A DNA stretch of 64,000 bases. Source: an uncultured Schlesneria sp. Its GTDB lineage: Bacteria; Planctomycetota; Planctomycetia; Planctomycetales; Planctomycetaceae. Below are positions 1 to 64,000 of this stretch, piece by piece; the first letter of the stretch is position 1, and every line of letters begins with the position of its first letter. The DNA is taken from NCBI GenBank assembly GCA_903858935.1, contig CAIOKO010000010.1, forward strand, positions 1-64,000, in the 5' to 3' direction. Position numbers and translations under genes: made by a program. Under the pieces are notes generated by a model, which saw only the letters and a program-made list of their open reading frames with translations, was not told the DNA's origin and did no database searches.

Positions 1-196
1 AGGGAATGTTAACGTGACCGTTGCGCGTGTTTCGTGATTTTCCCGTCCAAGTCGGTGCAACCATACAAACATGGCGCAGCCAGTTTTTGAAATTCAGTCA
101 CGTTTCACGGCCTGCAAACTTCACCCGAAGTAAAATTGGTATTTGCCCAGGGGGCAAGTATTGTCGGCTGCCGAGTCGATGCCGGAGCCTGAACGG

Positions 197-1831
197 ATGA
201 CACTTTGGTCGCACCGCCGAGGGAGACCGATCACCCAACAGTGCGTCACACTTCTCTTGTGGTTGCTGTCGGCCCATATTCTTTTTGCGCAAGATCCCAG
301 TGACGATGGCATCGGTTCAACGTCCCCTGCCGCTGCGAGTATCGAACAGCGCATTTACGAACTGGAACAGCGTCAATCTGAACTTATCGAGCAGAACCGC
401 GTGTTATCGCGTCGATTGCAGGATCTATCGTCGGATACTCAACAACGGCTATCAAACGAATCTGATTCGAACGGTGCGATACTTTCGCCTTTCCCTTCAC
501 AGGATAATCGGACGACTGGCAACGGCGCAACGTTCAGTAACAACGTTCGCAGTCCCGCTGAAGTCTTTCCGTCGCCTGCCTTTGATACGGCTTTAGAATT
601 CCCGCTGGAGCGAAAGTCGTCGTTGAATTCAGGGACTGGACCACCCAGATACTACGTTGGTTATGATCGGGGCTTTGTGTTCCGCCCGGTTGACCCCGAA
701 GAATCGCCATTTGAGCTGAAAATCAACGGTCAGGACCAGATTCGGTACACGGGGTTTGAGCGAGAGCACGCCATCTGGATCGACAACGCCGGAATACCGA
801 CAACGATCAGCAATCAGAGTAACTTCCAGATACCTCGCGGTCGACTCATTTTTTCCGGGTTCACGTTTCGCAGGGAACTCAAATATAACCTGAACATCGA
901 TTACAACACTGTCGGCGCCACTCAAATCAATTTTCGTGCTTACTGGCTGGCGTGGCGATTCAGCCGGGCCATGACGGTTTTTGCCGGACAGAGTAAGGTT
1001 CCGGGAAGTCGCGAATGGCTTGAATCGTTTGTCAACACGCTTGGTGCAGACCGCTCCATGGCGACGACCTTTTTTCGTCCCAGCCTCAGCCAGGGGATCT
1101 GGGCGACGGGCGAACCGGCTGACGGACTGTTCTATCATGTGATGATGTCCAACGGTTTCAACACTGTTGGAGCAACTCCACAAACACTCAGTTCCGTCAT
1201 GGCGTTTTCGGGATCGGTCTGGTGGGAGCCATGTGGTGATTTTGGAAGTGGATATTCCGATTTTGAATGGCATTTAGAACCGTCCATTCGCGTTGGTACG
1301 AGTCTGACGTACTCGCCCGAACAAGGTCCGCAAGGAAGTACCACCGCACCCGAGAATTCGTCGATTCGACTTTCGGATGGTACCCTGATCACGGAAACCG
1401 GTGCCCTCGCACCCGGAGTCACCTTGAACGCATTTAAAATTGGGCTCGCAACGGTTGATTTTTCTTACAAACATCGAGGATTCAGCGCGAGCACCGAGTT
1501 TTTCTCGCAAGAATTGTTCGGCTTAAAAGGGAGCGGCCCTCTTCCGATATCATCTATCTCCCAGTGGGGTGGATTTGTGCAGGGGGGGTACTTTGTTGTT
1601 CCCAAAAAAATAGAACCGTATGCCCGCCTGTCCTATGTCACAGGCCCTTACGGTTCCGGTTCTGAATATGCGGGTGGTTTGAACTGGTTCTTGCTGCCCG
1701 GCAAGCAGAACCTGCGTTTTACCTTCGACGCTGCCTGGCTGGATAATAACCCGGCCACACAGAATCGAACGAACCTGCAATCAGGCCAGACCGGGATACT
1801 TGTCCGCTCGCAGCTACAGATCTTTTTCTAA
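197..1831 (+). CDS. OprP/OprO-type outer-membrane porin
   Basis: Probably a phosphate-selective-porin family beta-barrel that lets anions cross the outer membrane. With the ATG at 197 the protein has 544 residues. It has a basic N-terminus and a hydrophobic signal segment (CVTLLLWLLSAHILFAQ), then a heptad-rich coiled coil (IYELEQRQSELIEQNRVLSRRL), a Ser/Asn-rich linker, and a long stretch of alternating beta strands from about residue 160 ending in an aromatic C-terminal strand (LQIFF), as expected for barrel insertion. An in-frame TTG at 143 and ATG at 179 lie upstream; 197 was preferred because the signal peptide directly follows and GGAG sits at 184-187. It resembles the second porin at 9288-11123 in domain order. 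Substrate specificity cannot be read from the sequence. Confidence 0.8.
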   Translation: MTLWSHRRGRPITQQCVTLLLWLLSAHILFAQDPSDDGIGSTSPAAASIEQRIYELEQRQSELIEQNRVLSRRLQDLSSDTQQRLSNESDSNGAILSPFPSQDNRTTGNGATFSNNVRSPAEVFPSPAFDTALEFPLERKSSLNSGTGPPRYYVGYDRGFVFRPVDPEESPFELKINGQDQIRYTGFEREHAIWIDNAGIPTTISNQSNFQIPRGRLIFSGFTFRRELKYNLNIDYNTVGATQINFRAYWLAWRFSRAMTVFAGQSKVPGSREWLESFVNTLGADRSMATTFFRPSLSQGIWATGEPADGLFYHVMMSNGFNTVGATPQTLSSVMAFSGSVWWEPCGDFGSGYSDFEWHLEPSIRVGTSLTYSPEQGPQGSTTAPENSSIRLSDGTLITETGALAPGVTLNAFKIGLATVDFSYKHRGFSASTEFFSQELFGLKGSGPLPISSISQWGGFVQGGYFVVPKKIEPYARLSYVTGPYGSGSEYAGGLNWFLLPGKQNLRFTFDAAWLDNNPATQNRTNLQSGQTGILVRSQLQIFF

Positions 1832-2009
1832 GATCAACGCGCACCGTTCATTTGATGCTGAATCATCACCGTATGCACCTATCAGACATTCAATTTGGAT
1901 ACATTAATGGGCTCGGAAACAAACCCGGAGTTCGGTTGTGGCGTGCTTTAAAACAGGAACTTCTGGAACGAATATTGAGTAAACTTTTGATACGACAGTA
2001 AGGTGCAAG

Positions 2010-2723
2010 ATGGCTTCTGCTTCGGAAAGATTGATCGCGATCGGTGACGTACATGGATGTGTGCATGCCCTGGACGCCTTGCTGAAAGAGATTGCTCCAA
2101 ACTCATTGGATCGCCTCGTGTTCCTGGGCGATCTGATCGACCAAGGGCGCGACAGCGCCGCCGTACTCGACCGGTTGATCGAGTTGCGACAACGCTGTCA
2201 GGTTGTCCTGATCAAGGGGAATCATGAAGAGATGCTTTATTCCGCAAGGGAAAGTGAAAAATCACTGAGATACTGGGAGGAATGCGGTGGCGTCTATACG
2301 TTGAACTCATACAAATTCGGCGCAGGTCTCGACGTGATCCCGCCAGAGCACTGGCGGTTACTTTCCACGAGTCTTCCTTACTATGAAACAGACTCATTCA
2401 TTCTGACGCACGCCAATTATGATCCAAATCGACCGATGAATCTGCAGGAATCGTATCAATTGCGATGGGCGTTGTTTGAACCTGATGAAATGCAACCGCA
2501 CAAGTCTGGCAAGACGGTCGTTGTCGGACATACGGAGCAACGTGATTGCGAGATTCTGGACTTAGATTTCGCAATATGTATCGATACGGCTTGCTGGCGA
2601 CACGGTTGGTTGACAGCGCTGGAACTTAATTCACGTACTCTCTGGCAAGCGAGTCGCTGGGGCCTTCTTCGAGATGACGATGAGCCAACGCATAAAGGCA
2701 AGCTGCCACAACTCGTCCGTTGA
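2010..2723 (+). CDS. Calcineurin-like metallophosphatase (PP1/ApaH-type)
   Basis: A cytoplasmic metal-dependent phosphoesterase of 237 residues. All family blocks are visible in order: GDVHG near residue 13, GDLIDQG near 41, GNHE near 71, a histidine in LTHANYD near 133 and GHTEQ near 172. These supply the two-metal site of serine/threonine phosphatases and diadenosine-tetraphosphate hydrolases. Bacterial members of this size act on phosphoproteins or on Ap4A-like nucleotides, and the sequence does not decide between them. The start ATG is preceded by AAGGTG. It stands alone, convergent with pta. Confidence 0.85.
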   Translation: MASASERLIAIGDVHGCVHALDALLKEIAPNSLDRLVFLGDLIDQGRDSAAVLDRLIELRQRCQVVLIKGNHEEMLYSARESEKSLRYWEECGGVYTLNSYKFGAGLDVIPPEHWRLLSTSLPYYETDSFILTHANYDPNRPMNLQESYQLRWALFEPDEMQPHKSGKTVVVGHTEQRDCEILDLDFAICIDTACWRHGWLTALELNSRTLWQASRWGLLRDDDEPTHKGKLPQLVR

Positions 2724-2791
2724 CAGCACCGTGACCACCGCAACTCCTGGAAATTCTTTGACTTCTTTTTTAATGAATTTGTCGAACGTAT

Positions 2792-4888
2792 CTACGGTTT
2801 CGTGGCTTGGATCGCAGTGAGAGCAATCGTGTAGACGATATCTTCGATCAGCGCGCCTCGAGACAGGTCGTTCACGGGCTTTTTCAGGCCTTGCAGCATG
2901 GGGCCAATACTAATGACGTTCGCGCTGCGCTGTACGGCTTTGTAGGTTGTGTTTCCAGTGTTCAGATCGGGGAAAACAAAGACTGTTGCCTTGCCAGCTA
3001 CAGGGCTATTCGGAGCCTTGGCCTTAGCAACGTCAAGCGTCGAGGCCGCGTCATATTGCAACGGGCCATCAATCAAGAGATCCGGTCGTAACTCCCTGGC
3101 AATGTGGGTTGCCTCACGGACTTTGTCCACACCGACCCCGCTTCCGGACGTACCCGTCGAGTAGCTGATCAGTGCCACTCGTGGAGTGATCCCGAACTGA
3201 ATTGCCGACTCGGCACTTTGAATCGCGATGTCTGCCAGAACTCGCGCGTCGGGGTCGGTCACGACCGCACAATCACCATAGACCAGAACCTGTTCCGGCA
3301 GGCACATAAAGAAGACCGAAGAGACGACACTTATCCCTGGCTTCGTTTTGATCAACTGCAGAGCTGGACGGATGGTATTGGCGGTCGAGTGGACAGCTCC
3401 CGAGACAAGACCGTCGGCCTCGTCGAGTGCAAGCATCACCGTGCCGAGGACGACGTTATCGGTCAGTTGATCCGCAGCCGCTTGAAGGGAAAGTCCTTTG
3501 TGTTTTCGCATTTCAAACAGCGGCTGTACGTACCGGTCGCGAATCGCCTGTACGTCGAGGATTTCGAGCCCAGGGGGGAGTTCTACCCCCAGCCCTCTTG
3601 CGACGCGTAAGATTTCATCGGGATTTCCCATCAAGGCACAACGTGCGATGCCACGTTCCTGGCAGATTGCCGCCGCTTTGATCGTTCGTGGTTCGTCTCC
3701 TTCAGGAAGCAAAATACGCCGGTTCGCCTGCCGCGCCCGCTCAGTTAAAAGGTAGCAGAATGCGGCTGGTGACATTCGCGGTTCGGCGTCACTTGACCGG
3801 TGTGCGACCAGCCACTGATCATCGAAGTGGCGCGCTGTGAATTCCATTGCCGCACGAATTCGTGGCGTATCGTCGATGGGGATTTCCCGGCTCATCCCAT
3901 TAAGAGCCGTCGCGGTTTCGTAGCTACTTGTCGTTACTCGAAGCACTGGCAAGCCGGTGAGAAATCCAGGTCGACAGAACTCCTTGACTCCTTCCTCGAT
4001 CGGAGTTTCACCGGTCAGCACGAGTCCGGCGATGGGAACTCCTTTGAGTGCTGCCATTGCGACCGCGACAATGACATCGTCGCGGTCGGTTGGTGTCACC
4101 AGGATTGCTCCCTTACGAAAGGTGTTCAGCATATGCGGTACCCGACGGGCGAGCAGCGAAATGTGCTCAACACGTCGGTCATGCATTTCTCCGGCGAAAA
4201 TGATCTCGGCTTTGAGGTGCGCGGCAATATCGCTGGTTCGGCAGTGCGTCAGTTCCGGATTCTCCGGCACAGATCCGATGATGGCAAAATTCGGAATTCG
4301 CGCAAGACCCAATTCGTTGCTGTAACGAGTTCTGATCTGGGTTGATGTTTCATCGTTATGCAAAGTCACGCGGTTCAAGACACAGCCCATAACCCGTTGG
4401 CTACTGAGGCCGCCGTAGGGATTTGCCGCGTTCTCAAGATCCTGCTTGAGACGATCGACGTTCATGTTGGCACACGACGCAACAAGAACAACCTCAGCGC
4501 TCAGAATCTTGACGAGTTCGATGTTCCAGTCGGCAGCGAACGACGATTCCGCAGTCGGAACGAGACCTTCGATGACAACAACCTCTGAATCTGCGGTTGT
4601 TTTTTGAAACGCTGCCATCACTTCGCTCATCAGACGCTCGGTCTGGTGTTCGTTGGCCAATCGCTCGGCCTGTTCGAGCGGAATCGGGGGAGAGGGATTC
4701 AATTCAGTGGTAATACGGATGAAGTGAGTCGACCGTTCCGGTCCAGGGTCGTAATTTTCGTGTTGACGCAGGGGTTTAAAGAATGCGACCCGTACGCCAA
4801 GCTGATCAAACGCACGGATCATCCCCAAAGCAATCGTGGTCAATCCGCTTCTGGGATTCACTGGAACGAGATAAAGAATCTTTTTCAT
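2792..4888 (-). CDS. pta: Phosphate acetyltransferase
   Basis: Interconverts acetyl-CoA plus phosphate with acetyl phosphate plus CoA; with AckA it forms the acetate overflow/assimilation pathway. The 698-residue length fits the long bacterial Pta: an N-terminal dethiobiotin-synthetase-like P-loop domain (about 1-210), a central DRTGG domain (about 220-340) and the catalytic PTA_PTB domain (from about 380, beginning near ILLPEGDEPRTIKAA). The start codon overlaps the ackA stop by four bases (ATGA), so the two are translationally coupled, with ackA upstream. The P-loop reads NPRSGLTT, a loose version of the Walker A motif, as is usual in this family's N-domain. Confidence 0.95.
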   Translation of the reverse strand: MKKILYLVPVNPRSGLTTIALGMIRAFDQLGVRVAFFKPLRQHENYDPGPERSTHFIRITTELNPSPPIPLEQAERLANEHQTERLMSEVMAAFQKTTADSEVVVIEGLVPTAESSFAADWNIELVKILSAEVVLVASCANMNVDRLKQDLENAANPYGGLSSQRVMGCVLNRVTLHNDETSTQIRTRYSNELGLARIPNFAIIGSVPENPELTHCRTSDIAAHLKAEIIFAGEMHDRRVEHISLLARRVPHMLNTFRKGAILVTPTDRDDVIVAVAMAALKGVPIAGLVLTGETPIEEGVKEFCRPGFLTGLPVLRVTTSSYETATALNGMSREIPIDDTPRIRAAMEFTARHFDDQWLVAHRSSDAEPRMSPAAFCYLLTERARQANRRILLPEGDEPRTIKAAAICQERGIARCALMGNPDEILRVARGLGVELPPGLEILDVQAIRDRYVQPLFEMRKHKGLSLQAAADQLTDNVVLGTVMLALDEADGLVSGAVHSTANTIRPALQLIKTKPGISVVSSVFFMCLPEQVLVYGDCAVVTDPDARVLADIAIQSAESAIQFGITPRVALISYSTGTSGSGVGVDKVREATHIARELRPDLLIDGPLQYDAASTLDVAKAKAPNSPVAGKATVFVFPDLNTGNTTYKAVQRSANVISIGPMLQGLKKPVNDLSRGALIEDIVYTIALTAIQATKP

Positions 4889-6120
4889 TGTTCCTCAGTC
4901 CCGTTGCGAGTCAGTTTTTGGCAAAGCTGCAAGGTAAAACGACCGATCATCCATTCTTCGTTGGTCGGAACGACGAGCGCTGTCAGCCCCGCAGCGTGGT
5001 CTTGCGTAATACGCCCATCGGATTCTCGACCATGAACAGAATTGCGATCATGATCGATTTCTGGTCGTAGAAACGCCAGATACTGAAGAGTCTTGGCTCG
5101 AACTTCGACACAGTTCTCTCCGATACCCCCGGTAAACACGAGGGCATCGATCCGATCCAACGCCGCACACACGGCGAGAACATGACGGGCAAGTCGGTAA
5201 CAGAAAATTTCAATTGCCAGCGCCGCTTTTTCGTTTCCATGGAGGGCAGCCGTGACAAGCGTTCGCATGTCGCTACTGAGCTCAGAAATTCCAATCAGCC
5301 CACTTTTCCGGTTAATGATGTCATTGACCTGGTGACTGTTCAGCCCGATCTTTTCAGCGATGAACTCCGTCAAGTTCGGATCGATGTCGCCGCTACGCGT
5401 TCCCATGACCAGCCCTTCGGACGGCGTGAGTCCCATGCTGGTCTCAACACTGCGGCCATCCCGGACGGCACAAACACTGCATCCATTGCCCAGATGAGCG
5501 GTGACAAGTTGGAAATTGTCGATCGGCCGTCCGAGCAGTCGAGCGGCCTCGGCCGAAACGAACTGGTGACTCGTCCCGTGAAATCCATATCTCCGAACCT
5601 TGTGTTCGGCGTACCAACTGTACGGAACTGCATAAATATATGCTGATTTCGGCATAGATTGGTGGAATGCGGTATCGAACACGGCAACTTGCGGCAGCGT
5701 GGGAAAGTGTTCCATGGCAATTCGGATTCCGAGGGAATTGGCCGGATTGTGAAGCGGAGCGAGTTCGGCGCACGCTTCGATTTTGGCAATCGCTTCGGCA
5801 TCAATTAAACATGGCTCACGAAAATACTCCCCACCGTGGACAACGCGATGTCCTACGGCACAGAGGCCTGATGGAAGTGCACCGCCGGGCCAGCAAAGTC
5901 CAACAAGTTCGAGGAGCGCCGAGCCATGGTCGGCACCGGGAATCGCTTTTTCAACAGTATTGCCGTCCAATTCGAGCCGGATATTGGTTCCGGCATCCGC
6001 GATCCGCTCAGCAATACCTTTTGCCCTGGCAATCCCGGTCCCAACATTAAGCCAGGCGAACTTCAACGAAGAACTGCCGCAGTTGATGATCAGCACTTCG
6101 TGCGATTGATCGGATTTCAT
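4885..6120 (-). CDS. ackA: Acetate kinase
   Basis: Makes ATP and acetate from acetyl phosphate and ADP, or the reverse. The 411-residue protein carries the ASKHA-fold signatures: INCGSSSLKF near the N-terminus, GHRVVHGG near 90, the VFDTAFHQSMP segment, the nucleotide loop HLGNGCS near 205 and FTGGIGEN near 325. It is the first gene of the ackA-pta pair. No strong Shine-Dalgarno is seen before the ATG. The neighbouring phosphate-binding protein and porins are probably unrelated except for the shared substrate phosphate. Confidence 0.96.
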   Translation of the reverse strand: MKSDQSHEVLIINCGSSSLKFAWLNVGTGIARAKGIAERIADAGTNIRLELDGNTVEKAIPGADHGSALLELVGLCWPGGALPSGLCAVGHRVVHGGEYFREPCLIDAEAIAKIEACAELAPLHNPANSLGIRIAMEHFPTLPQVAVFDTAFHQSMPKSAYIYAVPYSWYAEHKVRRYGFHGTSHQFVSAEAARLLGRPIDNFQLVTAHLGNGCSVCAVRDGRSVETSMGLTPSEGLVMGTRSGDIDPNLTEFIAEKIGLNSHQVNDIINRKSGLIGISELSSDMRTLVTAALHGNEKAALAIEIFCYRLARHVLAVCAALDRIDALVFTGGIGENCVEVRAKTLQYLAFLRPEIDHDRNSVHGRESDGRITQDHAAGLTALVVPTNEEWMIGRFTLQLCQKLTRNGTEEQ

Positions 6121-6552
6121 GTTGTATGACGTTCTTATATCCCGAAATGCCTTGAAACCGGATCTGTATCTTATTTGGAACGCGAAGTCAGGATGTTTCG
6201 TTCACCCGGCGAAGATGATTTAACAGAAAGCACTGTTTCATGCGCCGGAAAACTCCAAAATATGACGATTGTGATTGCGGCGGAAGGCTTTGAAATAGTT
6301 TCGCAGGGTTCTGCATGAAATACAAAATGTGACTTCCGTGCCTCAATACCTTCGTTAAGTGGACTGAAATAAATTATGAGTCTCGCAAAAATACAAATAC
6401 TGCACTCGTGACCCAATAACTGATTTCTCTAGCTTTGTTCATCTTTGGCACCGCCAATGATTTACGAAATCCTGAAAAGCAGAAGTCACACGAACGTCTT
6501 ACGACGCTCCATCGATTGATGCAAACCGAGCATGATGAAGTCAAGGTTGGCT
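6121..6552. other. Intergenic gap, no gene seen
   Basis: This stretch separates the start of ackA from the 3' end of the PstS-like gene (both on the minus strand). It should hold the ackA promoter. Short open frames here have no recognisable protein features, no ribosome-binding site and no codon bias, and I see no hairpin or repeat. Confidence 0.5.
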
Positions 6553-7608
6553 TCAAGGAACAGGCTGTTTTGTCGCGTCATCTTCGCGTTGAATTCCGAC
6601 TGATGCCAGAGCTCGGGTCGCGATCACGTCTCCTACGGGAAGGAATCCGCTGCGAACCACGTCGGACTGTCCTTGATTGCTGTATAAATAAAGTAGAAAT
6701 TCCCGGCTCAACGGTTTGAGTTCTGTTCCAGGCGCGTAATTCACGTAAAGAAACAGGAACCTGGTCAATGGGTAGTCGCCAGAATAAGCGTGTTCGGGAA
6801 TCGGAGAGTAGTATTCCGACTTGATGTCTTGGGAAAGTGGCAGCGCCCTTACTTCATCTGCCTTTGAACCCATGCCGCTGTAGCCGATGGCGTATTTATT
6901 GTTCGCCACACCTTGCACAACCGATGAACTTCCGAGCTGCTCCTGAACGTCCTCGCGAAACGCGCCATTGAACAATGCGTGTTCCCTGAAAAAACGATTC
7001 GTACCCGAGGCGGCATTGCGCCCAAAAAGCGTGATCGGCTTGCTGGACCATTCTCCCGTTAATCCCAGATCACCCCATTTGGTAAGCATATTTGGAGCGC
7101 CCCCTTTTAGCGTACGGGAAAATAAGGCATCGACTTGTTGAAGTGTCAAACCCTTGATCGGGTTATCCTCGTGAACATAGACGGTCAACATATCGATGCT
7201 GGTGGGAAGCGCTACTGGCGGGTAGCCGAATTTTTTCTTGAAGTCATCGACTTCCTTGGCTTTCATCGCCCGGCTCATCGCAATGAACTGAGCTTTTCCT
7301 GAGATCAGTGCCGGGGGGCCAAATGATGAGCCCTCGCCTTCAATTCCGATCGTGACGTTGCTGTAAAGTTTTTTGAAACTTTCGGCGAGTATTGTGACTT
7401 CACCAATCATCGTGTCAGAGCCGTTGAACTGGAGGTCGCCAGAGACCCCCTTTACCACTTTGTACTCGGGCAGCTTTGCGTTCGCTTTCGCTGCGGTTAC
7501 GTCTGCCTTTGTCGGAGTTTGAATTGTCTTCTCTTGTGCCTGTAGTCCATTGAACATGACGGGTAAAGCGACAATCGCGAAACCAAGCATTTGCAGCCGA
7601 ACGTTCAT
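6553..7608 (-). CDS. pstS: PstS-like phosphate-binding protein
   Basis: A periplasmic substrate-binding protein of 351 residues with a clear signal peptide (LGFAIVALPVMFNGLQAQ). The phosphate-binding landmarks of the PstS family are present: GSDTM followed by EGEGSSFGPPALISGKAQFIAMSR, and the second-lobe segment FGRNAASGTNRFFRE. AGAGGT precedes the ATG. In a complete system it would hand phosphate to PstCAB, but no permease or ATPase gene is adjacent, so it is either an orphan serving a distant transporter or a stand-alone binding protein. It lies between two OprP-type porins, which would be consistent with a phosphate-uptake role. The gene symbol is by family, not proven orthology. Confidence 0.82.
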   Translation of the reverse strand: MNVRLQMLGFAIVALPVMFNGLQAQEKTIQTPTKADVTAAKANAKLPEYKVVKGVSGDLQFNGSDTMIGEVTILAESFKKLYSNVTIGIEGEGSSFGPPALISGKAQFIAMSRAMKAKEVDDFKKKFGYPPVALPTSIDMLTVYVHEDNPIKGLTLQQVDALFSRTLKGGAPNMLTKWGDLGLTGEWSSKPITLFGRNAASGTNRFFREHALFNGAFREDVQEQLGSSSVVQGVANNKYAIGYSGMGSKADEVRALPLSQDIKSEYYSPIPEHAYSGDYPLTRFLFLYVNYAPGTELKPLSREFLLYLYSNQGQSDVVRSGFLPVGDVIATRALASVGIQREDDATKQPVP

Positions 7609-7944
7609 AGAAACCTCTTTGCACTTCCAAATCAGTCGCTGGACACTGTTTATTGTTTACTGTCCGTTTATGTTTCGTTAGCGATAGTGTGACGAAATTA
7701 AACGGCTGACAAAAAACTCATTGTTTGACTGGCAAGCCGCCGCACGCGGTTCGCTGGGAACTTTGGCGACAGTAACAACTTCAAGTTCCTCAAAATTGCT
7801 GAATCACCTTCATTGGCCTGTTTCTGTTCGCTTCGAAATAGATACGTCAACGCATTAGTAACTGTTGATTGCATAGCGCGGCATGGGTAGCATACCAAGA
7901 CGTTTTTTAACTTTCAGGTTGTCGCGAGATTTTTCGGGAATCAC
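7609..7944. other. Divergent intergenic region
   Basis: Between the divergent PstS-like and carbonic anhydrase genes; both promoters should be here. A pair of adjacent near-identical heptamers (TGTTTAT, TGTTTAC) lies at 7647-7660, just upstream of the PstS-like start. I could not match it to a PhoB box. Otherwise nothing is seen. Confidence 0.4.
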
Positions 7945-8766
7945 ATGAAAACTCGAAATCGATTGTTGTTGGCTTTCTTGATCGGAGTGATCTGCACCTC
8001 GGCAATCTCCGCGCTGGATCAACCGGTAGTTGTTCCCGAGGCGTCTGGTGTCGCTCAATCGAAGACTGACGGTGTTTTGGAGAAGCCCGTCGCAAAACCA
8101 GCAAGCCCTGGCTCCACGTCCGTGAAACCTGTTGTCGCGTCAGACCAACATGGAAACTCGACGAAGCACGCTCAGGATCAACAGGTCATGACACCCGCAG
8201 AAGCGTTACAGAGCCTGAAAGATGGCAATAAGCGTTTCATTACGGACCATCTTGAAAAGGCAGCAGGGAAAGAACGGTTGATTGAATTGGCGAAAGGACA
8301 GAAGCCGATTGCTGCGGTCATTGCCTGTGCCGATTCCCGTGTCTCTCCGGAACTGATCTTCAATAAGGGTTTGGGAGAGTTATTCGTGCTTCGAGTTGCT
8401 GGAAACGTGTCTACGGAGGCATATGCTCTGGCGGGCTCGGCGGAATACGCTGTGGCGCATCTCAATGTTCCATTGGTTGTCGTGATCGGTCACGAAACCT
8501 GCGGGGCGGTCAAAGCCACCTTAAAGGGTGAACCTGAAAAAGGAAACCTCGGGCGACTGCTCAAAGCCGTGCAGGTTGGTAACCACCTTAATCTGGCAGC
8601 TGCGGTCCGTAACAACGTTATTTTTCAAGCCGACCAATTGCTGTTGGAAAGTGAAATGATCCGCGACTTTGTGATCAGTGAACGCATCATTGTCGTACCG
8701 GCGGTTTATTCCCTAAACACGGGCGAGGTCACGTTTATGGATCCCGTCGTGTGGGAGAAAGGTTGA
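7945..8766 (+). CDS. Exported beta-class carbonic anhydrase
   Basis: Catalyses reversible hydration of CO2 to bicarbonate. The 273-residue precursor starts with a signal peptide (LLLAFLIGVICTSAISA), then a low-complexity Pro/Lys/Val linker to about residue 80, then a canonical beta-class domain. The zinc ligands are visible as C128, H183 and C186 with the catalytic dyad D130-R132 (CADSR, GHETCG). The signal peptide places it in the periplasm, unlike the usual cytoplasmic beta enzymes. It stands alone on the plus strand. Confidence 0.9.
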   Translation: MKTRNRLLLAFLIGVICTSAISALDQPVVVPEASGVAQSKTDGVLEKPVAKPASPGSTSVKPVVASDQHGNSTKHAQDQQVMTPAEALQSLKDGNKRFITDHLEKAAGKERLIELAKGQKPIAAVIACADSRVSPELIFNKGLGELFVLRVAGNVSTEAYALAGSAEYAVAHLNVPLVVVIGHETCGAVKATLKGEPEKGNLGRLLKAVQVGNHLNLAAAVRNNVIFQADQLLLESEMIRDFVISERIIVVPAVYSLNTGEVTFMDPVVWEKG

Positions 8767-9287
8767 ACAAGCGGGGAATTGATCGACGATTGCGGCCCGA
8801 TTTGAATCGCAGGATCGCCCGTAATTCCGCCTCTTCAAAAAACTTATCTGGGTGGGGTATCGGGGGTATAATCTTTACCATTGATCTGGATCGAACCTTA
8901 AAGCGGTCTTCAGCAAGCAATGGCTTTCCCCCGCTCTTCCGTCTGTAAACAGTTTAAGCGAGATCCGGCAGAGAGCATGCCGTATCGCTCTGGGTCGGCA
9001 CCAACGGGCTATGTGTCCGTTCACCGTTTCAGAAGTACTTCTCGCGAAGGCTTGAGTTTAACGATTGTAGCGAGCAGGTGTTTAAGGTTATCCGCTACCT
9101 TACATCTGCGAGATCAAGTGCATACCGAGGCTCACGCCCATGTTGCCGATTGTCCGAAGGTCTAATTAAGAACACGGGATGGATCCTGCTTGTAGCGAGC
9201 GACGCGTCATAAAGTGTCGCCCCATAGATTTTAACAGATCGGCAATTGACGCCGGTTTTGATTTTTCATGCGAATGGATGCGCAACT
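8767..9287. other. Intergenic gap before second porin
   Basis: No credible gene. An 11-base word, TTGTAGCGAGC, occurs twice (9065-9075 and 9190-9200) upstream of the porin and could be a regulator site or chance. No terminator with a T-run was found after the carbonic anhydrase gene. Confidence 0.4.
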
Positions 9288-11123
9288 ATGCTAACGCTGC
9301 TTTCGTTGACATCGACGGCCGGTTTCCGTCGTTTTCGTTTGGCACTTGGTCTTTCGAGTTTCGTCGCATGCGCGCTGGGCCTGGTCCAAGGTTCGTCTGT
9401 GATGGCAGACGATCCATTTGAAGAACTTCAGACGCGAATTGCACAACTCGAGCAAGACAACCGTGAATTACGTTCGGCATTGTCAAAACGTCCGGATGAC
9501 TCATTGGTTCCTCTGATTTCAGAGTTGCCTCCTGTGCCAGAAGATTTCGAAGAAGATGCGGAAAAATCCCCTGAAGACCGCAAGATGGAAAACCTGGTTG
9601 ATGGCTTAATCCGTCGTATGAACAAGCAAACGAATGCGGCTGTTGACGCTCAGAATCAGAAAATCTCAGAGCTGGAAAAGAAGCTCAATGGTTTGAATAA
9701 ACCACCAAAACCAAATGGAGGAACCGCGACTTTTGGAAACACCGGCTTAGTCTTTACGTCTAATGACGGAAACTTCAAGACGCACTTCGGCGGTACAGCT
9801 CAGTTAGACTTCGTTGCGCCTCAGTCGGTTGCCTCCAACATCATTACGCCGGGCGGAGCTTACGGTTTCCAGGATGCAACTAACTTCAGACGTTTGCGTA
9901 TGCGTGCTGATGGTACGATGTACGGGACCATCGACTGGGTGTCTGAATTCGACTTTGCAGGATTTATCCAGAACACCGCAAATCCGGCAGTTGGCCTGGC
10001 TGCAAACGGACTTCGCAGTATCGGTACTCTCACCAATGGCCAGCAGGGGGGTAACTCAATCAACGTCATTCAGCCGACGACGGTGTGGATGACATTTAAA
10101 GACATTCCCGTTATCGGAAACCTGCGAGTTGGTAACCAGCAAGACTGGTTCAGTATCGAGCATATTACCAGTGCCCGGTACCTCGACTTTATGGAACGAG
10201 CACCGATCATGGATACCTTCAGTGGTCCGAACAACAACGGTTACACACCTGGTGTATCGATTTTCAATAATACGCCCGACAAGAACGCTGGATTGCAGCT
10301 TGGTGTCTACAAAAATAACGCCTACGATTCAGGCTATACCTTCGATCTTGGGAATGCGTTTACCTACGGTGGCCGAGCAATCTGGACACCTTATTACGAC
10401 GAAGCGTCAGAGGGCCGTTATCTCGTACATACGGCGTTCGGCGCTGAGTACCGGACATACAATACGGATCTGGGAGTTACGCAGAATGGTCAGAATATCC
10501 GACTACGTTCGCGTGGAGACCTCCGGATCGATTCGGCGACGCTGACTCCTAACTTTGCCGACACAGGCAACTTCTTCACCCAGGATCAGACGTTGATTGA
10601 TCCTGAAATTGCTGTTGTCTGGGGACCTTGGACGTTGCAGGCCGAATACACCTCGTCCTGGTTCAATGGAGCCCGAACGACGCAGTTGCCGGGCGGCGTG
10701 ATGCTTCATAACGTTCAAATGAGCGGCGGATATGCCGAGGCATTGTATTTCCTGACGGGTGAAAACAAGACTTACAATCGACAGACCGGATTGTTTGGGC
10801 AGGTCGTTCCGAAAAACAATGTCAACTTCAGCCAGGGGAAATACGGCGCGTGGCAAGTGGGTACGCGATACGACTGGATGGACTTGAATTCGGGTTTAAT
10901 TACTGGTGGTCGTAACCAAAACGGAACAATCGGCTTGAACTGGTTCATCAACCCCAATATTCGATTCCAGTTCAATACTGTGTTCAGCTATATCAATAAC
11001 GCTGTTGAACCGATTATCCCAGGCCCCGTCGGGTCAGTCGCATCGGGGACCTTGCGTGGTTCGAAGTTTGTCGGCGACGGACTGATCCTGACCGTAGGTA
11101 CCCGCATGGATATCAGTTTCTGA
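9288..11123 (+). CDS. OprP/OprO-type outer-membrane porin
   Basis: A second phosphate-selective-porin-like barrel (611 residues from the ATG at 9288; an in-frame TTG at 9246 would add an unlikely leader). A signal peptide ending near GSSVMA is followed by a coiled coil (LQTRIAQLEQDNRELRSAL), an acidic linker, a second short coiled coil (KISELEKKLNGL) and a long barrel domain with many N/G turns, ending in TRMDISF, a terminal phenylalanine typical of outer-membrane proteins. Its N-terminal layout matches the porin at 197-1831, suggesting paralogues. A strong terminator follows it, so it is probably a monocistronic, highly expressed gene. Confidence 0.85.
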   Translation: MLTLLSLTSTAGFRRFRLALGLSSFVACALGLVQGSSVMADDPFEELQTRIAQLEQDNRELRSALSKRPDDSLVPLISELPPVPEDFEEDAEKSPEDRKMENLVDGLIRRMNKQTNAAVDAQNQKISELEKKLNGLNKPPKPNGGTATFGNTGLVFTSNDGNFKTHFGGTAQLDFVAPQSVASNIITPGGAYGFQDATNFRRLRMRADGTMYGTIDWVSEFDFAGFIQNTANPAVGLAANGLRSIGTLTNGQQGGNSINVIQPTTVWMTFKDIPVIGNLRVGNQQDWFSIEHITSARYLDFMERAPIMDTFSGPNNNGYTPGVSIFNNTPDKNAGLQLGVYKNNAYDSGYTFDLGNAFTYGGRAIWTPYYDEASEGRYLVHTAFGAEYRTYNTDLGVTQNGQNIRLRSRGDLRIDSATLTPNFADTGNFFTQDQTLIDPEIAVVWGPWTLQAEYTSSWFNGARTTQLPGGVMLHNVQMSGGYAEALYFLTGENKTYNRQTGLFGQVVPKNNVNFSQGKYGAWQVGTRYDWMDLNSGLITGGRNQNGTIGLNWFINPNIRFQFNTVFSYINNAVEPIIPGPVGSVASGTLRGSKFVGDGLILTVGTRMDISF

Positions 11124-11149
11124 GTGATTGCCAGACGCCAGCAGCATTT

Positions 11150-11200
11150 GCAAGACGCGCTCGGGTGAAACCCACTTGTTCGCGTCTTGCTCCTTTTTTT
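11150..11200 (+). terminator. Rho-independent terminator of the porin gene
   Basis: A perfect 10-base inverted repeat, GCAAGACGCG (11150-11159) and CGCGTCTTGC (11181-11190), with an inner GGGTGAAACCC hairpin in the loop, is followed by TCCTTTTTTT. It lies 27 bases after the porin stop codon. Confidence 0.88.
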
Positions 11201-11370
11201 GGAGGAACGGGCTCGATATCTGGCAGAGTCCTTCTGCGATTGAGCGCACTTTGGTGTGTTCCGGACACCTGACGGGAATTCCATTTCAATCGAATCGTCT
11301 GGATGAATTGCCCGATTCTCCTTCGTAGTACTCACGTTTTGTTTCTTTGCGCGCCGCGAAGATTTTTCGC

Positions 11371-11448
11371 GGGAGGGCGAGGCTCCCGCCGAGCCGTAAA
11401 GTAGGTACACGCATCGACTCAGCGGCTCGGCAGGAGCCTCGCCCTCCC
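11371..11448. repeat. REP-like palindromic repeat, 25-bp arms
   Basis: Arms at 11371-11395 and 11424-11448 are inverted copies of each other with one mismatch in 25 bases, separated by a 28-base loop. The arm begins GGGAGGGCGAGGCTCC. A second short perfect hairpin, GCGGGC-GAA-GCCCGC, follows at 11457-11471. Chance translation gives GSAGASPS and EGEAPAEP strings, which I recall as frequent mis-annotated peptides in planctomycete genomes. It is likely one member of a dispersed intergenic family; only one copy is in this window. Confidence 0.8.
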
Positions 11449-11619
11449 ATTGGGTTGCGGGCGAAGCCCGCGCCGGGAATCTCAAGTCGCGTCCAATAAG
11501 GATTCGGCTTGCGTGACGAAGTAATTGGCTCGCGATATACTGACGGACTGAAATGACCCGACGGCGGCGTGTGTCGACTCGGATTTGCGATTTCCTGAAA
11601 AAACAACGGAACGACGACA

Positions 11620-12540
11620 ATGGCGGCAGCGGCGATCAGCCCGGGAGTGACACGAATTGGCTGGATTGGGACCGGCGTGATGGGTTCCAGCATGGTGGGG
11701 CACCTGATTTCCGCTGGATACTCCGCGACGGTATTCAGTCGGTCCAAAAGTAAGGCTGAACCGCTGATTTCACGAGGTGCCCAATGGGCGGAGACACCGA
11801 AAAAGGTCGCCGAGCAATCAGACGTCGTGTTTTCGATCGTCGGGTTTCCCAGTGACGTTCGGGAGGTCATGCTCGGCGCTGAAGGCGCTCTTGCAGGATC
11901 GAAACCGGGGACAATTCTGGTCGATATGACGACGAGCGAGCCATCATTGGCTGTAGAAATTCATCAGACGGCAGCCAAAAAGGGAGTGTTCAGCGTCGAC
12001 GCACCTGTTTCCGGGGGTGATATCGGCGCCAAGAATGCCACGCTTTCGATCATGATTGGTGGCGAGAAAGAAGTGGTCGATTCTCTTCAACCGCTGTTTT
12101 CAACGATGGGAAAAACCCTGGTTCATCAGGGAAAAGCGGGGGCTGGGCAGCACGCCAAGATGGCGAACCAGATCTTGATCGCCACGAATATGATCGGGGT
12201 CTGTGAGTCACTGTTATATGGGTACAAAGCCGGACTTGATCTTCCGACGATGTTGCAATCTGTCGGACCTGGTGCAGCTGGTAGCTGGTCGCTGAACAAC
12301 CTTGGTCCCCGGATCATGAACAATAACTTTGATCCCGGGTTCTTTGTCGAACACTTTATCAAAGACATGGGAATAGCGCTCTCGGAAGCAAAACGAATGG
12401 GTTTGTGCCTGCCTGGGTTGGCGCTTGGCGAACAGTTGTATTTGTCCGTCAAATCCAAGGGCTGGGGACGAAATGGAACTCATGCCTTGATGCTGGCGTT
12501 GTCGGAAATGGCGGGAATTGATTGGAAGAACAGAAAGTAA
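11620..12540 (+). CDS. 3-hydroxyisobutyrate dehydrogenase family NAD(P) oxidoreductase
   Basis: A soluble 306-residue beta-hydroxyacid dehydrogenase (HIBADH/GlxR/GarR family). The Rossmann fold opens with GWIGTGVMG at about 14-22, the substrate loop [11 protein letters not shown] is near 128-137, and the catalytic lysine is K180 in GQHAKMANQ. Members reduce tartronate semialdehyde or oxidise 3-hydroxyisobutyrate; the substrate is not decidable here. The stop is five bases before the ATG of dapA, so the two are probably cotranscribed. GGAACGAC precedes the ATG at a workable distance. Confidence 0.9.
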
Positions 12541-12545
12541 ATTCA

Positions 12546-13433
12546 ATGACTCGAAAAGGTGAACAGTTCGCCGGTTTGACTGTGGCCATTGTCACTCCGT
12601 TCAAAAACGGAAAAGTGGATGAGGCTGCGCTCAAAAAGATGGTGGATTGGCAGATTGCTCAAGGAACGAATGGCCTTTGTCCCGTCGGGACGACTGGCGA
12701 GTGTCCCACGTTGTCGACTGCGGAACACGAACGCGTCGTCGCCGTTGTCTGCGAGCACGCAGCGGGTCGAATTAAAGTGATGGCGGGCACGGGTTCGAAC
12801 AGCACATCCGAAGCCATCGAACTGACAAAATTCGCAAAATCGGTCGGGGCCGATGGCGCGATGATGGTGGCTCCTTATTACAACAAGCCGACTGGAGAAG
12901 GTTTTTATCAGCATTACCGAGCTGTCGCCGAAGCGGTCGATATCCCGATCATTCTGTACAACATCCCGGGTCGGACCGCAAAAAACATGGAGCCCGATGT
13001 TGTTGCTCGAATTGCTGAGATCCCGAGTGTTGTCGCGATTAAAGAAGCAACCGGTTCGATGGATCAAGCATCGCAAACCCTGGCGTTGACGAATTTGACG
13101 GTGCTCAGCGGCGATGACAGTCTTACGCTTCCGATTTTGGCGATGGGAGGAAGCGGGATCGTCTCTGTGGTTGGAAACATCGTGCCTGGTGACATGCTTC
13201 AATTGCTCAAGGCATTCAAAGCAGGAAATATGGCAGAAGCCCAATCCTGGCATTTCAAGCTTTTCTCACTGTGCCGTGACATGCTGGGTATCGCGACGAA
13301 CCCGATTCCGGTCAAGATCGCGATGAAAATGCTTGGGAGAGACACCGGCGAGCTGCGGCTGCCACTCACTCCGTTGTCGCCGTCCGAAGAAGAAAGACTG
13401 CGAAAGACATTGGTCGCTTATGGCCTGCTGTAA
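12546..13433 (+). CDS. dapA: 4-hydroxy-tetrahydrodipicolinate synthase
   Basis: Condenses pyruvate with aspartate semialdehyde, the first committed step to diaminopimelate and lysine. The ATG at 12546 gives 295 residues, the usual length; an upstream TTG at 12522 lies inside the previous gene. The Schiff-base lysine is K166 (VAIKEATG), the catalytic tyrosine Y138 (YNIPGRT) and the GTTGE motif is at about 48-52. Related aldolases (NanA, KDG aldolase) share the fold, but the GTTGE, YYNKP and YNIPGRT motifs favour DapA. It sits immediately downstream of the dehydrogenase gene. Confidence 0.93.
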
Positions 13434-13571
13434 TCCGGCTTGCTAGACTCATTCTCGATCCAGTCAGCGGATCGATGGATTATTCCTCGTCTATTCTATG
13501 AAATTTAGTTGACTTCGACGTGTTTTTTGCGAATGTCACAATCAATCAATAATTGATTTAAGGGCTTTTCA

Positions 13572-14894
13572 ATGGCTTTCGGGTTTGGCAAGAAACGCGA
13601 CGATGTTGACGATGAAGACGACGATGAAGAGGAAGAAGAGGAAGTCGATCTCGTCAATTTTCAGGGCGCAATGAATGGTAAAACAGCGGATATGGCAGCA
13701 AATGCACGCCTGGTCCAAGCCGCACTACGTCCAACAAAGGACATGATTACCGACGCCCTGGAACGCCGAGCCGAAACAATTCGTGTCGATGTCAAAGGTG
13801 AGAAGGCGCAAGTCGCCTTGTCGATTGATGGAATGCCTTTCGCCGGTGGGCGCCTCGCAAAGTTGCAGGCGACTGCGATTACCCAGATGCTGAAGGTCTT
13901 GTGCGGGCTGGATGCGCGTCTAAAGGGTAAGCACCAGGTGGGCGGCGTCAAAGCGGAATTTCACGGTACCAAGTATGAACTGACAGTCGACATCGCGCCG
14001 CAACCCGATGCAACTGAACGATTAACAGTTCGTGTTCGCAATCTCAATCACAAATTGGAAACTCCGGTTGACCTTGGTTTCAGTGACAGCTTGAGGCAGA
14101 CCATTCGTGACATTACCGGACATCGTCACGGAATCATTGTCTGTTGTGGAATGCCTGGTTCGGGGGTCACAACGACGACCTACGCCTTGTTGCGCGGAAT
14201 CGACGTCTACCTCTATTCGATCTATTCGATTGCGAAAACAGATCGCGAATTGCTGAATATCAAGAAGTTTGAAGTCAATCCGGAGGATGACTTGCAAACG
14301 TCGATGATGCGAATGATCCGTGAAGAGTCGGACGTCATCTTTGTCGACCCCATTCGTGATGCGGACACGACTCAGCAATTGATGAGTGTTGCCGATAAGA
14401 TCTGTATTATCAGCGAGTTGCAAGCGAGAGATTGTGCGAGCGCAATTGCCCAGCTTGTTGAGTGGTCAGGCGATCGACAAAAGGCAAGCGAACTGATTGA
14501 CGCCGCATTCAGCCCAAAATTGGTTCGGCTTTTGTGCCCACAATGTCGTGAAGCGTTCCGGCCAAACCCAAAGCTTCTCGAAAAGGTCGGTCTCCCCCCG
14601 GAAACAAAAGTCCTTTACCGTAAAGGAGAACCGGCGGTCGACGAGAAGACTGGTGAAGAAGACGACCCCTGCGAAAAATGCGGTGGCGCCGGATTTTTTG
14701 GTCGCATGGCGATGATGGAAGTCATCATTGTCACCGATCCAATCAGGAAATTGATCGCCGACGGGGCTCCGTCGGATCAGATCAAGGCTCTCGCCCGTGC
14801 GGAAGGCTGCCTGACATTCCATAAAGACGGTTTGCGACTGGTCGCCGAGGGAAAAACCTCGTTAGAAGAGCTGCAGCGGGTCTTTAAAGGCTGA
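13572..14894 (+). CDS. Degenerate GspE/PilB-type secretion ATPase homologue
   Basis: A 440-residue protein with the T2SS/type IV pilus ATPase architecture. It has a very acidic stretch at residues 10-24, an N2-like domain, the ATPase core and the C-terminal zinc module with CPQC and CEKCGGAGFFGRMAMMEV. The nucleotide motifs are altered. The P-loop at about 193-202 reads GMPGSGVTTT with Val in place of the invariant Lys. The Walker B/Asp-box region reads VDPIRD where GEIRD is normal, and the His-box (STLHTND in relatives) reads SELQARD. It is therefore probably not an active ATPase. No pilin, GspF or secretin genes adjoin it. Family membership is secure; the role is unknown. Confidence 0.85.
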   Translation: MAFGFGKKRDDVDDEDDDEEEEEEVDLVNFQGAMNGKTADMAANARLVQAALRPTKDMITDALERRAETIRVDVKGEKAQVALSIDGMPFAGGRLAKLQATAITQMLKVLCGLDARLKGKHQVGGVKAEFHGTKYELTVDIAPQPDATERLTVRVRNLNHKLETPVDLGFSDSLRQTIRDITGHRHGIIVCCGMPGSGVTTTTYALLRGIDVYLYSIYSIAKTDRELLNIKKFEVNPEDDLQTSMMRMIREESDVIFVDPIRDADTTQQLMSVADKICIISELQARDCASAIAQLVEWSGDRQKASELIDAAFSPKLVRLLCPQCREAFRPNPKLLEKVGLPPETKVLYRKGEPAVDEKTGEEDDPCEKCGGAGFFGRMAMMEVIIVTDPIRKLIADGAPSDQIKALARAEGCLTFHKDGLRLVAEGKTSLEELQRVFKG

Positions 14895-14929
14895 TTTTTC
14901 CCGTCCTTCCGGCAATTCGTGCTGGATCT

Positions 14930-14988
14930 GGGTATAACTTACCCCTGAAATCTGGGTTTACACGTCCAAACACCCCGAAATTCGGGTT
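14930..14988. repeat. Cluster of short hairpins/near-repeats upstream of the surface protein
   Basis: Three small palindromes lie in tandem: GGGTA-TAACT-TACCC at 14930-14944, ACCCC-TGAAATC-TGGGT-like at 14941-14957, and the perfect CCCGAA-A-TTCGGG at 14974-14986. The second and third are variants of one unit (ACCCC..GAAAT..GGGTT). They sit 130-190 bases before the 1550-residue surface protein gene and could be operators or mRNA structure. No T-run follows, so this is not an ordinary terminator. Confidence 0.45.
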
Positions 14989-15119
14989 GATCCGTTTGGA
15001 AGTCAAGGCTACAACGCGCCCTTCTCCCATATCAGACATTTCGTTTGCACGTCTCAGTTGTCCGAAGATCGGTCGCGTTTCGCACTGCGCCCAGCCAGTC
15101 CCATCGTAGAGGTGCCTCG

Positions 15120-18100
15120 ATGCACGTGTCGCTTCCTCGACGTTATCACCGTGTCGGCCGTTCCATGCGGTTCCTGCTGTGGATATGCTTCGGCCTGTTG
15201 GCCGTCGTTCCCTGGCAGGCCATCCGCGGTCAGGAGCAGGCTGAAAAGCCTGTCGTTGACCAAAGTGCCGACGAGAAAAATCAGGCACCTGATGATGGCG
15301 AACAGCCCGATCCATCGGGTGTCGACTTGCCATTGAACGAGAAACCTGAGCCGATTCAATCGGCTGCGCAAAAGCGGGTTTCCCCTGACCCGACCCTTTC
15401 ATTGATCTTCCGCGGCCAGGATTCGCCGCTGCAGATGACCCCGCTTCAGGTTAGCCCTCAGATGCAGGGGCCCGAGGTTGAGGATCCCGGCTTTCTGTCG
15501 AGTGACCGGATTACTGGCCGCTCAGGCGAGGCACTTGGAAGCTTGTTTCGAATTGGCGGATTTACCGGTCCTGCGATCGGTCGTAAAAATTCGCTGTTCC
15601 CGATCGAATATATGCCTTATTCGTTGGTCGACAATAACCTGATCTTCGGGGACTTTCGCGGATTCAAGAGTACCACAGACACATGGGGTGCCAATATCGG
15701 CGGCGGTTTTCGTCATTATTTCCCCAGAATCGACCGTATCCTCGGTGTGAATGCATTCTTCGACTATGACAATACGAGTGGATCGACATTCCGGCAGGTT
15801 GGGTTCGGTGCCGAATGGCTAGGTGCCATGTACGATCTTCGTGGAAATGCCTATTTCCCCACAGGACAATCGGCTGTCCAAACCAGCCTCGTCAACGTCG
15901 ACGGCACGCAGCAATTCGTCGGACACCTGTTAACAGTCAATCGACTGCATACGTTCAACAATGCCTTGCATGGATTTGACGGTGAAATTGGGGTACCGAT
16001 TCCTGGTGCAGTTCCTCAGCGCCATGACGTTCGAGTGTTCGGGGGTGGTTACTGGTATGAAAGTGACCTGATTCAATCGTTTGGTGGATGGAAGACACGA
16101 ATTCAGGCGAATGTCATCCCGAGTGTCTCGCTGCAGCTTGAAGTGACTCACGATCAACAATTCAAAACGAACGTGGTCTTCGGTGGGTCGTGGAGTTACG
16201 GCGGGTTCAAGCAATCCCCTGGCACACCGAAGTCGCAGTACGATCGCATGACAACGCCAGTGATCCGTAATTACAACATCATTGTGGGAACCGCATATCA
16301 AACGGATATCGGGGCCGTTGTCGACGATCCTAATACGAATAAGCCCTACTTCTTCGAATTCGTGGACAGCAATTCCAAGGCTCCGTTCTTTAATGGAGTC
16401 ATCGGAAACGGCACCTATGAAAACCCCTATCAGGTTTTCTCAAATGCACAGGCAGCAATCCTTAAGGATACACCTGCGCCGACAGGAAGTGATCTTCGCG
16501 GCATTATCTTTGTTAAGGGCGGAAGCGTGTTTGACTCCAAAGTCAATCTCGCCGATAACGGACCCGTTGCGCTCCAGGAGAATGTTCGTGTGCTTGGCGG
16601 ATCGGCCAGCGTTGAGCATCTCGTAAACACTAATGCATTGAACTCAAATTCGACGCTGGGTTACGGCTTGCTCCTGCCACAAGGAACCGGAGCTAAACCC
16701 GAGTTCGACAATACGCCAGTCAACCCGGTGACCAATGCTTCGATTACGCTTGCCAGCTATTCTGAATTCAGCGGGTTCAATGTCAATCAACCTGTTGGAA
16801 TCGGTCTCTATGGTTCCGGGATCACGGGATCGACCCAGTACAGTACGGTTCGTCAGACGAACGTCACCGGAGCCGGTTTGAATTCTGTTGTTCTTAATAG
16901 TACCGCAGGCCGCATCTTATTCCAGGGCGACGCGATTACGTCGTCGGGTTTAACCGATGCCTCAACATTCCTGGTGAGTAATACTCAGTCAAACGGTCAA
17001 GTTTATTTCACACAGGACTTGTTGACCGCTAGTGCAAACCCAACTCCCGGAACTGTTACAAACAATGTCACCGGCACCAACTTGATCAGTACAACACTCG
17101 AGGTGACTAAGACGCAAGCCAACAGCCTCGTCGATTTCACAAACTCTACCGTCAGCGATCAGGGAGGGAATGGCGTTCAAATCCACGATAATAATGGCAA
17201 CATCGCTCTTGGAAATGCGACTCTGACCAATGATGTTGGCACTGCCCTTGGGATCATCAACAATAATGGAATTTTTTCGAGTAACGGGACTGTGACGATC
17301 TCGAACTCTGGCAGCGATGCGATCGTCATACAGAATCTCGGCTTGAACGGTAGTGCTGTGTTCCCAGGCGCCGGCAACCCATTTGATGTGAATATCCTCA
17401 AACGATCCAATGGTCGCGGAATTTATTTGTTCGACAACCTGGGATCCGTCAGCTTCACGACGGGCGTGAATATTCAATCCCCTGCAAGCGTCAATTTCCC
17501 CGCGATTGACTACCAGCATAATGGAATTCTGGTGACAGATCCGATCACCGGCGTCTCGACACCAACCGGGGGGAATGCCAGTTTTAATAACATCACGATT
17601 AACGGTGGTGGGCGTGGAATTTTGATCGGCCCTCTGGTCGCGACCAATCCCCCGAATTACGGCACGTTTACGGTCTCAGGTACAACATCGATCACCGGAA
17701 CCAGCGACGTCGCAATCGAGATCGTCAATGACAGTTCAACCGTACAATTTGGTACCGGGACTGTTGGTGGCGGAACAACGATCAACAATCCGCTTAATAT
17801 CGGAATCGAAGTGCTGTCGAACAACGGAAATGTCAATTTCGGTGGAACGACCACGATCAATCAACCGGCCTTTAGTGCGGTGGGAAGCCCAATTCTGCCC
17901 GCGATCAACATTCAGGGAAACACCAACCTTTTAAGTTCCGTGTCGTTTAACTTCGCGAATATCATCGGCGGGAATCTTCCTGCGGCACCACTTCCTGTGA
18001 ACGCTCCACAATACGGTGTCAATATCGGTGATCCTGTTAATACCGCACTCTTTAACCCTGCCTCCGTCAACTTCAACAGGCTGGATATTCTGAATTTGCA

Positions 18101-19772
18101 AAATGGGACGGGATTGCGCGTGTTTAACGAAGGGGTCGCGCCAATTCCAGCAGCACAGTCCGGAGCGGCTGGGACACCCGGCTTTGGTTTGTTTATTGGC
18201 AGCGGACACATTTTGACAACCGGTGGACCAGCGGTCGATATTGAAGAGTCAACAATGAGCGTGACTTTAAACAGCGTCTCGGACGGGATTTCCCTCTTCG
18301 CTAATCAGGCACCGCAATACGGGATCAATCTGGTGAATGATAATGCCATCGTCACCACGAACCTGCCGCAGCTGAATCAATTCATGTTTACACTGGGTGC
18401 ATTGCCGCCCGCAGCCCAGAATTCTGCTGGATTTATCACCGGAGCCACGATTGCCGGGATCAACATCAATCAGACTAACCCGAATCTCATTCAGACGGGT
18501 GCCGTTCGAATCAACAGCGTGACACTTCAGTCTAATCAACTTGGCATTAGTGCCAATAACCTTCTCCAGTTGCAAGTCAATAACTCTGCCTTTGACTTTA
18601 ACCTCGGTCAAGGTGTTGGAAACGTAGGCGGCGGAGTTGTCGGTCAAACGGGTGCGGCAATCGATGCGCTTAACGTACCACGCGTCGGCATTGAGGCGTC
18701 AACGTTCAATCAGAACGGTAGGTTTAACGGAGTTACCAATAGCCTCCCCGGACTGGTTGACCACGCAATTTACCTGCATGCAACGACGCCACTCGTTCAA
18801 CCAGGGGTGTCTGGGGTTCCGCTCTCCAACAACGGCACGGCGACGGGAGGAAAATATGTTTGGAGTATTAACAACAACACCAGTCTGAACGGCAACTTTA
18901 TCGGTGGCTTTAATGGCGCTCCTGGTGCCGGTGACGTGGTTCTGATTGCGGGGCCGCCAACTGCACCGCTGACGTATCTGGCTCCTGGTACGGCAACTTC
19001 ACCGATCAATCTTTTGCCGGTACCTCTGGTCTTTCAGTTCAATAACAACCAAGTTACGGTACCCAATAATAATATTGGGTTGCTTGCCAACAACATCTTC
19101 TCGGGTATCGCAGCTGTTGACGTGAAGTGGACTGGCCAAATCGACCTTGCGTCGACGGTGGCAAATGTCACGTCCTCTATGAACTTTAACAACGTTAACC
19201 TTGGCGGAAACGACACGGCATTCCTGGTACAGAATGCGAGTACTCAATACGCGACGAATTTTGTCATCAGCAATAACAATGTGCTGGCCAATAATGGCGG
19301 AAACACTGGTGTGCTCATAAATGACTCAAATCGAACAAATGTGTCAATCGATAGCAACAACTTTAATTTCTTGACGGCTGTAGTAAACCTGGTCACAAAT
19401 CCAGATTATGGAATGAAAATCTCTGTTAACAACGCTCCGACGAATTTCTCAACAATGGATATTTCTAACAATATAATTACGATGGCCCAGGGTCCGCTTG
19501 ATCAAGGGATTGTCTTCCCAACGTTATTTGCGCCGGCGTCGATCACGTTTAACGGAAATAACATCAACATTACCGGGGCCCAGCCAATAATCGGTCAAGG
19601 GATCCAGTTCCAGATTGTGAATGGGGCGCCGGTCGTGCTGCATGGTAACGTGAATAACGTTATTTCGGTTAACGGGAATGGAGCTGGCATCACGCCAACC
19701 AACTGGTTCAGCCCGATACCATCCACTGTCACGCAAGGTCAATTTATCATTAACGGAGCTTTCGGCCCGTGA
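15120..19772 (+). CDS. Inverse autotransporter beta-domain protein with beta-helix passenger
   Basis: A very large predicted surface protein (1550 residues). The ATG at 15120 was chosen because AGAGGTG lies just upstream; it gives a signal peptide (RFLLWICFGLLAVVPWQAIRGQ). A Pro/Glu-rich linker leads to an inverse-autotransporter-type barrel at about residues 130-385 (FGDFRGFKS, GANIGGGFRHYFP, LGVNAFFDYDN, VRVFGGGYWYESD). The rest is Asn/Gly/Thr-rich beta-helix repeat with recurring NNGN, GGTTIN and VNFNNxNLGGN turns. The barrel would sit in the outer membrane and the helix would be exposed. Both flanking genes are unrelated. The base composition of the passenger is shifted toward AAY codons by its Asn content. 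Confidence 0.85.
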   Translation: MHVSLPRRYHRVGRSMRFLLWICFGLLAVVPWQAIRGQEQAEKPVVDQSADEKNQAPDDGEQPDPSGVDLPLNEKPEPIQSAAQKRVSPDPTLSLIFRGQDSPLQMTPLQVSPQMQGPEVEDPGFLSSDRITGRSGEALGSLFRIGGFTGPAIGRKNSLFPIEYMPYSLVDNNLIFGDFRGFKSTTDTWGANIGGGFRHYFPRIDRILGVNAFFDYDNTSGSTFRQVGFGAEWLGAMYDLRGNAYFPTGQSAVQTSLVNVDGTQQFVGHLLTVNRLHTFNNALHGFDGEIGVPIPGAVPQRHDVRVFGGGYWYESDLIQSFGGWKTRIQANVIPSVSLQLEVTHDQQFKTNVVFGGSWSYGGFKQSPGTPKSQYDRMTTPVIRNYNIIVGTAYQTDIGAVVDDPNTNKPYFFEFVDSNSKAPFFNGVIGNGTYENPYQVFSNAQAAILKDTPAPTGSDLRGIIFVKGGSVFDSKVNLADNGPVALQENVRVLGGSASVEHLVNTNALNSNSTLGYGLLLPQGTGAKPEFDNTPVNPVTNASITLASYSEFSGFNVNQPVGIGLYGSGITGSTQYSTVRQTNVTGAGLNSVVLNSTAGRILFQGDAITSSGLTDASTFLVSNTQSNGQVYFTQDLLTASANPTPGTVTNNVTGTNLISTTLEVTKTQANSLVDFTNSTVSDQGGNGVQIHDNNGNIALGNATLTNDVGTALGIINNNGIFSSNGTVTISNSGSDAIVIQNLGLNGSAVFPGAGNPFDVNILKRSNGRGIYLFDNLGSVSFTTGVNIQSPASVNFPAIDYQHNGILVTDPITGVSTPTGGNASFNNITINGGGRGILIGPLVATNPPNYGTFTVSGTTSITGTSDVAIEIVNDSSTVQFGTGTVGGGTTINNPLNIGIEVLSNNGNVNFGGTTTINQPAFSAVGSPILPAINIQGNTNLLSSVSFNFANIIGGNLPAAPLPVNAPQYGVNIGDPVNTALFNPASVNFNRLDILNLQNGTGLRVFNEGVAPIPAAQSGAAGTPGFGLFIGSGHILTTGGPAVDIEESTMSVTLNSVSDGISLFANQAPQYGINLVNDNAIVTTNLPQLNQFMFTLGALPPAAQNSAGFITGATIAGININQTNPNLIQTGAVRINSVTLQSNQLGISANNLLQLQVNNSAFDFNLGQGVGNVGGGVVGQTGAAIDALNVPRVGIEASTFNQNGRFNGVTNSLPGLVDHAIYLHATTPLVQPGVSGVPLSNNGTATGGKYVWSINNNTSLNGNFIGGFNGAPGAGDVVLIAGPPTAPLTYLAPGTATSPINLLPVPLVFQFNNNQVTVPNNNIGLLANNIFSGIAAVDVKWTGQIDLASTVANVTSSMNFNNVNLGGNDTAFLVQNASTQYATNFVISNNNVLANNGGNTGVLINDSNRTNVSIDSNNFNFLTAVVNLVTNPDYGMKISVNNAPTNFSTMDISNNIITMAQGPLDQGIVFPTLFAPASITFNGNNINITGAQPIIGQGIQFQIVNGAPVVLHGNVNNVISVNGNGAGITPTNWFSPIPSTVTQGQFIINGAFGP

Positions 19773-19854
19773 CATGACGAAGAAGCTGGCTGCGTGATGG
19801 CGAATCGCGAGTGTGCCTGGTAAGAAACCATGTGCGATCAGAAGAAAAGCCTCT

Positions 19855-20886
19855 TCACGACTGCGGGTCATTCTGTTTGAATTCAGTATTGACCCCAGTG
19901 GCATTGCGAAAGATTGAATCGGCGATCTCCTCAGGGCTTTCGGTTCCTGTGATCATAACAGGGTGGCACTCGTCGAGATTGCGGAACCACGTCTCCTGGC
20001 GTTTCGCAAATTGGCGGGTACGTGTTTGAATTGTCTCTTTCAGCTTGTCGATCGATGAATGAGCTTGCTTGCTGGCTGGCTGTACGCCCAGCGCGATGTC
20101 TTCAGCTGGAAACAATTCCAGCCAATCGATCACTTCCTTATAGCCCAGCCCCTGACGCGCGGTGTGGCTGAGTCTTTTCGGCCTTGCGATCAGGTCGATG
20201 ACTTCAGAGATCAGACCTTGGTCGAACATTGATTCGACTCGATTATTGATTCTGCGATAAAGCCAGTCCCTTGGAGGCGAGAGCCAATAAACATGCGGCG
20301 GACGCTCTTCAAGCGGCCTCAGTCCCTGCTGTTGAAGTGTCGACAACGGCTTTCCGACAATTTCGAAGACCTCTAACGCTCGAATGACCCGCCGTTGATC
20401 ATTGGGGTGCAGCCGTTTTGCCAAGACGGGGTCGACTCGTTGCAGTTGTTCATGCAGTGCATTTGTTCCCGCCGAGTGAGCCAGGCTTTCGAGACGTTGC
20501 CGGATTTCCCAATTAGCTGGTGGCCCTTCAAAGACACTTCGTAGAAGTCCACGTAAATAGAGTCCTGCACCGCCGACAAATAATGGAATGCGCCGTCGTG
20601 AGATGATTCCGCAGCAGGCAGCTTCGGCCGCTTTAAGGTATTCGGCCAGACTGAATTCCTCATCGGGGTCAAGGATATCAATCAGATGATGAGGCACACG
20701 AGATTGCTCTTCGACAGAAGGTTTCGCCGTGCCGATGTTCATCCCCCGATATAAAGTCATTGAATCCAATGCAACGATTTCGGCCTGAAGTTGTTCGGCC
20801 AGTCGAATTGAAACAGCTGTCTTGCCAGAAGCCGTTGGGCCTGCCAAAAACCAGCACTTCGACAATAAATCTGCGGCAAATGTCAC
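19855..20886 (-). CDS. miaA: tRNA dimethylallyltransferase
   Basis: Adds a dimethylallyl group to N6 of A37 in tRNAs that read UNN codons. It has 343 residues from a GTG start. The P-loop GPTASGKT is near residue 16, followed by the diagnostic segments ALDSMTLYRGMNIGTAKP, PHHLIDILDP, FVGGAGLYLRGLL and NDQRRVIRALE, and the C-terminal TRQFAKRQETWFR. All are standard for MiaA. It converges with the surface-protein gene and is not next to hfq or mutL as in enterobacteria. Confidence 0.96.
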   Translation of the reverse strand: MTFAADLLSKCWFLAGPTASGKTAVSIRLAEQLQAEIVALDSMTLYRGMNIGTAKPSVEEQSRVPHHLIDILDPDEEFSLAEYLKAAEAACCGIISRRRIPLFVGGAGLYLRGLLRSVFEGPPANWEIRQRLESLAHSAGTNALHEQLQRVDPVLAKRLHPNDQRRVIRALEVFEIVGKPLSTLQQQGLRPLEERPPHVYWLSPPRDWLYRRINNRVESMFDQGLISEVIDLIARPKRLSHTARQGLGYKEVIDWLELFPAEDIALGVQPASKQAHSSIDKLKETIQTRTRQFAKRQETWFRNLDECHPVMITGTESPEEIADSIFRNATGVNTEFKQNDPQS

Positions 20887-21120
20887 GAAAACACTCGATT
20901 CAACGGATCTGATAACGAACTGGGTAATGGGAATTCCGAAGTCTTAATCCATCGCCATTCAGAAATTTGACGTTGTCAATTACGATTCAGAGTCATATCG
21001 TTTACGTACGGCAGTTCAGATTTTATCCGAGTGATTCAGATATTAACGGTCACCATGCGTAATCGTGAAGTGCCGCCGTAATTGATCGCCGCTTCGACTA
21101 GAATCCGTGTGAAAGGTCAA

Positions 21121-21861
21121 ATGATGAAAGTGATGTCACCTGGACACCGTTCAGTCAGGTTTAGACCGCAAAAATCTCGGAACATCTTCTTACAGCTGTT
21201 CGTCATTGCGACAGCCATTTTTATGATGGAGGTATCACACGCTGTGGCTGAACCAAAAAAGGGATCTGCACAAGACTCCGATTCCAGTGAAATAGAAACC
21301 CCTTCGGCAGTTGCGTCGATGGAAGAAGCAACATTCGGCTCGGGATGCTTCTGGTGCACCGAAGCTGTTTTTCAGCAATTAAAGGGAGTTAAGTCGGTCG
21401 TTTCAGGTTATAGCGGCGGAAGAACGAAGAATCCGACTTACGAAGAAGTCTGTACGGGAACGTCGGGCCACGCGGAAGTGATTCGCGTGACATTCGATCC
21501 GAAAGTCGTCTCATATGTCGACCTGCTTGAAGTATTTTGGAAAACTCACGATCCGACGACGCTTAATCGTCAAGGTGCGGACCACGGGACCCAATACCGG
21601 TCGGTGATTTTTTATCATGACGAAACCCAGCAGAAACTGGCCAGGGAATACAAGAAAAAACTCGACGATTCCAAGGCGTTTGATAAACCGATCGTCACCG
21701 AAATCTCACCGTTGAAAGAGTTTTATCCAGGGGAAGACTACCACCAGAACTACTTCCGCAACCACCCTGAAAATCCTTATTGTACCACCGTCATCAATCG
21801 CAAGGTTGCTAAGTTCAAGGCCGTTTTCAAGGACAAGTTAAAGGAAAAGGGCAAGCCTTGA
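21121..21861 (+). CDS. msrA: Exported peptide methionine-S-sulfoxide reductase
   Basis: Repairs S-diastereomers of methionine sulfoxide in proteins. From the ATGATG at 21121 the precursor has 246 residues with a signal/anchor segment (IFLQLFVIATAIFMMEVSHAVA), so it acts outside the cytoplasm. The catalytic motif GCFWC is at 75-79 (C76 nucleophile), followed by the typical GYSGG, YEEVCTGTSGHAEV, HDPTTLNRQGADHGTQYRS and YHQNYF segments. No MsrB domain is fused or adjacent. An earlier in-frame start at 21082 would lengthen the leader without reason. Confidence 0.95.
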   Translation: MMKVMSPGHRSVRFRPQKSRNIFLQLFVIATAIFMMEVSHAVAEPKKGSAQDSDSSEIETPSAVASMEEATFGSGCFWCTEAVFQQLKGVKSVVSGYSGGRTKNPTYEEVCTGTSGHAEVIRVTFDPKVVSYVDLLEVFWKTHDPTTLNRQGADHGTQYRSVIFYHDETQQKLAREYKKKLDDSKAFDKPIVTEISPLKEFYPGEDYHQNYFRNHPENPYCTTVINRKVAKFKAVFKDKLKEKGKP

Positions 21862-21960
21862 TTCTTAGGGTTTGAGATTTCACTCGGAAGAAGGAACAGA
21901 GAAGGGGGAAGAGAATAGAAAAAAACGGAAGCGGTCCGTGAAACACGCCCGTTTGAAGGT

Positions 21961-22623
21961 TCATTTGGTGGCGGGATCTTTCCGCTTGATGCCGTCCCCA
22001 TTTGGTTGCCAAAAGGAATGAAGCACCAACATAATTGCACCGGTGACAAGGTAGCTGTCCGCGAAATTAAATGTGGCCCAGTGAAATCCACCGTTGAAAA
22101 ACACAAAGTCAAGAAAATCACGCACACCGTAAATTTGCCCCTTGGCGTCTTTCCAACCATGCAAGCCTAACCGGTCATAAAGGTTACCCATCGTACCGGC
22201 AAGAAGTAGACCGCTGGCAATGGTCAACCACCAGGATTCAACTGCCTGGCCGGTCCACAGGAAATAGGCAATTACGACGATCGCAAATAAACTTAGTGTG
22301 GCGAACAACCAGGTTTGACCCTGTCCTAAACCCCACAAAGCACCAAGGTTAAATGTGGTCGCAAGTTCAAAATCGATTGGAACTCCAAGAACGGAGCCGT
22401 TCCAGACTCTGAATTGTCCAGGAACTTTCAGCCAGTCGAACACAGCCCACTTTGACCAGAGATCCCAGATCAAGCCAGATGCCGACAAAACTACGAACAA
22501 TGCATATTTTAAAGACGGTCGCTTTGTTCGTTCGTTGAATTCCAATGTGGAATCACCTCTGACCAGGTTTGAATGTGTCGGAGAGGGATCAGTTACCGAT
22601 GTTCCTCGCGCTTCCGTTCGCAT
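21961..22623 (-). CDS. lspA: Signal peptidase II (lipoprotein signal peptidase)
   Basis: Cleaves diacylglyceryl-modified prolipoproteins in the inner membrane. The ATG at 22623 has GAGGA nine bases upstream and overlaps the end of the dksA-like gene by about 30 bases, giving 220 residues. Four membrane helices are visible. The two catalytic aspartates are D150 in GNLYDRLG and D189 in FNFADSY, and the N-terminal D-x-x-SK motif reads DLWSK. A hydrophilic leader of about 35 residues before helix 1 is longer than in most LspA proteins. Cotranscription with the dksA-like gene is likely. Confidence 0.92.
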   Translation of the reverse strand: MRTEARGTSVTDPSPTHSNLVRGDSTLEFNERTKRPSLKYALFVVLSASGLIWDLWSKWAVFDWLKVPGQFRVWNGSVLGVPIDFELATTFNLGALWGLGQGQTWLFATLSLFAIVVIAYFLWTGQAVESWWLTIASGLLLAGTMGNLYDRLGLHGWKDAKGQIYGVRDFLDFVFFNGGFHWATFNFADSYLVTGAIMLVLHSFWQPNGDGIKRKDPATK

Positions 22624-22985
22624 TCGACGCAGTTCCTCGCATAGGGGATTTCCCGAAGACGAGTCTTGGGAATCATTGACCGTGCCGCCGGGCGTCCTGC
22701 TTCTCGGCAACTGACGCAAACACCAAATGTTTCGTCATTAATTCGTTCGAATGCTTCTTCGATCTCTTCCAGAACTTCCTGCTCGTTTTCGACACGTCTT
22801 AGTGTGAATTCCTGTTCGTAGGTCTCGGTTCCAAGCTCTGCCAAATGCGTTGGAGACTTCGATTCGGAACCGTTTTCATTTCGGTCTAACGCGTCTGCGG
22901 TTAAGTGCTGTACATCGCCCCGAACACGTGCACGAAGAGTTTGCAAAAGATTTTTGAACTCGTCCAGCTCAGCTTTTTTTAACAT
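22593..22985 (-). CDS. TraR/DksA-family zinc-finger regulator
   Basis: A 130-residue protein with an N-terminal helical coil (residues 1-85, with the acidic run ENEQEVLEEIEEAFERI) and a C-terminal four-cysteine zinc finger (C90, C93, C119, C122) followed by a basic tail. DksA/TraR proteins enter the RNA polymerase secondary channel and change initiation, often with ppGpp. The spacing between the two cysteine pairs is 25 residues, a little longer than in TraR. Its 3' end overlaps lspA, which would couple their translation. Confidence 0.88.
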   Translation of the reverse strand: MLKKAELDEFKNLLQTLRARVRGDVQHLTADALDRNENGSESKSPTHLAELGTETYEQEFTLRRVENEQEVLEEIEEAFERINDETFGVCVSCREAGRPAARSMIPKTRLREIPYARNCVECERKREEHR

Positions 22986-23354
22986 CGGCTTGTTCTCTCG
23001 GAAAACCCTACGCGGCAGTGCTCATATGGGTGGCGAGCGAGAGATTATATGTTTCTGTCATAACGAATATCAAGTTGCCCGACAATTTGCGTCTGCAATG
23101 CCACAAAAGAGGGAGAGTTAGGAGCATACAACCGTTTATAGGGATTAATCCAAATTTTCGGCAGCTTTACACAAACGACTTCTTCAAAATCACTTATGGC
23201 ACTTTGCTATCGAAATCGAATGCCGCAATTTTGAATTCAGATTCCGACACGACCTGATTTTCAAAATTAAATTAGAAAATTAGAAAATGGAAGAATCAAA
23301 GAAACGCATCTCAAGAAATCTCTCTGGATGGTGTTCCGCCGACTACTTCTCAGG
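22986..23354. other. AT-rich intergenic region
   Basis: Lies upstream of the dksA-like gene and downstream of the NfeD-type gene. It should hold the dksA-lspA promoter. A short direct repeat of AAATTAGAAAATTAGAAAAT type is at about 23268-23287. No gene or terminator is recognised. Confidence 0.4.
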
Positions 23355-25589
23355 TCAAACTTCCCGGACAACGATCCGATTACCTGTTACTACGATAACT
23401 TCCAGATTTGCGTCGGCGGCAATAAACGGCCCTTCGCTGATTACGTCGAGGATTTGATGCTCAAAACGAGCCTTTCCGGAAGGGCGAAGCATCGTAATCG
23501 AGATTCCTGCGTCCCCAACCGAGATGGCATCAGCGAACCCCGTTGTTGAAGGAAAAGTTTCCAATCGAAGTCGAGGTTCATCTGTGTTCACACCAGGTGG
23601 CCCAAGGACCATGGAATCAAATCCTGGCAACGAGGGAAGGAACTTTGCGAATGTCACCCCGAATGCAACCACGATTCCGAGCGACAAGATCACTTGTCCC
23701 GTTTGCCAGGTCAACTCTTCGAGGTTGGTCGTGAAGTCATAACTCCAGGAATGACCAGCCATTACCAAAGAGGCAAGAACAAGCAGAATTCCTGATACTC
23801 CGAACACTCCAAATCCCGGGATCACAAAAATTTCCAGCCCCAGACAACCGATTCCCAGAACGAAAAGAACAACTTCCAACCACCCCGCCGTTCCTCCCAT
23901 GAAACTGCTCCAAAAGAACAGTGCGAAGCAAAGTACCGAGAGAATGCCAAGGATTCCCGTCATAAAGTGCAATTCGACATAGATCAATGCTACCCCCAGC
24001 ACGATCATGAGCATCACCATCGCAGGATGATTTAAACTGAATACGAGGCGATCGACCCATGTTTTTTCGATCGGCACCAGCTTCATTCCAGGAGGCACCC
24101 CGATCCGGGATTTCAATTCTTCGAAGTCACTAACGGGTGATTCAGAAATCTTAAGTTCGTTCGCACGAATTCCATTCGAAGTGAACAGCAATTCGCCATT
24201 CGTTTCACGGAGCTGTGCCCCTTTTATCCATTCGCCGTTTGCAGCATGAATATCCAGTTCGCTCATATACCATACGCGACCATTATCCCGGTGCGTGACC
24301 TGAAAAACCTTGAGCGAGCGATCTGCCATGGCTTCGCAGATCGCGACGGGACGATGTTTTTTTTCCGCTAATTCTCGCAAAGCGACTTTAAGTGGGCTGA
24401 GGATTTTTTCGGGGGCTCGTTCGAATGGCTGCCCGGGTCGCATTTCGATCGGTCCAGCATCCCCGATTTTTGCGTCAGGATGCATAATGATTTCGTCACA
24501 GCCAAGAGAAATGATGGCTGCGCCGCTGATGGCCTCGCGAGGGACGTACGCCACAGTGCGAATTTTCTTTGCCTCAAGATCCGCAATCGCATTTGCGAGG
24601 GTGATGCTGGCAACCAGAAGTCCACCTGGAGAATCGATTTCGAACACAATTGCTTGAGCATCGTCAGCGACAGCTCGTTCAATCTGACGGACGAGGAAGC
24701 TTTCCTGAAGCCGATCAATGATGCCATCGACCTTTATCAGGCGAACTTTGCGAGTTTCTTTTTCCATTGCGATCTCGCGTAGAGATTCCCGTTGTAATCC
24801 ATAAAGAGCCGCGACCGACAGACGATTCTCGGCTGTCTGGGAAACGAGAATATCCAGCGACCGAGCCGCACTTCCTTGAAACGAACCTATCACTCCTGCT
24901 TCTTTCACAACTTCGACGTTTTCGATCGTAACGTTTGTCTTTCGAAGAGTTTCGAGTTCATCTTTTGTTACGACTCGTGATTCTAACTCGTCGGTCCCTG
25001 CCTCCAATGACCGGACGCGAATTCGCCATAGCTGTTCTTGCTGGTCCATCATTCCCCGAACGATTGCGGAGTTGACTTTGCTGTTATGCCGTTTCTGAGC
25101 CAATGCAAGAATTGCCTGTTGTTCGTCAATTTCCAGAGGCTTTCCTCGCCCGATATCGCCAATCCTTGCGTCAGGATGCATGACGATCTGCTTGCACGCC
25201 AAAGCGATCAATACATTGGGGCCAGTGACTGTCGCAGGAATCCAGGCCACGGTTGTGATATTCGATAGCTGAGATGATGTCAGAAACTTTGCCAGTCCCT
25301 GAAGGTGGTGAAATTGACTGGTTCCCGGTTCGATCTGAAGAACCAGTACCGCCGAGCGTTCTTCCTGAGACGCCTGTTGTTGCAGCTTAAGCGCTGTCGT
25401 TGAGATTCGATTAAAGACCGAGTCATCCACAGGACTGGTAACAGTCAAAAACTGCCCGATCGGCGGGTGCTTCTTTTGGGGAGCTTCATCTGCCGCCAAA
25501 GAGCAATCCGAACTGCACGCCAGGAATACAGCGACGAAGAAGCTCCAAATGAAAAATCGCCGCGAAACAGTTTTCATGGCACGCATCAT
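23355..25589 (-). CDS. NfeD-type membrane-bound ClpP-like serine protease
   Basis: A long NfeD protein (744 residues). The ATGATG at 25589 follows GGGGA and gives a signal peptide (FFIWSFFVAVFLACSSDCSLAA). Two ClpP/crotonase-like segments follow: a first, divergent one (ACKQIVMHPDARIGDIGRG) and a second, complete one (FEIDSPGGLLVAS, then SGAAIISLGCDEIIMHPDAKIGDAG, with the likely nucleophile Ser in ISGAAII). Then come five or six transmembrane helices and a C-terminal OB-like NfeD domain ending in VVTGNRIVVREV. Archaeal relatives cleave stomatin-like partners. No stomatin gene is adjacent here. Confidence 0.88.
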   Translation of the reverse strand: MMRAMKTVSRRFFIWSFFVAVFLACSSDCSLAADEAPQKKHPPIGQFLTVTSPVDDSVFNRISTTALKLQQQASQEERSAVLVLQIEPGTSQFHHLQGLAKFLTSSQLSNITTVAWIPATVTGPNVLIALACKQIVMHPDARIGDIGRGKPLEIDEQQAILALAQKRHNSKVNSAIVRGMMDQQEQLWRIRVRSLEAGTDELESRVVTKDELETLRKTNVTIENVEVVKEAGVIGSFQGSAARSLDILVSQTAENRLSVAALYGLQRESLREIAMEKETRKVRLIKVDGIIDRLQESFLVRQIERAVADDAQAIVFEIDSPGGLLVASITLANAIADLEAKKIRTVAYVPREAISGAAIISLGCDEIIMHPDAKIGDAGPIEMRPGQPFERAPEKILSPLKVALRELAEKKHRPVAICEAMADRSLKVFQVTHRDNGRVWYMSELDIHAANGEWIKGAQLRETNGELLFTSNGIRANELKISESPVSDFEELKSRIGVPPGMKLVPIEKTWVDRLVFSLNHPAMVMLMIVLGVALIYVELHFMTGILGILSVLCFALFFWSSFMGGTAGWLEVVLFVLGIGCLGLEIFVIPGFGVFGVSGILLVLASLVMAGHSWSYDFTTNLEELTWQTGQVILSLGIVVAFGVTFAKFLPSLPGFDSMVLGPPGVNTDEPRLRLETFPSTTGFADAISVGDAGISITMLRPSGKARFEHQILDVISEGPFIAADANLEVIVVTGNRIVVREV

Positions 25590-25941
25590 TTTTCCATTCC
25601 CCAATGCAGAACGCGTCAGCTGCCGGCTGGCGCGGGAATCGACTCGCTGAATTATACACGGCAACCCAGTCGCAGGGGAGGAGCCACCGTTGATCGCGTC
25701 TGATAACGGTCGGATTTAATCTGATCCTCGGGTTTCATCGAAAGTGGCCGACGTGGATGAGGCACGAAAAATTCTGGTTGGTGTTCAACTTCTACTGAAT
25801 TTAATACGAAAAAATTCTTCTGCACGCTCACTGGTCCTGAGAGGTGTGTCGACTGAACCGCGCCGCTAGAATCTGTGTCACTGATTCGTTTTACAACCAC
25901 AACTGGGCGGTCACCAGCGTCCGAATAACAGGTTTTTGTTT
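25590..25941. other. Divergent promoter region between nfeD-type gene and argS
   Basis: About 350 bases without a gene between the divergent starts; both promoters should be here. No repeat, hairpin or T-box-like element for argS was recognised. Confidence 0.4.
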
Positions 25942-27891
25942 ATGGATTTTCTGTCTGAACTACGGTCTCGATTGCGAACCGCATTAACGTCATTTACTGA
26001 TTCACCCGCTTCGTATGTCGAAATGCTTAAACCTTCTCAGGACGGGAAGTTTGGTGATTTTCAGGCCAATTGCGCAATGCCTCTGGCCAAACAGAACAAA
26101 CAAGCTCCTCGAGACGTCGCCTCTGCCCTGATCGAAAAACTGGATGTTGCGGACCTTTGCGATCCCCCTGAAATCGCTGGACCGGGCTTTATTAACCTTC
26201 GCCTCAAGACTGTCCGTCTGGCAAATGAAACAGCACGACTGATGCTTGACGAAAGGCTTGGAGTGGCAGAGGTCGAATCGGCTCGAACTTATATCGTCGA
26301 TTTTTCGTCGCCAAATGTCGCGAAGCCCATGCATGTGGGGCACTTGCGGAGCACCGTCATTGGCAATGCGTTATGTCGCATCCTGCGATTTCTCGGCCAT
26401 CGAGTCCTTTCCGACAATCACGTAGGTGATTGGGGAACTCAGTTCGGCATGATTATTTACGGGTACAAGAACTTTCGTAATGAAGCGGCTTATCAGAAAG
26501 AGCCCGTCGCGGAATTGGCACGACTATACCGGCTGGTAAATCAGCTTTCTGACTACCACGAATTTGTTGCAAATCTACCGAAACAACGAGAAAAACTGCC
26601 GATAAGCGAAGCCGCACTTGTCGCCGCCAGGCAAGCCGCGGCTGCGAATCCTTCGGACAAAAATGCGCCGCGACTCGTGAAAAAATCGGAACAGGAGTTA
26701 TCCGATTTGAAGGGGGCGATTGCCGCGGCAGAGAAGAAATGCCAATCGATTGAAGAGGATCCCGCATTAAAAGCACTCGCCGACGCCCATCCCAAAATAG
26801 GGGAACTTGCACGACGAGAAACCGCTAAATTGCACCTGGGTGACATTGAAAATAAACAACTGTGGGATGCATTCGTGCCCAAATGCATGCTCGCGCTCGA
26901 GTCGATGTACAAGCGATTCGGGATTACGTTCGACATGGCATTGGGGGAAAGCTGGTACAACCCGATGCTTGCCGGGATCGTGGAAGAGCTCAAAAGCAAG
27001 AATTTTGCTGTTATCAGTGAAGGAGCGACGTGCGTTTTCGTTGAAGGGAACGACGCACCATTCATCGTTCAGAAAGCAGATGGAGCTTTCACTTATGCGA
27101 CAACGGACCTGGCCACGATCCGGTATCGAGTCGATACACTGCACGCCGATGCCTGCTTGTATGTGGTTGATTCACGGCAAAGCGAACACTTTCAATTGCT
27201 GTTCGCAACCGCGAAGAAAATTGGCTACGACAATACGGAATTCCGTCACGTGAGTTTCGGAACAGTTCTCGGTGAGGATCGCAGGCCTTATAAAACCCGA
27301 TCGGGTGACACGATCGGACTTGAAAGTCTGCTCGACGAAGCGATTCAGAATGCTCGAAAAATCGTCGATGAAAACAGTTCACATCTGAGCGAAACCGAAC
27401 GAGCCAATGTTTCTGTACTTGTCGGGATGGGAGCCATCATCTATGTCGACCTCCATCACAATCGGGACAGCGACTACGTTTTCAGCTGGGAAAAAATGTT
27501 GGCAACCAGTGGAGACACAGCAACGTACATCCAATATGCCTATGCGCGTGTTTGCGGGATTCTGCGAAAGGGGGATGTCGATGTGAAGGGGCTCCGGTCG
27601 GCTGGCCATGCCATTCTACTCGACACCCCGGCGGAACGAACGCTGGCCCTACAGTTGAATCGCTTCTCGAACGCACTTGGCGACGTGGCAGTGGACTACC
27701 GCCCCAACTTGCTGACGCAGTATCTGTTCGAGACCGCCAACTGCTTCGCATCGTTCTATAATGAATGTCCGGTGCTTAACGCAGAACCCGCGGCATTGAG
27801 GACAAGCCGACTGCTCTTGTGCGACGCGACGGCTCGCGTGCTCAAACAAGGTTTAGATTTGTTGGGGATTGGTGTGGCAGACCAGATGTAA
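25942..27891 (+). CDS. argS: Arginyl-tRNA synthetase
   Basis: Charges tRNA-Arg; a class I synthetase of 649 residues. The ATG at 25942 was chosen, with AACAGG just upstream. The N-terminal Add-1 domain is followed by the HIGH region (SSPNVAKPMHVGHLRSTVIG, HVGH), the VGDWGTQFG motif, and GTVLGEDRRPYKTRSGD in place of the KMSKS loop, as is normal for many ArgRS enzymes. The C-terminal anticodon-binding domain ends ...LLGIGVADQM, typical of the family's ERM-like tail. An Ala/Lys/Glu-rich charged segment at about residues 220-290 makes it longer than the E. coli enzyme. Confidence 0.96.
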   Translation: MDFLSELRSRLRTALTSFTDSPASYVEMLKPSQDGKFGDFQANCAMPLAKQNKQAPRDVASALIEKLDVADLCDPPEIAGPGFINLRLKTVRLANETARLMLDERLGVAEVESARTYIVDFSSPNVAKPMHVGHLRSTVIGNALCRILRFLGHRVLSDNHVGDWGTQFGMIIYGYKNFRNEAAYQKEPVAELARLYRLVNQLSDYHEFVANLPKQREKLPISEAALVAARQAAAANPSDKNAPRLVKKSEQELSDLKGAIAAAEKKCQSIEEDPALKALADAHPKIGELARRETAKLHLGDIENKQLWDAFVPKCMLALESMYKRFGITFDMALGESWYNPMLAGIVEELKSKNFAVISEGATCVFVEGNDAPFIVQKADGAFTYATTDLATIRYRVDTLHADACLYVVDSRQSEHFQLLFATAKKIGYDNTEFRHVSFGTVLGEDRRPYKTRSGDTIGLESLLDEAIQNARKIVDENSSHLSETERANVSVLVGMGAIIYVDLHHNRDSDYVFSWEKMLATSGDTATYIQYAYARVCGILRKGDVDVKGLRSAGHAILLDTPAERTLALQLNRFSNALGDVAVDYRPNLLTQYLFETANCFASFYNECPVLNAEPAALRTSRLLLCDATARVLKQGLDLLGIGVADQM

Positions 27892-27938
27892 TCCTCGGTC
27901 ACAGGCAAAGGTCCATAACCCAATTCTTCCGAGGAAGT

Positions 27939-28397
27939 TTGTGTTCTCGAAACGCCACCGCTCGAGTGAAAACCTGCATCGTGTCGAATAACCATCGATT
28001 TTTAGTGGGGCTATTGAGGGCAATCGGGCTTTTAGACCTGTTTGCTTTACTGGCGGTCATCGCTCCGCGAAGTTGGATTGATGAATGCCATCAGTTGCTG
28101 GGAATGGGCCGTTTTCCCATCGAACCGATTACTGGATATCTCGCTCGAAGCACTTCATTCTGGTATGCGTCGTACGGAATACTGTTGTGGTTCGTTTCAT
28201 CCGATGTCGAGAAGCATTCGCAGTTGATTACCTGCCTGGCCTGGATCATGCTCGCACAGGGATTCGTAATCGTCGGAATCGATATTGGCGAAGGAATGCC
28301 GAATTGGTGGACCGTGATTGAAGGCCCATGCTGCGTAGGTCTCGGAGCGAGCCTGTTGATGGCCCAACGGCCCCTGAAATCGACGAACGAATCGTAA
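27939..28397 (+). CDS. Small four-helix membrane protein, unknown
   Basis: No function recognised. The reading frame gives a protein of about 138-152 residues with four hydrophobic segments (LVGLLRAIGLLDLFALLAVIAP, SFWYASYGILLWFVS, LITCLAWIMLAQGFVIVGIDIG, CCVGLGASLLMA) and conserved-looking Trp and Gly residues near the second half. The start is uncertain: TTG at 27939 has GAGGAAG upstream, while GTG codons at 27966 and 27981 are alternatives. It follows argS on the same strand and converges with the methyltransferase gene. Confidence 0.6.
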   Translation: MCSRNATARVKTCIVSNNHRFLVGLLRAIGLLDLFALLAVIAPRSWIDECHQLLGMGRFPIEPITGYLARSTSFWYASYGILLWFVSSDVEKHSQLITCLAWIMLAQGFVIVGIDIGEGMPNWWTVIEGPCCVGLGASLLMAQRPLKSTNES

Positions 28398-28490
28398 AAA
28401 CCAGGGGCATAAAATCATCGCGCTCGACGGTGAATCCGCTGTTCAAAGTAAACAATGCGACCAGCACGTCTCGTGAGAAATCAACCTTTT

Positions 28491-29387
28491 TCAAGGTATT
28501 CTACGCTCATCCCAGCGTCGAAAGCCGATTCGCAACAGCCCCGTATAGCTCGCATTGAAAACAAATGAGCTCAATTTGAGATAACGGACGAAACGATTAT
28601 AGACATCGAGATCGACGACTTTCAGTGCCTCGGATTTCCGCGACACCAAAGTCCGATACCAGATTTGACAGGTCCGTGCATAATGTTCGCGGTCGTTGCG
28701 AAGGTTAACAACCTCAAACAATCCATCACTTGCAGCGATGATGTCCGCAAGTGTAGGAAGAACAGATTCCGGAAAGATCACGTCGAAAAAGAATTTCGTA
28801 TCGGGCTGGTTTTTGACGTTTGCGACATCAACATTTCCATACGAGATCGTCTGCAGCGACAATCGACCACCTGGCTTCAACCATCCGTGGCACCGTTCAA
28901 AGAATTCCCGATAAGCCGCAATTCGTTGACTGTCAGGCCATTCCGCCTTGGCAAAATGCTCGAACGCACCGACAGAGATTATTCCGTCGTAAAGATCCGC
29001 CGGTTGATGATCAACCCAACTTTCGATTCGAATCTCGACTCGCGGGTCAGGACGCTGAGCACTCCATTCTGCTTGCGCATTACTGAGCGTCAGTCCGATT
29101 GCCTGTTCAACTTGATGTGTTTCGACGAGGCGGCGGACGAGCGAACCCCATCCGCAGCCGACATCGAGGACACGTTGAGCACCCTTGGCATGAATCTGAT
29201 TGGCGTGAAAATCAATTTTCCGCAGTTGAGCCTGCTCGAGCATCGAGTCAGGCTCGTCGTCGTCCCAAAGTGCACATGAATAACAAAGAGTGGGGTCAAG
29301 CCAGAGATCATAGAATTCGTTCGCAACATCGTAGTGGCGACGAATAGCCTCAGGCGAGGCTCCACGCTGAGTAATTGTCGACGTCAT
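28491..29387 (-). CDS. Cyclopropane-fatty-acid-synthase-type SAM methyltransferase
   Basis: A 298-residue class I methyltransferase of the CFAS/mycolic-acid-cyclopropane-synthase family. It has the family N-terminal signature (HYDVANEFYDLWLDPTLCYSCALW), motif I VLDVGCGWGSL at about 77-87, the QIGLTLS-like segment AIGLTLSNAQ, and a YFFDVIFPES-like segment reading FFFDVIFPES. Such enzymes methylenate or methylate unsaturated acyl chains or acyl carriers. GAGAGGT precedes the ATG, nine bases after the acyl carrier protein stop, so both are one operon and the substrate may be bound to that ACP (inference). Confidence 0.88.
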   Translation of the reverse strand: MTSTITQRGASPEAIRRHYDVANEFYDLWLDPTLCYSCALWDDDEPDSMLEQAQLRKIDFHANQIHAKGAQRVLDVGCGWGSLVRRLVETHQVEQAIGLTLSNAQAEWSAQRPDPRVEIRIESWVDHQPADLYDGIISVGAFEHFAKAEWPDSQRIAAYREFFERCHGWLKPGGRLSLQTISYGNVDVANVKNQPDTKFFFDVIFPESVLPTLADIIAASDGLFEVVNLRNDREHYARTCQIWYRTLVSRKSEALKVVDLDVYNRFVRYLKLSSFVFNASYTGLLRIGFRRWDERRIP

Positions 29388-29396
29388 GTAGACCTC

Positions 29397-29693
29397 TCAA
29401 GCAGCAGCTTTTTGAAAATCGTCTTTCCCGCCAGAAACATCTTTGGGCTCATTCGTCTTTTTCTGAACGATGTCGAGCAGCTCTCCGACATGCACTGCGT
29501 CAGCCAACTCTTCGTGAGAGAGTCGAATCTTGAAGTGACGTTCAAGTTGCATGATGAGGCTGACCATATCGACTGAATCGAGCCCCAGTTGTTCAGCAAG
29601 ATGCTGTTCGTCAGACAAACTTTCGAGCGGTTCGCCCGTTTCTGCTTCGAATAATTCCAGCAACGTCTCACGAATCTGATCGCGTGTAACCAC
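29397..29693 (-). CDS. Acyl carrier protein
   Basis: A 98-residue carrier protein. The phosphopantetheine attachment serine is S40 in LGLDSVDMV, followed by helix II-III sequence (LIMQLERHFKIRLSHEELADAVHVGELLDIV). GTG at 29693 was chosen because GGGAGA lies just upstream and the protein begins at the first ACP helix (TRDQIRETLLELF); an upstream ATG at 29711 would add six residues. A Lys/Gly/Asp tail of about 20 residues follows the domain. It is not next to fabD/fabG/fabF in the housekeeping order, so it is more likely a dedicated carrier for the adjacent methyltransferase and keto-synthases. Confidence 0.87.
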   Translation of the reverse strand: MVTRDQIRETLLELFEAETGEPLESLSDEQHLAEQLGLDSVDMVSLIMQLERHFKIRLSHEELADAVHVGELLDIVQKKTNEPKDVSGGKDDFQKAAA

Positions 29694-30060
29694 GATATCT
29701 CCCGAAATCATCCATGATGGGAGGCTCCCCCTGTTTGTGCCGCGTACGGAGCCGATGCATGCGACAAAACATCGATCCGACAACGGCCGGAAACGGCCCT
29801 GCAGATCGAATGCGTGGGGATCAAATCAACTTTTCGCAGACGCGACAAGATCGATTTTCAGAAAAAGCCGTCCGAGAGGCTACTTTTTTGTCAGAGAGAT
29901 CTAGTGGCAAAACAGGAAGTCGCTAGACTTCGCCCCCGCCATGCGCTAACGACCGAATCATCATGATGATGTGACGAGACCTTTGATCGCGAGCGAAACG
30001 GTAATGGCAGCCGCAGGGGGACGCCATTTTCAGGGTTGATGATGCTCCAAGGAGGGGGCT
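29694..30060. other. Divergent promoter region of the keto-synthase cluster
   Basis: Between the ACP gene (minus) and the DUF6134-like gene (plus). An AATGGC...GCCATT inverted repeat lies at about 30003-30030, upstream of a strong AAGGAGGGGG ribosome-binding site at 30049-30058. No gene is seen. A shared regulatory region for the two arms of the cluster is likely. Confidence 0.45.
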
Positions 30061-30789
30061 ATGCGAAAGTCGTTTTTTTATTTGTCTTTCGTGTTCTATT
30101 GCCTAGCGTGGTTCCCCGGCTTTCAAGTAACGCTGGGAGAAGATCGACCTAAGTCACGCGTGACCACCGCTGGTAACAAAACCGAATCGGTTGAAATCCG
30201 CGACTTTGAAGTTCGCGTCGACAATAAACCTGCGGGAACTCATCGTCTGACGATTAAATGCGAAGGCGACACGAATGAGGTTGCGTTTCAGACCGATGTC
30301 AAATTTGATTTCATCGTCTATGCGTACGTCTTCAAGTTTCGCGGAAAAGAAGTCTGGCGCGATGGACGTCTCGAGCAATCCGAGATTCGCTGCGAGGATG
30401 GTGGCAAGAAAAGAACAATGGCGCTGAAAACGGATGGGACAGTTCAGCAGATTTCATTTAACGGGAAATCAATACCAGCAAACTCCCAATGTGTCATGTC
30501 GACCGCCTATTGGTGCCTCCCTTCCGAAGAGTTACGAGGCAAGCCATTCGCAATTGTCGACGTTGACTCTGGGAACACGCGAAGTGCCAGTTTGAATGTC
30601 GTCGGGCCAACGACAATCACCACCTCGGGGCGATCACTGACCTGTCATCATTTCAAAATTGACGGCCCATCCCCAGCCGAACTTTGGTTTGACGATCGTG
30701 ACCGACTAGTGCGTCAGAAATCAGTTGAACAGGGGCACCAGATGGAACTCCGTCTAAAGGATATTCGTTTTTCGAACGACGACAAATAA
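30061..30789 (+). CDS. Secreted DUF6134-like protein
   Basis: A 242-residue protein with a signal peptide (FFYLSFVFYCLAWFPGFQVTLG) and an all-beta body. The segments FEVRVDNKPAGTHRLTI, FIVYAYVFKFRGKEVWRDGRLE and YWCLPSEEL, and the C-terminal AELWFDDRDRLVRQKSVEQG, resemble the DUF6134 family as I remember it. The alternating strands suggest a lipid- or ligand-binding barrel (inference). A near-consensus AAGGAGGGGG precedes the ATG, so it is well translated. It heads the plus-strand arm followed by two keto-synthase-like genes. The function is unknown. Confidence 0.7.
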   Translation: MRKSFFYLSFVFYCLAWFPGFQVTLGEDRPKSRVTTAGNKTESVEIRDFEVRVDNKPAGTHRLTIKCEGDTNEVAFQTDVKFDFIVYAYVFKFRGKEVWRDGRLEQSEIRCEDGGKKRTMALKTDGTVQQISFNGKSIPANSQCVMSTAYWCLPSEELRGKPFAIVDVDSGNTRSASLNVVGPTTITTSGRSLTCHHFKIDGPSPAELWFDDRDRLVRQKSVEQGHQMELRLKDIRFSNDDK

Positions 30790-30895
30790 TCGAACTCGAA
30801 GTCAGCGTGGTCGTCTTGAAGACGATGTGAATTTGACCTGAATCGTATGGAATCACTTTACAATTTATCTCTCTTTGTCCTGCAAAAGGATTACC

Positions 30896-31756
30896 GTGCC
30901 CACGATGAACACCCCCAACAGAGAAACGGCCACGGAACACGATTCCCTGGAATGTGCGGTTACTTCTTATGCGACAACGCGATTATCATACGATGCGGTT
31001 AATGCACTGAGAAAGCAGTCTGATACGTTACCAGGTGCTCTCGGAAACAGCGTTCTCAGACATTCTGACGAGCAAACGCTCACAGCGTTAGTCGCGGTGA
31101 AGGATGCAATCAGTCAATTCGAGACACCACCCGAAGACTTTCAAAATTGGGGGGTTGTCTTTTCGACGCGATATCTCGGACGAACGGCGTTTGCCCAGGC
31201 ACTTAACAAATTCGCTGTTGACGGGCCATGGAATGTTTCGGTTCAAGTCGTCCCGAATCGTTCACTCCATTCACCAGCGAGCATGCTCGGGCTGGCGCTT
31301 GGTTGTCACGGCCCCTGCGTGGGAGTCGGCGGCGGCCTAGATGGCGAACCCGATGCCTGGCTGACAGCGATTTCTTTGCTGGGTCAACAGTCATTACCAG
31401 GTATTTGGCTTGTTTTTTCTGGCTGGGAACCGGACGAACGCATCGACATCGAGGGAACGCCTTTGACGGACACGAGTTGTACGACCCTGGCGTTAGCGTT
31501 GCAGCCAGCCTCAACGTCTAACCCGACGGCTCGCTTACGCATCGTTTATGATCAGTTTGCCCCTGTCGCCCTTGAAGTTCCGGCCAAAACGACAGCGATG
31601 ACATTATTCGAAAACTTCATCGCGTCAGGTAATGAGCAGCCTCTGACCGCGATGCTGGGAGGAGGTCTTCGAGCGGAAATGAACTGGTCAAACGCCATGA
31701 CATCAACAATCCCATTGTTGCGACCGATCCCGACAAATCTCAAAAAAGCCGCCTGA
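30896..31756 (+). CDS. Truncated, degenerate beta-ketoacyl-synthase-like protein
   Basis: A 286-residue protein resembling only the N-terminal half of a keto-synthase (similar to the ketoacyl-synt_2 type seen in aryl-polyene clusters). VPNRSLHSPASMLGLALGCHGPCVGVGGG occupies the place of the nucleophile region, but no TACxS cysteine motif and no catalytic His pair are visible. It may pair with the following complete synthase like a chain-length factor (inference). AAAGGA lies five bases before the GTG at 30896, chosen over an ATG at 30905. The C-terminal third (ALEVPAKTTAMTLFENF) is not recognised. Confidence 0.68.
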   Translation: MPTMNTPNRETATEHDSLECAVTSYATTRLSYDAVNALRKQSDTLPGALGNSVLRHSDEQTLTALVAVKDAISQFETPPEDFQNWGVVFSTRYLGRTAFAQALNKFAVDGPWNVSVQVVPNRSLHSPASMLGLALGCHGPCVGVGGGLDGEPDAWLTAISLLGQQSLPGIWLVFSGWEPDERIDIEGTPLTDTSCTTLALALQPASTSNPTARLRIVYDQFAPVALEVPAKTTAMTLFENFIASGNEQPLTAMLGGGLRAEMNWSNAMTSTIPLLRPIPTNLKKAA

Positions 31757-31923
31757 GTAAGACGACCAGAAACACCCTGTTTTGCACGATCCTGATCTTA
31801 TCAAACGAGTGTTCAACACGGTTTCGGACCTGAACACGACGACCCGAGAAACATAAAAATCAGCTTTCAGTGATGCCTCAATCTTGAATGCATGAAACAA
31901 AGAACAGCGAAAGAGGAACTTGG

Positions 31924-33147
31924 ATGAAAAAACAAGATACAGTTTGCATTACCGGAGTTGGGCTGACGTCTTCGATTGGTCATGGGTATGAGGAATTTGC
32001 CTCAAACCTGCTTTCCAGTGTATCAGGAATCGAGCGTGTTTCGGCCTTCGAGGTCAACGATCATCCAAGTCAGATCGCCAGCTTGATTGGACAAATCCCT
32101 TGTCCAGAAGGATTTGACGAAAACGAATTTCGCTCTCGGTTACGAATCGAGCAATGTGGTATCTGGTGTGCCGAGTCGGCGCTCAGGGATGCCGGGTTGC
32201 AGAAGCGGCCTGAAGGATTACGTATCGGCCTGGTTCTTGGGCTGGGTGCGGAATGGATGCAGAGTTGGGAAATGGACTATCGCCGCGGTGGTCGTCGAGC
32301 CTTTGATCCGACGGAAGAACCAGCGGGACTGACGACAAAGGTGCATCGATTGCTGGATCTTCGTGGTCCGCAATTGACGGTCTCTGCCGCTTGCGCCAGC
32401 GGTAATTGGGCGTTATCACAAGGACGTCGATGGCTGGAGCTGGGTTGGGTAGACATCTGCCTTGCCGGAGCGTGCGATATTGGCGTGACACCCCTTTCAT
32501 TGGCGGGATTCGGCAATCTTCGAGCGCTCTCTCGAAAGAACCAGGCGCCTCACGCAGCGCTTCGTCCGTTCGACAAAGATCGAGATGGCATGGTCCTGGG
32601 TGAAGGAGGGGCGATATTCGTCCTCGAAAAAACGTCCAAGGCAATCGAACGTGGCGCACGGCGTTATGCGAATGTTGCGGGTTTCGGTGCCACAAGCGAC
32701 GCTCATCACATGGTCATTCCGTGTCCCGAACCACAACAGGGCATCGCGGCAATGAAACAGGCACTTAACGATGCTCATGTTGAACCAAATGACATCGACT
32801 ATATCAATGCACATGCCACGGGAACTCCCGTAGGAGACGTCTGTGAAGCAAAAATTTTACAATCGGTACTCGGAGAATCGGTGAAGGACGTTCCGATCAG
32901 TTCGACCAAAGCATTGACCGGCCATCTCTTGAGTGCTGCTGCAGCAATTGAAGCCGTTGCGTGCCTGGTCGCTCTGGAGAGACAGGTGACGCCTCCTACG
33001 GTTAATCTTGAAGATCCCGATCCTGATTGTGCCATGTTGAATCACGTCAGGAACGAACCTCAACCCCGGCCGGTCGACGTTACGGTCTCAAATTCATTCG
33101 GCTTCGGCGGAAATAACACTTGTCTGGTTTTGAAGAAGGCCGCGTAA
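31924..33147 (+). CDS. Beta-ketoacyl-ACP synthase (FabF/KAS II-like)
   Basis: Catalyses decarboxylative chain extension on acyl carrier protein. The 407-residue protein has a complete active site: Cys157 in VSAACASG, the first His in NAHATGTPVGD, Lys in SSTKALTGH and the second His in TGHLLSAA, and it ends with the usual SNSFGFGGNN glycine loop. AGAGGA lies six bases before the ATG at 31924; an upstream ATG at 31888 is less well placed. Because housekeeping fab partners are absent and a degenerate KS, an ACP and a CFAS-type methyltransferase are near, it probably serves a specialised pathway. Confidence 0.92.
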   Translation: MKKQDTVCITGVGLTSSIGHGYEEFASNLLSSVSGIERVSAFEVNDHPSQIASLIGQIPCPEGFDENEFRSRLRIEQCGIWCAESALRDAGLQKRPEGLRIGLVLGLGAEWMQSWEMDYRRGGRRAFDPTEEPAGLTTKVHRLLDLRGPQLTVSAACASGNWALSQGRRWLELGWVDICLAGACDIGVTPLSLAGFGNLRALSRKNQAPHAALRPFDKDRDGMVLGEGGAIFVLEKTSKAIERGARRYANVAGFGATSDAHHMVIPCPEPQQGIAAMKQALNDAHVEPNDIDYINAHATGTPVGDVCEAKILQSVLGESVKDVPISSTKALTGHLLSAAAAIEAVACLVALERQVTPPTVNLEDPDPDCAMLNHVRNEPQPRPVDVTVSNSFGFGGNNTCLVLKKAA

Positions 33148-33284
33148 GACGACTTTCGCCTTTTGTGCCGGCGTTTAGAGCCCTCGGAGAAGCAATGTCG
33201 TCCCATTGACCGATGACGTCATAGAGAAATGCATCACCGAAGCCGGTCACACGGTGGAACAATGCGTTTGTGTTCGTCAAACGA

Positions 33285-36014
33285 TTATTGTGCCTCAGCT
33301 GGCACATCCAACAAGTAAACTTTGCCGTCGTTAGCCATCAATGCAATCTGTTTGCTGCTTGGCGAAAAAGTTCCCGAGTAAAGAATTGCGGGGAGCTTCT
33401 GGCTGAAGAGCGGCTTCTCTTGATTTGGGTCCCAGATCGATACGTTTCCTGCATATCCAATCGAGAGAATTCGGTTGCCGGTCGCCGAGAATTCCACTTT
33501 GTAAATGTCGTCTTTGTGCCCGGACAATGACTTGAGCGGATCGAGGTTGTCAATGTTCCACAGGTAGATCTTGCGATCGAGTCCTGCGGCGGCGATTTGC
33601 TGACCGTTTGGACTGACCGCGACAGAGTAGATTGCATCTGTCGGTCCGTTGTATTGACGGACCTGAGTCCCATCATCCTGCTTGTACGCTCGAACGGTCT
33701 TGTCTCCGCCGGCGGTAATGACGGTCAAGCCATCCGGCGTAAAGGTCAGAGAATAAATAGCGCCGCCCTGTGCCGCGAACGAACGGACATTCTGATTCTT
33801 TTCGTAGTCCCAGATCTTGACCGTTTTGTCGTTTGATGCAGATGCGATCAAAGGCAATGCCGGGTGAAAACCAACTCCATAGACTTGTGACTGGTGGCCC
33901 GCCAACGACGCCGTGGCCTGAGGCGACGCAATGGCCCACGCCCTGACCGAACCATCGGCGGCAGCACTGATCGCCAGCTTGCTATCTGGTGCAAAGCTCA
34001 GGCAGGTAATCGAGGCAGGATGCCCGTCAGTCACTTGAGCCGGCTCTTGAGAAGGAGGGGCGGGCGGTATCGGATTCGGTGGTGTTGGATCAAATGCTCG
34101 AATCAAATGATCGCTCCCCGCGACGATCAATTTCTTTTGATCCGCAGAATAGGCGATATGGACGATCTCGGTCGTCGTTTGAATGTCGAACTGAGGCTTC
34201 GACGGATCATTAATATTCCAGATCTTCAATTTCTTATCGCTGCCACCACTGGCCAGTTGCTGCTGATTGGGATTGACTGCGATTGATCGGACAGGACCAA
34301 CATGACCTTTAAAGTCTCGAATCAGATTGCCGCTTCCGACATCCCAATACTTCACGATTCCGTCGTCACCGACAGTAAAATGATGAGCGGCGTTCGGATG
34401 GACGGCGAGTCCATTCACTCGTTTTTCATCCGCAATATGCAGATGCTGAATCGCGTGCATGTCCCAGTATACGACCTTGTCTGCTCCCGCATACACGAAA
34501 TTCTGATTGTCGTTCGACCAGCCGATTCCGTGGATCGGACCACCACCCGCTGCAACGACGTGTTGCGTCTGACGCCCGAGTGGCAAGTTCCAGCCTCGCA
34601 CAGTCCCGTCAGCACTCGATGAAAGGAGTTTCAAATTGTCGCGGCAGTATTCCAGCGAAGTAATTTTTTCCGTATGACCCGAATACGTTGCGAACGCAGC
34701 GCCATCGCCAAGATTCCAGACACGAATCGTCTTATCGTCGCCACCTGCGGCAATTCGTTGATTATCCCATGAGATCGCCACGGCTCGGACGACATCAACG
34801 GCATCAATTTCTCGAATTTGAGCCCCATCGGCAGGATTCCAGACTCGAACTTTTTTATCTGCCCCTCCCGAGACCAGATGCTGTTGCGATGTTGCATAGG
34901 CCAGGGCAAACGTTCCACCCTCGTGTCCAGCGAGAGTTCGAACTTCCGTTCCTTCATTTGCTTTCCAGATCTTGATTGCACCGCTGGCGTCGGCGACAGC
35001 AACTTCTTGATTGTTCGGATGGATCGCGACGGCCGTGATCGCAGCCGCCTGTTCAGGGTAGGCTTTGATCAGCATCCCGTTATTCACGTCGAACAGCCGC
35101 GCAATCTTGTCTTCGCACCCGGTAACGATGCGGCCACCGTCAAACTGGAATGAAAGTGATGTCACCGCGCCGTTGTGTCCTTCGAGATTTCTTAATGGCT
35201 TCTGGTCGCCGTTATTCCACAGCCGACAGGTCTTATCTGCCGACCCCGTGGCAACCATTGAGTTATTTGGATTCACTCGCAATGTCAGGATGGGTTGTTC
35301 ATGACCTGCAGCCGTCCTGGTCGCTTGACCCAGGTTCGGCCAGCGTTTGACCAGCCCGTCTGCACCTGAAGTCATGATCCAGCTGTTGTTGGGCGCGTAG
35401 GCCAGACCCGTTATTTCCGAAGTGTGTGCACCGAATACTCCTTGCGGAGTCCCGTCAACCGGGTTGAACAATCGAACAAACCCGGCGGTGTCAACAATAC
35501 CAACCTGGACTTTGTCGGGTCGAAATGCAACTCGAGAAACAGGGTATGGCAATGGACCGATTTCCTTCACCAATTGACGGTCAGCAGCGTTCCAGATGCG
35601 CAGCATCTTGTCGCCACCACCCGTCAGCCATTGTGTTCCATCGGAATTTAAGGCAACTGATGCAGAACCCTGATGAGGCTGCATCGTTGCAGTCGGCTTC
35701 GAGATGGGGACATCCCAAAGCTTTATCGTATTGTCGAGAGAACCACTGGCGAGGCGATTTCCGTCTTTTGTGATCGCCACGCAAAGCACTAACCCCGTGT
35801 GTCCGTTCAGCGTTCTAAGCGTCGTTCCGGAATTCAAATCCCAAATCCGCAAGGTCTTGTCAAAGCTCGCTGTGACCAGTTTTGTACCGTCCGGCGTATA
35901 GACTGCCGCGTAGGCAGGATCGGTGTGCCCGATCAACACTTTTGGCTCAACAGCACCAAGTCGGGACGTCATCGCGGCTAACAAGGCCAACAACAAAGCA
36001 GTGCGATCGAGCAT
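33285..36014 (-). CDS. Exported multi-WD40-repeat protein
   Basis: A 909-residue protein with a signal peptide (LDRTALLLALLAAMTSRLGA) and a body made almost entirely of WD40 repeats. About 18-20 copies of the GHxxxVxxxxFxPDGxxLxSxGxDKTxRxWD pattern are visible, enough for two or three propellers. A Pro-rich linker (PTPPNPIPPAPPSQEP) near residue 640 separates blocks. It probably scaffolds protein contacts in the periplasm. The ATG at 36014 was chosen because the hydrophobic leader directly follows and GGGA precedes it. No kinase domain, unlike many WD40 proteins of planctomycetes. Confidence 0.88.
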   Translation of the reverse strand: MLDRTALLLALLAAMTSRLGAVEPKVLIGHTDPAYAAVYTPDGTKLVTASFDKTLRIWDLNSGTTLRTLNGHTGLVLCVAITKDGNRLASGSLDNTIKLWDVPISKPTATMQPHQGSASVALNSDGTQWLTGGGDKMLRIWNAADRQLVKEIGPLPYPVSRVAFRPDKVQVGIVDTAGFVRLFNPVDGTPQGVFGAHTSEITGLAYAPNNSWIMTSGADGLVKRWPNLGQATRTAAGHEQPILTLRVNPNNSMVATGSADKTCRLWNNGDQKPLRNLEGHNGAVTSLSFQFDGGRIVTGCEDKIARLFDVNNGMLIKAYPEQAAAITAVAIHPNNQEVAVADASGAIKIWKANEGTEVRTLAGHEGGTFALAYATSQQHLVSGGADKKVRVWNPADGAQIREIDAVDVVRAVAISWDNQRIAAGGDDKTIRVWNLGDGAAFATYSGHTEKITSLEYCRDNLKLLSSSADGTVRGWNLPLGRQTQHVVAAGGGPIHGIGWSNDNQNFVYAGADKVVYWDMHAIQHLHIADEKRVNGLAVHPNAAHHFTVGDDGIVKYWDVGSGNLIRDFKGHVGPVRSIAVNPNQQQLASGGSDKKLKIWNINDPSKPQFDIQTTTEIVHIAYSADQKKLIVAGSDHLIRAFDPTPPNPIPPAPPSQEPAQVTDGHPASITCLSFAPDSKLAISAAADGSVRAWAIASPQATASLAGHQSQVYGVGFHPALPLIASASNDKTVKIWDYEKNQNVRSFAAQGGAIYSLTFTPDGLTVITAGGDKTVRAYKQDDGTQVRQYNGPTDAIYSVAVSPNGQQIAAAGLDRKIYLWNIDNLDPLKSLSGHKDDIYKVEFSATGNRILSIGYAGNVSIWDPNQEKPLFSQKLPAILYSGTFSPSSKQIALMANDGKVYLLDVPAEAQ

Positions 36015-36076
36015 ATTCGTATCCCGTAAAGACATCAAAATCGCAAATCATTTTACTCATCTGAACGAAACGAAAA

Positions 36077-37072
36077 CTAAACGGACTTTCCTGCCAGTTG
36101 TATCAGCAATCGTTCCAATTGCATTCGTTCGGGAAGCGGGTTGGCCCCTTTCATTCCGGCATCGACATTTACCAGTCGTTGCAGAATCTGTTCGGCCCTG
36201 GCTCGCCCCAAACGGCGAAGATACGATTGTCCCGCATTCACTGCCGCCGGAAAAACGCCCGCTTGACGTAGTGCCTGATCAAGTGAATTCGAACCGCGGG
36301 ATAGATCTGTTGCGACAGCAAACTTCTTGAAAACATACGAAATACCGCCGAGTAACTTCATCGGTGGTTCGCCAGCCGTGAGCAATTGATCGAGCGCTGT
36401 CAAAGCAAAATCCAGATCGTCGTCGCGCGCGGCGTCGGTCATGGCCCAGGTCGTCTCCGTCCGCCAACCACCGACGAGTGATTTCACATCGTCGAGTTCG
36501 ATCTTTCCCTTGGCACCGACGTACGAGCCAAGTTTCGCCAGCTCCGTGTTCAACATGCCAAGTTCCTCACCGACCAGTTCGATCAACAAGGAAGCGGCAT
36601 CACGAGCCAGGGTTTGCCCGTAAGAATCTTTCGCCGTTTCCTGCAGCCACTTCAGTAACTGCGGACCTTTCAGTTCCGAGCAATCGATCTCAAGCCCCTT
36701 CGCAGCGATTTGTTTGTACAACCGAGTTGTCTTGGGCCAGGAGTTCACGTCGAGCACCAGCACCGATTTTTTCGCCGGCTTATCAACCAGTTTTTCCAGC
36801 CCCGCCCGATTTTTTGTCACGAATTCATCAGCATCGTCGACAACAATTAATCGCCGATCTCCCCACATCGAAACCGTATGCAGTTCGTCCGAAACCGACG
36901 ACAATTGTGCGTCGCGTCCGGTAAATCGAGTAAAACAGGTATCGTCGTCATCAATGATCTGCTGACGAAGAACGTTGAGCGCCCCCTGCTTCAAATGCCT
37001 CTGGCCACCAGACAAGACAACAACGCCGGCGATTGAGTCCGGTATTTTCTTAAGAAACTCAACAGCGTGCAT
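36077..37072 (-). CDS. holA: DNA polymerase III subunit delta
   Basis: Clamp-loader subunit that opens the beta sliding clamp. The 331-residue protein matches the HolA layout: an N-terminal AAA-like domain (VVVLSGGQRHLKQGALNVL; DRRLIVVDDADEFV near 90; LVLDVNSWPKTTRLYK near 125), domain II around LLIELVGEELGMLNTELAKLGSYVG, and the C-terminal collar domain (LGGISYVFKKF ... ERLLIQLAGK). It lacks a functional P-loop, as is normal for delta. It stands alone on the minus strand, divergent from a small plus-strand gene. Confidence 0.9.
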   Translation of the reverse strand: MHAVEFLKKIPDSIAGVVVLSGGQRHLKQGALNVLRQQIIDDDDTCFTRFTGRDAQLSSVSDELHTVSMWGDRRLIVVDDADEFVTKNRAGLEKLVDKPAKKSVLVLDVNSWPKTTRLYKQIAAKGLEIDCSELKGPQLLKWLQETAKDSYGQTLARDAASLLIELVGEELGMLNTELAKLGSYVGAKGKIELDDVKSLVGGWRTETTWAMTDAARDDDLDFALTALDQLLTAGEPPMKLLGGISYVFKKFAVATDLSRGSNSLDQALRQAGVFPAAVNAGQSYLRRLGRARAEQILQRLVNVDAGMKGANPLPERMQLERLLIQLAGKSV

Positions 37073-37233
37073 AAAAGTGTCTGTCTCTTGTGTTGGTGTT
37101 GAATTCAGAGTCTGTGATTGTTTCGACTCATGACCGTTGCTGGTTCATGGTACAATTCACTCGGCGCAATGTCACCGACGTCAGTCGATTCTTGTCAGCA
37201 GAAACCCAATGTGGACAAATCGGAGAGAAAATC

Positions 37234-37470
37234 ATGAAACACGGTGGACTGACAGATGGAGCGGGTCAATTGAAAATGGCTGCCGACAAGCTGGAGGAAG
37301 CCTGGGAAGCGGCGCGGACCGATTGGAACGACGTCGTCAGCCGGACGATGGAAGAAGAACAACTTCAGCCACTGTTACAACAACTGCGAGCAACCCTGGA
37401 CGCGGTATCACGAACTAGCCACGTTCTGACCACAGCCGTCCGCGAATGCGAAGACGAACGGCGAATGTAA
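37234..37470 (+). CDS. Small helical protein, unknown
   Basis: A 78-residue, acidic, all-helical protein (GLTDGAGQLKMAADKLEEAW ... WNDVVSRTMEEEQLQPLLQQLRATLDAVSRTSHVLTTAVRECEDERRM). The heptad spacing of Leu/Val suggests a coiled-coil or helical hairpin. GGAGA lies upstream of the ATG at 37234; the frame is open further upstream to 37090 but that part lacks such a site. It has no membrane segment or signal peptide. No function is recognised. Confidence 0.62.
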   Translation: MKHGGLTDGAGQLKMAADKLEEAWEAARTDWNDVVSRTMEEEQLQPLLQQLRATLDAVSRTSHVLTTAVRECEDERRM

Positions 37471-38050
37471 TGTCGTCTCGGCAATTTTCGTGGTCCAGCC
37501 CATCGCAATCCTATGCGAACTGGGTGGTGTAGACCCCCAGATTGTGCGACTTTCTAAAATACTCTACTGATAATTATTCTCTGCCGCTTCGACCCTCTCA
37601 CAAATCATTACAAAAGCAGTTGATCAACTCGACCAACGTTGCCGACTTCACTCTTTGTAACCCGCTCTTTGGAAAGGCGTGGTTCCATCCCGAGCCGTCA
37701 TGTCTGCAATTCTCTTCACTTCGTTGCCTTCTGTACAAAAAATTCTTCAGTTTTGCTGTATTCATGCTTCCAGGAAATTTGACGTCAAAGTTGGCTCGAT
37801 GTGTGGAAGTCGGTCGATCCAGATGACCGAAATCTGAAAGCAGAGCAGCAGCGGATCAACGCACGTTTTCTTCGCGACTTGCTTCCGAATTTGTTGAATG
37901 GTCTGTGGCGTTAATGGTTGTCACGGTCAATCAGAGGTTGTGGCATCATTGTCAACTGGCTTGAACCTCTGAGACACTTTCTTCATTCTATGAAGCCCGT
38001 CGGATTTTGAAGTCCGATTTGTTTCTGGTTGCAGGAAGGCTGTTGGCAAT
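37471..38050. other. Intergenic region with a possible coding remnant
   Basis: About 580 bases between the small helical-protein gene and the DUF1015 gene. Apart from the 37783-37914 fragment listed separately, I see no gene, terminator or repeat. An open frame at 37542-37826 has no protein-like features. Confidence 0.45.
37783..37914 (+). pseudogene. Possible 3' remnant of a gene
   Basis: A 43-codon open stretch after a TGA at 37780 reads like the amphipathic end of a real protein (WLDVWKSVDPDDRN, then RINARFLRDLLPNLLNGLWR, then TAA). No good start codon or ribosome-binding site precedes it, and upstream frames look non-coding. It may be the remaining tail of a decayed gene. The family is not recognised. 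Confidence 0.3.
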
Positions 38051-39358
38051 ATGGTTGATGTCAGTCCGTTTCGTGGTTGGCGGTACGATGTGTCTCAAGT
38101 TGGTGATCTTTCGGATGTGATTACCCCTCCCTATGACGTCATCGACAGTAAGTTTCAGGATCAGCTCTACAAAAAGCATCCCTGCAATTTCATCCGACTG
38201 GAACTGAATCGAAGTGAACCAGCCGACCCTGATGCGAACGCTAAATACGATCGCGCCGCGGGATTCCTCAAGCATTGGATGCTGGATGGCGTTCTGCTTC
38301 AGGAACCGGAAGACGCAATCTATGTCTACTCACAAGAATTCAAGTGGGAAGGCAAGACGTTTGTCCGTAGCGGTTTTCTTGCTCGAATACGGCTTGAGGA
38401 GTTCGGCACTGGAAATATCTTTCCGCACGAACAGACATTATCCGGACCTAAACTCGATCGGCTGATGTTGATTCGTGCGACCAACGCCAATCTTTCTCCG
38501 ATCTTCGGACTTTATCCCGATGAAACCGCATCGGTCCAGAATTCACTCGACAATGTCTGCATCACGCTGACTCCGTCTCAAGCGACCGATCATCTTGGTG
38601 TGATTCATCGATTGTGGGTCGTCAAAGATCACAACGTCATCGGAAAGGTGAAGGCTGGGTTGCGAGACAAACCAGTGTTTATCGCCGATGGCCATCACCG
38701 TTATGAAACGGCACTCAATTACCGGCGCGAATTGCAGGCGGCTGGGAAGTTGGGCGACGATTTGTCAGCGGCAAACTTTGTGTTGATGCATTTTGTTGGC
38801 ATGCAAGATCCGGGCTTGCAGATTTTGCCGACTCATCGCCTGGTGTCGGGGCTTCCAGCCGATCTCTCTGCCGAGCAAGTGACAAAAACGCTCCAGCCAT
38901 TCTGTGAAATCGAAGTGATCGGTAAAGGTGACAAAGCCGCTGAAGAAACATGGGGCTTGATAGAAGCCGATGGAGGTCAGAACGTTTTTGGATTTGGCAC
39001 GGCTTCAGACGGAACATGGCTCTTCATTCGTGTCACCGATGAAAGCCCGATGGCCAAGCTGGCCGCAGAGCACAGCGAAGAATGGCAATCGCTGGGCGTC
39101 AGCCTGCTTCACAAATTGCTTCTGGAAGAGTTGATCTTCAAACAGATTGGCGGTGAACCCAAATTCCAATACGTGCATCGACTTGATGAAACGACGACAG
39201 CACTGAATGCAAAATCACATCAGCTTGGGTGTCTGGTCGCTCCGGCGACGATCGAACATGTCCGCGATATCGCAGAAAATCGGGAAACGATGCCCCCGAA
39301 GAGTACCTACTTCTACCCAAAACTGTTGTCGGGTTTGGTGGTCCACGCCTTAAGCTAA
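38051..39358 (+). CDS. DUF1015 family protein
   Basis: A 435-residue cytoplasmic protein of the DUF1015 family. Family hallmarks are the N-terminal PFRGWRYD, ITPPYDVI, HPCNFIRLELN, NIFPHEQTLSGPKLDRL, LIRATNANLSPIFGLY, and the IADGHHRYETALNYR block near residue 213-227. The biochemical role is not established to my knowledge; in some genomes it neighbours serine-biosynthesis genes, which is not the case here. AGGAAGG lies upstream of the ATG. The next gene starts 34 bases after its stop, so cotranscription is possible. Confidence 0.9.
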   Translation: MVDVSPFRGWRYDVSQVGDLSDVITPPYDVIDSKFQDQLYKKHPCNFIRLELNRSEPADPDANAKYDRAAGFLKHWMLDGVLLQEPEDAIYVYSQEFKWEGKTFVRSGFLARIRLEEFGTGNIFPHEQTLSGPKLDRLMLIRATNANLSPIFGLYPDETASVQNSLDNVCITLTPSQATDHLGVIHRLWVVKDHNVIGKVKAGLRDKPVFIADGHHRYETALNYRRELQAAGKLGDDLSAANFVLMHFVGMQDPGLQILPTHRLVSGLPADLSAEQVTKTLQPFCEIEVIGKGDKAAEETWGLIEADGGQNVFGFGTASDGTWLFIRVTDESPMAKLAAEHSEEWQSLGVSLLHKLLLEELIFKQIGGEPKFQYVHRLDETTTALNAKSHQLGCLVAPATIEHVRDIAENRETMPPKSTYFYPKLLSGLVVHALS

Positions 39359-39392
39359 TCCAAACATCGAATTTCATTTGAAGGACGAGCGA

Positions 39393-41387
39393 ATGTTACT
39401 GAAGTTACCCCGACTCTTGTCATTTGTTGTTTTGAGCATTTTGGCAACGAATGGATTCGCAGTTGCTGATGGTCCGACAGATAACACAGCCGACGGAGTC
39501 CGCCGCGTTCCCAAACTCGGCGTTGAGGTTTCTGAGGCTGATCGTCAGGAATTGTCCGAAGGCTTGCAGTCACTGCAAGCCAAAATCGAAAAACTTGGCC
39601 ACTCGAATATCGCGATTGCCAAAGAACTACTTCCCGATGTATTGATTTTTCATCGTGCCGTCGACCAGGCGCTGCGATATCAAGAATTCTTCGATCCGAA
39701 AGAGATCGTTGTTGGGAAATCGTTGCTAAAACAAGGACACCAGCGAGCCGATCAATTGCTGGCGGGTGAAGCGCCATGGACAAAACAGACGGGGGTCGTT
39801 GTGCGGGGTTATGTTTCAAAAATTGACCGGACAGTTCAGCCGTACGGGCTGGTCATTCCCGCGTCATATTCATTCGACGGAACTGAAAAACACCGACTCG
39901 ATTTCTGGTTCCACGGACGAGGTGAGATGCTCAGCGAAGTCAATTTCTTGAACGATCGATCGAAGAACGTGGGGCAAATCTCACCCCCGAACGCGATCGT
40001 GCTGCACCCCTATGGACGCTATTGCAATGCGAATAAACTGGCTGGTGAAGTTGATTCATTTGAGGCACTTCACGCGGTGAAGAAGCAGTATCGCGTTGAT
40101 CCCGACCGAGTGGCTGTGCGAGGGTTTTCGATGGGTGGTGCTGCGTGCTGGCAGTTTGCCGTGCATTATCCCGATCAGTGGTTTGCAGCAAACCCCGGCG
40201 CCGGCTTTTCGGAAACACCAGATTTTCTGAAAGTCTTTCAAAAGGAAACACTGACGCCGACGTGGTACGAACAGGCACTGTGGCAGATTTATGATTGTCC
40301 TGGCTATGCCGCGAATCTGGCTCATCTGCCGACGATCGCCTACAGCGGAGATATGGATACTCAGAAGCAGGCTGCGGACATGATGGCAAAGGCCTTCGAA
40401 CGCGAAGGGATGCAACTATTGCACATCATCGGCCCGATGACGGCTCACAGCATTCACCCAGAATCGGCAAAAATCATCGAAGCCAAACTTACCGAATGGG
40501 CCGTCAAGGGGATTGACCATTCCCCGACACAATTACAACTGGTCACATTCACACTGAAGTATAATCGGATGCACTGGCTGACGATCGACGGATTGAATGA
40601 GCATTGGAAAGAGGCTCGGGTTGTTATTAAGCCGGTGGAAAATGAATTGCATGTCACAACAAAAAACGTTGGTGCGTTGACCGTTCAACCTCCGGCTGGT
40701 CAGCCACACAAGGTTCGCATCGACGCAGGATTGCCGATTGATGTTCCGGCCGATGGTTCGTTCGTTCATGATGGCAAGACATGGAAAGCGGGCAAGCCGC
40801 AGGGGCTTCGCAAGAAGCCTGGTTTGCAAGGTCCGATTGATGATGCCTTCATGGATTCATTTATTTTTGTCAAGCCGAACAAATCTTGCCGCAGTGCCGC
40901 CGTCGATAAATGGGTCAATGCCGAATTCGACCATGCGGTCACCCACTGGCGTCGTCAAATGCGGGGCGATGCGGTGATCAAACGCGATAGCGAAATCACT
41001 GCTGAAGACGTTGCGAATTCGAATCTGGTCCTCTGGGGTGATTCCCAGGCGAATGAAGTGTTGGCGAGGATTGCCGAAAAACTTCCCGTGAAATGGACGG
41101 CGAACGAGGTCGCGGTTGGCGACGCCAGATTCGATGCGGCAGATCACGCATTGATTGCGATCTACCCAAACCCATTAAATCCAGAGAAGTACGTCGTGTT
41201 GAACAGCGGGTTCACATATCGCGAATACGATTACTTGAACAATGCACGTCAAGTCCCCAAGCTTCCTGACTGGGCGATCGTGGATGTCCGAGTTCCGCCA
41301 AACAGCCGTTATCCCGGCAAAATCGTCGATGCCGATTTCTTCAGCGAACGATGGGATTTTAAGCGTACGGCGATCCCGAAACCCTGA
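39393..41387 (+). CDS. Exported prolyl-oligopeptidase/esterase-type hydrolase
   Basis: A 664-residue precursor with a signal peptide (LLSFVVLSILATNGFAVADG) and an alpha/beta hydrolase core. A glycine-rich strand LDFWFHGRGE near residue 173-182, the nucleophile elbow VRGFSMGGAACW near 235-245, an Asp in YSGDMDTQ near 315, and a His in GPMTAHSIHPE near 345 make a plausible catalytic triad. After about residue 375 comes a beta-rich domain resembling planctomycete C-terminal modules (HWLTIDGLNEHW, LWGDSQANEVLARIA). The substrate is unknown; peptides or carbohydrate esters are possible. The ATG at 39393 has AAGGA upstream. Confidence 0.83.
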   Translation: MLLKLPRLLSFVVLSILATNGFAVADGPTDNTADGVRRVPKLGVEVSEADRQELSEGLQSLQAKIEKLGHSNIAIAKELLPDVLIFHRAVDQALRYQEFFDPKEIVVGKSLLKQGHQRADQLLAGEAPWTKQTGVVVRGYVSKIDRTVQPYGLVIPASYSFDGTEKHRLDFWFHGRGEMLSEVNFLNDRSKNVGQISPPNAIVLHPYGRYCNANKLAGEVDSFEALHAVKKQYRVDPDRVAVRGFSMGGAACWQFAVHYPDQWFAANPGAGFSETPDFLKVFQKETLTPTWYEQALWQIYDCPGYAANLAHLPTIAYSGDMDTQKQAADMMAKAFEREGMQLLHIIGPMTAHSIHPESAKIIEAKLTEWAVKGIDHSPTQLQLVTFTLKYNRMHWLTIDGLNEHWKEARVVIKPVENELHVTTKNVGALTVQPPAGQPHKVRIDAGLPIDVPADGSFVHDGKTWKAGKPQGLRKKPGLQGPIDDAFMDSFIFVKPNKSCRSAAVDKWVNAEFDHAVTHWRRQMRGDAVIKRDSEITAEDVANSNLVLWGDSQANEVLARIAEKLPVKWTANEVAVGDARFDAADHALIAIYPNPLNPEKYVVLNSGFTYREYDYLNNARQVPKLPDWAIVDVRVPPNSRYPGKIVDADFFSERWDFKRTAIPKP

Positions 41388-41417
41388 TTTTTTTGGAATC
41401 GCGTCATCGGATCAGAA

Positions 41418-41786
41418 ATGAAACGAATTCCTACAAAATTACAACCTTGGTTCGAGGCTCGAAAGCGATTCAAACTCAGCCATACCGAAATTCAAATGGC
41501 ACGCGAGCTTGGAATGAATCCGAAAGGATTTGGCAAACTGGACAACCATCGGCAGGAGCGTTGGAAACTCCCATTGGCTCAATTCATTGCCGAGTGTTAT
41601 GAAAAGAGATTTGGCAGACCTCGGCCTGAAGACGTTCGGACTCTTGAGCAAATAATTTTGGCCGAAGAAAAACGCAAGAAGCAAAAACAACTTTCCAAAA
41701 CTGATAAGTCAAAACTTGCGGCAACTGAGGATGCCACAGCGATCTCAACAGACAAAAATAGCGTCAATGATGATGTCCCGTTTTAA
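41418..41786 (+). CDS. Small conserved protein with SSB-like C-terminal tip
   Basis: A 122-residue basic protein of a small conserved hypothetical family (opening MKRIPTKLQPWFEARKRFKL, then MARELGMNPKGFGKLDNH). The first 80 residues look helical and compact, followed by a Lys-rich coil (EEKRKKQKQLSK) and a disordered acidic tail. The last six residues are NDDVPF, closely matching the DDDIPF tip by which single-stranded-DNA-binding protein recruits repair and replication enzymes. I recognise the family but know no function for it. A bidirectional terminator follows. Confidence 0.78.
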   Translation: MKRIPTKLQPWFEARKRFKLSHTEIQMARELGMNPKGFGKLDNHRQERWKLPLAQFIAECYEKRFGRPRPEDVRTLEQIILAEEKRKKQKQLSKTDKSKLAATEDATAISTDKNSVNDDVPF

Positions 41787-41815
41787 ACACACGATGTATA
41801 AGCACCTGGCGGATG

Positions 41816-41862
41816 AAGACGAATCAAAAACGGCCGCAAGGCCATTTTTGATTCGTCTTTTA
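41816..41862. terminator. Bidirectional rho-independent terminator
   Basis: A near-perfect inverted repeat: AAGACGAATCAAAAA-C-GGCC, loop GCAA, GGCC-A-TTTTTGATTCGTCTT. It has A-runs and T-runs on both sides and lies between the converging small gene (plus) and pxpA (minus). Confidence 0.9.
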
Positions 41863-42627
41863 TCACTTTTGTAACGCTTGAACCGTTACGCCAGCACCGT
41901 CGAGTGCCAATCGAATTTGTTTCGCGAATTCCAGTGCTTTAGGGCCGTCGCCGTGAATGCAGATGGTTTCTGTTTTGACCGTCACATCAGTGCCTTGACG
42001 TGATCGAACCGTCCCTGTCTGAAGCATGCCAATTACCTGGCGAACCGCAAGTTCGTGATCAACGATGACTGAATCTGCCTGATCGCGCGGGGTGAGAGTT
42101 CCATCGTCCTCGTAAGTTCGGTCAGCAAACACTTCACTCGCTGTTTGAAGTCCGAACGCTTTTCCTGCCTCAATTAGCTGGCTTCCAGATTGACCAACAA
42201 GAATAAGGTCTGGGTTAACTCGACTGATCGCTTCGGCAATTGCTTTGGCCAAAACGAAATCCTTAGCCGCCATATTGTAGAGAGCGCCGTGTGGTTTCAC
42301 GTGCCGCATGGTGCCCCCTTCTGATTTGACGAATGCTGTTAAGGCTCCGATCTGATAGACTACAATATCTTTTGCTTCCTGTGGCGTAATCTTCATCAGC
42401 CGGCGACCGAAGCCAACCAGATCAGGTAGTCCCGGGTGCGCACCGATTGCAACCCCTTTTTCCAATGCCAGCCTGACGGTGGCTCTCATTGTGGCGGGAT
42501 CGCCAGCATGAAATCCACATGCGATGTTCGCACTTGTGACTTCATCAAGAATATCAGCATCGTAGCCGAGTTTGTAGACGCCGAAACTTTCGCCGACGTC
42601 ACAATTCAAGTCAGTCGTAAGAGACAT
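41863..42627 (-). CDS. pxpA: 5-oxoprolinase subunit A (LamB/YcsF family)
   Basis: One of three subunits of the ATP-dependent prokaryotic 5-oxoprolinase that opens pyroglutamate to glutamate. The 254-residue protein has the family start ([19 protein letters not shown]), the [13 protein letters not shown] block, [18 protein letters not shown] and the [15 protein letters not shown] segment. It is the last gene of the operon, starting 12 bases after the pxpC stop. Confidence 0.95.
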
Positions 42628-42639
42628 GGGTTACTGCTT

Positions 42640-43641
42640 CTAAGTATTCATTTGAGCGATACCACATCGAAGTCGTCGAATCATGGACTCACGAGAACGG
42701 TATAACTCCTGGGCCTCTTCGACGGAAACTGTTCGAAATCGAATTCTTGCTCCTGGTTTGAGTTGAGCCAAAACGGGAATATCGACTGTCGCGACCTGAG
42801 CGATCTTCGCGTAGCCTCCCGTTGTTGGGCGATCTGCCATGAGAATAATCGGCTGACCTTCTGGAGGGACCTGGACTGTTCCAACTGTCACTGCTTCTGA
42901 GATCAAGTCGCGAGGCTGAATGAATCGCATAGTCGGACCCGCAAGTCGATAACCCATACGATCAGATTGTTTCGTGATGCGAAACGGTTCGGAAACAAAT
43001 GCTTCGCGACTTTCCTCGTTGAACCAATCGTATTGGCCGCCGGAAATCACTCGAATCGTCGGATCATCTGCGTATTCTGCCAAATCTGAGCCACCAAACC
43101 AGCCGGGCGCAATCAAGGGATATTCTGAACCGCTTTCGGACATTCTTTTTATTTGCTGGCTGACGAATGGCGATGCCGAACGAAGATTCAGGACATCGCC
43201 AGCTTGAAGGGACCGTCCGTCAAAGCCGCCCAGTCCGGCCCTCAAATATGTGCTGCGGCTGTGCATGACGAGTGGAACGTCAAATCCCCCCGCAACCGAC
43301 AGGTAGGCACGGCACCCACGAACGGGCGAGCCAAATTCCAAGAGACTTCCTTGCCTGACCCAAATAGGTCGCCAAAGCGGAACCGCGTGGCTGTCGATGA
43401 CTGCCGATAAATCTGCACCGGTGATGGCAATCAGCGCTTCGTGTTCAAACAACAGCCCTGGTCCTGACAGAGTGACTTCGAGAACCGCTTCATTTTGTTC
43501 GTTCCCAACCAGAAGGTTGCTGATTCGCAATGCCAATGGGTCCATGGCACCACTGACAATCACGCCGAACTGCTGCAAACCATAACGTCCCAGATCTTGA
43601 ATCGTTGTCAAAAGTCCTGGGCGAATCACTCGGATACTCAT
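42640..43641 (-). CDS. pxpC: 5-oxoprolinase subunit C (AHS2 domain)
   Basis: Biotin-dependent-carboxylase-like AHS2 subunit of 5-oxoprolinase, 333 residues from the ATG at 43641. That ATG overlaps the pxpB stop in ATGA, so translation is coupled. Signature segments are IRPGLLTTIQDLGRYGLQQFGV, GAMDPLALRISN, NEAVLEVTLSGP, RAYLSVAGGFDVP, RSTYLRAGLGGFDGR and ILMADRPTTGGYAKIAQV. It works with subunits A and B encoded on either side. Confidence 0.94.
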   Translation of the reverse strand: MSIRVIRPGLLTTIQDLGRYGLQQFGVIVSGAMDPLALRISNLLVGNEQNEAVLEVTLSGPGLLFEHEALIAITGADLSAVIDSHAVPLWRPIWVRQGSLLEFGSPVRGCRAYLSVAGGFDVPLVMHSRSTYLRAGLGGFDGRSLQAGDVLNLRSASPFVSQQIKRMSESGSEYPLIAPGWFGGSDLAEYADDPTIRVISGGQYDWFNEESREAFVSEPFRITKQSDRMGYRLAGPTMRFIQPRDLISEAVTVGTVQVPPEGQPIILMADRPTTGGYAKIAQVATVDIPVLAQLKPGARIRFRTVSVEEAQELYRSRESMIRRLRCGIAQMNT

Positions 43642-44366
43642 TGAGAACACGCCCTCAATGAAGTGAATTCCTCGCTCGAGATTGGACGAAACCGGACGAT
43701 GTCACCTGCTTTTAGCAGGGTCGGTGGGATCTCTCGAGGGCGAAATAGTTTGATCGGTGTCCGACCGATCAACTGCCATCCGCCCGGTGTTTCGATCGGG
43801 TAGACGCCGGTTTGAGTGCCAGCGATTCCGACGGAGCCAACGGGGATCTTTAAACGTGGTGAGTCTCGACGAGGAGCGGCGATCCGCTGGGACATCCCAC
43901 CAAGATAGGGGAATCCTGGTGCGAATCCGATCATATAGACCAGGTAATCCGGTGCAGAGTGAATCTGGACTACTTCGTCTGTTTTCAGGGAGTTGTGCTG
44001 AGCAACAAATTCCAGATCTGGCCCGAACTCACCGCCATAACTGACTGGGATTTCCACGATTCTGGAATCGAGCTCCGGTACATCGGCAAGTTCAGCAAGT
44101 ATCTTGCGCAATTCCTGCTCAAGATCATGATACGACCGTTGCGCGGGATCGTAATAAATCGTTACGGTTGCATAAGCCGGAACACGCTCAATCATTCCGT
44201 GCAGGGAATGATCAACGAAGTAGTTTTCCAGCGCCCGAACGCTTCGATGCAGCTCACGGTCAATCGTATCGCCGAATTTGATGACGATCGCGGCATCACC
44301 CAAGGGAAAGATTTGGAACGATGCTGGATCGTGCAACGCTTTCCCCTTTTTGGCTGAATCAGGCAT
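43638..44366 (-). CDS. pxpB: 5-oxoprolinase subunit B (AHS1 domain)
   Basis: AHS1/KipI-like subunit, 242 residues, first gene of pxpB-pxpC-pxpA. Visible signatures are FPLGDAAIVIKFG near the start, VTIYYDPA, EIPVSYGGEFGPDLEFVA, the YMIGFAPGFPYLGGM motif and SVGIAGTQTGVYPIETPGGWQLIGRTP. An N-terminal extension of about 17 residues (PDSAKKGKALHDPASF) precedes the domain, so a later start is possible. The order B-C-A is common in bacteria. Confidence 0.94.
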   Translation of the reverse strand: MPDSAKKGKALHDPASFQIFPLGDAAIVIKFGDTIDRELHRSVRALENYFVDHSLHGMIERVPAYATVTIYYDPAQRSYHDLEQELRKILAELADVPELDSRIVEIPVSYGGEFGPDLEFVAQHNSLKTDEVVQIHSAPDYLVYMIGFAPGFPYLGGMSQRIAAPRRDSPRLKIPVGSVGIAGTQTGVYPIETPGGWQLIGRTPIKLFRPREIPPTLLKAGDIVRFRPISSEEFTSLRACSQ

Positions 44367-44521
44367 GGTAAAACGACCTGTTGCCTTACTGCTCCTCGTT
44401 TTCAGCTCATTTAATGCATTCTTGTCTTTTGATTGGCTTACGCACGACGAATGCGAAACGTTGCTTTGAAGACGAGCTTTGCCAAGATGGAGCTTTGTAA
44501 CAAGATTAAGGCAACAGGAAA

Positions 44522-47500
44522 TCAGTTACCGCGATTACGGCCGCCCCGTCCACCAAAACCACCGCCGCCAAATCCACCATTGGGTTGTCCGCCTCCACCA
44601 AACCCTCCTCCGGGCTGTCCGAAACCAGGCTGGCCAAAACTGGGCTGGCCACCTTGTTGTTGCCCCATCCGCCGCATGAGATCAGCATCTTGCGTTTGAG
44701 CAGGGGTTCCCGGTGCATTCGGAGTATTACCTTGATCAGCAGTTTTCTGTCGCGATCGCGAACGGGTAGAACTGACAGTGATCTTGGGGATTAAAGACGT
44801 CAGTGTGGATTGTACCACCATAGGATCGGCGGTCGTCAGAGGCACAATGCGAACTGAACGACGAGCGTCTTTGGCTCTTTGATCGACGTTTTTGACAACC
44901 TCTTCCACTCGCTTAAACATTGAATTATTGCAATAAACCGTCAATTCGCTCGTACGTCGGTCAACTCCAACGGTTAATTCAGGTCCTTGGGGTTTCTTAT
45001 TTGCTCCGCCTCCGCCGCGATTTCCGCCTCCCATCATCATTGCCAATGGGTTGAATCCCTGTTGCCCCTGCTGCTGTTGCTCAGGAGTCATGGCATCTTT
45101 AAAGAGGCTGTCAATCATTTCCTTGACGTCATCGATGTCAGCATACTCGACGGGAATTGATCGTATCTGGCGGTCTCGAAGCGATTGCGGAAGTTCGCTG
45201 GCATCGAGCAGCTCAAGCATGTATTCGACATCGCGGATGACGTCTGGTGGACCGGTGACAAACAATGCGTTTGAGCGAACATCGGTGATGATCCTTAAAT
45301 TCTGAGCACCGCCAAGCGTCTGATTGAGTCCGGTGGCATTCATCATGCCGGTTCCAAATCTCGAAAACGTGCTGGCAAAGCCGCCAAACATGCTATCGCT
45401 TGAGGTTGACGAAGCGGTGACGGAGCTTTGGGGAAAGAGCCTTTCAATCATTTGTGCCGTTTCTGTCGCATCGGCCGTCTTCAAATAGAAGACTGTCCAC
45501 CGAGTTCGCTGAGGCATCCCGTCGACCAGCGTCGAAATCAGGTCTTCTAATTCGTCGAGAGACTGACTGTCGGGTCCAACGAGAATTAATTCATTTCCCA
45601 TCACCGTCACGCCAATCGACGAATCGGCATCGTCTTTCGCAACTTCCCCCGTCGGCTTATTTTTCGTCGCTCGAGGCTGTTCAAACTTTTTCTGCGCACC
45701 TGGATCAGACGAACTTTCTTCAACGTTGTCGTTCAAAGCTTCTTCGGAACTGGATTGTTCTTCGGAAGGCAAGTCGTCGGGTTTTTCCTGACTGACTTGC
45801 TTCACTGGAACGATTCGAAACGCCTTCTGATCGGGAAGCGGCCGGGGAATCAACTGCGTCGTTGCCGGGCGAGAAGGTGGCCGAGGCAATAAGGTTCGAG
45901 ACCTCGGTTGCTCACGCCGAGGATCGACGAGGTCGTCGTTGATTTCCTTGTGCTGCGGAGTTGATTTCGTGGAACGTTGAGAAGGTTCGCTATCGCTTGA
46001 GTCGGAAGCATCTTCCGGAACAACAGCACTCGGGACTCGGCGATCTTTAATCGGACTTGGCTGTGATGGAATGACAACTCGAATTGGGCTCCGGCCTTGG
46101 GACTTCCAGGCGCGTTGAACCATTCCCATGATCTCGTCAGGATCTTGATTTCGGAGATTCATGTGCCTCAATGTCCCACGGTCTTCTCGAGCGACAGGAT
46201 CATTATTGTCTGGATCGGAAAATTGAGTTTCACCGAGACTTCGGAGCAGATCTTTTACTTGCAATAGTTGATCCGCAGTGCCACGGACCATAATTCGTCG
46301 TCCATTGGCATCAGGTTCGATCGATGGCGCCCGCACAGCATCATTGAGGAACAGGTTTTTCAACGAGTTCGTGACCTGAAGTGGATCGAGTTTTGTCAGT
46401 TTGAGCACAGCAACTGAGCCACTCGCCTCACCCGAGAATTCTTTAATATATTTTTCAACTTGCTTGTGTTCTTCCTCAGTCCCTTGAATGAAGACTTTTC
46501 CTGAGCGGGCGTCATCACCGACGACGACTCCTGGCATGAGATTATTCAGTGTGCGCGAGACGGAGGTTGAGTCTCCACCGCGAACAATGTACGACTTGGA
46601 AATCAAAGGATTATTCTTCATTTCCAAGGTATTGCCTGCAGAATCTCGATCGGTATCGAGCGATTTCACGACTTCTTCCACAACTTTGAGCAACGTTGAT
46701 GAGGCTGTTACCAGCAGATGATTCGTTCGCCCGTCCGCTGTCACCTGAATTTTGCCGAGATACTGGGACGGTGATCCGGCAGCGCTAGCAGCGGGTTGAC
46801 CGCCGCCCCCCCCTTGGGGCGCACCACCGGGGAAGCCTCCACCTCCTGGAAATCCGCCGCCGCCTGGGAAGCCTCCACCGCCAGGAAATCCGCCGCCGCC
46901 AAATCCACCACCCCCACGACCTCCAAATCCCTGGAACCCCTGGTTTGCAGCGGTTGATGTGGTAATCGGCGGATTCAGGCCAAAGAGACGCCGAACAGTC
47001 CGTTCAGCGTCGGCTGCAGTGATATGTTTCAAAGCGATGGCTTTGAACGCCGTCTCCCGAGTGTCGATCGGCGTTCCCGATTTCATTAATTGATGGACTC
47101 GCAGTAGATTACTGCCGGTATCTACGAGAACGAGCGAGTTCGTACTTTTCAACGCCGAAGCCTTCCCTTGCGGGCCAAGCAACTCTTTCACTTCCGAAAC
47201 CACTTTTTCAGCATCAAGTTTTTCCAACGGAAGAATCAGACTCAAAAGCTCGTTCTTTCCCCGAAATGGCAACTCGTTGACAGTTACGTTCGGGATAACA
47301 TTTGCGGGAATCGGATTATCGATGCTGAGGCACACCAGGAATCGATCGCGACGAATGAGTGCGTAGCCTTTTGTAAGCAGATATCCATTCAGAATATCCA
47401 TCGCCTCGGTCATCGTGTATTGCTTATTGTCGTAGTAGTTGAAGGTTCCTGGGGGAATATCGTTCAAGTCGAGCGTCAAGTTGTTGGCATCGGCAAAGAG

Positions 47501-48193
47501 CTTCAACACATCAGCCCAGGGTGCATAACGAAATTCGAATGAGAGAACAGGCTCCTCTTTATCATAGTTGCCGGCGTCAACCTTTTTTGAGTCGACATTG
47601 TCTTTTGAATCCGGTTCCTGGCTGACTTCATCGGCTTCATTCTTTTCTGCGGCTAAGCGCGCTGCAATCTCCCCGAAGGACACAACGGCCTTTGCTCCTT
47701 CTGGCGGCTTTTCTTCAATAATCGTTCCGCGAAACGCTGGTTGGGCATTTTCGGTGCGGACGACACCACCGGGTGGACTAGAAGGGGTCGCAGAGGGAGC
47801 AACACTGGCCTGAGCTGCGACCTTGATCTTTTCCCAAGTCAATTTCTGCTCAGGATTGAGCAGTTTGACTGCCGCTTCGTCGTTTTCTTTCCTGGCCTTT
47901 TCGAATTCTTCAGGACTCATCCCTCGAAATCTCTGAAAAGAGGATCTCCGGAGTTCATCCAGCTGATTCGCTTGATCCTTCGAAAGATTCAGTTTTTCGG
48001 CGGTTTCCTGATTTCGATAGGCGCTCATGAGATTGGTTGGGTCATCTCTCATTCCGCGGGAGCGGTCGCCTCGATCACCTCTGTCACCTCGACCAGGAGG
48101 TTGCGACCAGGCGATGTCACTAAAGAGAAGGCCGAATACAGCAATCAGACCTAGTGTTCCGCGTAAATCTCGTGACCAATAAGAGCTTCGCAT
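44522..48193 (-). CDS. Secretin N-domain repeat protein without pore domain
   Basis: A 1223-residue exported protein related to the N-terminal half of GspD/PilQ. The ATG at 48193 was chosen: GGGAA precedes it and a signal peptide follows (LGLIAVFGLLFSDIAWSQ). After a Gly/Arg/Asp-rich segment and a short LTxxQ-like helical region come an N0-like domain (FEFRYAPWADVLKLFADANN) and five or six N1-type ring domains (AIALKHITAADAERTVRRLF, AVLKLTKLDPLQVTNSLKNL, PVEYADIDDVKEMIDSLF, IVPLTTADPMVVQSTLTSLI). Gly-rich linkers of FPGGGG type lie at 46795-46925 and the C-terminus is GGGFGG-rich. No C-terminal secretin barrel is present. Confidence 0.85.
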   Translation of the reverse strand: MRSSYWSRDLRGTLGLIAVFGLLFSDIAWSQPPGRGDRGDRGDRSRGMRDDPTNLMSAYRNQETAEKLNLSKDQANQLDELRRSSFQRFRGMSPEEFEKARKENDEAAVKLLNPEQKLTWEKIKVAAQASVAPSATPSSPPGGVVRTENAQPAFRGTIIEEKPPEGAKAVVSFGEIAARLAAEKNEADEVSQEPDSKDNVDSKKVDAGNYDKEEPVLSFEFRYAPWADVLKLFADANNLTLDLNDIPPGTFNYYDNKQYTMTEAMDILNGYLLTKGYALIRRDRFLVCLSIDNPIPANVIPNVTVNELPFRGKNELLSLILPLEKLDAEKVVSEVKELLGPQGKASALKSTNSLVLVDTGSNLLRVHQLMKSGTPIDTRETAFKAIALKHITAADAERTVRRLFGLNPPITTSTAANQGFQGFGGRGGGGFGGGGFPGGGGFPGGGGFPGGGGFPGGAPQGGGGGQPAASAAGSPSQYLGKIQVTADGRTNHLLVTASSTLLKVVEEVVKSLDTDRDSAGNTLEMKNNPLISKSYIVRGGDSTSVSRTLNNLMPGVVVGDDARSGKVFIQGTEEEHKQVEKYIKEFSGEASGSVAVLKLTKLDPLQVTNSLKNLFLNDAVRAPSIEPDANGRRIMVRGTADQLLQVKDLLRSLGETQFSDPDNNDPVAREDRGTLRHMNLRNQDPDEIMGMVQRAWKSQGRSPIRVVIPSQPSPIKDRRVPSAVVPEDASDSSDSEPSQRSTKSTPQHKEINDDLVDPRREQPRSRTLLPRPPSRPATTQLIPRPLPDQKAFRIVPVKQVSQEKPDDLPSEEQSSSEEALNDNVEESSSDPGAQKKFEQPRATKNKPTGEVAKDDADSSIGVTVMGNELILVGPDSQSLDELEDLISTLVDGMPQRTRWTVFYLKTADATETAQMIERLFPQSSVTASSTSSDSMFGGFASTFSRFGTGMMNATGLNQTLGGAQNLRIITDVRSNALFVTGPPDVIRDVEYMLELLDASELPQSLRDRQIRSIPVEYADIDDVKEMIDSLFKDAMTPEQQQQGQQGFNPLAMMMGGGNRGGGGANKKPQGPELTVGVDRRTSELTVYCNNSMFKRVEEVVKNVDQRAKDARRSVRIVPLTTADPMVVQSTLTSLIPKITVSSTRSRSRQKTADQGNTPNAPGTPAQTQDADLMRRMGQQQGGQPSFGQPGFGQPGGGFGGGGQPNGGFGGGGFGGRGGRNRGN

Positions 48194-49073
48194 TTTCAGT
48201 TCCCTGCGGTCGAGCGCACTCGTATTTCGATCCTTCGTGATCTCTATACAATTAACGGTTGGAACCCGCTGAAACATCGGTATCCGTGATGTCGTCGATA
48301 AAGTTGATGCTATAGGGCGCCCCGTCTCTGAACAAGATGAATGAACCTGACGATTGAAGCGAGTTTTCAACAAGACTTGAGGAATTCAGGTTCGTTTCAT
48401 GTAAAAGGGCTTCAGTTCTTTCTGATTCTCTGAATGAGCGCGTTCCGTGACCACCGAGTCGCGATCCAGCTCTTTTTTTCGTTGGCCCGTGCTTTCGACG
48501 TTCTTACGGAACTCGCGGTAATTTCGGTAATTCAACGCGAGTTTTCCGAGAAACTGCGTCGACCTGTCAGTCCCGATGAAGCTCACATGACAGAATGAAG
48601 AGTTCTTGGACAAAACGTGTCAAGAGCGAATCCTGAAAAGACGATTCAAATAGCTAGACGGTTTGCAACGATGCGAACGACCACACGAGGGATGGCGATT
48701 GATCCCGAATGTGCGACTCGCACGGTGAAAACGTCTGGGGGGCAGGACAATCAGGGTTTTCTCAACACAGAGCCAAAGACTCTGCAAAGGCGAACACGTA
48801 TTACCCGCCCTCCACGGGCACTTCGACCAAGGGATCAAGTCGAAGTGCCCGCCGATGCCCGACGCGTAAAGACTGTCGGACGGTGACCCGAGTCTTGCAT
48901 TCACTCAAGACCCGGATTGCCGACCGAAAGACACCGACTCCGAGCAATCGGCGGTTTTCCTGCCAAGTTTGACAGCAAGGCAGGGAAATCTCGTCAACAC
49001 GTTTGAGGGTGAAGATCCGGAGGGTCGCGACGCCCTTCTGTGTGAGAAAAATCTAGTGATTGGAGAGCCCGCG
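48194..49073. other. Long intergenic region with strong hairpin
   Basis: About 880 bases between divergent genes. Small open frames here have no recognisable features. The region is rich in inverted repeats: the 13-bp repeat at 48815-48851 is listed separately, and GTCTTG-cattcact-CAAGAC is at 48892-48910. It could be a long structured leader of the HTH-receiver gene or hold a small RNA. Confidence 0.45.
48815..48851. repeat. Perfect 13-bp inverted repeat
   Basis: CGGGCACTTCGAC at 48815-48827 and GTCGAAGTGCCCG at 48839-48851 flank an 11-base loop. It is too GC-rich and long to be chance. No T-run follows, so it is not a standard terminator. It lies about 220 bases before the regulator gene. 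Confidence 0.75.
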
Positions 49074-49646
49074 ATGAGAACGATCTTCACTACTGGACAG
49101 GTAGCAAAGATCTGCAAGGTTGCACCCCGCACAGTGAGCAAATGGTTCGACTCCGGCCGTCTGCGCGGTTACCGCATTCCCGGATCACAGGACCGTCGCA
49201 TCCCACGCGAGCACTTGATTCGGTTCCTTAAGGAACACGGGATGCCCTTAGGCGAACTGGAAGACGAAGCGATGGGCAAGCTGCTCCTCGTCGGAGTTGA
49301 CCAGAACGTCCGAGGTCAGATTCTCGACCTGATGCCTCCCATGGATTACAAAATTGAATCCGCGGCGAGTGGCTTTGAAGCCGGCATTCAGGCAGAATCA
49401 CTGCATCCGGACTGCGTGGTAATCGACTTCGGCATGGGACGACACGAGGCAACGTTGATAGCGCTCAATTTGCGCAAAAACAACGAATACGCCGACGCCG
49501 TGCTTGTGGCGCTACTGAGCGATGATGACACGGCCAGCGGTTTTGACCGTACCCCGTTCAACGAGACGTTCCGGAAACCATTCGACTCAGCTTTGCTGGC
49601 CGAACGAATCCGGACCCTCGTCGGTCGGAAGAAACAATTGGCCTGA
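49074..49646 (+). CDS. HTH (MerR/excisionase-like) plus receiver-domain regulator
   Basis: A 190-residue protein. The N-terminal 55 residues are an excisionase/MerR-type winged helix (FTTGQVAKICKVAPRTVSKWFDSGRLRGYRIPGSQDRRIPREHLIRFL). A CheY-like receiver follows from about residue 68, with the phosphoacceptor D118 in VVIDFG and the conserved K168 in FRKPFD; the usual N-terminal acidic pair is reduced to VDQN. The domain order (DNA-binding first) is reversed relative to ordinary response regulators and is typical of a planctomycete family. GGAGA precedes the ATG at 49074. No histidine kinase is adjacent. Confidence 0.87.
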   Translation: MRTIFTTGQVAKICKVAPRTVSKWFDSGRLRGYRIPGSQDRRIPREHLIRFLKEHGMPLGELEDEAMGKLLLVGVDQNVRGQILDLMPPMDYKIESAASGFEAGIQAESLHPDCVVIDFGMGRHEATLIALNLRKNNEYADAVLVALLSDDDTASGFDRTPFNETFRKPFDSALLAERIRTLVGRKKQLA

Positions 49647-49727
49647 AGAACATAGATGAATCGTCCGGAGAACGATCTGTTGTGACCAGGGACGGGTTGC
49701 CAGCAGGTTCGCGTTACCAGACTGATG

Positions 49728-49766
49728 AGCGGCAGGCGTCGATGATCGACTCCTGCCGCTTTTTTC
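49728..49766 (+). terminator. Rho-independent terminator of the HTH-receiver gene
   Basis: AGCGGCAGG and CCTGCCGCT arms with an inner GTCG/CGAC stem and an ATGAT loop, then TTTTTTCG. It is 81 bases after the stop codon. Confidence 0.9.
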
Positions 49767-49787
49767 GTTTTATTGGATAAGAAAAAC

Positions 49788-49825
49788 AGGTCTGGTCGTT
49801 CCTATACGACCCGTCAGACCTTTTT
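49788..49825 (-). terminator. Terminator of ribF (bidirectional shape)
   Basis: AGGTCTG (49788-49794) and CAGACCT (49815-49821) with an inner GTCGT/ACGAC stem; A-rich on the left and TTTTT on the right, so it can act in both directions. It lies just past the ribF stop. Confidence 0.75.
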
Positions 49826-49839
49826 AGTGTCGTTGGCAT

Positions 49840-50757
49840 TTATTTGACGATCGACCGAATTTCACTCAAGTCTATCTTCAACTGGTCCAATAACTCATCA
49901 GCCGATGAAAATCGGATGACACTTCGCATTTTCTGCAGGAAGTCGACATCCAATGTTTGTCCGTAAAGATCACCAGTAAAGTCCAGGATGTGGACTTCAA
50001 CCTTTTTGGCAAATTCGCCAAAGGTCGGGTTTGGACCAATATTCACTGCTGCACCGTATTCGACTCGGTTGATCATGGTCGTAGCCGCGTAAACTCCTTC
50101 GCCGGGGATAAGAGTCCTCGATTCGGCAAGATTTGCCGTTGGAAAACCGAGTTTGCGGCCTCGCTCGGCCCCATGTACGACCTGTCCCGAAAAACGATAA
50201 CTGTGGCCCAGCAAGCGGGCTGATTCTTTCACGTCTCCGGTTTCAATGAGCGTTCGAATTACGCTCGACGAAACCAGTTGATTGTCCACAATGACCGGTG
50301 GAATAACATCCAACAGCATCTGATTCTTTGAGCAAAGTTCCCGAAGAACGGCGATGTTTCCACCCCGGTTTTTGCCGAAGAAAAAATTAGGCCCCTCAAC
50401 AAGACCCCGAGCTTGAAGTTCGGTTCGCACGATCGTATGAAAAAATTCTTCCGCAGTGAGTGTGAGAAATCGCTGCGTGGTAGGAAGAACGATGGCACAG
50501 TCAACGCCAAATTTCTGAAGTAATTCGGCGCGATGCTCGATCGTTGTTATTCGAGGCGGGGCGGCATTGGGCCTTAAGACCTCAATTGGATGCGGATCAA
50601 ACGTCAAAACGACAGCAGGAACCCCGATGTCCCGCGCACGACCGACGAGTGACGCCAACATGGCCTGGTGACCACGATGGACCCCGTCGAAATTGCCGAT
50701 CGAAACGAATCCACCTCGATAGAAAGACGGTGACTCAAACCCGCGTAGCAGCTTCAT
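49840..50757 (-). CDS. ribF: Bifunctional riboflavin kinase/FAD synthetase
   Basis: Makes FMN and then FAD from riboflavin. It has 305 residues from the ATG at 50757, which overlaps the upstream stop in TGATG. The N-terminal nucleotidyltransferase domain shows SIGNFDGVHRGHQAML and VLTFDPHPIEVLRP, and VSSSVIRTLIETGDV; the C-terminal flavokinase domain shows GRKLGFPTANL and GVYAATT, ending with a typical helical tail (MRSVIRFSSADELLDQLKIDL). It is coupled to an upstream FIST-domain gene. Confidence 0.96.
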   Translation of the reverse strand: MKLLRGFESPSFYRGGFVSIGNFDGVHRGHQAMLASLVGRARDIGVPAVVLTFDPHPIEVLRPNAAPPRITTIEHRAELLQKFGVDCAIVLPTTQRFLTLTAEEFFHTIVRTELQARGLVEGPNFFFGKNRGGNIAVLRELCSKNQMLLDVIPPVIVDNQLVSSSVIRTLIETGDVKESARLLGHSYRFSGQVVHGAERGRKLGFPTANLAESRTLIPGEGVYAATTMINRVEYGAAVNIGPNPTFGEFAKKVEVHILDFTGDLYGQTLDVDFLQKMRSVIRFSSADELLDQLKIDLSEIRSIVK

Positions 50758-51962
50758 CAAACAGTTTCTTCTTCGAACAGAGCGATGCTTGCCGTAAATC
50801 CGTGAATATAGTTTTTGCCGCCAAGTGGGCCTAGTTCCCCTTGCGCGAAGATTCCTGCCAACGGTAGCGGACCCAAATGACGTTGAATCTGTGTGGCATC
50901 ATGATCCGGTCCCGAAAACATTCGCGACCCACGTCCATTACAACTGAATAAAAGGCTGGCTGCTGGCAATCGCGGATGTTCGGCAGAATGTCGTTCCAGG
51001 AGTCGAATCAAATCAGCATCTGCCGTCTCACCATCGCGAATCTGAAACTGAACGGTCTGGCCAACCCGAATTACTCCGCCCGCCTTAAGTGCGCCGGATT
51101 TTTTATCAACACCTACCACGTTGAGAATTAAGAAGTCGCCACGGTGAAACGATTCCTGATATTCATTCAGGGCGATGCCGATGTGAACCCCGAGTTCAAC
51201 CAGCTTCTGATCTCGTGGAGGAAGCAGATGATACAGTTCCTGCAGTCGTTGCATCGGAGGAGCTCCTCCTAATTCATAGACGACATTACGTTCGGCCTTC
51301 GTGACGACGAATGGTATTCCGATAGGGCGGCAACCTTGGGAAACGACTGTTCGAATCTGTGGTCCACCACGAATCACAACACCAATTGCTCCATCGTCGA
51401 TCTCGCGATCATTCATGAACAGTCGATTTTCGCCAGGGTTTCCACCACTGGCTTGACCGCCGATCACTGGAATATTGGGCAATTCGTCTGCAAGAAGGTC
51501 TAAAACGGATTGCGGCACCGATGAAAATGGTTCACCGAGAAACAACACAGCGCGCGTGTCATCCAGTCGGGCACCAAGATCATCAGGAAGTCCACCACAC
51601 ATGAAACCGTCAGGTGTCTCGGCAAACTCCATTTGAAACGGAAGCAAGTCAGCACCAGGCAGCACTCCGCTCCAAATTGCTATAGCGGGGCCCCCTTCGT
51701 ATTCACGTGTACCCCCAATCACCGTTTCGCCGGTGCAACCGAGTAAAAGCCCCCCGCCAAGCCGCTCGAGAATCGAAGCGGACATCGTCGAGAAATGTTC
51801 TGCGTGATGGTGCGAAACAAATACAAACGACAAGTCAGGCTTGCGACCCAATTCGCCAGCGACAATTTGTACCGCCTCTTGGATTGCGGCATTCAAATTC
51901 GTCTTTTCGGACACTGCGGCTGCAAACGGCATTTCCTCATCCGATCCATCGACAATAAACAT
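50757..51962 (-). CDS. FIST-domain (FIST_N plus FIST_C) protein
   Basis: A soluble protein of about 401 residues with both halves of the FIST sensor module. FIST_N covers about residues 1-200 (FVFVSHHHAEHFS, LLLGCTGETVIGG, VLFLGEPFSSVPQSVLDLL, VIGGQASGG), and FIST_C about 200-395 (VSQGCRPIGIPFVVTKAERNVVYELGG, SLLFSCNGRGSRMF, LAGIFAQGELGPLGGKNYIHGFTASIALF). FIST domains are thought to bind small ligands such as amino acids in signalling proteins, but this one has no kinase or output domain. The start is uncertain (ATG at 51962, with AAGGA almost touching it; the frame is open to 52094). It overlaps ribF by one base. Confidence 0.85.
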   Translation of the reverse strand: MFIVDGSDEEMPFAAAVSEKTNLNAAIQEAVQIVAGELGRKPDLSFVFVSHHHAEHFSTMSASILERLGGGLLLGCTGETVIGGTREYEGGPAIAIWSGVLPGADLLPFQMEFAETPDGFMCGGLPDDLGARLDDTRAVLFLGEPFSSVPQSVLDLLADELPNIPVIGGQASGGNPGENRLFMNDREIDDGAIGVVIRGGPQIRTVVSQGCRPIGIPFVVTKAERNVVYELGGAPPMQRLQELYHLLPPRDQKLVELGVHIGIALNEYQESFHRGDFLILNVVGVDKKSGALKAGGVIRVGQTVQFQIRDGETADADLIRLLERHSAEHPRLPAASLLFSCNGRGSRMFSGPDHDATQIQRHLGPLPLAGIFAQGELGPLGGKNYIHGFTASIALFEEETV

Positions 51963-52250
51963 TTCCTTTTCAATCGGCTCGATCCGACCTATCGACACTA
52001 ACGCGAACTCGCACTTACGTTCAAGCGTGGCACGGTTCGTCACCATTCTTCGTTGGACACGTGTTGACACGATTCGGCAATTTCTGCCATACATCGCGTT
52101 GAAATAAGGCTCAGGAAGCAGCCTTGTCTTACGGCGGGCAGGTAGTCAGACCAGTAATTACAGCGTCACTTCGGACCTATCGATTTCGCGCTTCATCTGC
52201 TGCTGGCCCACCTCGGCGAATTGTTTTTGCGAAAATGCAGGGATGCAATT

Positions 52251-55200
52251 ATGGGTTGGCGAATTATTCTTGTCTGGGCAATGTTTGTTGGACTATGGTC
52301 CCAGGCAACATTTGCCCAGCAAAACTCGAAACCAGATGGGCTGACGATTGCCGCTTTACAAAAGCGAATCAAGATCGTCGAAGCGGACCAGGAACTAACT
52401 GGCGGTCTTCGAGACAAGGTCTTGCAATATTTGCGCGATGCGATCGAAAGACTCGAAATTGCCCAGGAACAGTCAGAAAAAGCTGAACGATTCGAAAAGA
52501 GGTTGTCGCAGGTACCAAGCACTTTGCAGGCGACAGAACGTCGATTGGAGTTATCGCCAAAGGCAGCGGACCCGTCGATTGCGTTAGTGGAGGATGTAAA
52601 TGAACTTGAGCGGATGGTGGAAACACGAACCAGACAGCTCGACGAACCAGAGGATGGTCTTCGAAAACACATTGAGATATTCGAAACAGAAGCAGCGATG
52701 TGGAGAATTCGACCCGAAGAATTGGTAAATGAGCTTGCCGAAGTGGATGATCGGCTTCGCGATATTGATGACGAACTGGACGGACTTGCGACCTCGGGCG
52801 AACCTCGTGAGCTACTTCAATCACATCAGGTATTCCTCTTGTCCCGGCGTCAGCGGGCCCAATCCGAAAGGCGGGCTCTTCAGGCCGAGGCGGCCTGGTT
52901 CCAGTCCGCGGCTGCCGCCGATCTTGTGCAGGTGCAAAGAGAACTCGCGTCCCGGGAACTCGCGGTGAAAATTGCTGAACTCGATCTATTGCAGATCGAG
53001 CTTGGCAAACGAAGGGGCAACGAAGCTGATCAACGAGTCCGTCAGGCAGAATCTGTCGTGGTTCAAACCAGCTCTGAATTCAAATCATTGGCGCAAAGAA
53101 ATCTTGAACTGGCGAAGGAACGACGGGATATCACGATTAAGCTTCAGCAACTCGAGCAGCGTCACGAAGCAACAACAACCTCGCTGATGGAGTTGGAAAA
53201 GGAGTTCGAACGGACGCAGGCCATGGTTAAAGACATTGGTTTGACCGACTCGATCGGCCTTTTGCTGCGACAACAGCGTGCAAAACTCTTAAACCCGCGC
53301 GGGATGAGATCCAATCTGCTGCATCGAAACGATATTGTTCGGGAAGTTCGAATGCGGTTGTTCGAATTGGATGCCGATCGTTTATCTCTGGTTGACCTGG
53401 ATGCTGCGTCAGTGAAATACGCTGCCGATCTGGAAGCGTCCAATTTTCGAAAATCGAATTCAGCCGGCCTGAAGTCACTGCTGACAGATCGTCGTCAACT
53501 CGTCAAAGGACTCGACACTGACTACACGAAGTACTTTCAGCACCTTGTGGACATGGATAATGTCGAGCGACGGCTGTTAGATTTAACTTCGAAATACGCC
53601 GACTATGTCGATGAGCGAGTCCTGTGGATTCGAACGGGGCAATCGTTTGGACGCGAACAATTCGAAAGGATGAGGTCATCCATCGGATGGATTACTGATC
53701 GACCGTCGTTACGAGCGGTCGTCGATGCCTGCAGAATGAACGCGGCCAGGCTTCCAATCTCATGGGCATTCGCTGTAGGAATGATCGTTATCTGGTTTTG
53801 TTGTCGCCCGTTATTAAAGTCGTTCGTTCAACGTCGTGGGGTTATTGCGGCGGCAATCACTTGTCGAGATTTATCACCGACGCTGCAGGCGACCCTGTTG
53901 ACGGTTGTCATCGCCAGTGGCTGGCCTCTGTTCGTTTGGTTTCTGGGATGGCGAATTGACCATAGTGCGTCGACAGTACCCTTCGTTCACGCCGTCGCAG
54001 CGGGGTTGTTGCGAGCTGCGACGTTTGCGTTTCCGCTCGAAGTCTTGCGAGTTGCCTGCATGCGAGGGGGCTTGGCGGAACAACACTTCGACTGGCCAGA
54101 ACGATCAATCGTCGGTTGGCGAAGAAACTTAGGGTGGTTTCTTCCTTTTGGACTATCGCTGATCGGGTTGATTGGACTGACTGAAGGAACCGGTGACGAA
54201 CATCGGCTTGATTCATTTGGCCGATTCGTGTTCCTGTTGTTTGCCGCCTTGGCCGCTGTTTTTTGCCAGCTGACGGTACGCCGCGGAATTACTCCGTTAA
54301 AACAGGAAGAGGCGAATATCGAGTCGTCTGATGAGTCAGACGTGTGGTCAGATCGATTCTGGCGGTTTGCTCCAATGTTGGCTGTGGGAATCTCGATCGG
54401 ACTATTTGCCTTGGGTTGGTCAGGATTCTTTTACACCGCGTTACAACTGACGTGGAGACTGCAGAGGACCGCCTGGCTGCTGGTTGGTTTGTTAATTTCA
54501 CGAGCTGTTATTCGTCGGTGGATCGCACTCGAACGACGACGGATGGCTGTACTTCAAGACGCTGAATTACAATCGATAACCGATGCCGAACGTGCACCAG
54601 GAAACGCCGAGCGTAATCCATTTCTGTTTCCTCGCTGGAAGTGGCCAGACTTCCGGTTGAATCTCACACAAATTGTGTCACAAATGCGCAGCCTTCTTGA
54701 TACGGGGCTGATTGCGATTGCCGTGGCAGGTTTGTGGTTCGTCTGGGCTGACGTTACGCCGGCACTGAATATTCTGGATCGATTCACCCTGTGGAATACC
54801 GCCGTTGAGCAAGTCGTGTATTCAGAAGATGCCGAACACGTTGGCAAAACCGTCACCCGTCAGATACCCGTAACGGCTGCGAATCTTGGGTTAGCCGTTC
54901 TAATCGGCGCAATTTCTGTGATTGCCAGTCGCAATATTCCCGGGCTTGTCGAAGTCATTCTGCTGGAGCATCTCGCTGTTGACGCGGGAGCTCGATTCGC
55001 CGCCACCTGTCTTGTACGGTATGCCATCTTCGTTGCGGGAGCCTTTTGCGCTTTCGCACAAATTCGAATTGGTTGGAGCAATGTTCAGTGGCTCGTCGCT
55101 GCAGCATCTGTTGGACTTGGATTCGGTTTACAAGAGATCTTTGCCAACTTCGTTTCAGGAATCATCTTGCTTTTCGAACGCCCGATGCGCGTTGGCGATG

Positions 55201-55742
55201 TCATCACCGTCGGAGATACGACAGGAACCGTCTCACGAATTCGATTTCGAGCGACGACAATTGTTGACGGGGATCGAAAGGAATTGATCGTTCCTAACAA
55301 AGAATTCATTACGGGCAAGCTGCTGAACTGGACACTCAGCGATCAGGTCAATCGTTTTGCAGTCAAAGTGATTGTCAGTAGTCACAACGATCCGCACCGC
55401 GTGCGCCGGATACTGACGGAAATTGCCAGTCATCACTCAAATGTGCTGAAAGAACCTGCACCCGTCGTCTCGTTGGAAGAGATTAATGGTGGATTGACGT
55501 TTGTACTTCGAGCATTCCTGCCGACGCTGGATGGGCGTACGGACGCAATCAATGACCTTTACTCCCTCATTCACAAGCGATTTGCCCACGAAGGAATCGA
55601 GATGCCCCGGGCTTCTCAAGACGTGTTTATTCACACAGACATCCGCGATGCTCATCCGTCATCACCGCCACCACCTCATTCGTTTGGTATCAATCTTGAT
55701 CGCCATCCCGTTCCGACAGCTTCCAAGGAGGGCTCAGCGTGA
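52251..55742 (+). CDS. MscS-family mechanosensitive channel with long periplasmic region (MscK-like)
   Basis: A 1163-residue membrane protein. A signal peptide ([19 protein letters not shown]) is followed by about 470 residues of coiled coil in the periplasm, rich in Glu/Arg/Leu heptads. About eight to ten transmembrane helices follow, and the MscS core begins near [35 protein letters not shown]. The pore-lining Gly/Ala helix and the beta domain ([24 protein letters not shown]) are intact. It should relieve osmotic downshock. The stop overlaps the ruvA start in GTGA, so translation of the two is coupled. ATG 52251 is favoured over 52221 by the signal peptide. Confidence 0.92.
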
Positions 55743-56362
55743 TTACACGGATTACTGGCAAACTGGTTCGATTGGGCGAAGCAGAAGCCCGTGTTGATAT
55801 CGGCGCATTTGAGTACGAAATATTTGTTCCAGAATTTGTCAGAAGGCAACTGCAAGCCTCGCTCGGTGAAATCATCAGCTTGAAAACAATCCAGTATATT
55901 GAAGGAAACCCTCAACAGGGCCGACTGACGCCACGACTGGTAGGATTTCTGAGCGAGGCAGAACTGGAGTTCTTCGAACTGGTTTGTTCGGTTGACGGAA
56001 TGGGCGTGAAAAAGACGCTGCGGTCGATGGTGCGACCCGTTCGAGAAGTTGCCGAAGCCATCGAAGAGCAGAACGTGAAAGAATTGAGTCTGCTTCCCGG
56101 AATCGGCCCGGCCATGAGCGAACGAATCGTCGCCAAACTGCGTCGCCGAATGGCTAAATTTGCACTCATGGTCGCCAAAGAGTTTCCCGAAGCCAAAATC
56201 GCTGAAAAAGGTGTCCTCGGTGAGGCACTTGAAGCACTGATCAGCCTTGGATTCAACTCCGTCGAGGCTCGCGAAAAGATCGACGCGGTCTCAACAGGCA
56301 AGACCAAATTCAAATCGGTCGAAGATGTGATTCTGGCAATTTATCAGCAGGAAAAAAGCTGA
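55739..56362 (+). CDS. ruvA: Holliday junction branch-migration protein RuvA
   Basis: Binds Holliday junctions and loads the RuvB helicase. It has 207 residues from a GTG overlapping the upstream stop. The N-terminal OB domain ([21 protein letters not shown]), the helix-hairpin-helix region ([15 protein letters not shown] and [19 protein letters not shown]), and the C-terminal UBA-like domain III ([20 protein letters not shown]) are all present. The HhH sequence has the usual G-x-G motifs. ruvB and ruvC are not in the window. Confidence 0.9.
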
Positions 56363-56441
56363 CAGCGGCTGTTGATCGACGCAAGAACTCTCCGAGCGTA
56401 AGATATCCGCAAGTGTTTGGGGATGTCGGCGATCTGAATTG

Positions 56442-57677
56442 ATGGGCCGTAGTTTGCGTCCCTGTATTCAGACCGGAGAAGCGATCTTGTCGACAGCAAA
56501 GACATCTTTACCTGGTGGATTTAAACTCCGGCAATCGTGGCGGATGGTTGGCAGTGCGGCTCCGGTCTTTCCAGGATTCGAAGTCGATATTTGTGATCGA
56601 GTTTCGGACGATGAAAAACCGGATGCCGTTTGGCATCGCGAGCGAGCCCGTGAAATGATTCACGCGCACCCCGAAATCAAGCAACTTTTTGGAAACTATC
56701 CACTGACGGCATTCTGGTGTTTTGCCGTCGCCGGAACACAGCTTGGTATCGCAGCAGCAATGAGTCATTTCCCCTGGTGGGTTACGATACTGACCGCATA
56801 CGTTTTCGGGGCACCAATCAATATTGCCTTATTTCAGCTTTCACATGAGTGCGACCATCTGATGGTCTTCAAGTCGAAATTCTGGAACCGATATCTTTTT
56901 ACATTGACTTCGATCCCCATGTTTTTGACGGCACACCATACATGGTGGACTGAACATATTGTGCATCACAATGACATGAGCGCCACCAAAGATTTTATCA
57001 CGCGGCGACGTTCGTATTTTCTCGTAACGCGATCAACGTCCCCATTGTTCGTTCCGTATTCACTCTTCATGGTCGTCATGCAGGTCTTGAGAAGTGCTTT
57101 GGGATTATTGCTGTACTTCGCGACGTCACTACTTCGGGGCCGACTGGAACCGACTCGATTCACTCTGTCAGTCCTGGCTGACGAGCATCTTGTGTCGGGA
57201 TATGAAAAGGATCGAATCACCAAGTGGGCGGTCACCTACCCGATTTTCGCGTTTTTGGTTTATGGGCTTCTATTCATGTATGGTGGTTGGCTGCCTTTGC
57301 TGTATCTGTTGCTCAGTCAGGTTTTTTTTACCGGTTACTTGCATCCCTACTGCCTTGGATGGGTGCTTGGAATCTCCCATTTTCATGGCAGAAAAAACTA
57401 TCAACCGACCGCATCACATTACGGGCAACTGATCAATCTGACGTCATTCAATGCCGGCTTGCACGTCGAGCATCATGACATTGCAGGGATTCCCTGGTTC
57501 CGTCTTTGGAAATTGCGGGAACTTGCACCCGAGTTTTTTAATGATTTGGAACCGATCCGATCATACACTGGGTTGGGCTGGCAGTTTGTTTTTGCCGACC
57601 CGGAGACTTTTGAAGATAAGTTCAACACCGAGACACACCGCAATCTACAACGGTTCGGCGACCAGCAAAGCACTTGA
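56442..57677 (+). CDS. Fatty-acid desaturase resembling sphingolipid Delta4-desaturase
   Basis: A 411-residue membrane di-iron desaturase/hydroxylase. Three histidine boxes are present: HECDH (H135-H139), HIVHH (H172-H176) and HVEHH (H341-H345). Beyond the boxes it shares the layout of dihydroceramide desaturases: the Lipid_DES-like N-terminal segment RAREMIHAHPEIKQLFG, YVFGAPINIALFQLSHE, FWNRYLFTL, GYLHPYCLGWVLGISH, and YGQLINLTSFNAGLHVEHHD followed by a C-terminal FFNDLEPIRSYTGLGW. The substrate is inferred only by similarity; carotenoid or fatty acyl substrates remain possible. The start is uncertain, with no good ribosome-binding site. Confidence 0.82.
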   Translation: MGRSLRPCIQTGEAILSTAKTSLPGGFKLRQSWRMVGSAAPVFPGFEVDICDRVSDDEKPDAVWHRERAREMIHAHPEIKQLFGNYPLTAFWCFAVAGTQLGIAAAMSHFPWWVTILTAYVFGAPINIALFQLSHECDHLMVFKSKFWNRYLFTLTSIPMFLTAHHTWWTEHIVHHNDMSATKDFITRRRSYFLVTRSTSPLFVPYSLFMVVMQVLRSALGLLLYFATSLLRGRLEPTRFTLSVLADEHLVSGYEKDRITKWAVTYPIFAFLVYGLLFMYGGWLPLLYLLLSQVFFTGYLHPYCLGWVLGISHFHGRKNYQPTASHYGQLINLTSFNAGLHVEHHDIAGIPWFRLWKLRELAPEFFNDLEPIRSYTGLGWQFVFADPETFEDKFNTETHRNLQRFGDQQST

Positions 57678-57803
57678 TTCGCCTCGAAATGCGGGACAAA
57701 CCCGCTGCGATTCGACATCTTGAGACTGCTGGGTTACATTTTGTCTCGCTGGATCGTTGTCAGCGAATCAAACAGACCTTTTGTCCCACGACCGAGACGA
57801 CAG

Positions 57804-58193
57804 ATGATCGATGTAAATGGACCCGATTTCTCGAAATCCGAGCTGATACCGGTAATTGCTCAGGATGAAGCGACGGGTGATGTGCTGATGCTTGCGTACA
57901 TGAACGCCGAAGCATTCGATGAAACCCTCAAGACCAAGCGTGTTTGCTACTACAGCCGCAGCCGAAAAAAGCTTTGGCGAAAAGGGGAAGAAAGCGGTAA
58001 CGTTCAGGAACTGAAGTCGATTTTCTATGATTGCGATGCTGACACTCTTCTGGTGAAAGTGAACCAGATTGGTGGTGCTGCGTGTCATGCAGGATATCGA
58101 AGCTGCTTCTTTCGCCAGATCGACCCCCAAACCCATTCCGTTTCCGTTGTTGGCGAACGAGTTTTTGACCCAGAAACTGTCTACAAGAAATAA
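57804..58193 (+). CDS. hisI: Phosphoribosyl-AMP cyclohydrolase
   Basis: Opens the adenine ring of phosphoribosyl-AMP, step three of histidine synthesis. The ATG at 57804 gives 129 residues, the size of a stand-alone HisI without the HisE domain. Signatures are [31 protein letters not shown], the metal-binding [11 protein letters not shown] and the C-terminal [12 protein letters not shown]. Ten bases separate its stop from the hisG start, so the two form an operon. Confidence 0.95.
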
Positions 58194-58203
58194 CGAATCT
58201 CAC

Positions 58204-59082
58204 ATGTCCGAAAAGCTGATCAAACTTGGTATTCCTGCCGGTAGCCTTCAAGAAGCAACGGCTGAACTTTTTAAAAAAGCGGGCTACACGATCAAGTTTT
58301 CGTCCCGATCGTACTACCCCGAAATCGATGATGTTGAAATCGAGTGCATGTTGATTCGCGCTCAAGAAATGGCACGGTACGTCGAACAGGGGGTGCTCGA
58401 TGCTGGAATCACCGGGCATGATTGGATTTTAGAAAATAACTCCCAGGTGCACGAAGTCTGCGAATTAATGTTTTCGAAGGTCAGCCGCCGACCGGTACGC
58501 TGGGTGCTTTGTGTTCCTAACGATTCTCCTGTCAAAACGGTCAAAGACCTGGAAGGAAAACGGATTGCCACAGAAGTCGTTGGATTGACGAAACGCTATC
58601 TCGAAAAGAACGGAGTCACCGCTCTCGTCGAGTTTTCCTGGGGGGCAACCGAAGTAAAACCTCCGAAACTGGCGGACGCGATCGTCGAAGTCACCGAGAC
58701 TGGCAGTTCACTCAAGGCCAACAATCTACGAATCGTCGAAGAAGTGTTGCAAAGCACGACTCGATTTATTGCCAATAAGACGGCATGGAGCGACCCCTGG
58801 AAGCGAGACAAACTTTCAAACATCTCGTTGATGTTACAAAGCTGTCTCGCAGCAGAAGGAAAAGTCGGGCTGATGATGAACGTCAGGCGTGCTGATCTGG
58901 CGGCAATCATTCGCGAATTGCCGGCCCTTCAAAAGCCGACCGTCGCTTCGCTTTCGGATCCTGATTGGGTCGACGTCAACACAATTGTTGACGAATCATT
59001 TGTACGAATGGTTGTTCCACGGCTCAAAGCCGCGGGAGCCAAGGGGATTGTCGAATATCCGATCAACAAGATCATCGACTGA
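58204..59082 (+). CDS. hisG: ATP phosphoribosyltransferase, long form
   Basis: Joins ATP and PRPP, the first and regulated step of histidine synthesis. It has 292 residues from the ATG at 58204. The catalytic lobes show [47 protein letters not shown] and the PRPP loop [19 protein letters not shown]. The C-terminal HisG_C regulatory domain ([22 protein letters not shown]...[12 protein letters not shown]) means it does not need HisZ and should be feedback-inhibited by histidine (family knowledge). Confidence 0.95.
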
Positions 59083-59125
59083 CTGAAGATTGTTCTCTGT
59101 CACTTCGATGAGGAGCTTGTAGCAA

Positions 59126-59983
59126 ATGTCGAATGAATCCCCGTTGAAAACTCCAACCCCAGGCGGATTGAATCTTCCGCCGTGGTTGATCCTGGTTGCA
59201 ATCGTTGCGATTCTCGGGTTCAGTTGGTGGCAGAATAACCAGGCGCAAACGAAGTCCATAAACGACGATCCACTTTCGTCGTCATACACTCACGAAGATC
59301 ACTACGATCGTGCTGAAATCCTCGATCCGGCGGATTCTGATGTCATCGCTGGTCACAACGCAATTGAAAATCTGCGTACAAGCGAAGTGATTGATGGGGA
59401 TCTTCCATCCCCACCAGAACCGGGCGCCGGAATTAAATTGAGTGACCCCAAGTCATCAGTTGATATCCCATCGATTCGTGCGCCAAATGAAAATCGATTG
59501 AATGATTCAAGGACAAACCCGGCTTCTCCCTCTGACCGAACGCGATCATCGGGTCCACTTTCGAGCATGCGCTCGAACCCTTCCAGGGGAAATCAAACCG
59601 ATCCTGCGAAGCCAACGGTTTCTGACCGACAGCGGCCGATGGAAAAATCAGAGACTTCTGAGAAGTCCGACGCGTCCACCTTTCAGGTAAAGAATCAGAC
59701 CATTCGCGATCTGGACGGTCGAGTCGTCTACAAAGGGACGATTGATCTCAAGCCGACACTTGATCGGATCGCTCGTGGTGAAGCAAACCGGCATCGCAAT
59801 GACGGCGCAACATTCGAGAATCGCGAAAACCGGTTACCGCGAAAACCGGCGGGGTACTATAAGGAATATGTGAATCCCACGCCTGGCGAATATGGCCCTG
59901 GCCCGCAACGAATCATCATTGGAAAAAAGGATGAGGTCTGGTACACACCTGACCATTACAAAACTTTTAAACAGATTAAATGA
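59126..59983 (+). CDS. Membrane-anchored barnase/RNase Sa-type ribonuclease
   Basis: A 285-residue protein. A single transmembrane segment (residues about 17-34, PPWLILVAIVAILGFSWW) is followed by a disordered Ser/Pro/Asp/Arg linker (about 40-195). The last 81 residues match microbial guanyl ribonucleases. DGATFENRENRLP, GYYKEYVNPTPG and YTPDHYKTFKQI align with RNase Sa. The catalytic base Glu247 (YKEY), Arg262 (QRI) and the acid His277 (PDHY) are present; the second active-site arginine of RNase Sa is replaced by Pro. No barstar-like inhibitor gene is adjacent. Topology is not certain, but the domain probably faces outward. It lies 43 bases after hisG. Confidence 0.85.
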   Translation: MSNESPLKTPTPGGLNLPPWLILVAIVAILGFSWWQNNQAQTKSINDDPLSSSYTHEDHYDRAEILDPADSDVIAGHNAIENLRTSEVIDGDLPSPPEPGAGIKLSDPKSSVDIPSIRAPNENRLNDSRTNPASPSDRTRSSGPLSSMRSNPSRGNQTDPAKPTVSDRQRPMEKSETSEKSDASTFQVKNQTIRDLDGRVVYKGTIDLKPTLDRIARGEANRHRNDGATFENRENRLPRKPAGYYKEYVNPTPGEYGPGPQRIIIGKKDEVWYTPDHYKTFKQIK

Positions 59984-59988
59984 CTACG

Positions 59989-61752
59989 TCAGTATCCGAC
60001 GGCGGCTCCGTCTTTCCGAGGATCTGACGCACCTTGCAAAACACCTTGGTCCCAGTCGATCCAGATTCCCTGGTATCCGCCGAATCCACCCGGATCGGTA
60101 GCAACTTTGTGACCAAGCGACTTTAACTGCTCGCGAATCTCACTGGTGAACCCACTTTCCAGGAACACAGTTCCCCCATCTGGTGCGGCAGCAGTACCCG
60201 TCGGTGTTGGACTCCCCCCATGACGAATTCGAGCCGCATCGCCCGCCGCCTGGATATTCATCCCGAAGTCAATCAGGTTGATCAAGACGCCGACATGCCC
60301 TTGCGCCTGCATATCGCCACCCATCACGCCAAAACTAAAACAGGGCCGGCCGTTCTTTGTGACCATGGCCGGAATGATCGTGTGGAAAGGTCGCTTTCCT
60401 GGCTCCAGTCGATTCAAATGATCGTCCGTCAACGCGAACAATTGTCCCCGATTCTGTAAGGCAAACCCGACATTTCCCGGGACAACGTGCGAGCCGAATC
60501 CGTGGTAAAGACTCTGAATCAGCGAGCAACAATTTCGATCTTTATCAATCACAGTCAGATAGACTGTGTCAACTCGTTCCAGCTTGGGATCACCGGATGG
60601 GACGTTGATTGCAGCACGGCCCCGGTTGATCAAGATTCTCCTTCGATCAGCATATTCCTTGGAAATCAGCTCGGCCGTCGGCAGTTTGGCGAACGCCGGA
60701 TCGGCGTAGAATCGGGCCCGGTCTGCGAATGCCAGCTTTTTCGCTTCGATGAACAAATGGACGTACTCGGCGCTCTTCGGCCCCAGCGACTTCAGATCGA
60801 ACGGTTCCAACAGATTCAACATTTGAAGCGCTGCAATCCCTTGCCCGTTGGGAGGCAACTCCCACACGGAATAGCCACGGTACGTGGTTGAAACGGGGTC
60901 GACCCATTCGCTGGTATGGGCAGCCAGGTCCGCTGCAGTTAAATATCCTCCATTTGCACGGCTGAATCGATCGATTTCTTCGGCGATTGATCCTCGATAA
61001 AACGCGTCGCGTCCCTGGTTTGCAATCAGACGATAGCTGGCGGCCAATTCGGGTAGCCGAATGACCTCACCAATTTTTGGCGGTTGTCCGCCGGGCAAAT
61101 AGACCCGTGCTGAATCGGGCCATTTAGATAATTCCTTCTGGGCACTCCTCCAGCTTGAGGCAATCAATTCCGAGACGGGATAGCCCTCATCCGCCGTGAT
61201 AATCGACGGCTTCAACAACTCCGCCAGCGGTCGAGTTCCGAATCGCTTGTGTAGCTCATGCCATCCATCAACACAACCCGGGACGGACCATGGTAATGGA
61301 CCAGCCGTCGGTATTTCCGTCAACTTTTTTTCGTGGAAAACATCTCGTGTGAGAGTCGCGGGACTGCGTCCCGAGGCGTTCAATCCATAAAGTCGCTGGG
61401 TTTTTGCATCCCAGACGATTGCGAACAGATCTCCGCCGATACCGCAACTCATCGGTTCGACAACACCTAACATGGCGTTCGTGGCAATTGCAGCATCGAT
61501 CGCATTTCCACCATTACGCAAAACATCCAGTCCGGCTTGAGCCGCAGCAGGATGACTGGTCGCGACAATTCCATTTCGTGCCAAAACCATCGAACGACTT
61601 TGTGCTGCCATTCCCGATGGTCGATCGTACTCGGCTGCTGATCCGGTCAACATGAGCAAACCTCCCGCGTGAAAAAGGGCCATGGCGCATCTGGCAATGA
61701 CGCCCCCTCGAAAACGTCGAACCCAATTGAATACGATCTGATTGGTTTTCAT
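59989..61752 (-). CDS. ggt: Gamma-glutamyltransferase
   Basis: An exported Ntn-hydrolase that cleaves gamma-glutamyl bonds such as that of glutathione. From the ATG at 61752 it has 587 residues with an N-terminal signal/anchor (ARCAMALFHAGGLLMLTGSA). The large subunit starts VATSHPAAAQAGLDVLRNGGNAIDAAIA and has EPMSCGIGGDLFAIV; autocleavage would occur before the Thr in RVDTVYLTVIDKD. The small-subunit segments GFALQNRG, MVTKNGRPCFSFGVMGGDMQAQGHVGVLINL and the C-terminal AASDPRKDGAAVGY are typical. Adjacent genes are unrelated. Whether it acts on glutathione or other gamma-glutamyl compounds is not shown. Confidence 0.94.
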   Translation of the reverse strand: MKTNQIVFNWVRRFRGGVIARCAMALFHAGGLLMLTGSAAEYDRPSGMAAQSRSMVLARNGIVATSHPAAAQAGLDVLRNGGNAIDAAIATNAMLGVVEPMSCGIGGDLFAIVWDAKTQRLYGLNASGRSPATLTRDVFHEKKLTEIPTAGPLPWSVPGCVDGWHELHKRFGTRPLAELLKPSIITADEGYPVSELIASSWRSAQKELSKWPDSARVYLPGGQPPKIGEVIRLPELAASYRLIANQGRDAFYRGSIAEEIDRFSRANGGYLTAADLAAHTSEWVDPVSTTYRGYSVWELPPNGQGIAALQMLNLLEPFDLKSLGPKSAEYVHLFIEAKKLAFADRARFYADPAFAKLPTAELISKEYADRRRILINRGRAAINVPSGDPKLERVDTVYLTVIDKDRNCCSLIQSLYHGFGSHVVPGNVGFALQNRGQLFALTDDHLNRLEPGKRPFHTIIPAMVTKNGRPCFSFGVMGGDMQAQGHVGVLINLIDFGMNIQAAGDAARIRHGGSPTPTGTAAAPDGGTVFLESGFTSEIREQLKSLGHKVATDPGGFGGYQGIWIDWDQGVLQGASDPRKDGAAVGY

Positions 61753-62314
61753 AAGGTTCGACCTGGCGGAAAAAAGATGATGAACGAGAAGCAAATATGC
61801 CCGGCGAAATTTGACATGAGAATCTTTTACCGATGGCCAATGTTTTTCGCGAGTCCTTTCAGAATTCAAAATCGCACACATCCAGGTAACCGTTAACGTG
61901 CCGGGGTCTGGCGCATTTTCATGGCGAAAAACGGCGAGACCGTATGTATAAGTGACGTCGGATTCGTCGCTGTCCCATGAAAATGGGTCTGTCCCCTGAA
62001 TTGCCCATGAATGATTCCCTCATCAGGTAAGTCTCGTTTGTGCTTATTAATCCTGAATTGGTGGCGACAGGTTGATCTCATTCAACGTTCGGCAAATTCA
62101 GCCGCGTGCTTCTTGAGACTTCGTTGATGTGACTTGTCCGGATTTGCCGATAATTCCTTTGCGGCATGCAATTCGGACGAGACCCATGTGTCTGCCAGCA
62201 TTTATTCGGATTTTGATTAAAGGTCATTTACCAGGTCGCCATTCGTGAATATCAACTTCAGGATCGGCTGACAGGGCCTGTTAATGACGGCTCAAGGAAG
62301 AGAAAGAATCAGCT
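61753..62314. other. Intergenic region between ggt and the AAA ATPase gene
   Basis: No gene. A small hairpin CCCAT-GAAA-ATGGG with a GAAA tetraloop is at 61974-61987, followed by TCTGTCCCCTGAATTG, a string that resembles repeats seen near REP-associated transposases in other bacteria. Both divergent promoters should lie here. Confidence 0.4.
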
Positions 62315-63190
62315 ATGGACCTTGGCTTCTGGGGGTTTCGACATTGGCCGTTTGATCGTTCATTCTCTGCCGAACGATTCTTTGCCAGCCAACAACACGA
62401 CGAAGCGATGGCAAGAATGCTGTTTCTTGTCGAGGAATCGCGCCGATGTGGGATCATTGTCGGGCCGAGTGGGACAGGGAAAACTTATCTGCTGAAACTT
62501 CTGCAACAGCGATCTGAACGACTTGGGCGACTCGTCGTACGATGTGAAGCGACAGGAATCGAAGGTGAAGAATTCATCGGCCAAATTGCGGCCGGTTGCA
62601 ACGCTGCCGTTGATCCGAATGCAACTTCCGCACGGATCTTGAGCGGGCTTCGATCCCGATTCGCAGCACTGTCTGTGATTCGACAACCGCTGATCATTTT
62701 GATCGATCACTTCGATCAAGTTGAATTCCGTTGCCAACAAGCGGTCTGGCGGCTGAATCAATTGGCAGACGCTGTCGGGTTAAAACTGACCGTTGTCCTG
62801 GCAACCCGTGATCGCACATTTCCATCCGTACTGCAAGATCTTGTTGAGTTAAGAATCGATGTCGCTCCATGGAATTCGATCGAAACATCTCAATTTATCA
62901 ACTCGGCGGTTGAACGCGCCGGTTTTCCTGAAGTTCTCTTCTCCGATGATGCGATCACGGCAATTCACACAGTGACCAATGGTGTTCCAGCCAGAGTTGT
63001 GTCGCTTAGTAGCCACAGCCTGCTCGCAGCCAGGGGACAAGACCAGTTGCGTGTTACGAGGGAATGCGTCGAGGCTGCAGCCAGCGAGTTACTTCCAAGT
63101 GGAAACCACATTCCCGCCAGTCATTTTACCTCTTCAGCCCTTTCGCCGTCGAAAAGAAGTTCGGAGTCAGCGGGCGCATTAAAGCGATGA
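62315..63190 (+). CDS. ExeA/GspA-type AAA ATPase
   Basis: A 291-residue AAA+ ATPase of the ExeA family (also TniB-like). The family start FWGFRHWPFDRSF precedes the Walker A GPSGTGKT at 50-57 and Walker B LIILIDHFDQ near 131-140; sensor region VLATRD is near 168. ExeA proteins assist type II secretin assembly; stand-alone copies in planctomycetes have no assigned function. The Walker B acidic residue is followed by His where Glu is normal, so hydrolysis may be slow. It has no periplasmic peptidoglycan-binding domain. Confidence 0.84.
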   Translation: MDLGFWGFRHWPFDRSFSAERFFASQQHDEAMARMLFLVEESRRCGIIVGPSGTGKTYLLKLLQQRSERLGRLVVRCEATGIEGEEFIGQIAAGCNAAVDPNATSARILSGLRSRFAALSVIRQPLIILIDHFDQVEFRCQQAVWRLNQLADAVGLKLTVVLATRDRTFPSVLQDLVELRIDVAPWNSIETSQFINSAVERAGFPEVLFSDDAITAIHTVTNGVPARVVSLSSHSLLAARGQDQLRVTRECVEAAASELLPSGNHIPASHFTSSALSPSKRSSESAGALKR

Positions 63191-63229
63191 ATCATCTGAT
63201 TGATCAACTGCTCGAAATGCAACACCGCC

Positions 63230-64000
63230 TCATGGGATTGCAAAAAACAATCCCGTCACCACCGCTGCTTCAACAACAGCGGCTTTGGCGTTCAACGGAA
63301 TTTGATAGTGCAACTTCGGTGCACATTCACCAGGTCGATACCAGCCAAGCGGATACTCCTGTTTACATGGAGGAGTAATCGTCATTTGATAAGGCAGCAA
63401 AACGAATTGAACTCCTGCTCGCGCCAACGAGGCCACTGGCTGTACGATAGGATGGTAAGTATGACCGTATCGCTCTAACGCAGGATCCGCGAAATAGAGT
63501 GGATAGTAGTAGAAGTTCGTGGGTTCCCACGCCATTGTGATCAGCGGAAACGATCGCTCTTCGTAGGTTTTTGACTTGAATGGAATCTTAAACTCTTTTC
63601 CCTTTTCCATCGCGAATTCCCGGATATCCCGATCGCGATCGCGATCATAATAGGGATTGATACTTCCAATCATTCGATCAAGCGGAGATCGTGGTGAATC
63701 GCTCGAATCTTTGTCTGACATACCAGATTTCGCGTCCGCATTCTGGGCCGCCAGGCGCATTTCCGTTGATTTCAACGCCTGATTCCCTTTTGAATCCATC
63801 TCGCTTTTACGAGCCAAATTGGGCACAGCCAAGCTTGTTCCCGACGATTCGTCAAACTCGGAGGGACGAGCAGGTAAAACCCAATCATCAGGATTTGCGG
63901 ATATCCTTGGAATCACAAGCCCTTCAGATGGCAAAGGGGGAAGTTCGGTTTCTTTCAGAATGCGTTCCGAATCCTGTGGAAGTGCCTCTGGAACGCTGCG
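63230..64000 (-). CDS. Hypothetical protein, 5' end beyond the window
   Basis: An open frame from the window edge to the stop at 63230 encodes at least 256 residues, and the true start lies to the right. The N-terminal part is acidic and disordered (Ser/Asp/Lys-rich, with a DRDRDRD run), and the last 110 residues are ordered and aromatic-rich (ITMAWEPTNFYYYPLYFADPALERYGHTYHP, then GVQFVLLPYQMTI and PLGWYRPGECAPKLHYQIPL) with a C-terminal small-residue segment (AAVVEAAVVTGLFFAIP). I do not recognise a function. It converges with the ATPase gene. Confidence 0.7.
   Translation of the reverse strand, partial: RSVPEALPQDSERILKETELPPLPSEGLVIPRISANPDDWVLPARPSEFDESSGTSLAVPNLARKSEMDSKGNQALKSTEMRLAAQNADAKSGMSDKDSSDSPRSPLDRMIGSINPYYDRDRDRDIREFAMEKGKEFKIPFKSKTYEERSFPLITMAWEPTNFYYYPLYFADPALERYGHTYHPIVQPVASLARAGVQFVLLPYQMTITPPCKQEYPLGWYRPGECAPKLHYQIPLNAKAAVVEAAVVTGLFFAIP

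Follow-up and report, generated by a model that had tools for sequence, protein, structure and literature searches.

Among described systems, the closest in plan is the aryl-polyene pair ApeO-ApeC (PDB 6QSP), in which, according to passages of PMC8358021, a complete ketosynthase (KS) stands beside a chain-length factor (CLF) of about half size holding only the first thiolase-fold domain. Aryl-polyene clusters also carry dedicated ACPs and a LolA-family protein (annotation of L187 and L188; same passages of PMC8358021). The KS-alpha/CLF pairs of actinobacterial type II polyketide synthases (actinorhodin, 1TQY; ishigamide, 6KXD-F) likewise combine a KS, a KS homologue lacking the catalytic Cys, and an ACP, and the CLFs listed for them measure 358-402 aa. 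Planctomycetes appear among the phyla with KS-CLF in an excerpt of PMC10132072, so some of the pairs described below may already be catalogued. Cys-less FabF paralogues have been described in Rhodopirellula and Kuenenia, as stated in part of Rattray et al. (PMC2649909).

The locus described here comes from an uncultured Schlesneria sp. and lies in a stretch of 64,000 nucleotides, hereafter the window. An earlier note on this DNA knew of no characterised system with its gene set. In the open-licence PMC literature this stands for the gene set as such, but the plan of a KS, a half-size CLF, an ACP and a LolA-like protein has an analogue in ApeO-ApeC.

The locus and its ketosynthase pair

The five genes named in the earlier note are all present where it placed them, as seen from open reading frames and Pfam:

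28491..29387, minus strand: CMAS-type SAM-dependent methyltransferase, short form without the N-terminal domain (Pfam CMAS, 1.1e-61)
29397..29711, minus strand: ACP with the phosphopantetheine motif LGLDSV (Pfam PP-binding, 2.1e-12)
29712..30060, no strand: divergent intergenic region of 349 bp, where both promoters are presumed from the gene layout
30061..30789, plus strand: DUF6134 protein, 242 aa (PF19630, 1.1e-24)
30896..31756, plus strand, in an ORF that opens with TTG at 30875: half-size Cys-less ketosynthase homologue, CLF-like (family alignment)
31924..33147, plus strand, in an ORF that opens at 31888: KS (Pfam ketoacyl-synt N 5.6e-35, C 1e-35)

Comparison with relatives gives GTG 30896 as the likely start of the CLF-like gene and ATG 31924 as that of the KS gene. 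Eleven flanking genes were scanned, nine of which encode PMSR, signal peptidase II, NfeD, ArgS, DNA polymerase III delta, DUF1015, peptidase S9, YcsF and a carboxyltransferase. None of the 11 serves fatty-acid synthesis or encodes a thioesterase or an ACP synthase, in line with the earlier statement that FabD, FabG, FabZ, a thioesterase and an ACP synthase are lacking. Ladderane synthesis was also weighed and rejected; the scanned flanks hold no desaturase or radical-SAM gene.

The KS has a complete catalytic set (C157, H297, K329 and H334), kept in 32/32 aligned relatives. In the tree it falls into a separate clade of 41 rows (support 100/99), apart from EcFabF and from the genome's own FabF; EcApeO joins the tree by a long branch, and no weight is given to its position. 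Its best PDB matches are FabF, and its scores of 376.8 and 377.4 bits lie below the respective NCBIfam FabF cut-offs of 493.75 and 387. The separate clade, the missed cut-offs and the conserved neighbourhood described below support a dedicated enzyme rather than a housekeeping FabF, in line with the acyl-building unit first proposed. Two outcomes had been named as speaking against that proposal, a synthase grouping with housekeeping FabF and genes not conserved as neighbours; the tree and the conserved core neighbourhood show the reverse of both.

The short synthase is best read as a conserved half-size CLF-like partner of the adjoining KS. Its description as a degenerate keto-synthase falls short, since the catalytic Cys is gone in every aligned member (36/36 and 44/44 rows) of what is a conserved family. 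At 286 aa, the protein keeps the first thiolase-fold half of a KS and has lost the other. R39, R96, H125, G139 and G143 are invariant in 36/36 rows of the family alignment. On its own it gives zero Pfam matches up to E 1 and nothing useful in Pfam, NCBIfam or PADLOC; within its family, PF00109 is matched by 9/36 members (best 2.1e-5) and Ketoacyl-synt_2 by 1/36, at 0.057. The family profile, run in an 8-sequence search, finds the genome's own FabF at E 1.4e-12 and E. coli ApeC at E 0.033, so in sequence the family lies nearest ordinary FabF and has no clear link to ApeC. The AlphaFold2 model (pLDDT 81.3, pTM 0.82) has ApeC as its top Foldseek match (6qsp_B, E 9.0e-8). VIA-align superposes it on 211 of the 238 residues of that chain with Z 17.0 and rmsd 3.8, which ties with whole FabF/FabB chains and is no better; Z is 17.6 to 1TQY_B and 17.5 to 6KXD_B, both type II polyketide synthase CLFs. 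A complete KS, an adjoining Cys-less homologue and a dedicated ACP make this a probable type II KS-CLF pair, distinguished from the actinobacterial ones by its shorter CLF and by the lack of any cyclase/aromatase seen here.

A stripped aryl-polyene-like synthase would agree with the common plan of KS, half-size CLF, ACP and LolA-like protein (passages of PMC8358021) and with ApeC as the first Foldseek match. However, the profile match to ApeC stands at only E 0.033, and the dedicated set of those clusters (dehydratase, reductase, thioesterase, transporter and tailoring genes, in L187/L188 with acyltransferase, glycosyltransferase and MMPL) is missing from the 11 flanks scanned. An alpha-oxoamine synthase (AOS) accompanies the core in relatives, a further difference from ApeO-ApeC. 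This reading is very improbable.

Conservation across Planctomycetia

At E<=1e-90 the KS has 65 matches, spread over 64 of the 297 genomes sampled from the class; in 65/65 a CLF is encoded on that strand no more than 6 kb away. The CLF occurs in 67 of the 297 (rows at E<=1e-30), after removal of 15 weak matches from 82 genomes; those matches, at E 1e-8 to 1e-11, are ordinary KSs of full size. Scanning contigs with two short peptide patterns gives at least 49 loci, a non-exhaustive count because of those patterns. A wider taxonomic origin was considered and dropped: of 246 genomes drawn across the phylum, the window's own was alone in matching the CLF profile (E<=1e-20).

Neighbourhoods were compared at 40 loci (L053-L092), a hand-chosen, non-random set taken from the 66 genomes in which a KS or CLF was matched. 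The CLF and KS genes overlap by exactly 4 nt at 9/40 of them. An ACP, carrying LDS in each case listed, is found within 6 kb of the CLF at 26/40 and not near it at 14/40, and an SDR stands beside the KS at 4/40. The core, kept in numerous genera, is CLF plus KS (65/65) with an ACP nearby at 26/40 loci, and DUF6134 is less constant; the five-gene unit first claimed narrows to this core. In six Schlesneria genomes, one of them the window's own, all five genes nevertheless lie together, a recurrence that argues against chance grouping. In the cluster-free genomes G010, G011 and G012, ArgS is found and the other nine window proteins are absent from the stretch examined.

Across the 297 genomes, the CLF co-occurs with AOS in 38 (Fisher p 6e-13) and with DUF6134 in 35 (p 3e-16), and AOS with DUF6134 in 31 (p 5e-12), all p values ignoring kinship. 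DUF6134 is absent from 32/67 CLF genomes and present in 14 without CLF; AOS is absent from 29/67 and present in 28 without CLF, counts on which draft genomes and E-value cut-offs have a bearing. One genome of 67 (G112, 33% identity) was dropped from the AOS counts. AOS, ACP, DUF6134, CLF and KS stand together at one locus in seven relatives (L076, L077, L103, L125, L149, L150 and L152).

This distribution bears on a simpler account, in which a spare FabF lies next to a decaying FabF copy, and the methyltransferase and secreted protein are chance neighbours. The KS is still FabF-like, with FabF as its best PDB matches and 376.8 bits to the FabF model, and the methyltransferase is not constant. 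Yet the KS forms its own clade, ACP and DUF6134 recur at the loci, and the half-size partner adjoins the KS in 65/65 with its motif invariant in 36/36 rows, unlike a decaying copy. Already weakened by this conservation, the account has a low probability.

Methyltransferase, DUF6134 protein and the oxoamine synthase of relatives

The methyltransferase is an accessory gene of the locus, being present at only 6/11 Schlesneria loci; among 101 genomes sampled from the family, the remaining 98 give no match at E<=1e-40. Its nearest solved structures are UmaA, MmaA4 and kin, and it has in common with UmaA, MmaA4, PcaA and CmaA2 the short CMAS form and the conserved C, E and Y (Cys38, Glu143 and Tyr236). 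Cyclopropane synthases (CMAS/CFA) have an active-site set of Cys, Glu, His and Tyr, with a role assigned to the His. Here that set is incomplete, as the His position is Gln179 in 6/6 orthologues; UmaA, PcaA and CmaA2 have His at this site and MmaA4 has Gln. The change in common with the MmaA4 sequence makes a methylation outcome other than cyclopropane possible. The protein scores 166.4 of 390 bits against the NCBIfam mycolic model, and its PADLOC match, mad2 (1.5e-18), falls on a stretch general to methyltransferases.

An ordinary membrane cyclopropane synthase, acting on phospholipids and unrelated to the ACP unit, would suit the CMAS family membership and the accessory distribution. Against this, a gap of 9 nt separates the gene from that of the ACP, both run in one direction, it occupies the same place in all six loci where it occurs, and the enzyme has the short mycobacterial form with His replaced by Gln. 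We consider this role unlikely, though with some claim to attention.

The DUF6134 protein begins with a hydrophobic stretch that on visual inspection looks like a Sec signal peptide. Its AlphaFold2 model (pLDDT 79.2, pTM 0.73, from 11 sequences) is an EipB/LolA-like beta fold with a predicted half-barrel. The best match is 6ntr, a Brucella DUF1849 protein (Z 15.1, rmsd 3.1, 188 residues aligned); LmcA follows at Z 10.3 and LolA at about Z 8. DUF1849 also bears the name EipB. The model thus resembles the periplasmic lipid-binding folds of DUF1849/EipB and LolA/LolB/LprG at a sequence identity of 6-13%, and the sequence matches Pfam DUF3108 weakly (0.0065). The carrier role suggested earlier for the secreted protein gains support only at the level of the modelled fold. 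The term DUF6134 is found in no paper of the open-licence PMC literature.

The AOS, a PLP enzyme, joins the core in other Planctomycetia, outside the window and hence out of sight of the earlier note. Its active-site segments align with those of SPT, BioF and KBL, with which it has the PLP fold type in common; in the tree, which includes two SPT rows, it forms a separate clade apart from all three (26 rows, 100/100, branch 2.9). Its scores miss all the NCBIfam cut-offs listed. The ten CLF-bearing Schlesneria genomes tested (G000-G009) carry no AOS from this clade. A role for AOS in the window was dropped, as matches in Schlesneria (G000-G010) reach only about 28-33% identity; those of two genomes placed in the tree group with BioF and KBL.

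A sphingolipid-type pathway, with an SPT-like AOS fed by KS-CLF and ACP to give long-chain bases and a reduced version in Schlesneria, draws on the AOS adjoining the ACP, the SDR beside the KS at 4/40 loci, and the likeness of the PLP-lysine segment SLSKGFSCMGGF to that of SPT, TFSKSLASLGGF. A Black Sea study also credits 138 Planctomycetota MAGs with Spt-like proteins (a section of PMC11334938). However, the relatives' AOS lies outside SPT, all scores against the NCBIfam SPT models are far under cut-off, the L073 protein reaching 228 bits where 640 are required and 226 where 500 are, and the window genome is without a cluster AOS. A pathway of this type is improbable.

Proposed pathway and significance

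The analysis establishes the anatomy and conservation of the cluster; its substrate, product and export are inferences. The preferred reading, to which we give a probability of about 0.6, is a dedicated type II KS-CLF/ACP unit that builds an unusual envelope acyl chain, with DUF6134 as a LolA-like periplasmic carrier. The KS and half-size CLF would pair as a heterodimer and extend the chain while the dedicated ACP carries it. Housekeeping fatty-acid synthesis would supply malonyl units, keto-reduction, dehydration and ACP activation, a borrowing suggested by the absence of these functions at the locus. By analogy with KS-CLF pairs, the CLF may give the pocket its shape and fix the length of the chain. 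In some Schlesneria species the CMAS-family methyltransferase encoded beside the ACP gene would modify the chain, and secreted DUF6134, judging from its modelled fold, may bind the lipid or carry it across the periplasm. In other Planctomycetia, the AOS of the separate clade would most likely free the acyl chain as a long-chain aminoketone. Counted against this reading are the lack of a cluster AOS for the releasing step in Schlesneria and the ACP lying away from the CLF at 14/40 loci.

A wider reading, which we put forward tentatively, is an undescribed class of Planctomycetia envelope lipid. The KS and an independently shrunken half-size CLF would make a chain of set length on the dedicated ACP, and the new AOS clade would free an aminoketone, reduced by the adjoining SDR where present. 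Small flippase-like or FtsX/ABC/HlyD neighbours would export the product and DUF6134 would carry it. The Schlesneria branch would have dropped the AOS, gained the C-methyltransferase in some species, and make a related amine-free lipid.

The existence of a non-SPT oxoamine synthase clade in Planctomycetota means that the Spt-like counts for this phylum, as given in a section of PMC11334938, may need a second look. If the proposal is true, the cluster would represent a widespread Planctomycetia lipid or polyketide pathway, its CLF occurring in 67/297 class genomes, and a second example, distinct in sequence, of a CLF cut to half a ketosynthase. DUF6134 would gain a named function, and the unusual planctomycete envelope would gain a handle.

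Gene anatomy and distribution of the cluster

The earlier note described five genes as a compact cluster of a non-canonical keto-synthase, an acyl carrier protein and a methyltransferase, and all five are found where it placed them:

28491-29387, minus strand: methyltransferase of the CMAS family
29397-29711, minus strand: acyl carrier protein (ACP)
30061-30789, plus strand: DUF6134 protein
30896..31756, plus strand: short, half-size ketosynthase-like protein (chain-length-factor-like; CLF)
31924..33147, plus strand: complete ketosynthase (KS)

Pfam upholds the family names for four of the five (CMAS, PP-binding, DUF6134 and ketoacyl-synthase), and the short KS-like protein of the window has no Pfam match by itself. 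The scanned flanks of the locus consist of housekeeping or unrelated genes. A gene for a 917-aa WD40-repeat protein (33285-36038, 17 WD40 stretches) separates the KS from the DNA polymerase III delta gene; a second Schlesneria genome (G002, locus L057) lacks it, and there the delta gene directly adjoins the KS.

Within Schlesneria, the short KS-like gene occurs in 11 of the 15 genomes sampled. All 11 of these loci carry the short KS, the KS and the ACP, with DUF6134 at nine and the methyltransferase at six. Three of the four cluster-less genomes (G010, G011 and G012) have ArgS but not the block. Across 297 genomes of the class, the KS search (E≤1e-90) returns 65 matches in 64 genomes, and every one of the 65 has a same-strand CLF gene no more than 6 kb away. 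With a CLF profile, 67 genomes stand out clearly as a group at E≤1e-30; the weak matches in 15 further genomes sit inside ordinary full-size KSs. Only three genomes hold the CLF gene without a KS match, and in one of them (G240) the contig ends beyond the CLF. At 9 of 40 chosen neighbourhood loci, the CLF and KS genes overlap by exactly 4 nt. The KS-CLF pair is conserved.

In the phylum-wide sample, the window's own genome is the sole match to the CLF profile. A contig scan yields at least 49 loci, with planctomycete names on all but one, which is titled only 'bacterium'. A contig titled Candidatus Kuenenia stuttgartiensis (L129) also holds ACP-CLF-KS; its title may reflect binning labels and not a true anammox origin. 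The ACP-CLF-KS loci of one family (f15, L083-L091) include a DUF4254 protein after the KS, an NAD-dependent epimerase and a weak VanZ-like protein.

Ketosynthase and putative half-size chain-length factor

The catalytic Cys, two His and Lys of the KS are present in 32 of 32 aligned rows. A 53-row tree unites the 41 cluster KSs in a single clade (100/99) that excludes both E. coli FabF and the genome's own FabF (C191_414); the position of ApeO, the KS of aryl-polyene clusters, is unsafe in this tree owing to long branches. Second pairs of neighbouring full-size KS genes are also seen, one in the window's genome (L189, G000:C191:12000-30000; ORFs 6889-8130 and 8211-9557, 414 and 449 aa) and one in G007 (L193, G007:C20; ORFs 6359-7666 and 7796-9121, 436 and 442 aa), and the first KS of each groups with FabF.

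Sequence comparison shows the CLF family to be a homologue of FabF-type synthases over their first half. PF00109 matches 9 of 36 members, and the profile returns FabF chains among solved structures at E 8e-4 and weaker. The family has lost half the fold and the catalytic Cys, which occupies its column in 0/36 and 0/44 alignment rows, whereas His and Gly positions do not vary. For the predicted structure (pLDDT 81.3, pTM 0.82), the first Foldseek match is ApeC, which serves aryl-polyene synthases as a half-size CLF (E 9.0e-8), and VIA-align superposes the two with Z 17.0 over 211/238 residues (rmsd 3.8), whole KS and CLF chains tying. In ApeO-ApeC, the CLF retains a single thiolase-fold domain (PMC8358021). 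Both proteins are half-size, but the planctomycete sequence is nearer to FabF (E 1.4e-12 against the genome's own FabF) than to ApeC (0.033), and we therefore take its half size to be a reduction that arose independently or very long ago.

Accessory proteins and the synthase of relatives

The DUF6134 model (pLDDT 79.2, pTM 0.73, built from 11 sequences) is EipB/LolA-like: its best match is a DUF1849 protein of Brucella (6ntr, Z 15.1, rmsd 3.1, 188 aligned), followed by LmcA (Z 10.3) and LolA proteins (about Z 8). This fold would suit a periplasmic lipid-binding role. DUF6134 is absent from 32 of the 67 CLF genomes and found in 14 genomes without CLF, so the protein also works elsewhere. Around DUF6134 genes in genomes lacking CLF and the synthase described below (L171-L178), the surroundings differ and no common neighbour appears.

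The methyltransferase is of the short CMAS form, with UmaA and MmaA4 as nearest solved structures, and retains Cys38, Glu143 and Tyr236. At the position where UmaA, PcaA and CmaA2 carry His, 6 of 6 orthologues have Gln, and so does the MmaA4 row. This makes cyclopropanation an unsafe guess; methyl branching or methyl-plus-hydroxyl addition is possible.

In other Planctomycetia, a PLP enzyme of the alpha-oxoamine synthase family (AOS) adjoins the ACP or CLF. It occurs in 66 of 297 genomes, a count that leaves out one 33% match; CLF is at most 6 kb away from it in 20 genomes, and DUF6134 in 14. Seven relatives have AOS, ACP, DUF6134, CLF and KS at one locus, and at L103 the window's order of ACP, DUF6134, CLF and KS recurs with AOS in place of the methyltransferase. 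Across the 297 genomes, co-occurrence of these genes exceeds chance expectation (Fisher p 5e-12 to 3e-16, uncorrected for kinship); many genomes hold only part of the set. A 38-row tree places the 26 cluster AOSs in a clade of their own (100/100), which has a long branch and is distinct from SPT, BioF, KBL and ThAOS. No member of this clade is found in Schlesneria genomes G000-G010.

Transport neighbours and proposed pathway

Three loci of family f2 (L104, L116 and L121) encode, after the KS, an SDR, a MacB/FtsX-type permease, an ABC ATPase and an HlyD-type adaptor (Pfam on L104). An SMR-family small transporter adjoins AOS at five loci and stands two genes off at a sixth (L163-L168); these are in genomes without CLF. 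A weak EamA-like small membrane protein (27.0 bits against a cut-off of 28.2) lies beside AOS in four genomes (f2 loci, L154-L157). These neighbours point to an exported product in the lineages concerned; the window locus has no such transport gene.

In the proposed pathway, KS and CLF would form a heterodimer and build a chain on the ACP, with reductase and dehydratase borrowed from the housekeeping set; the methyltransferase would methylate the chain, DUF6134 would act as carrier and, in relatives, AOS would release the product. What the earlier note observed is confirmed, and its interpretation, a minimal pathway making or modifying an unusual acyl chain, is supported in part. In conclusion, we judge the cluster to be a KS-CLF unit of type II whose CLF became half-size independently, set in gene company that is undescribed. 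The unit is widespread and testable.
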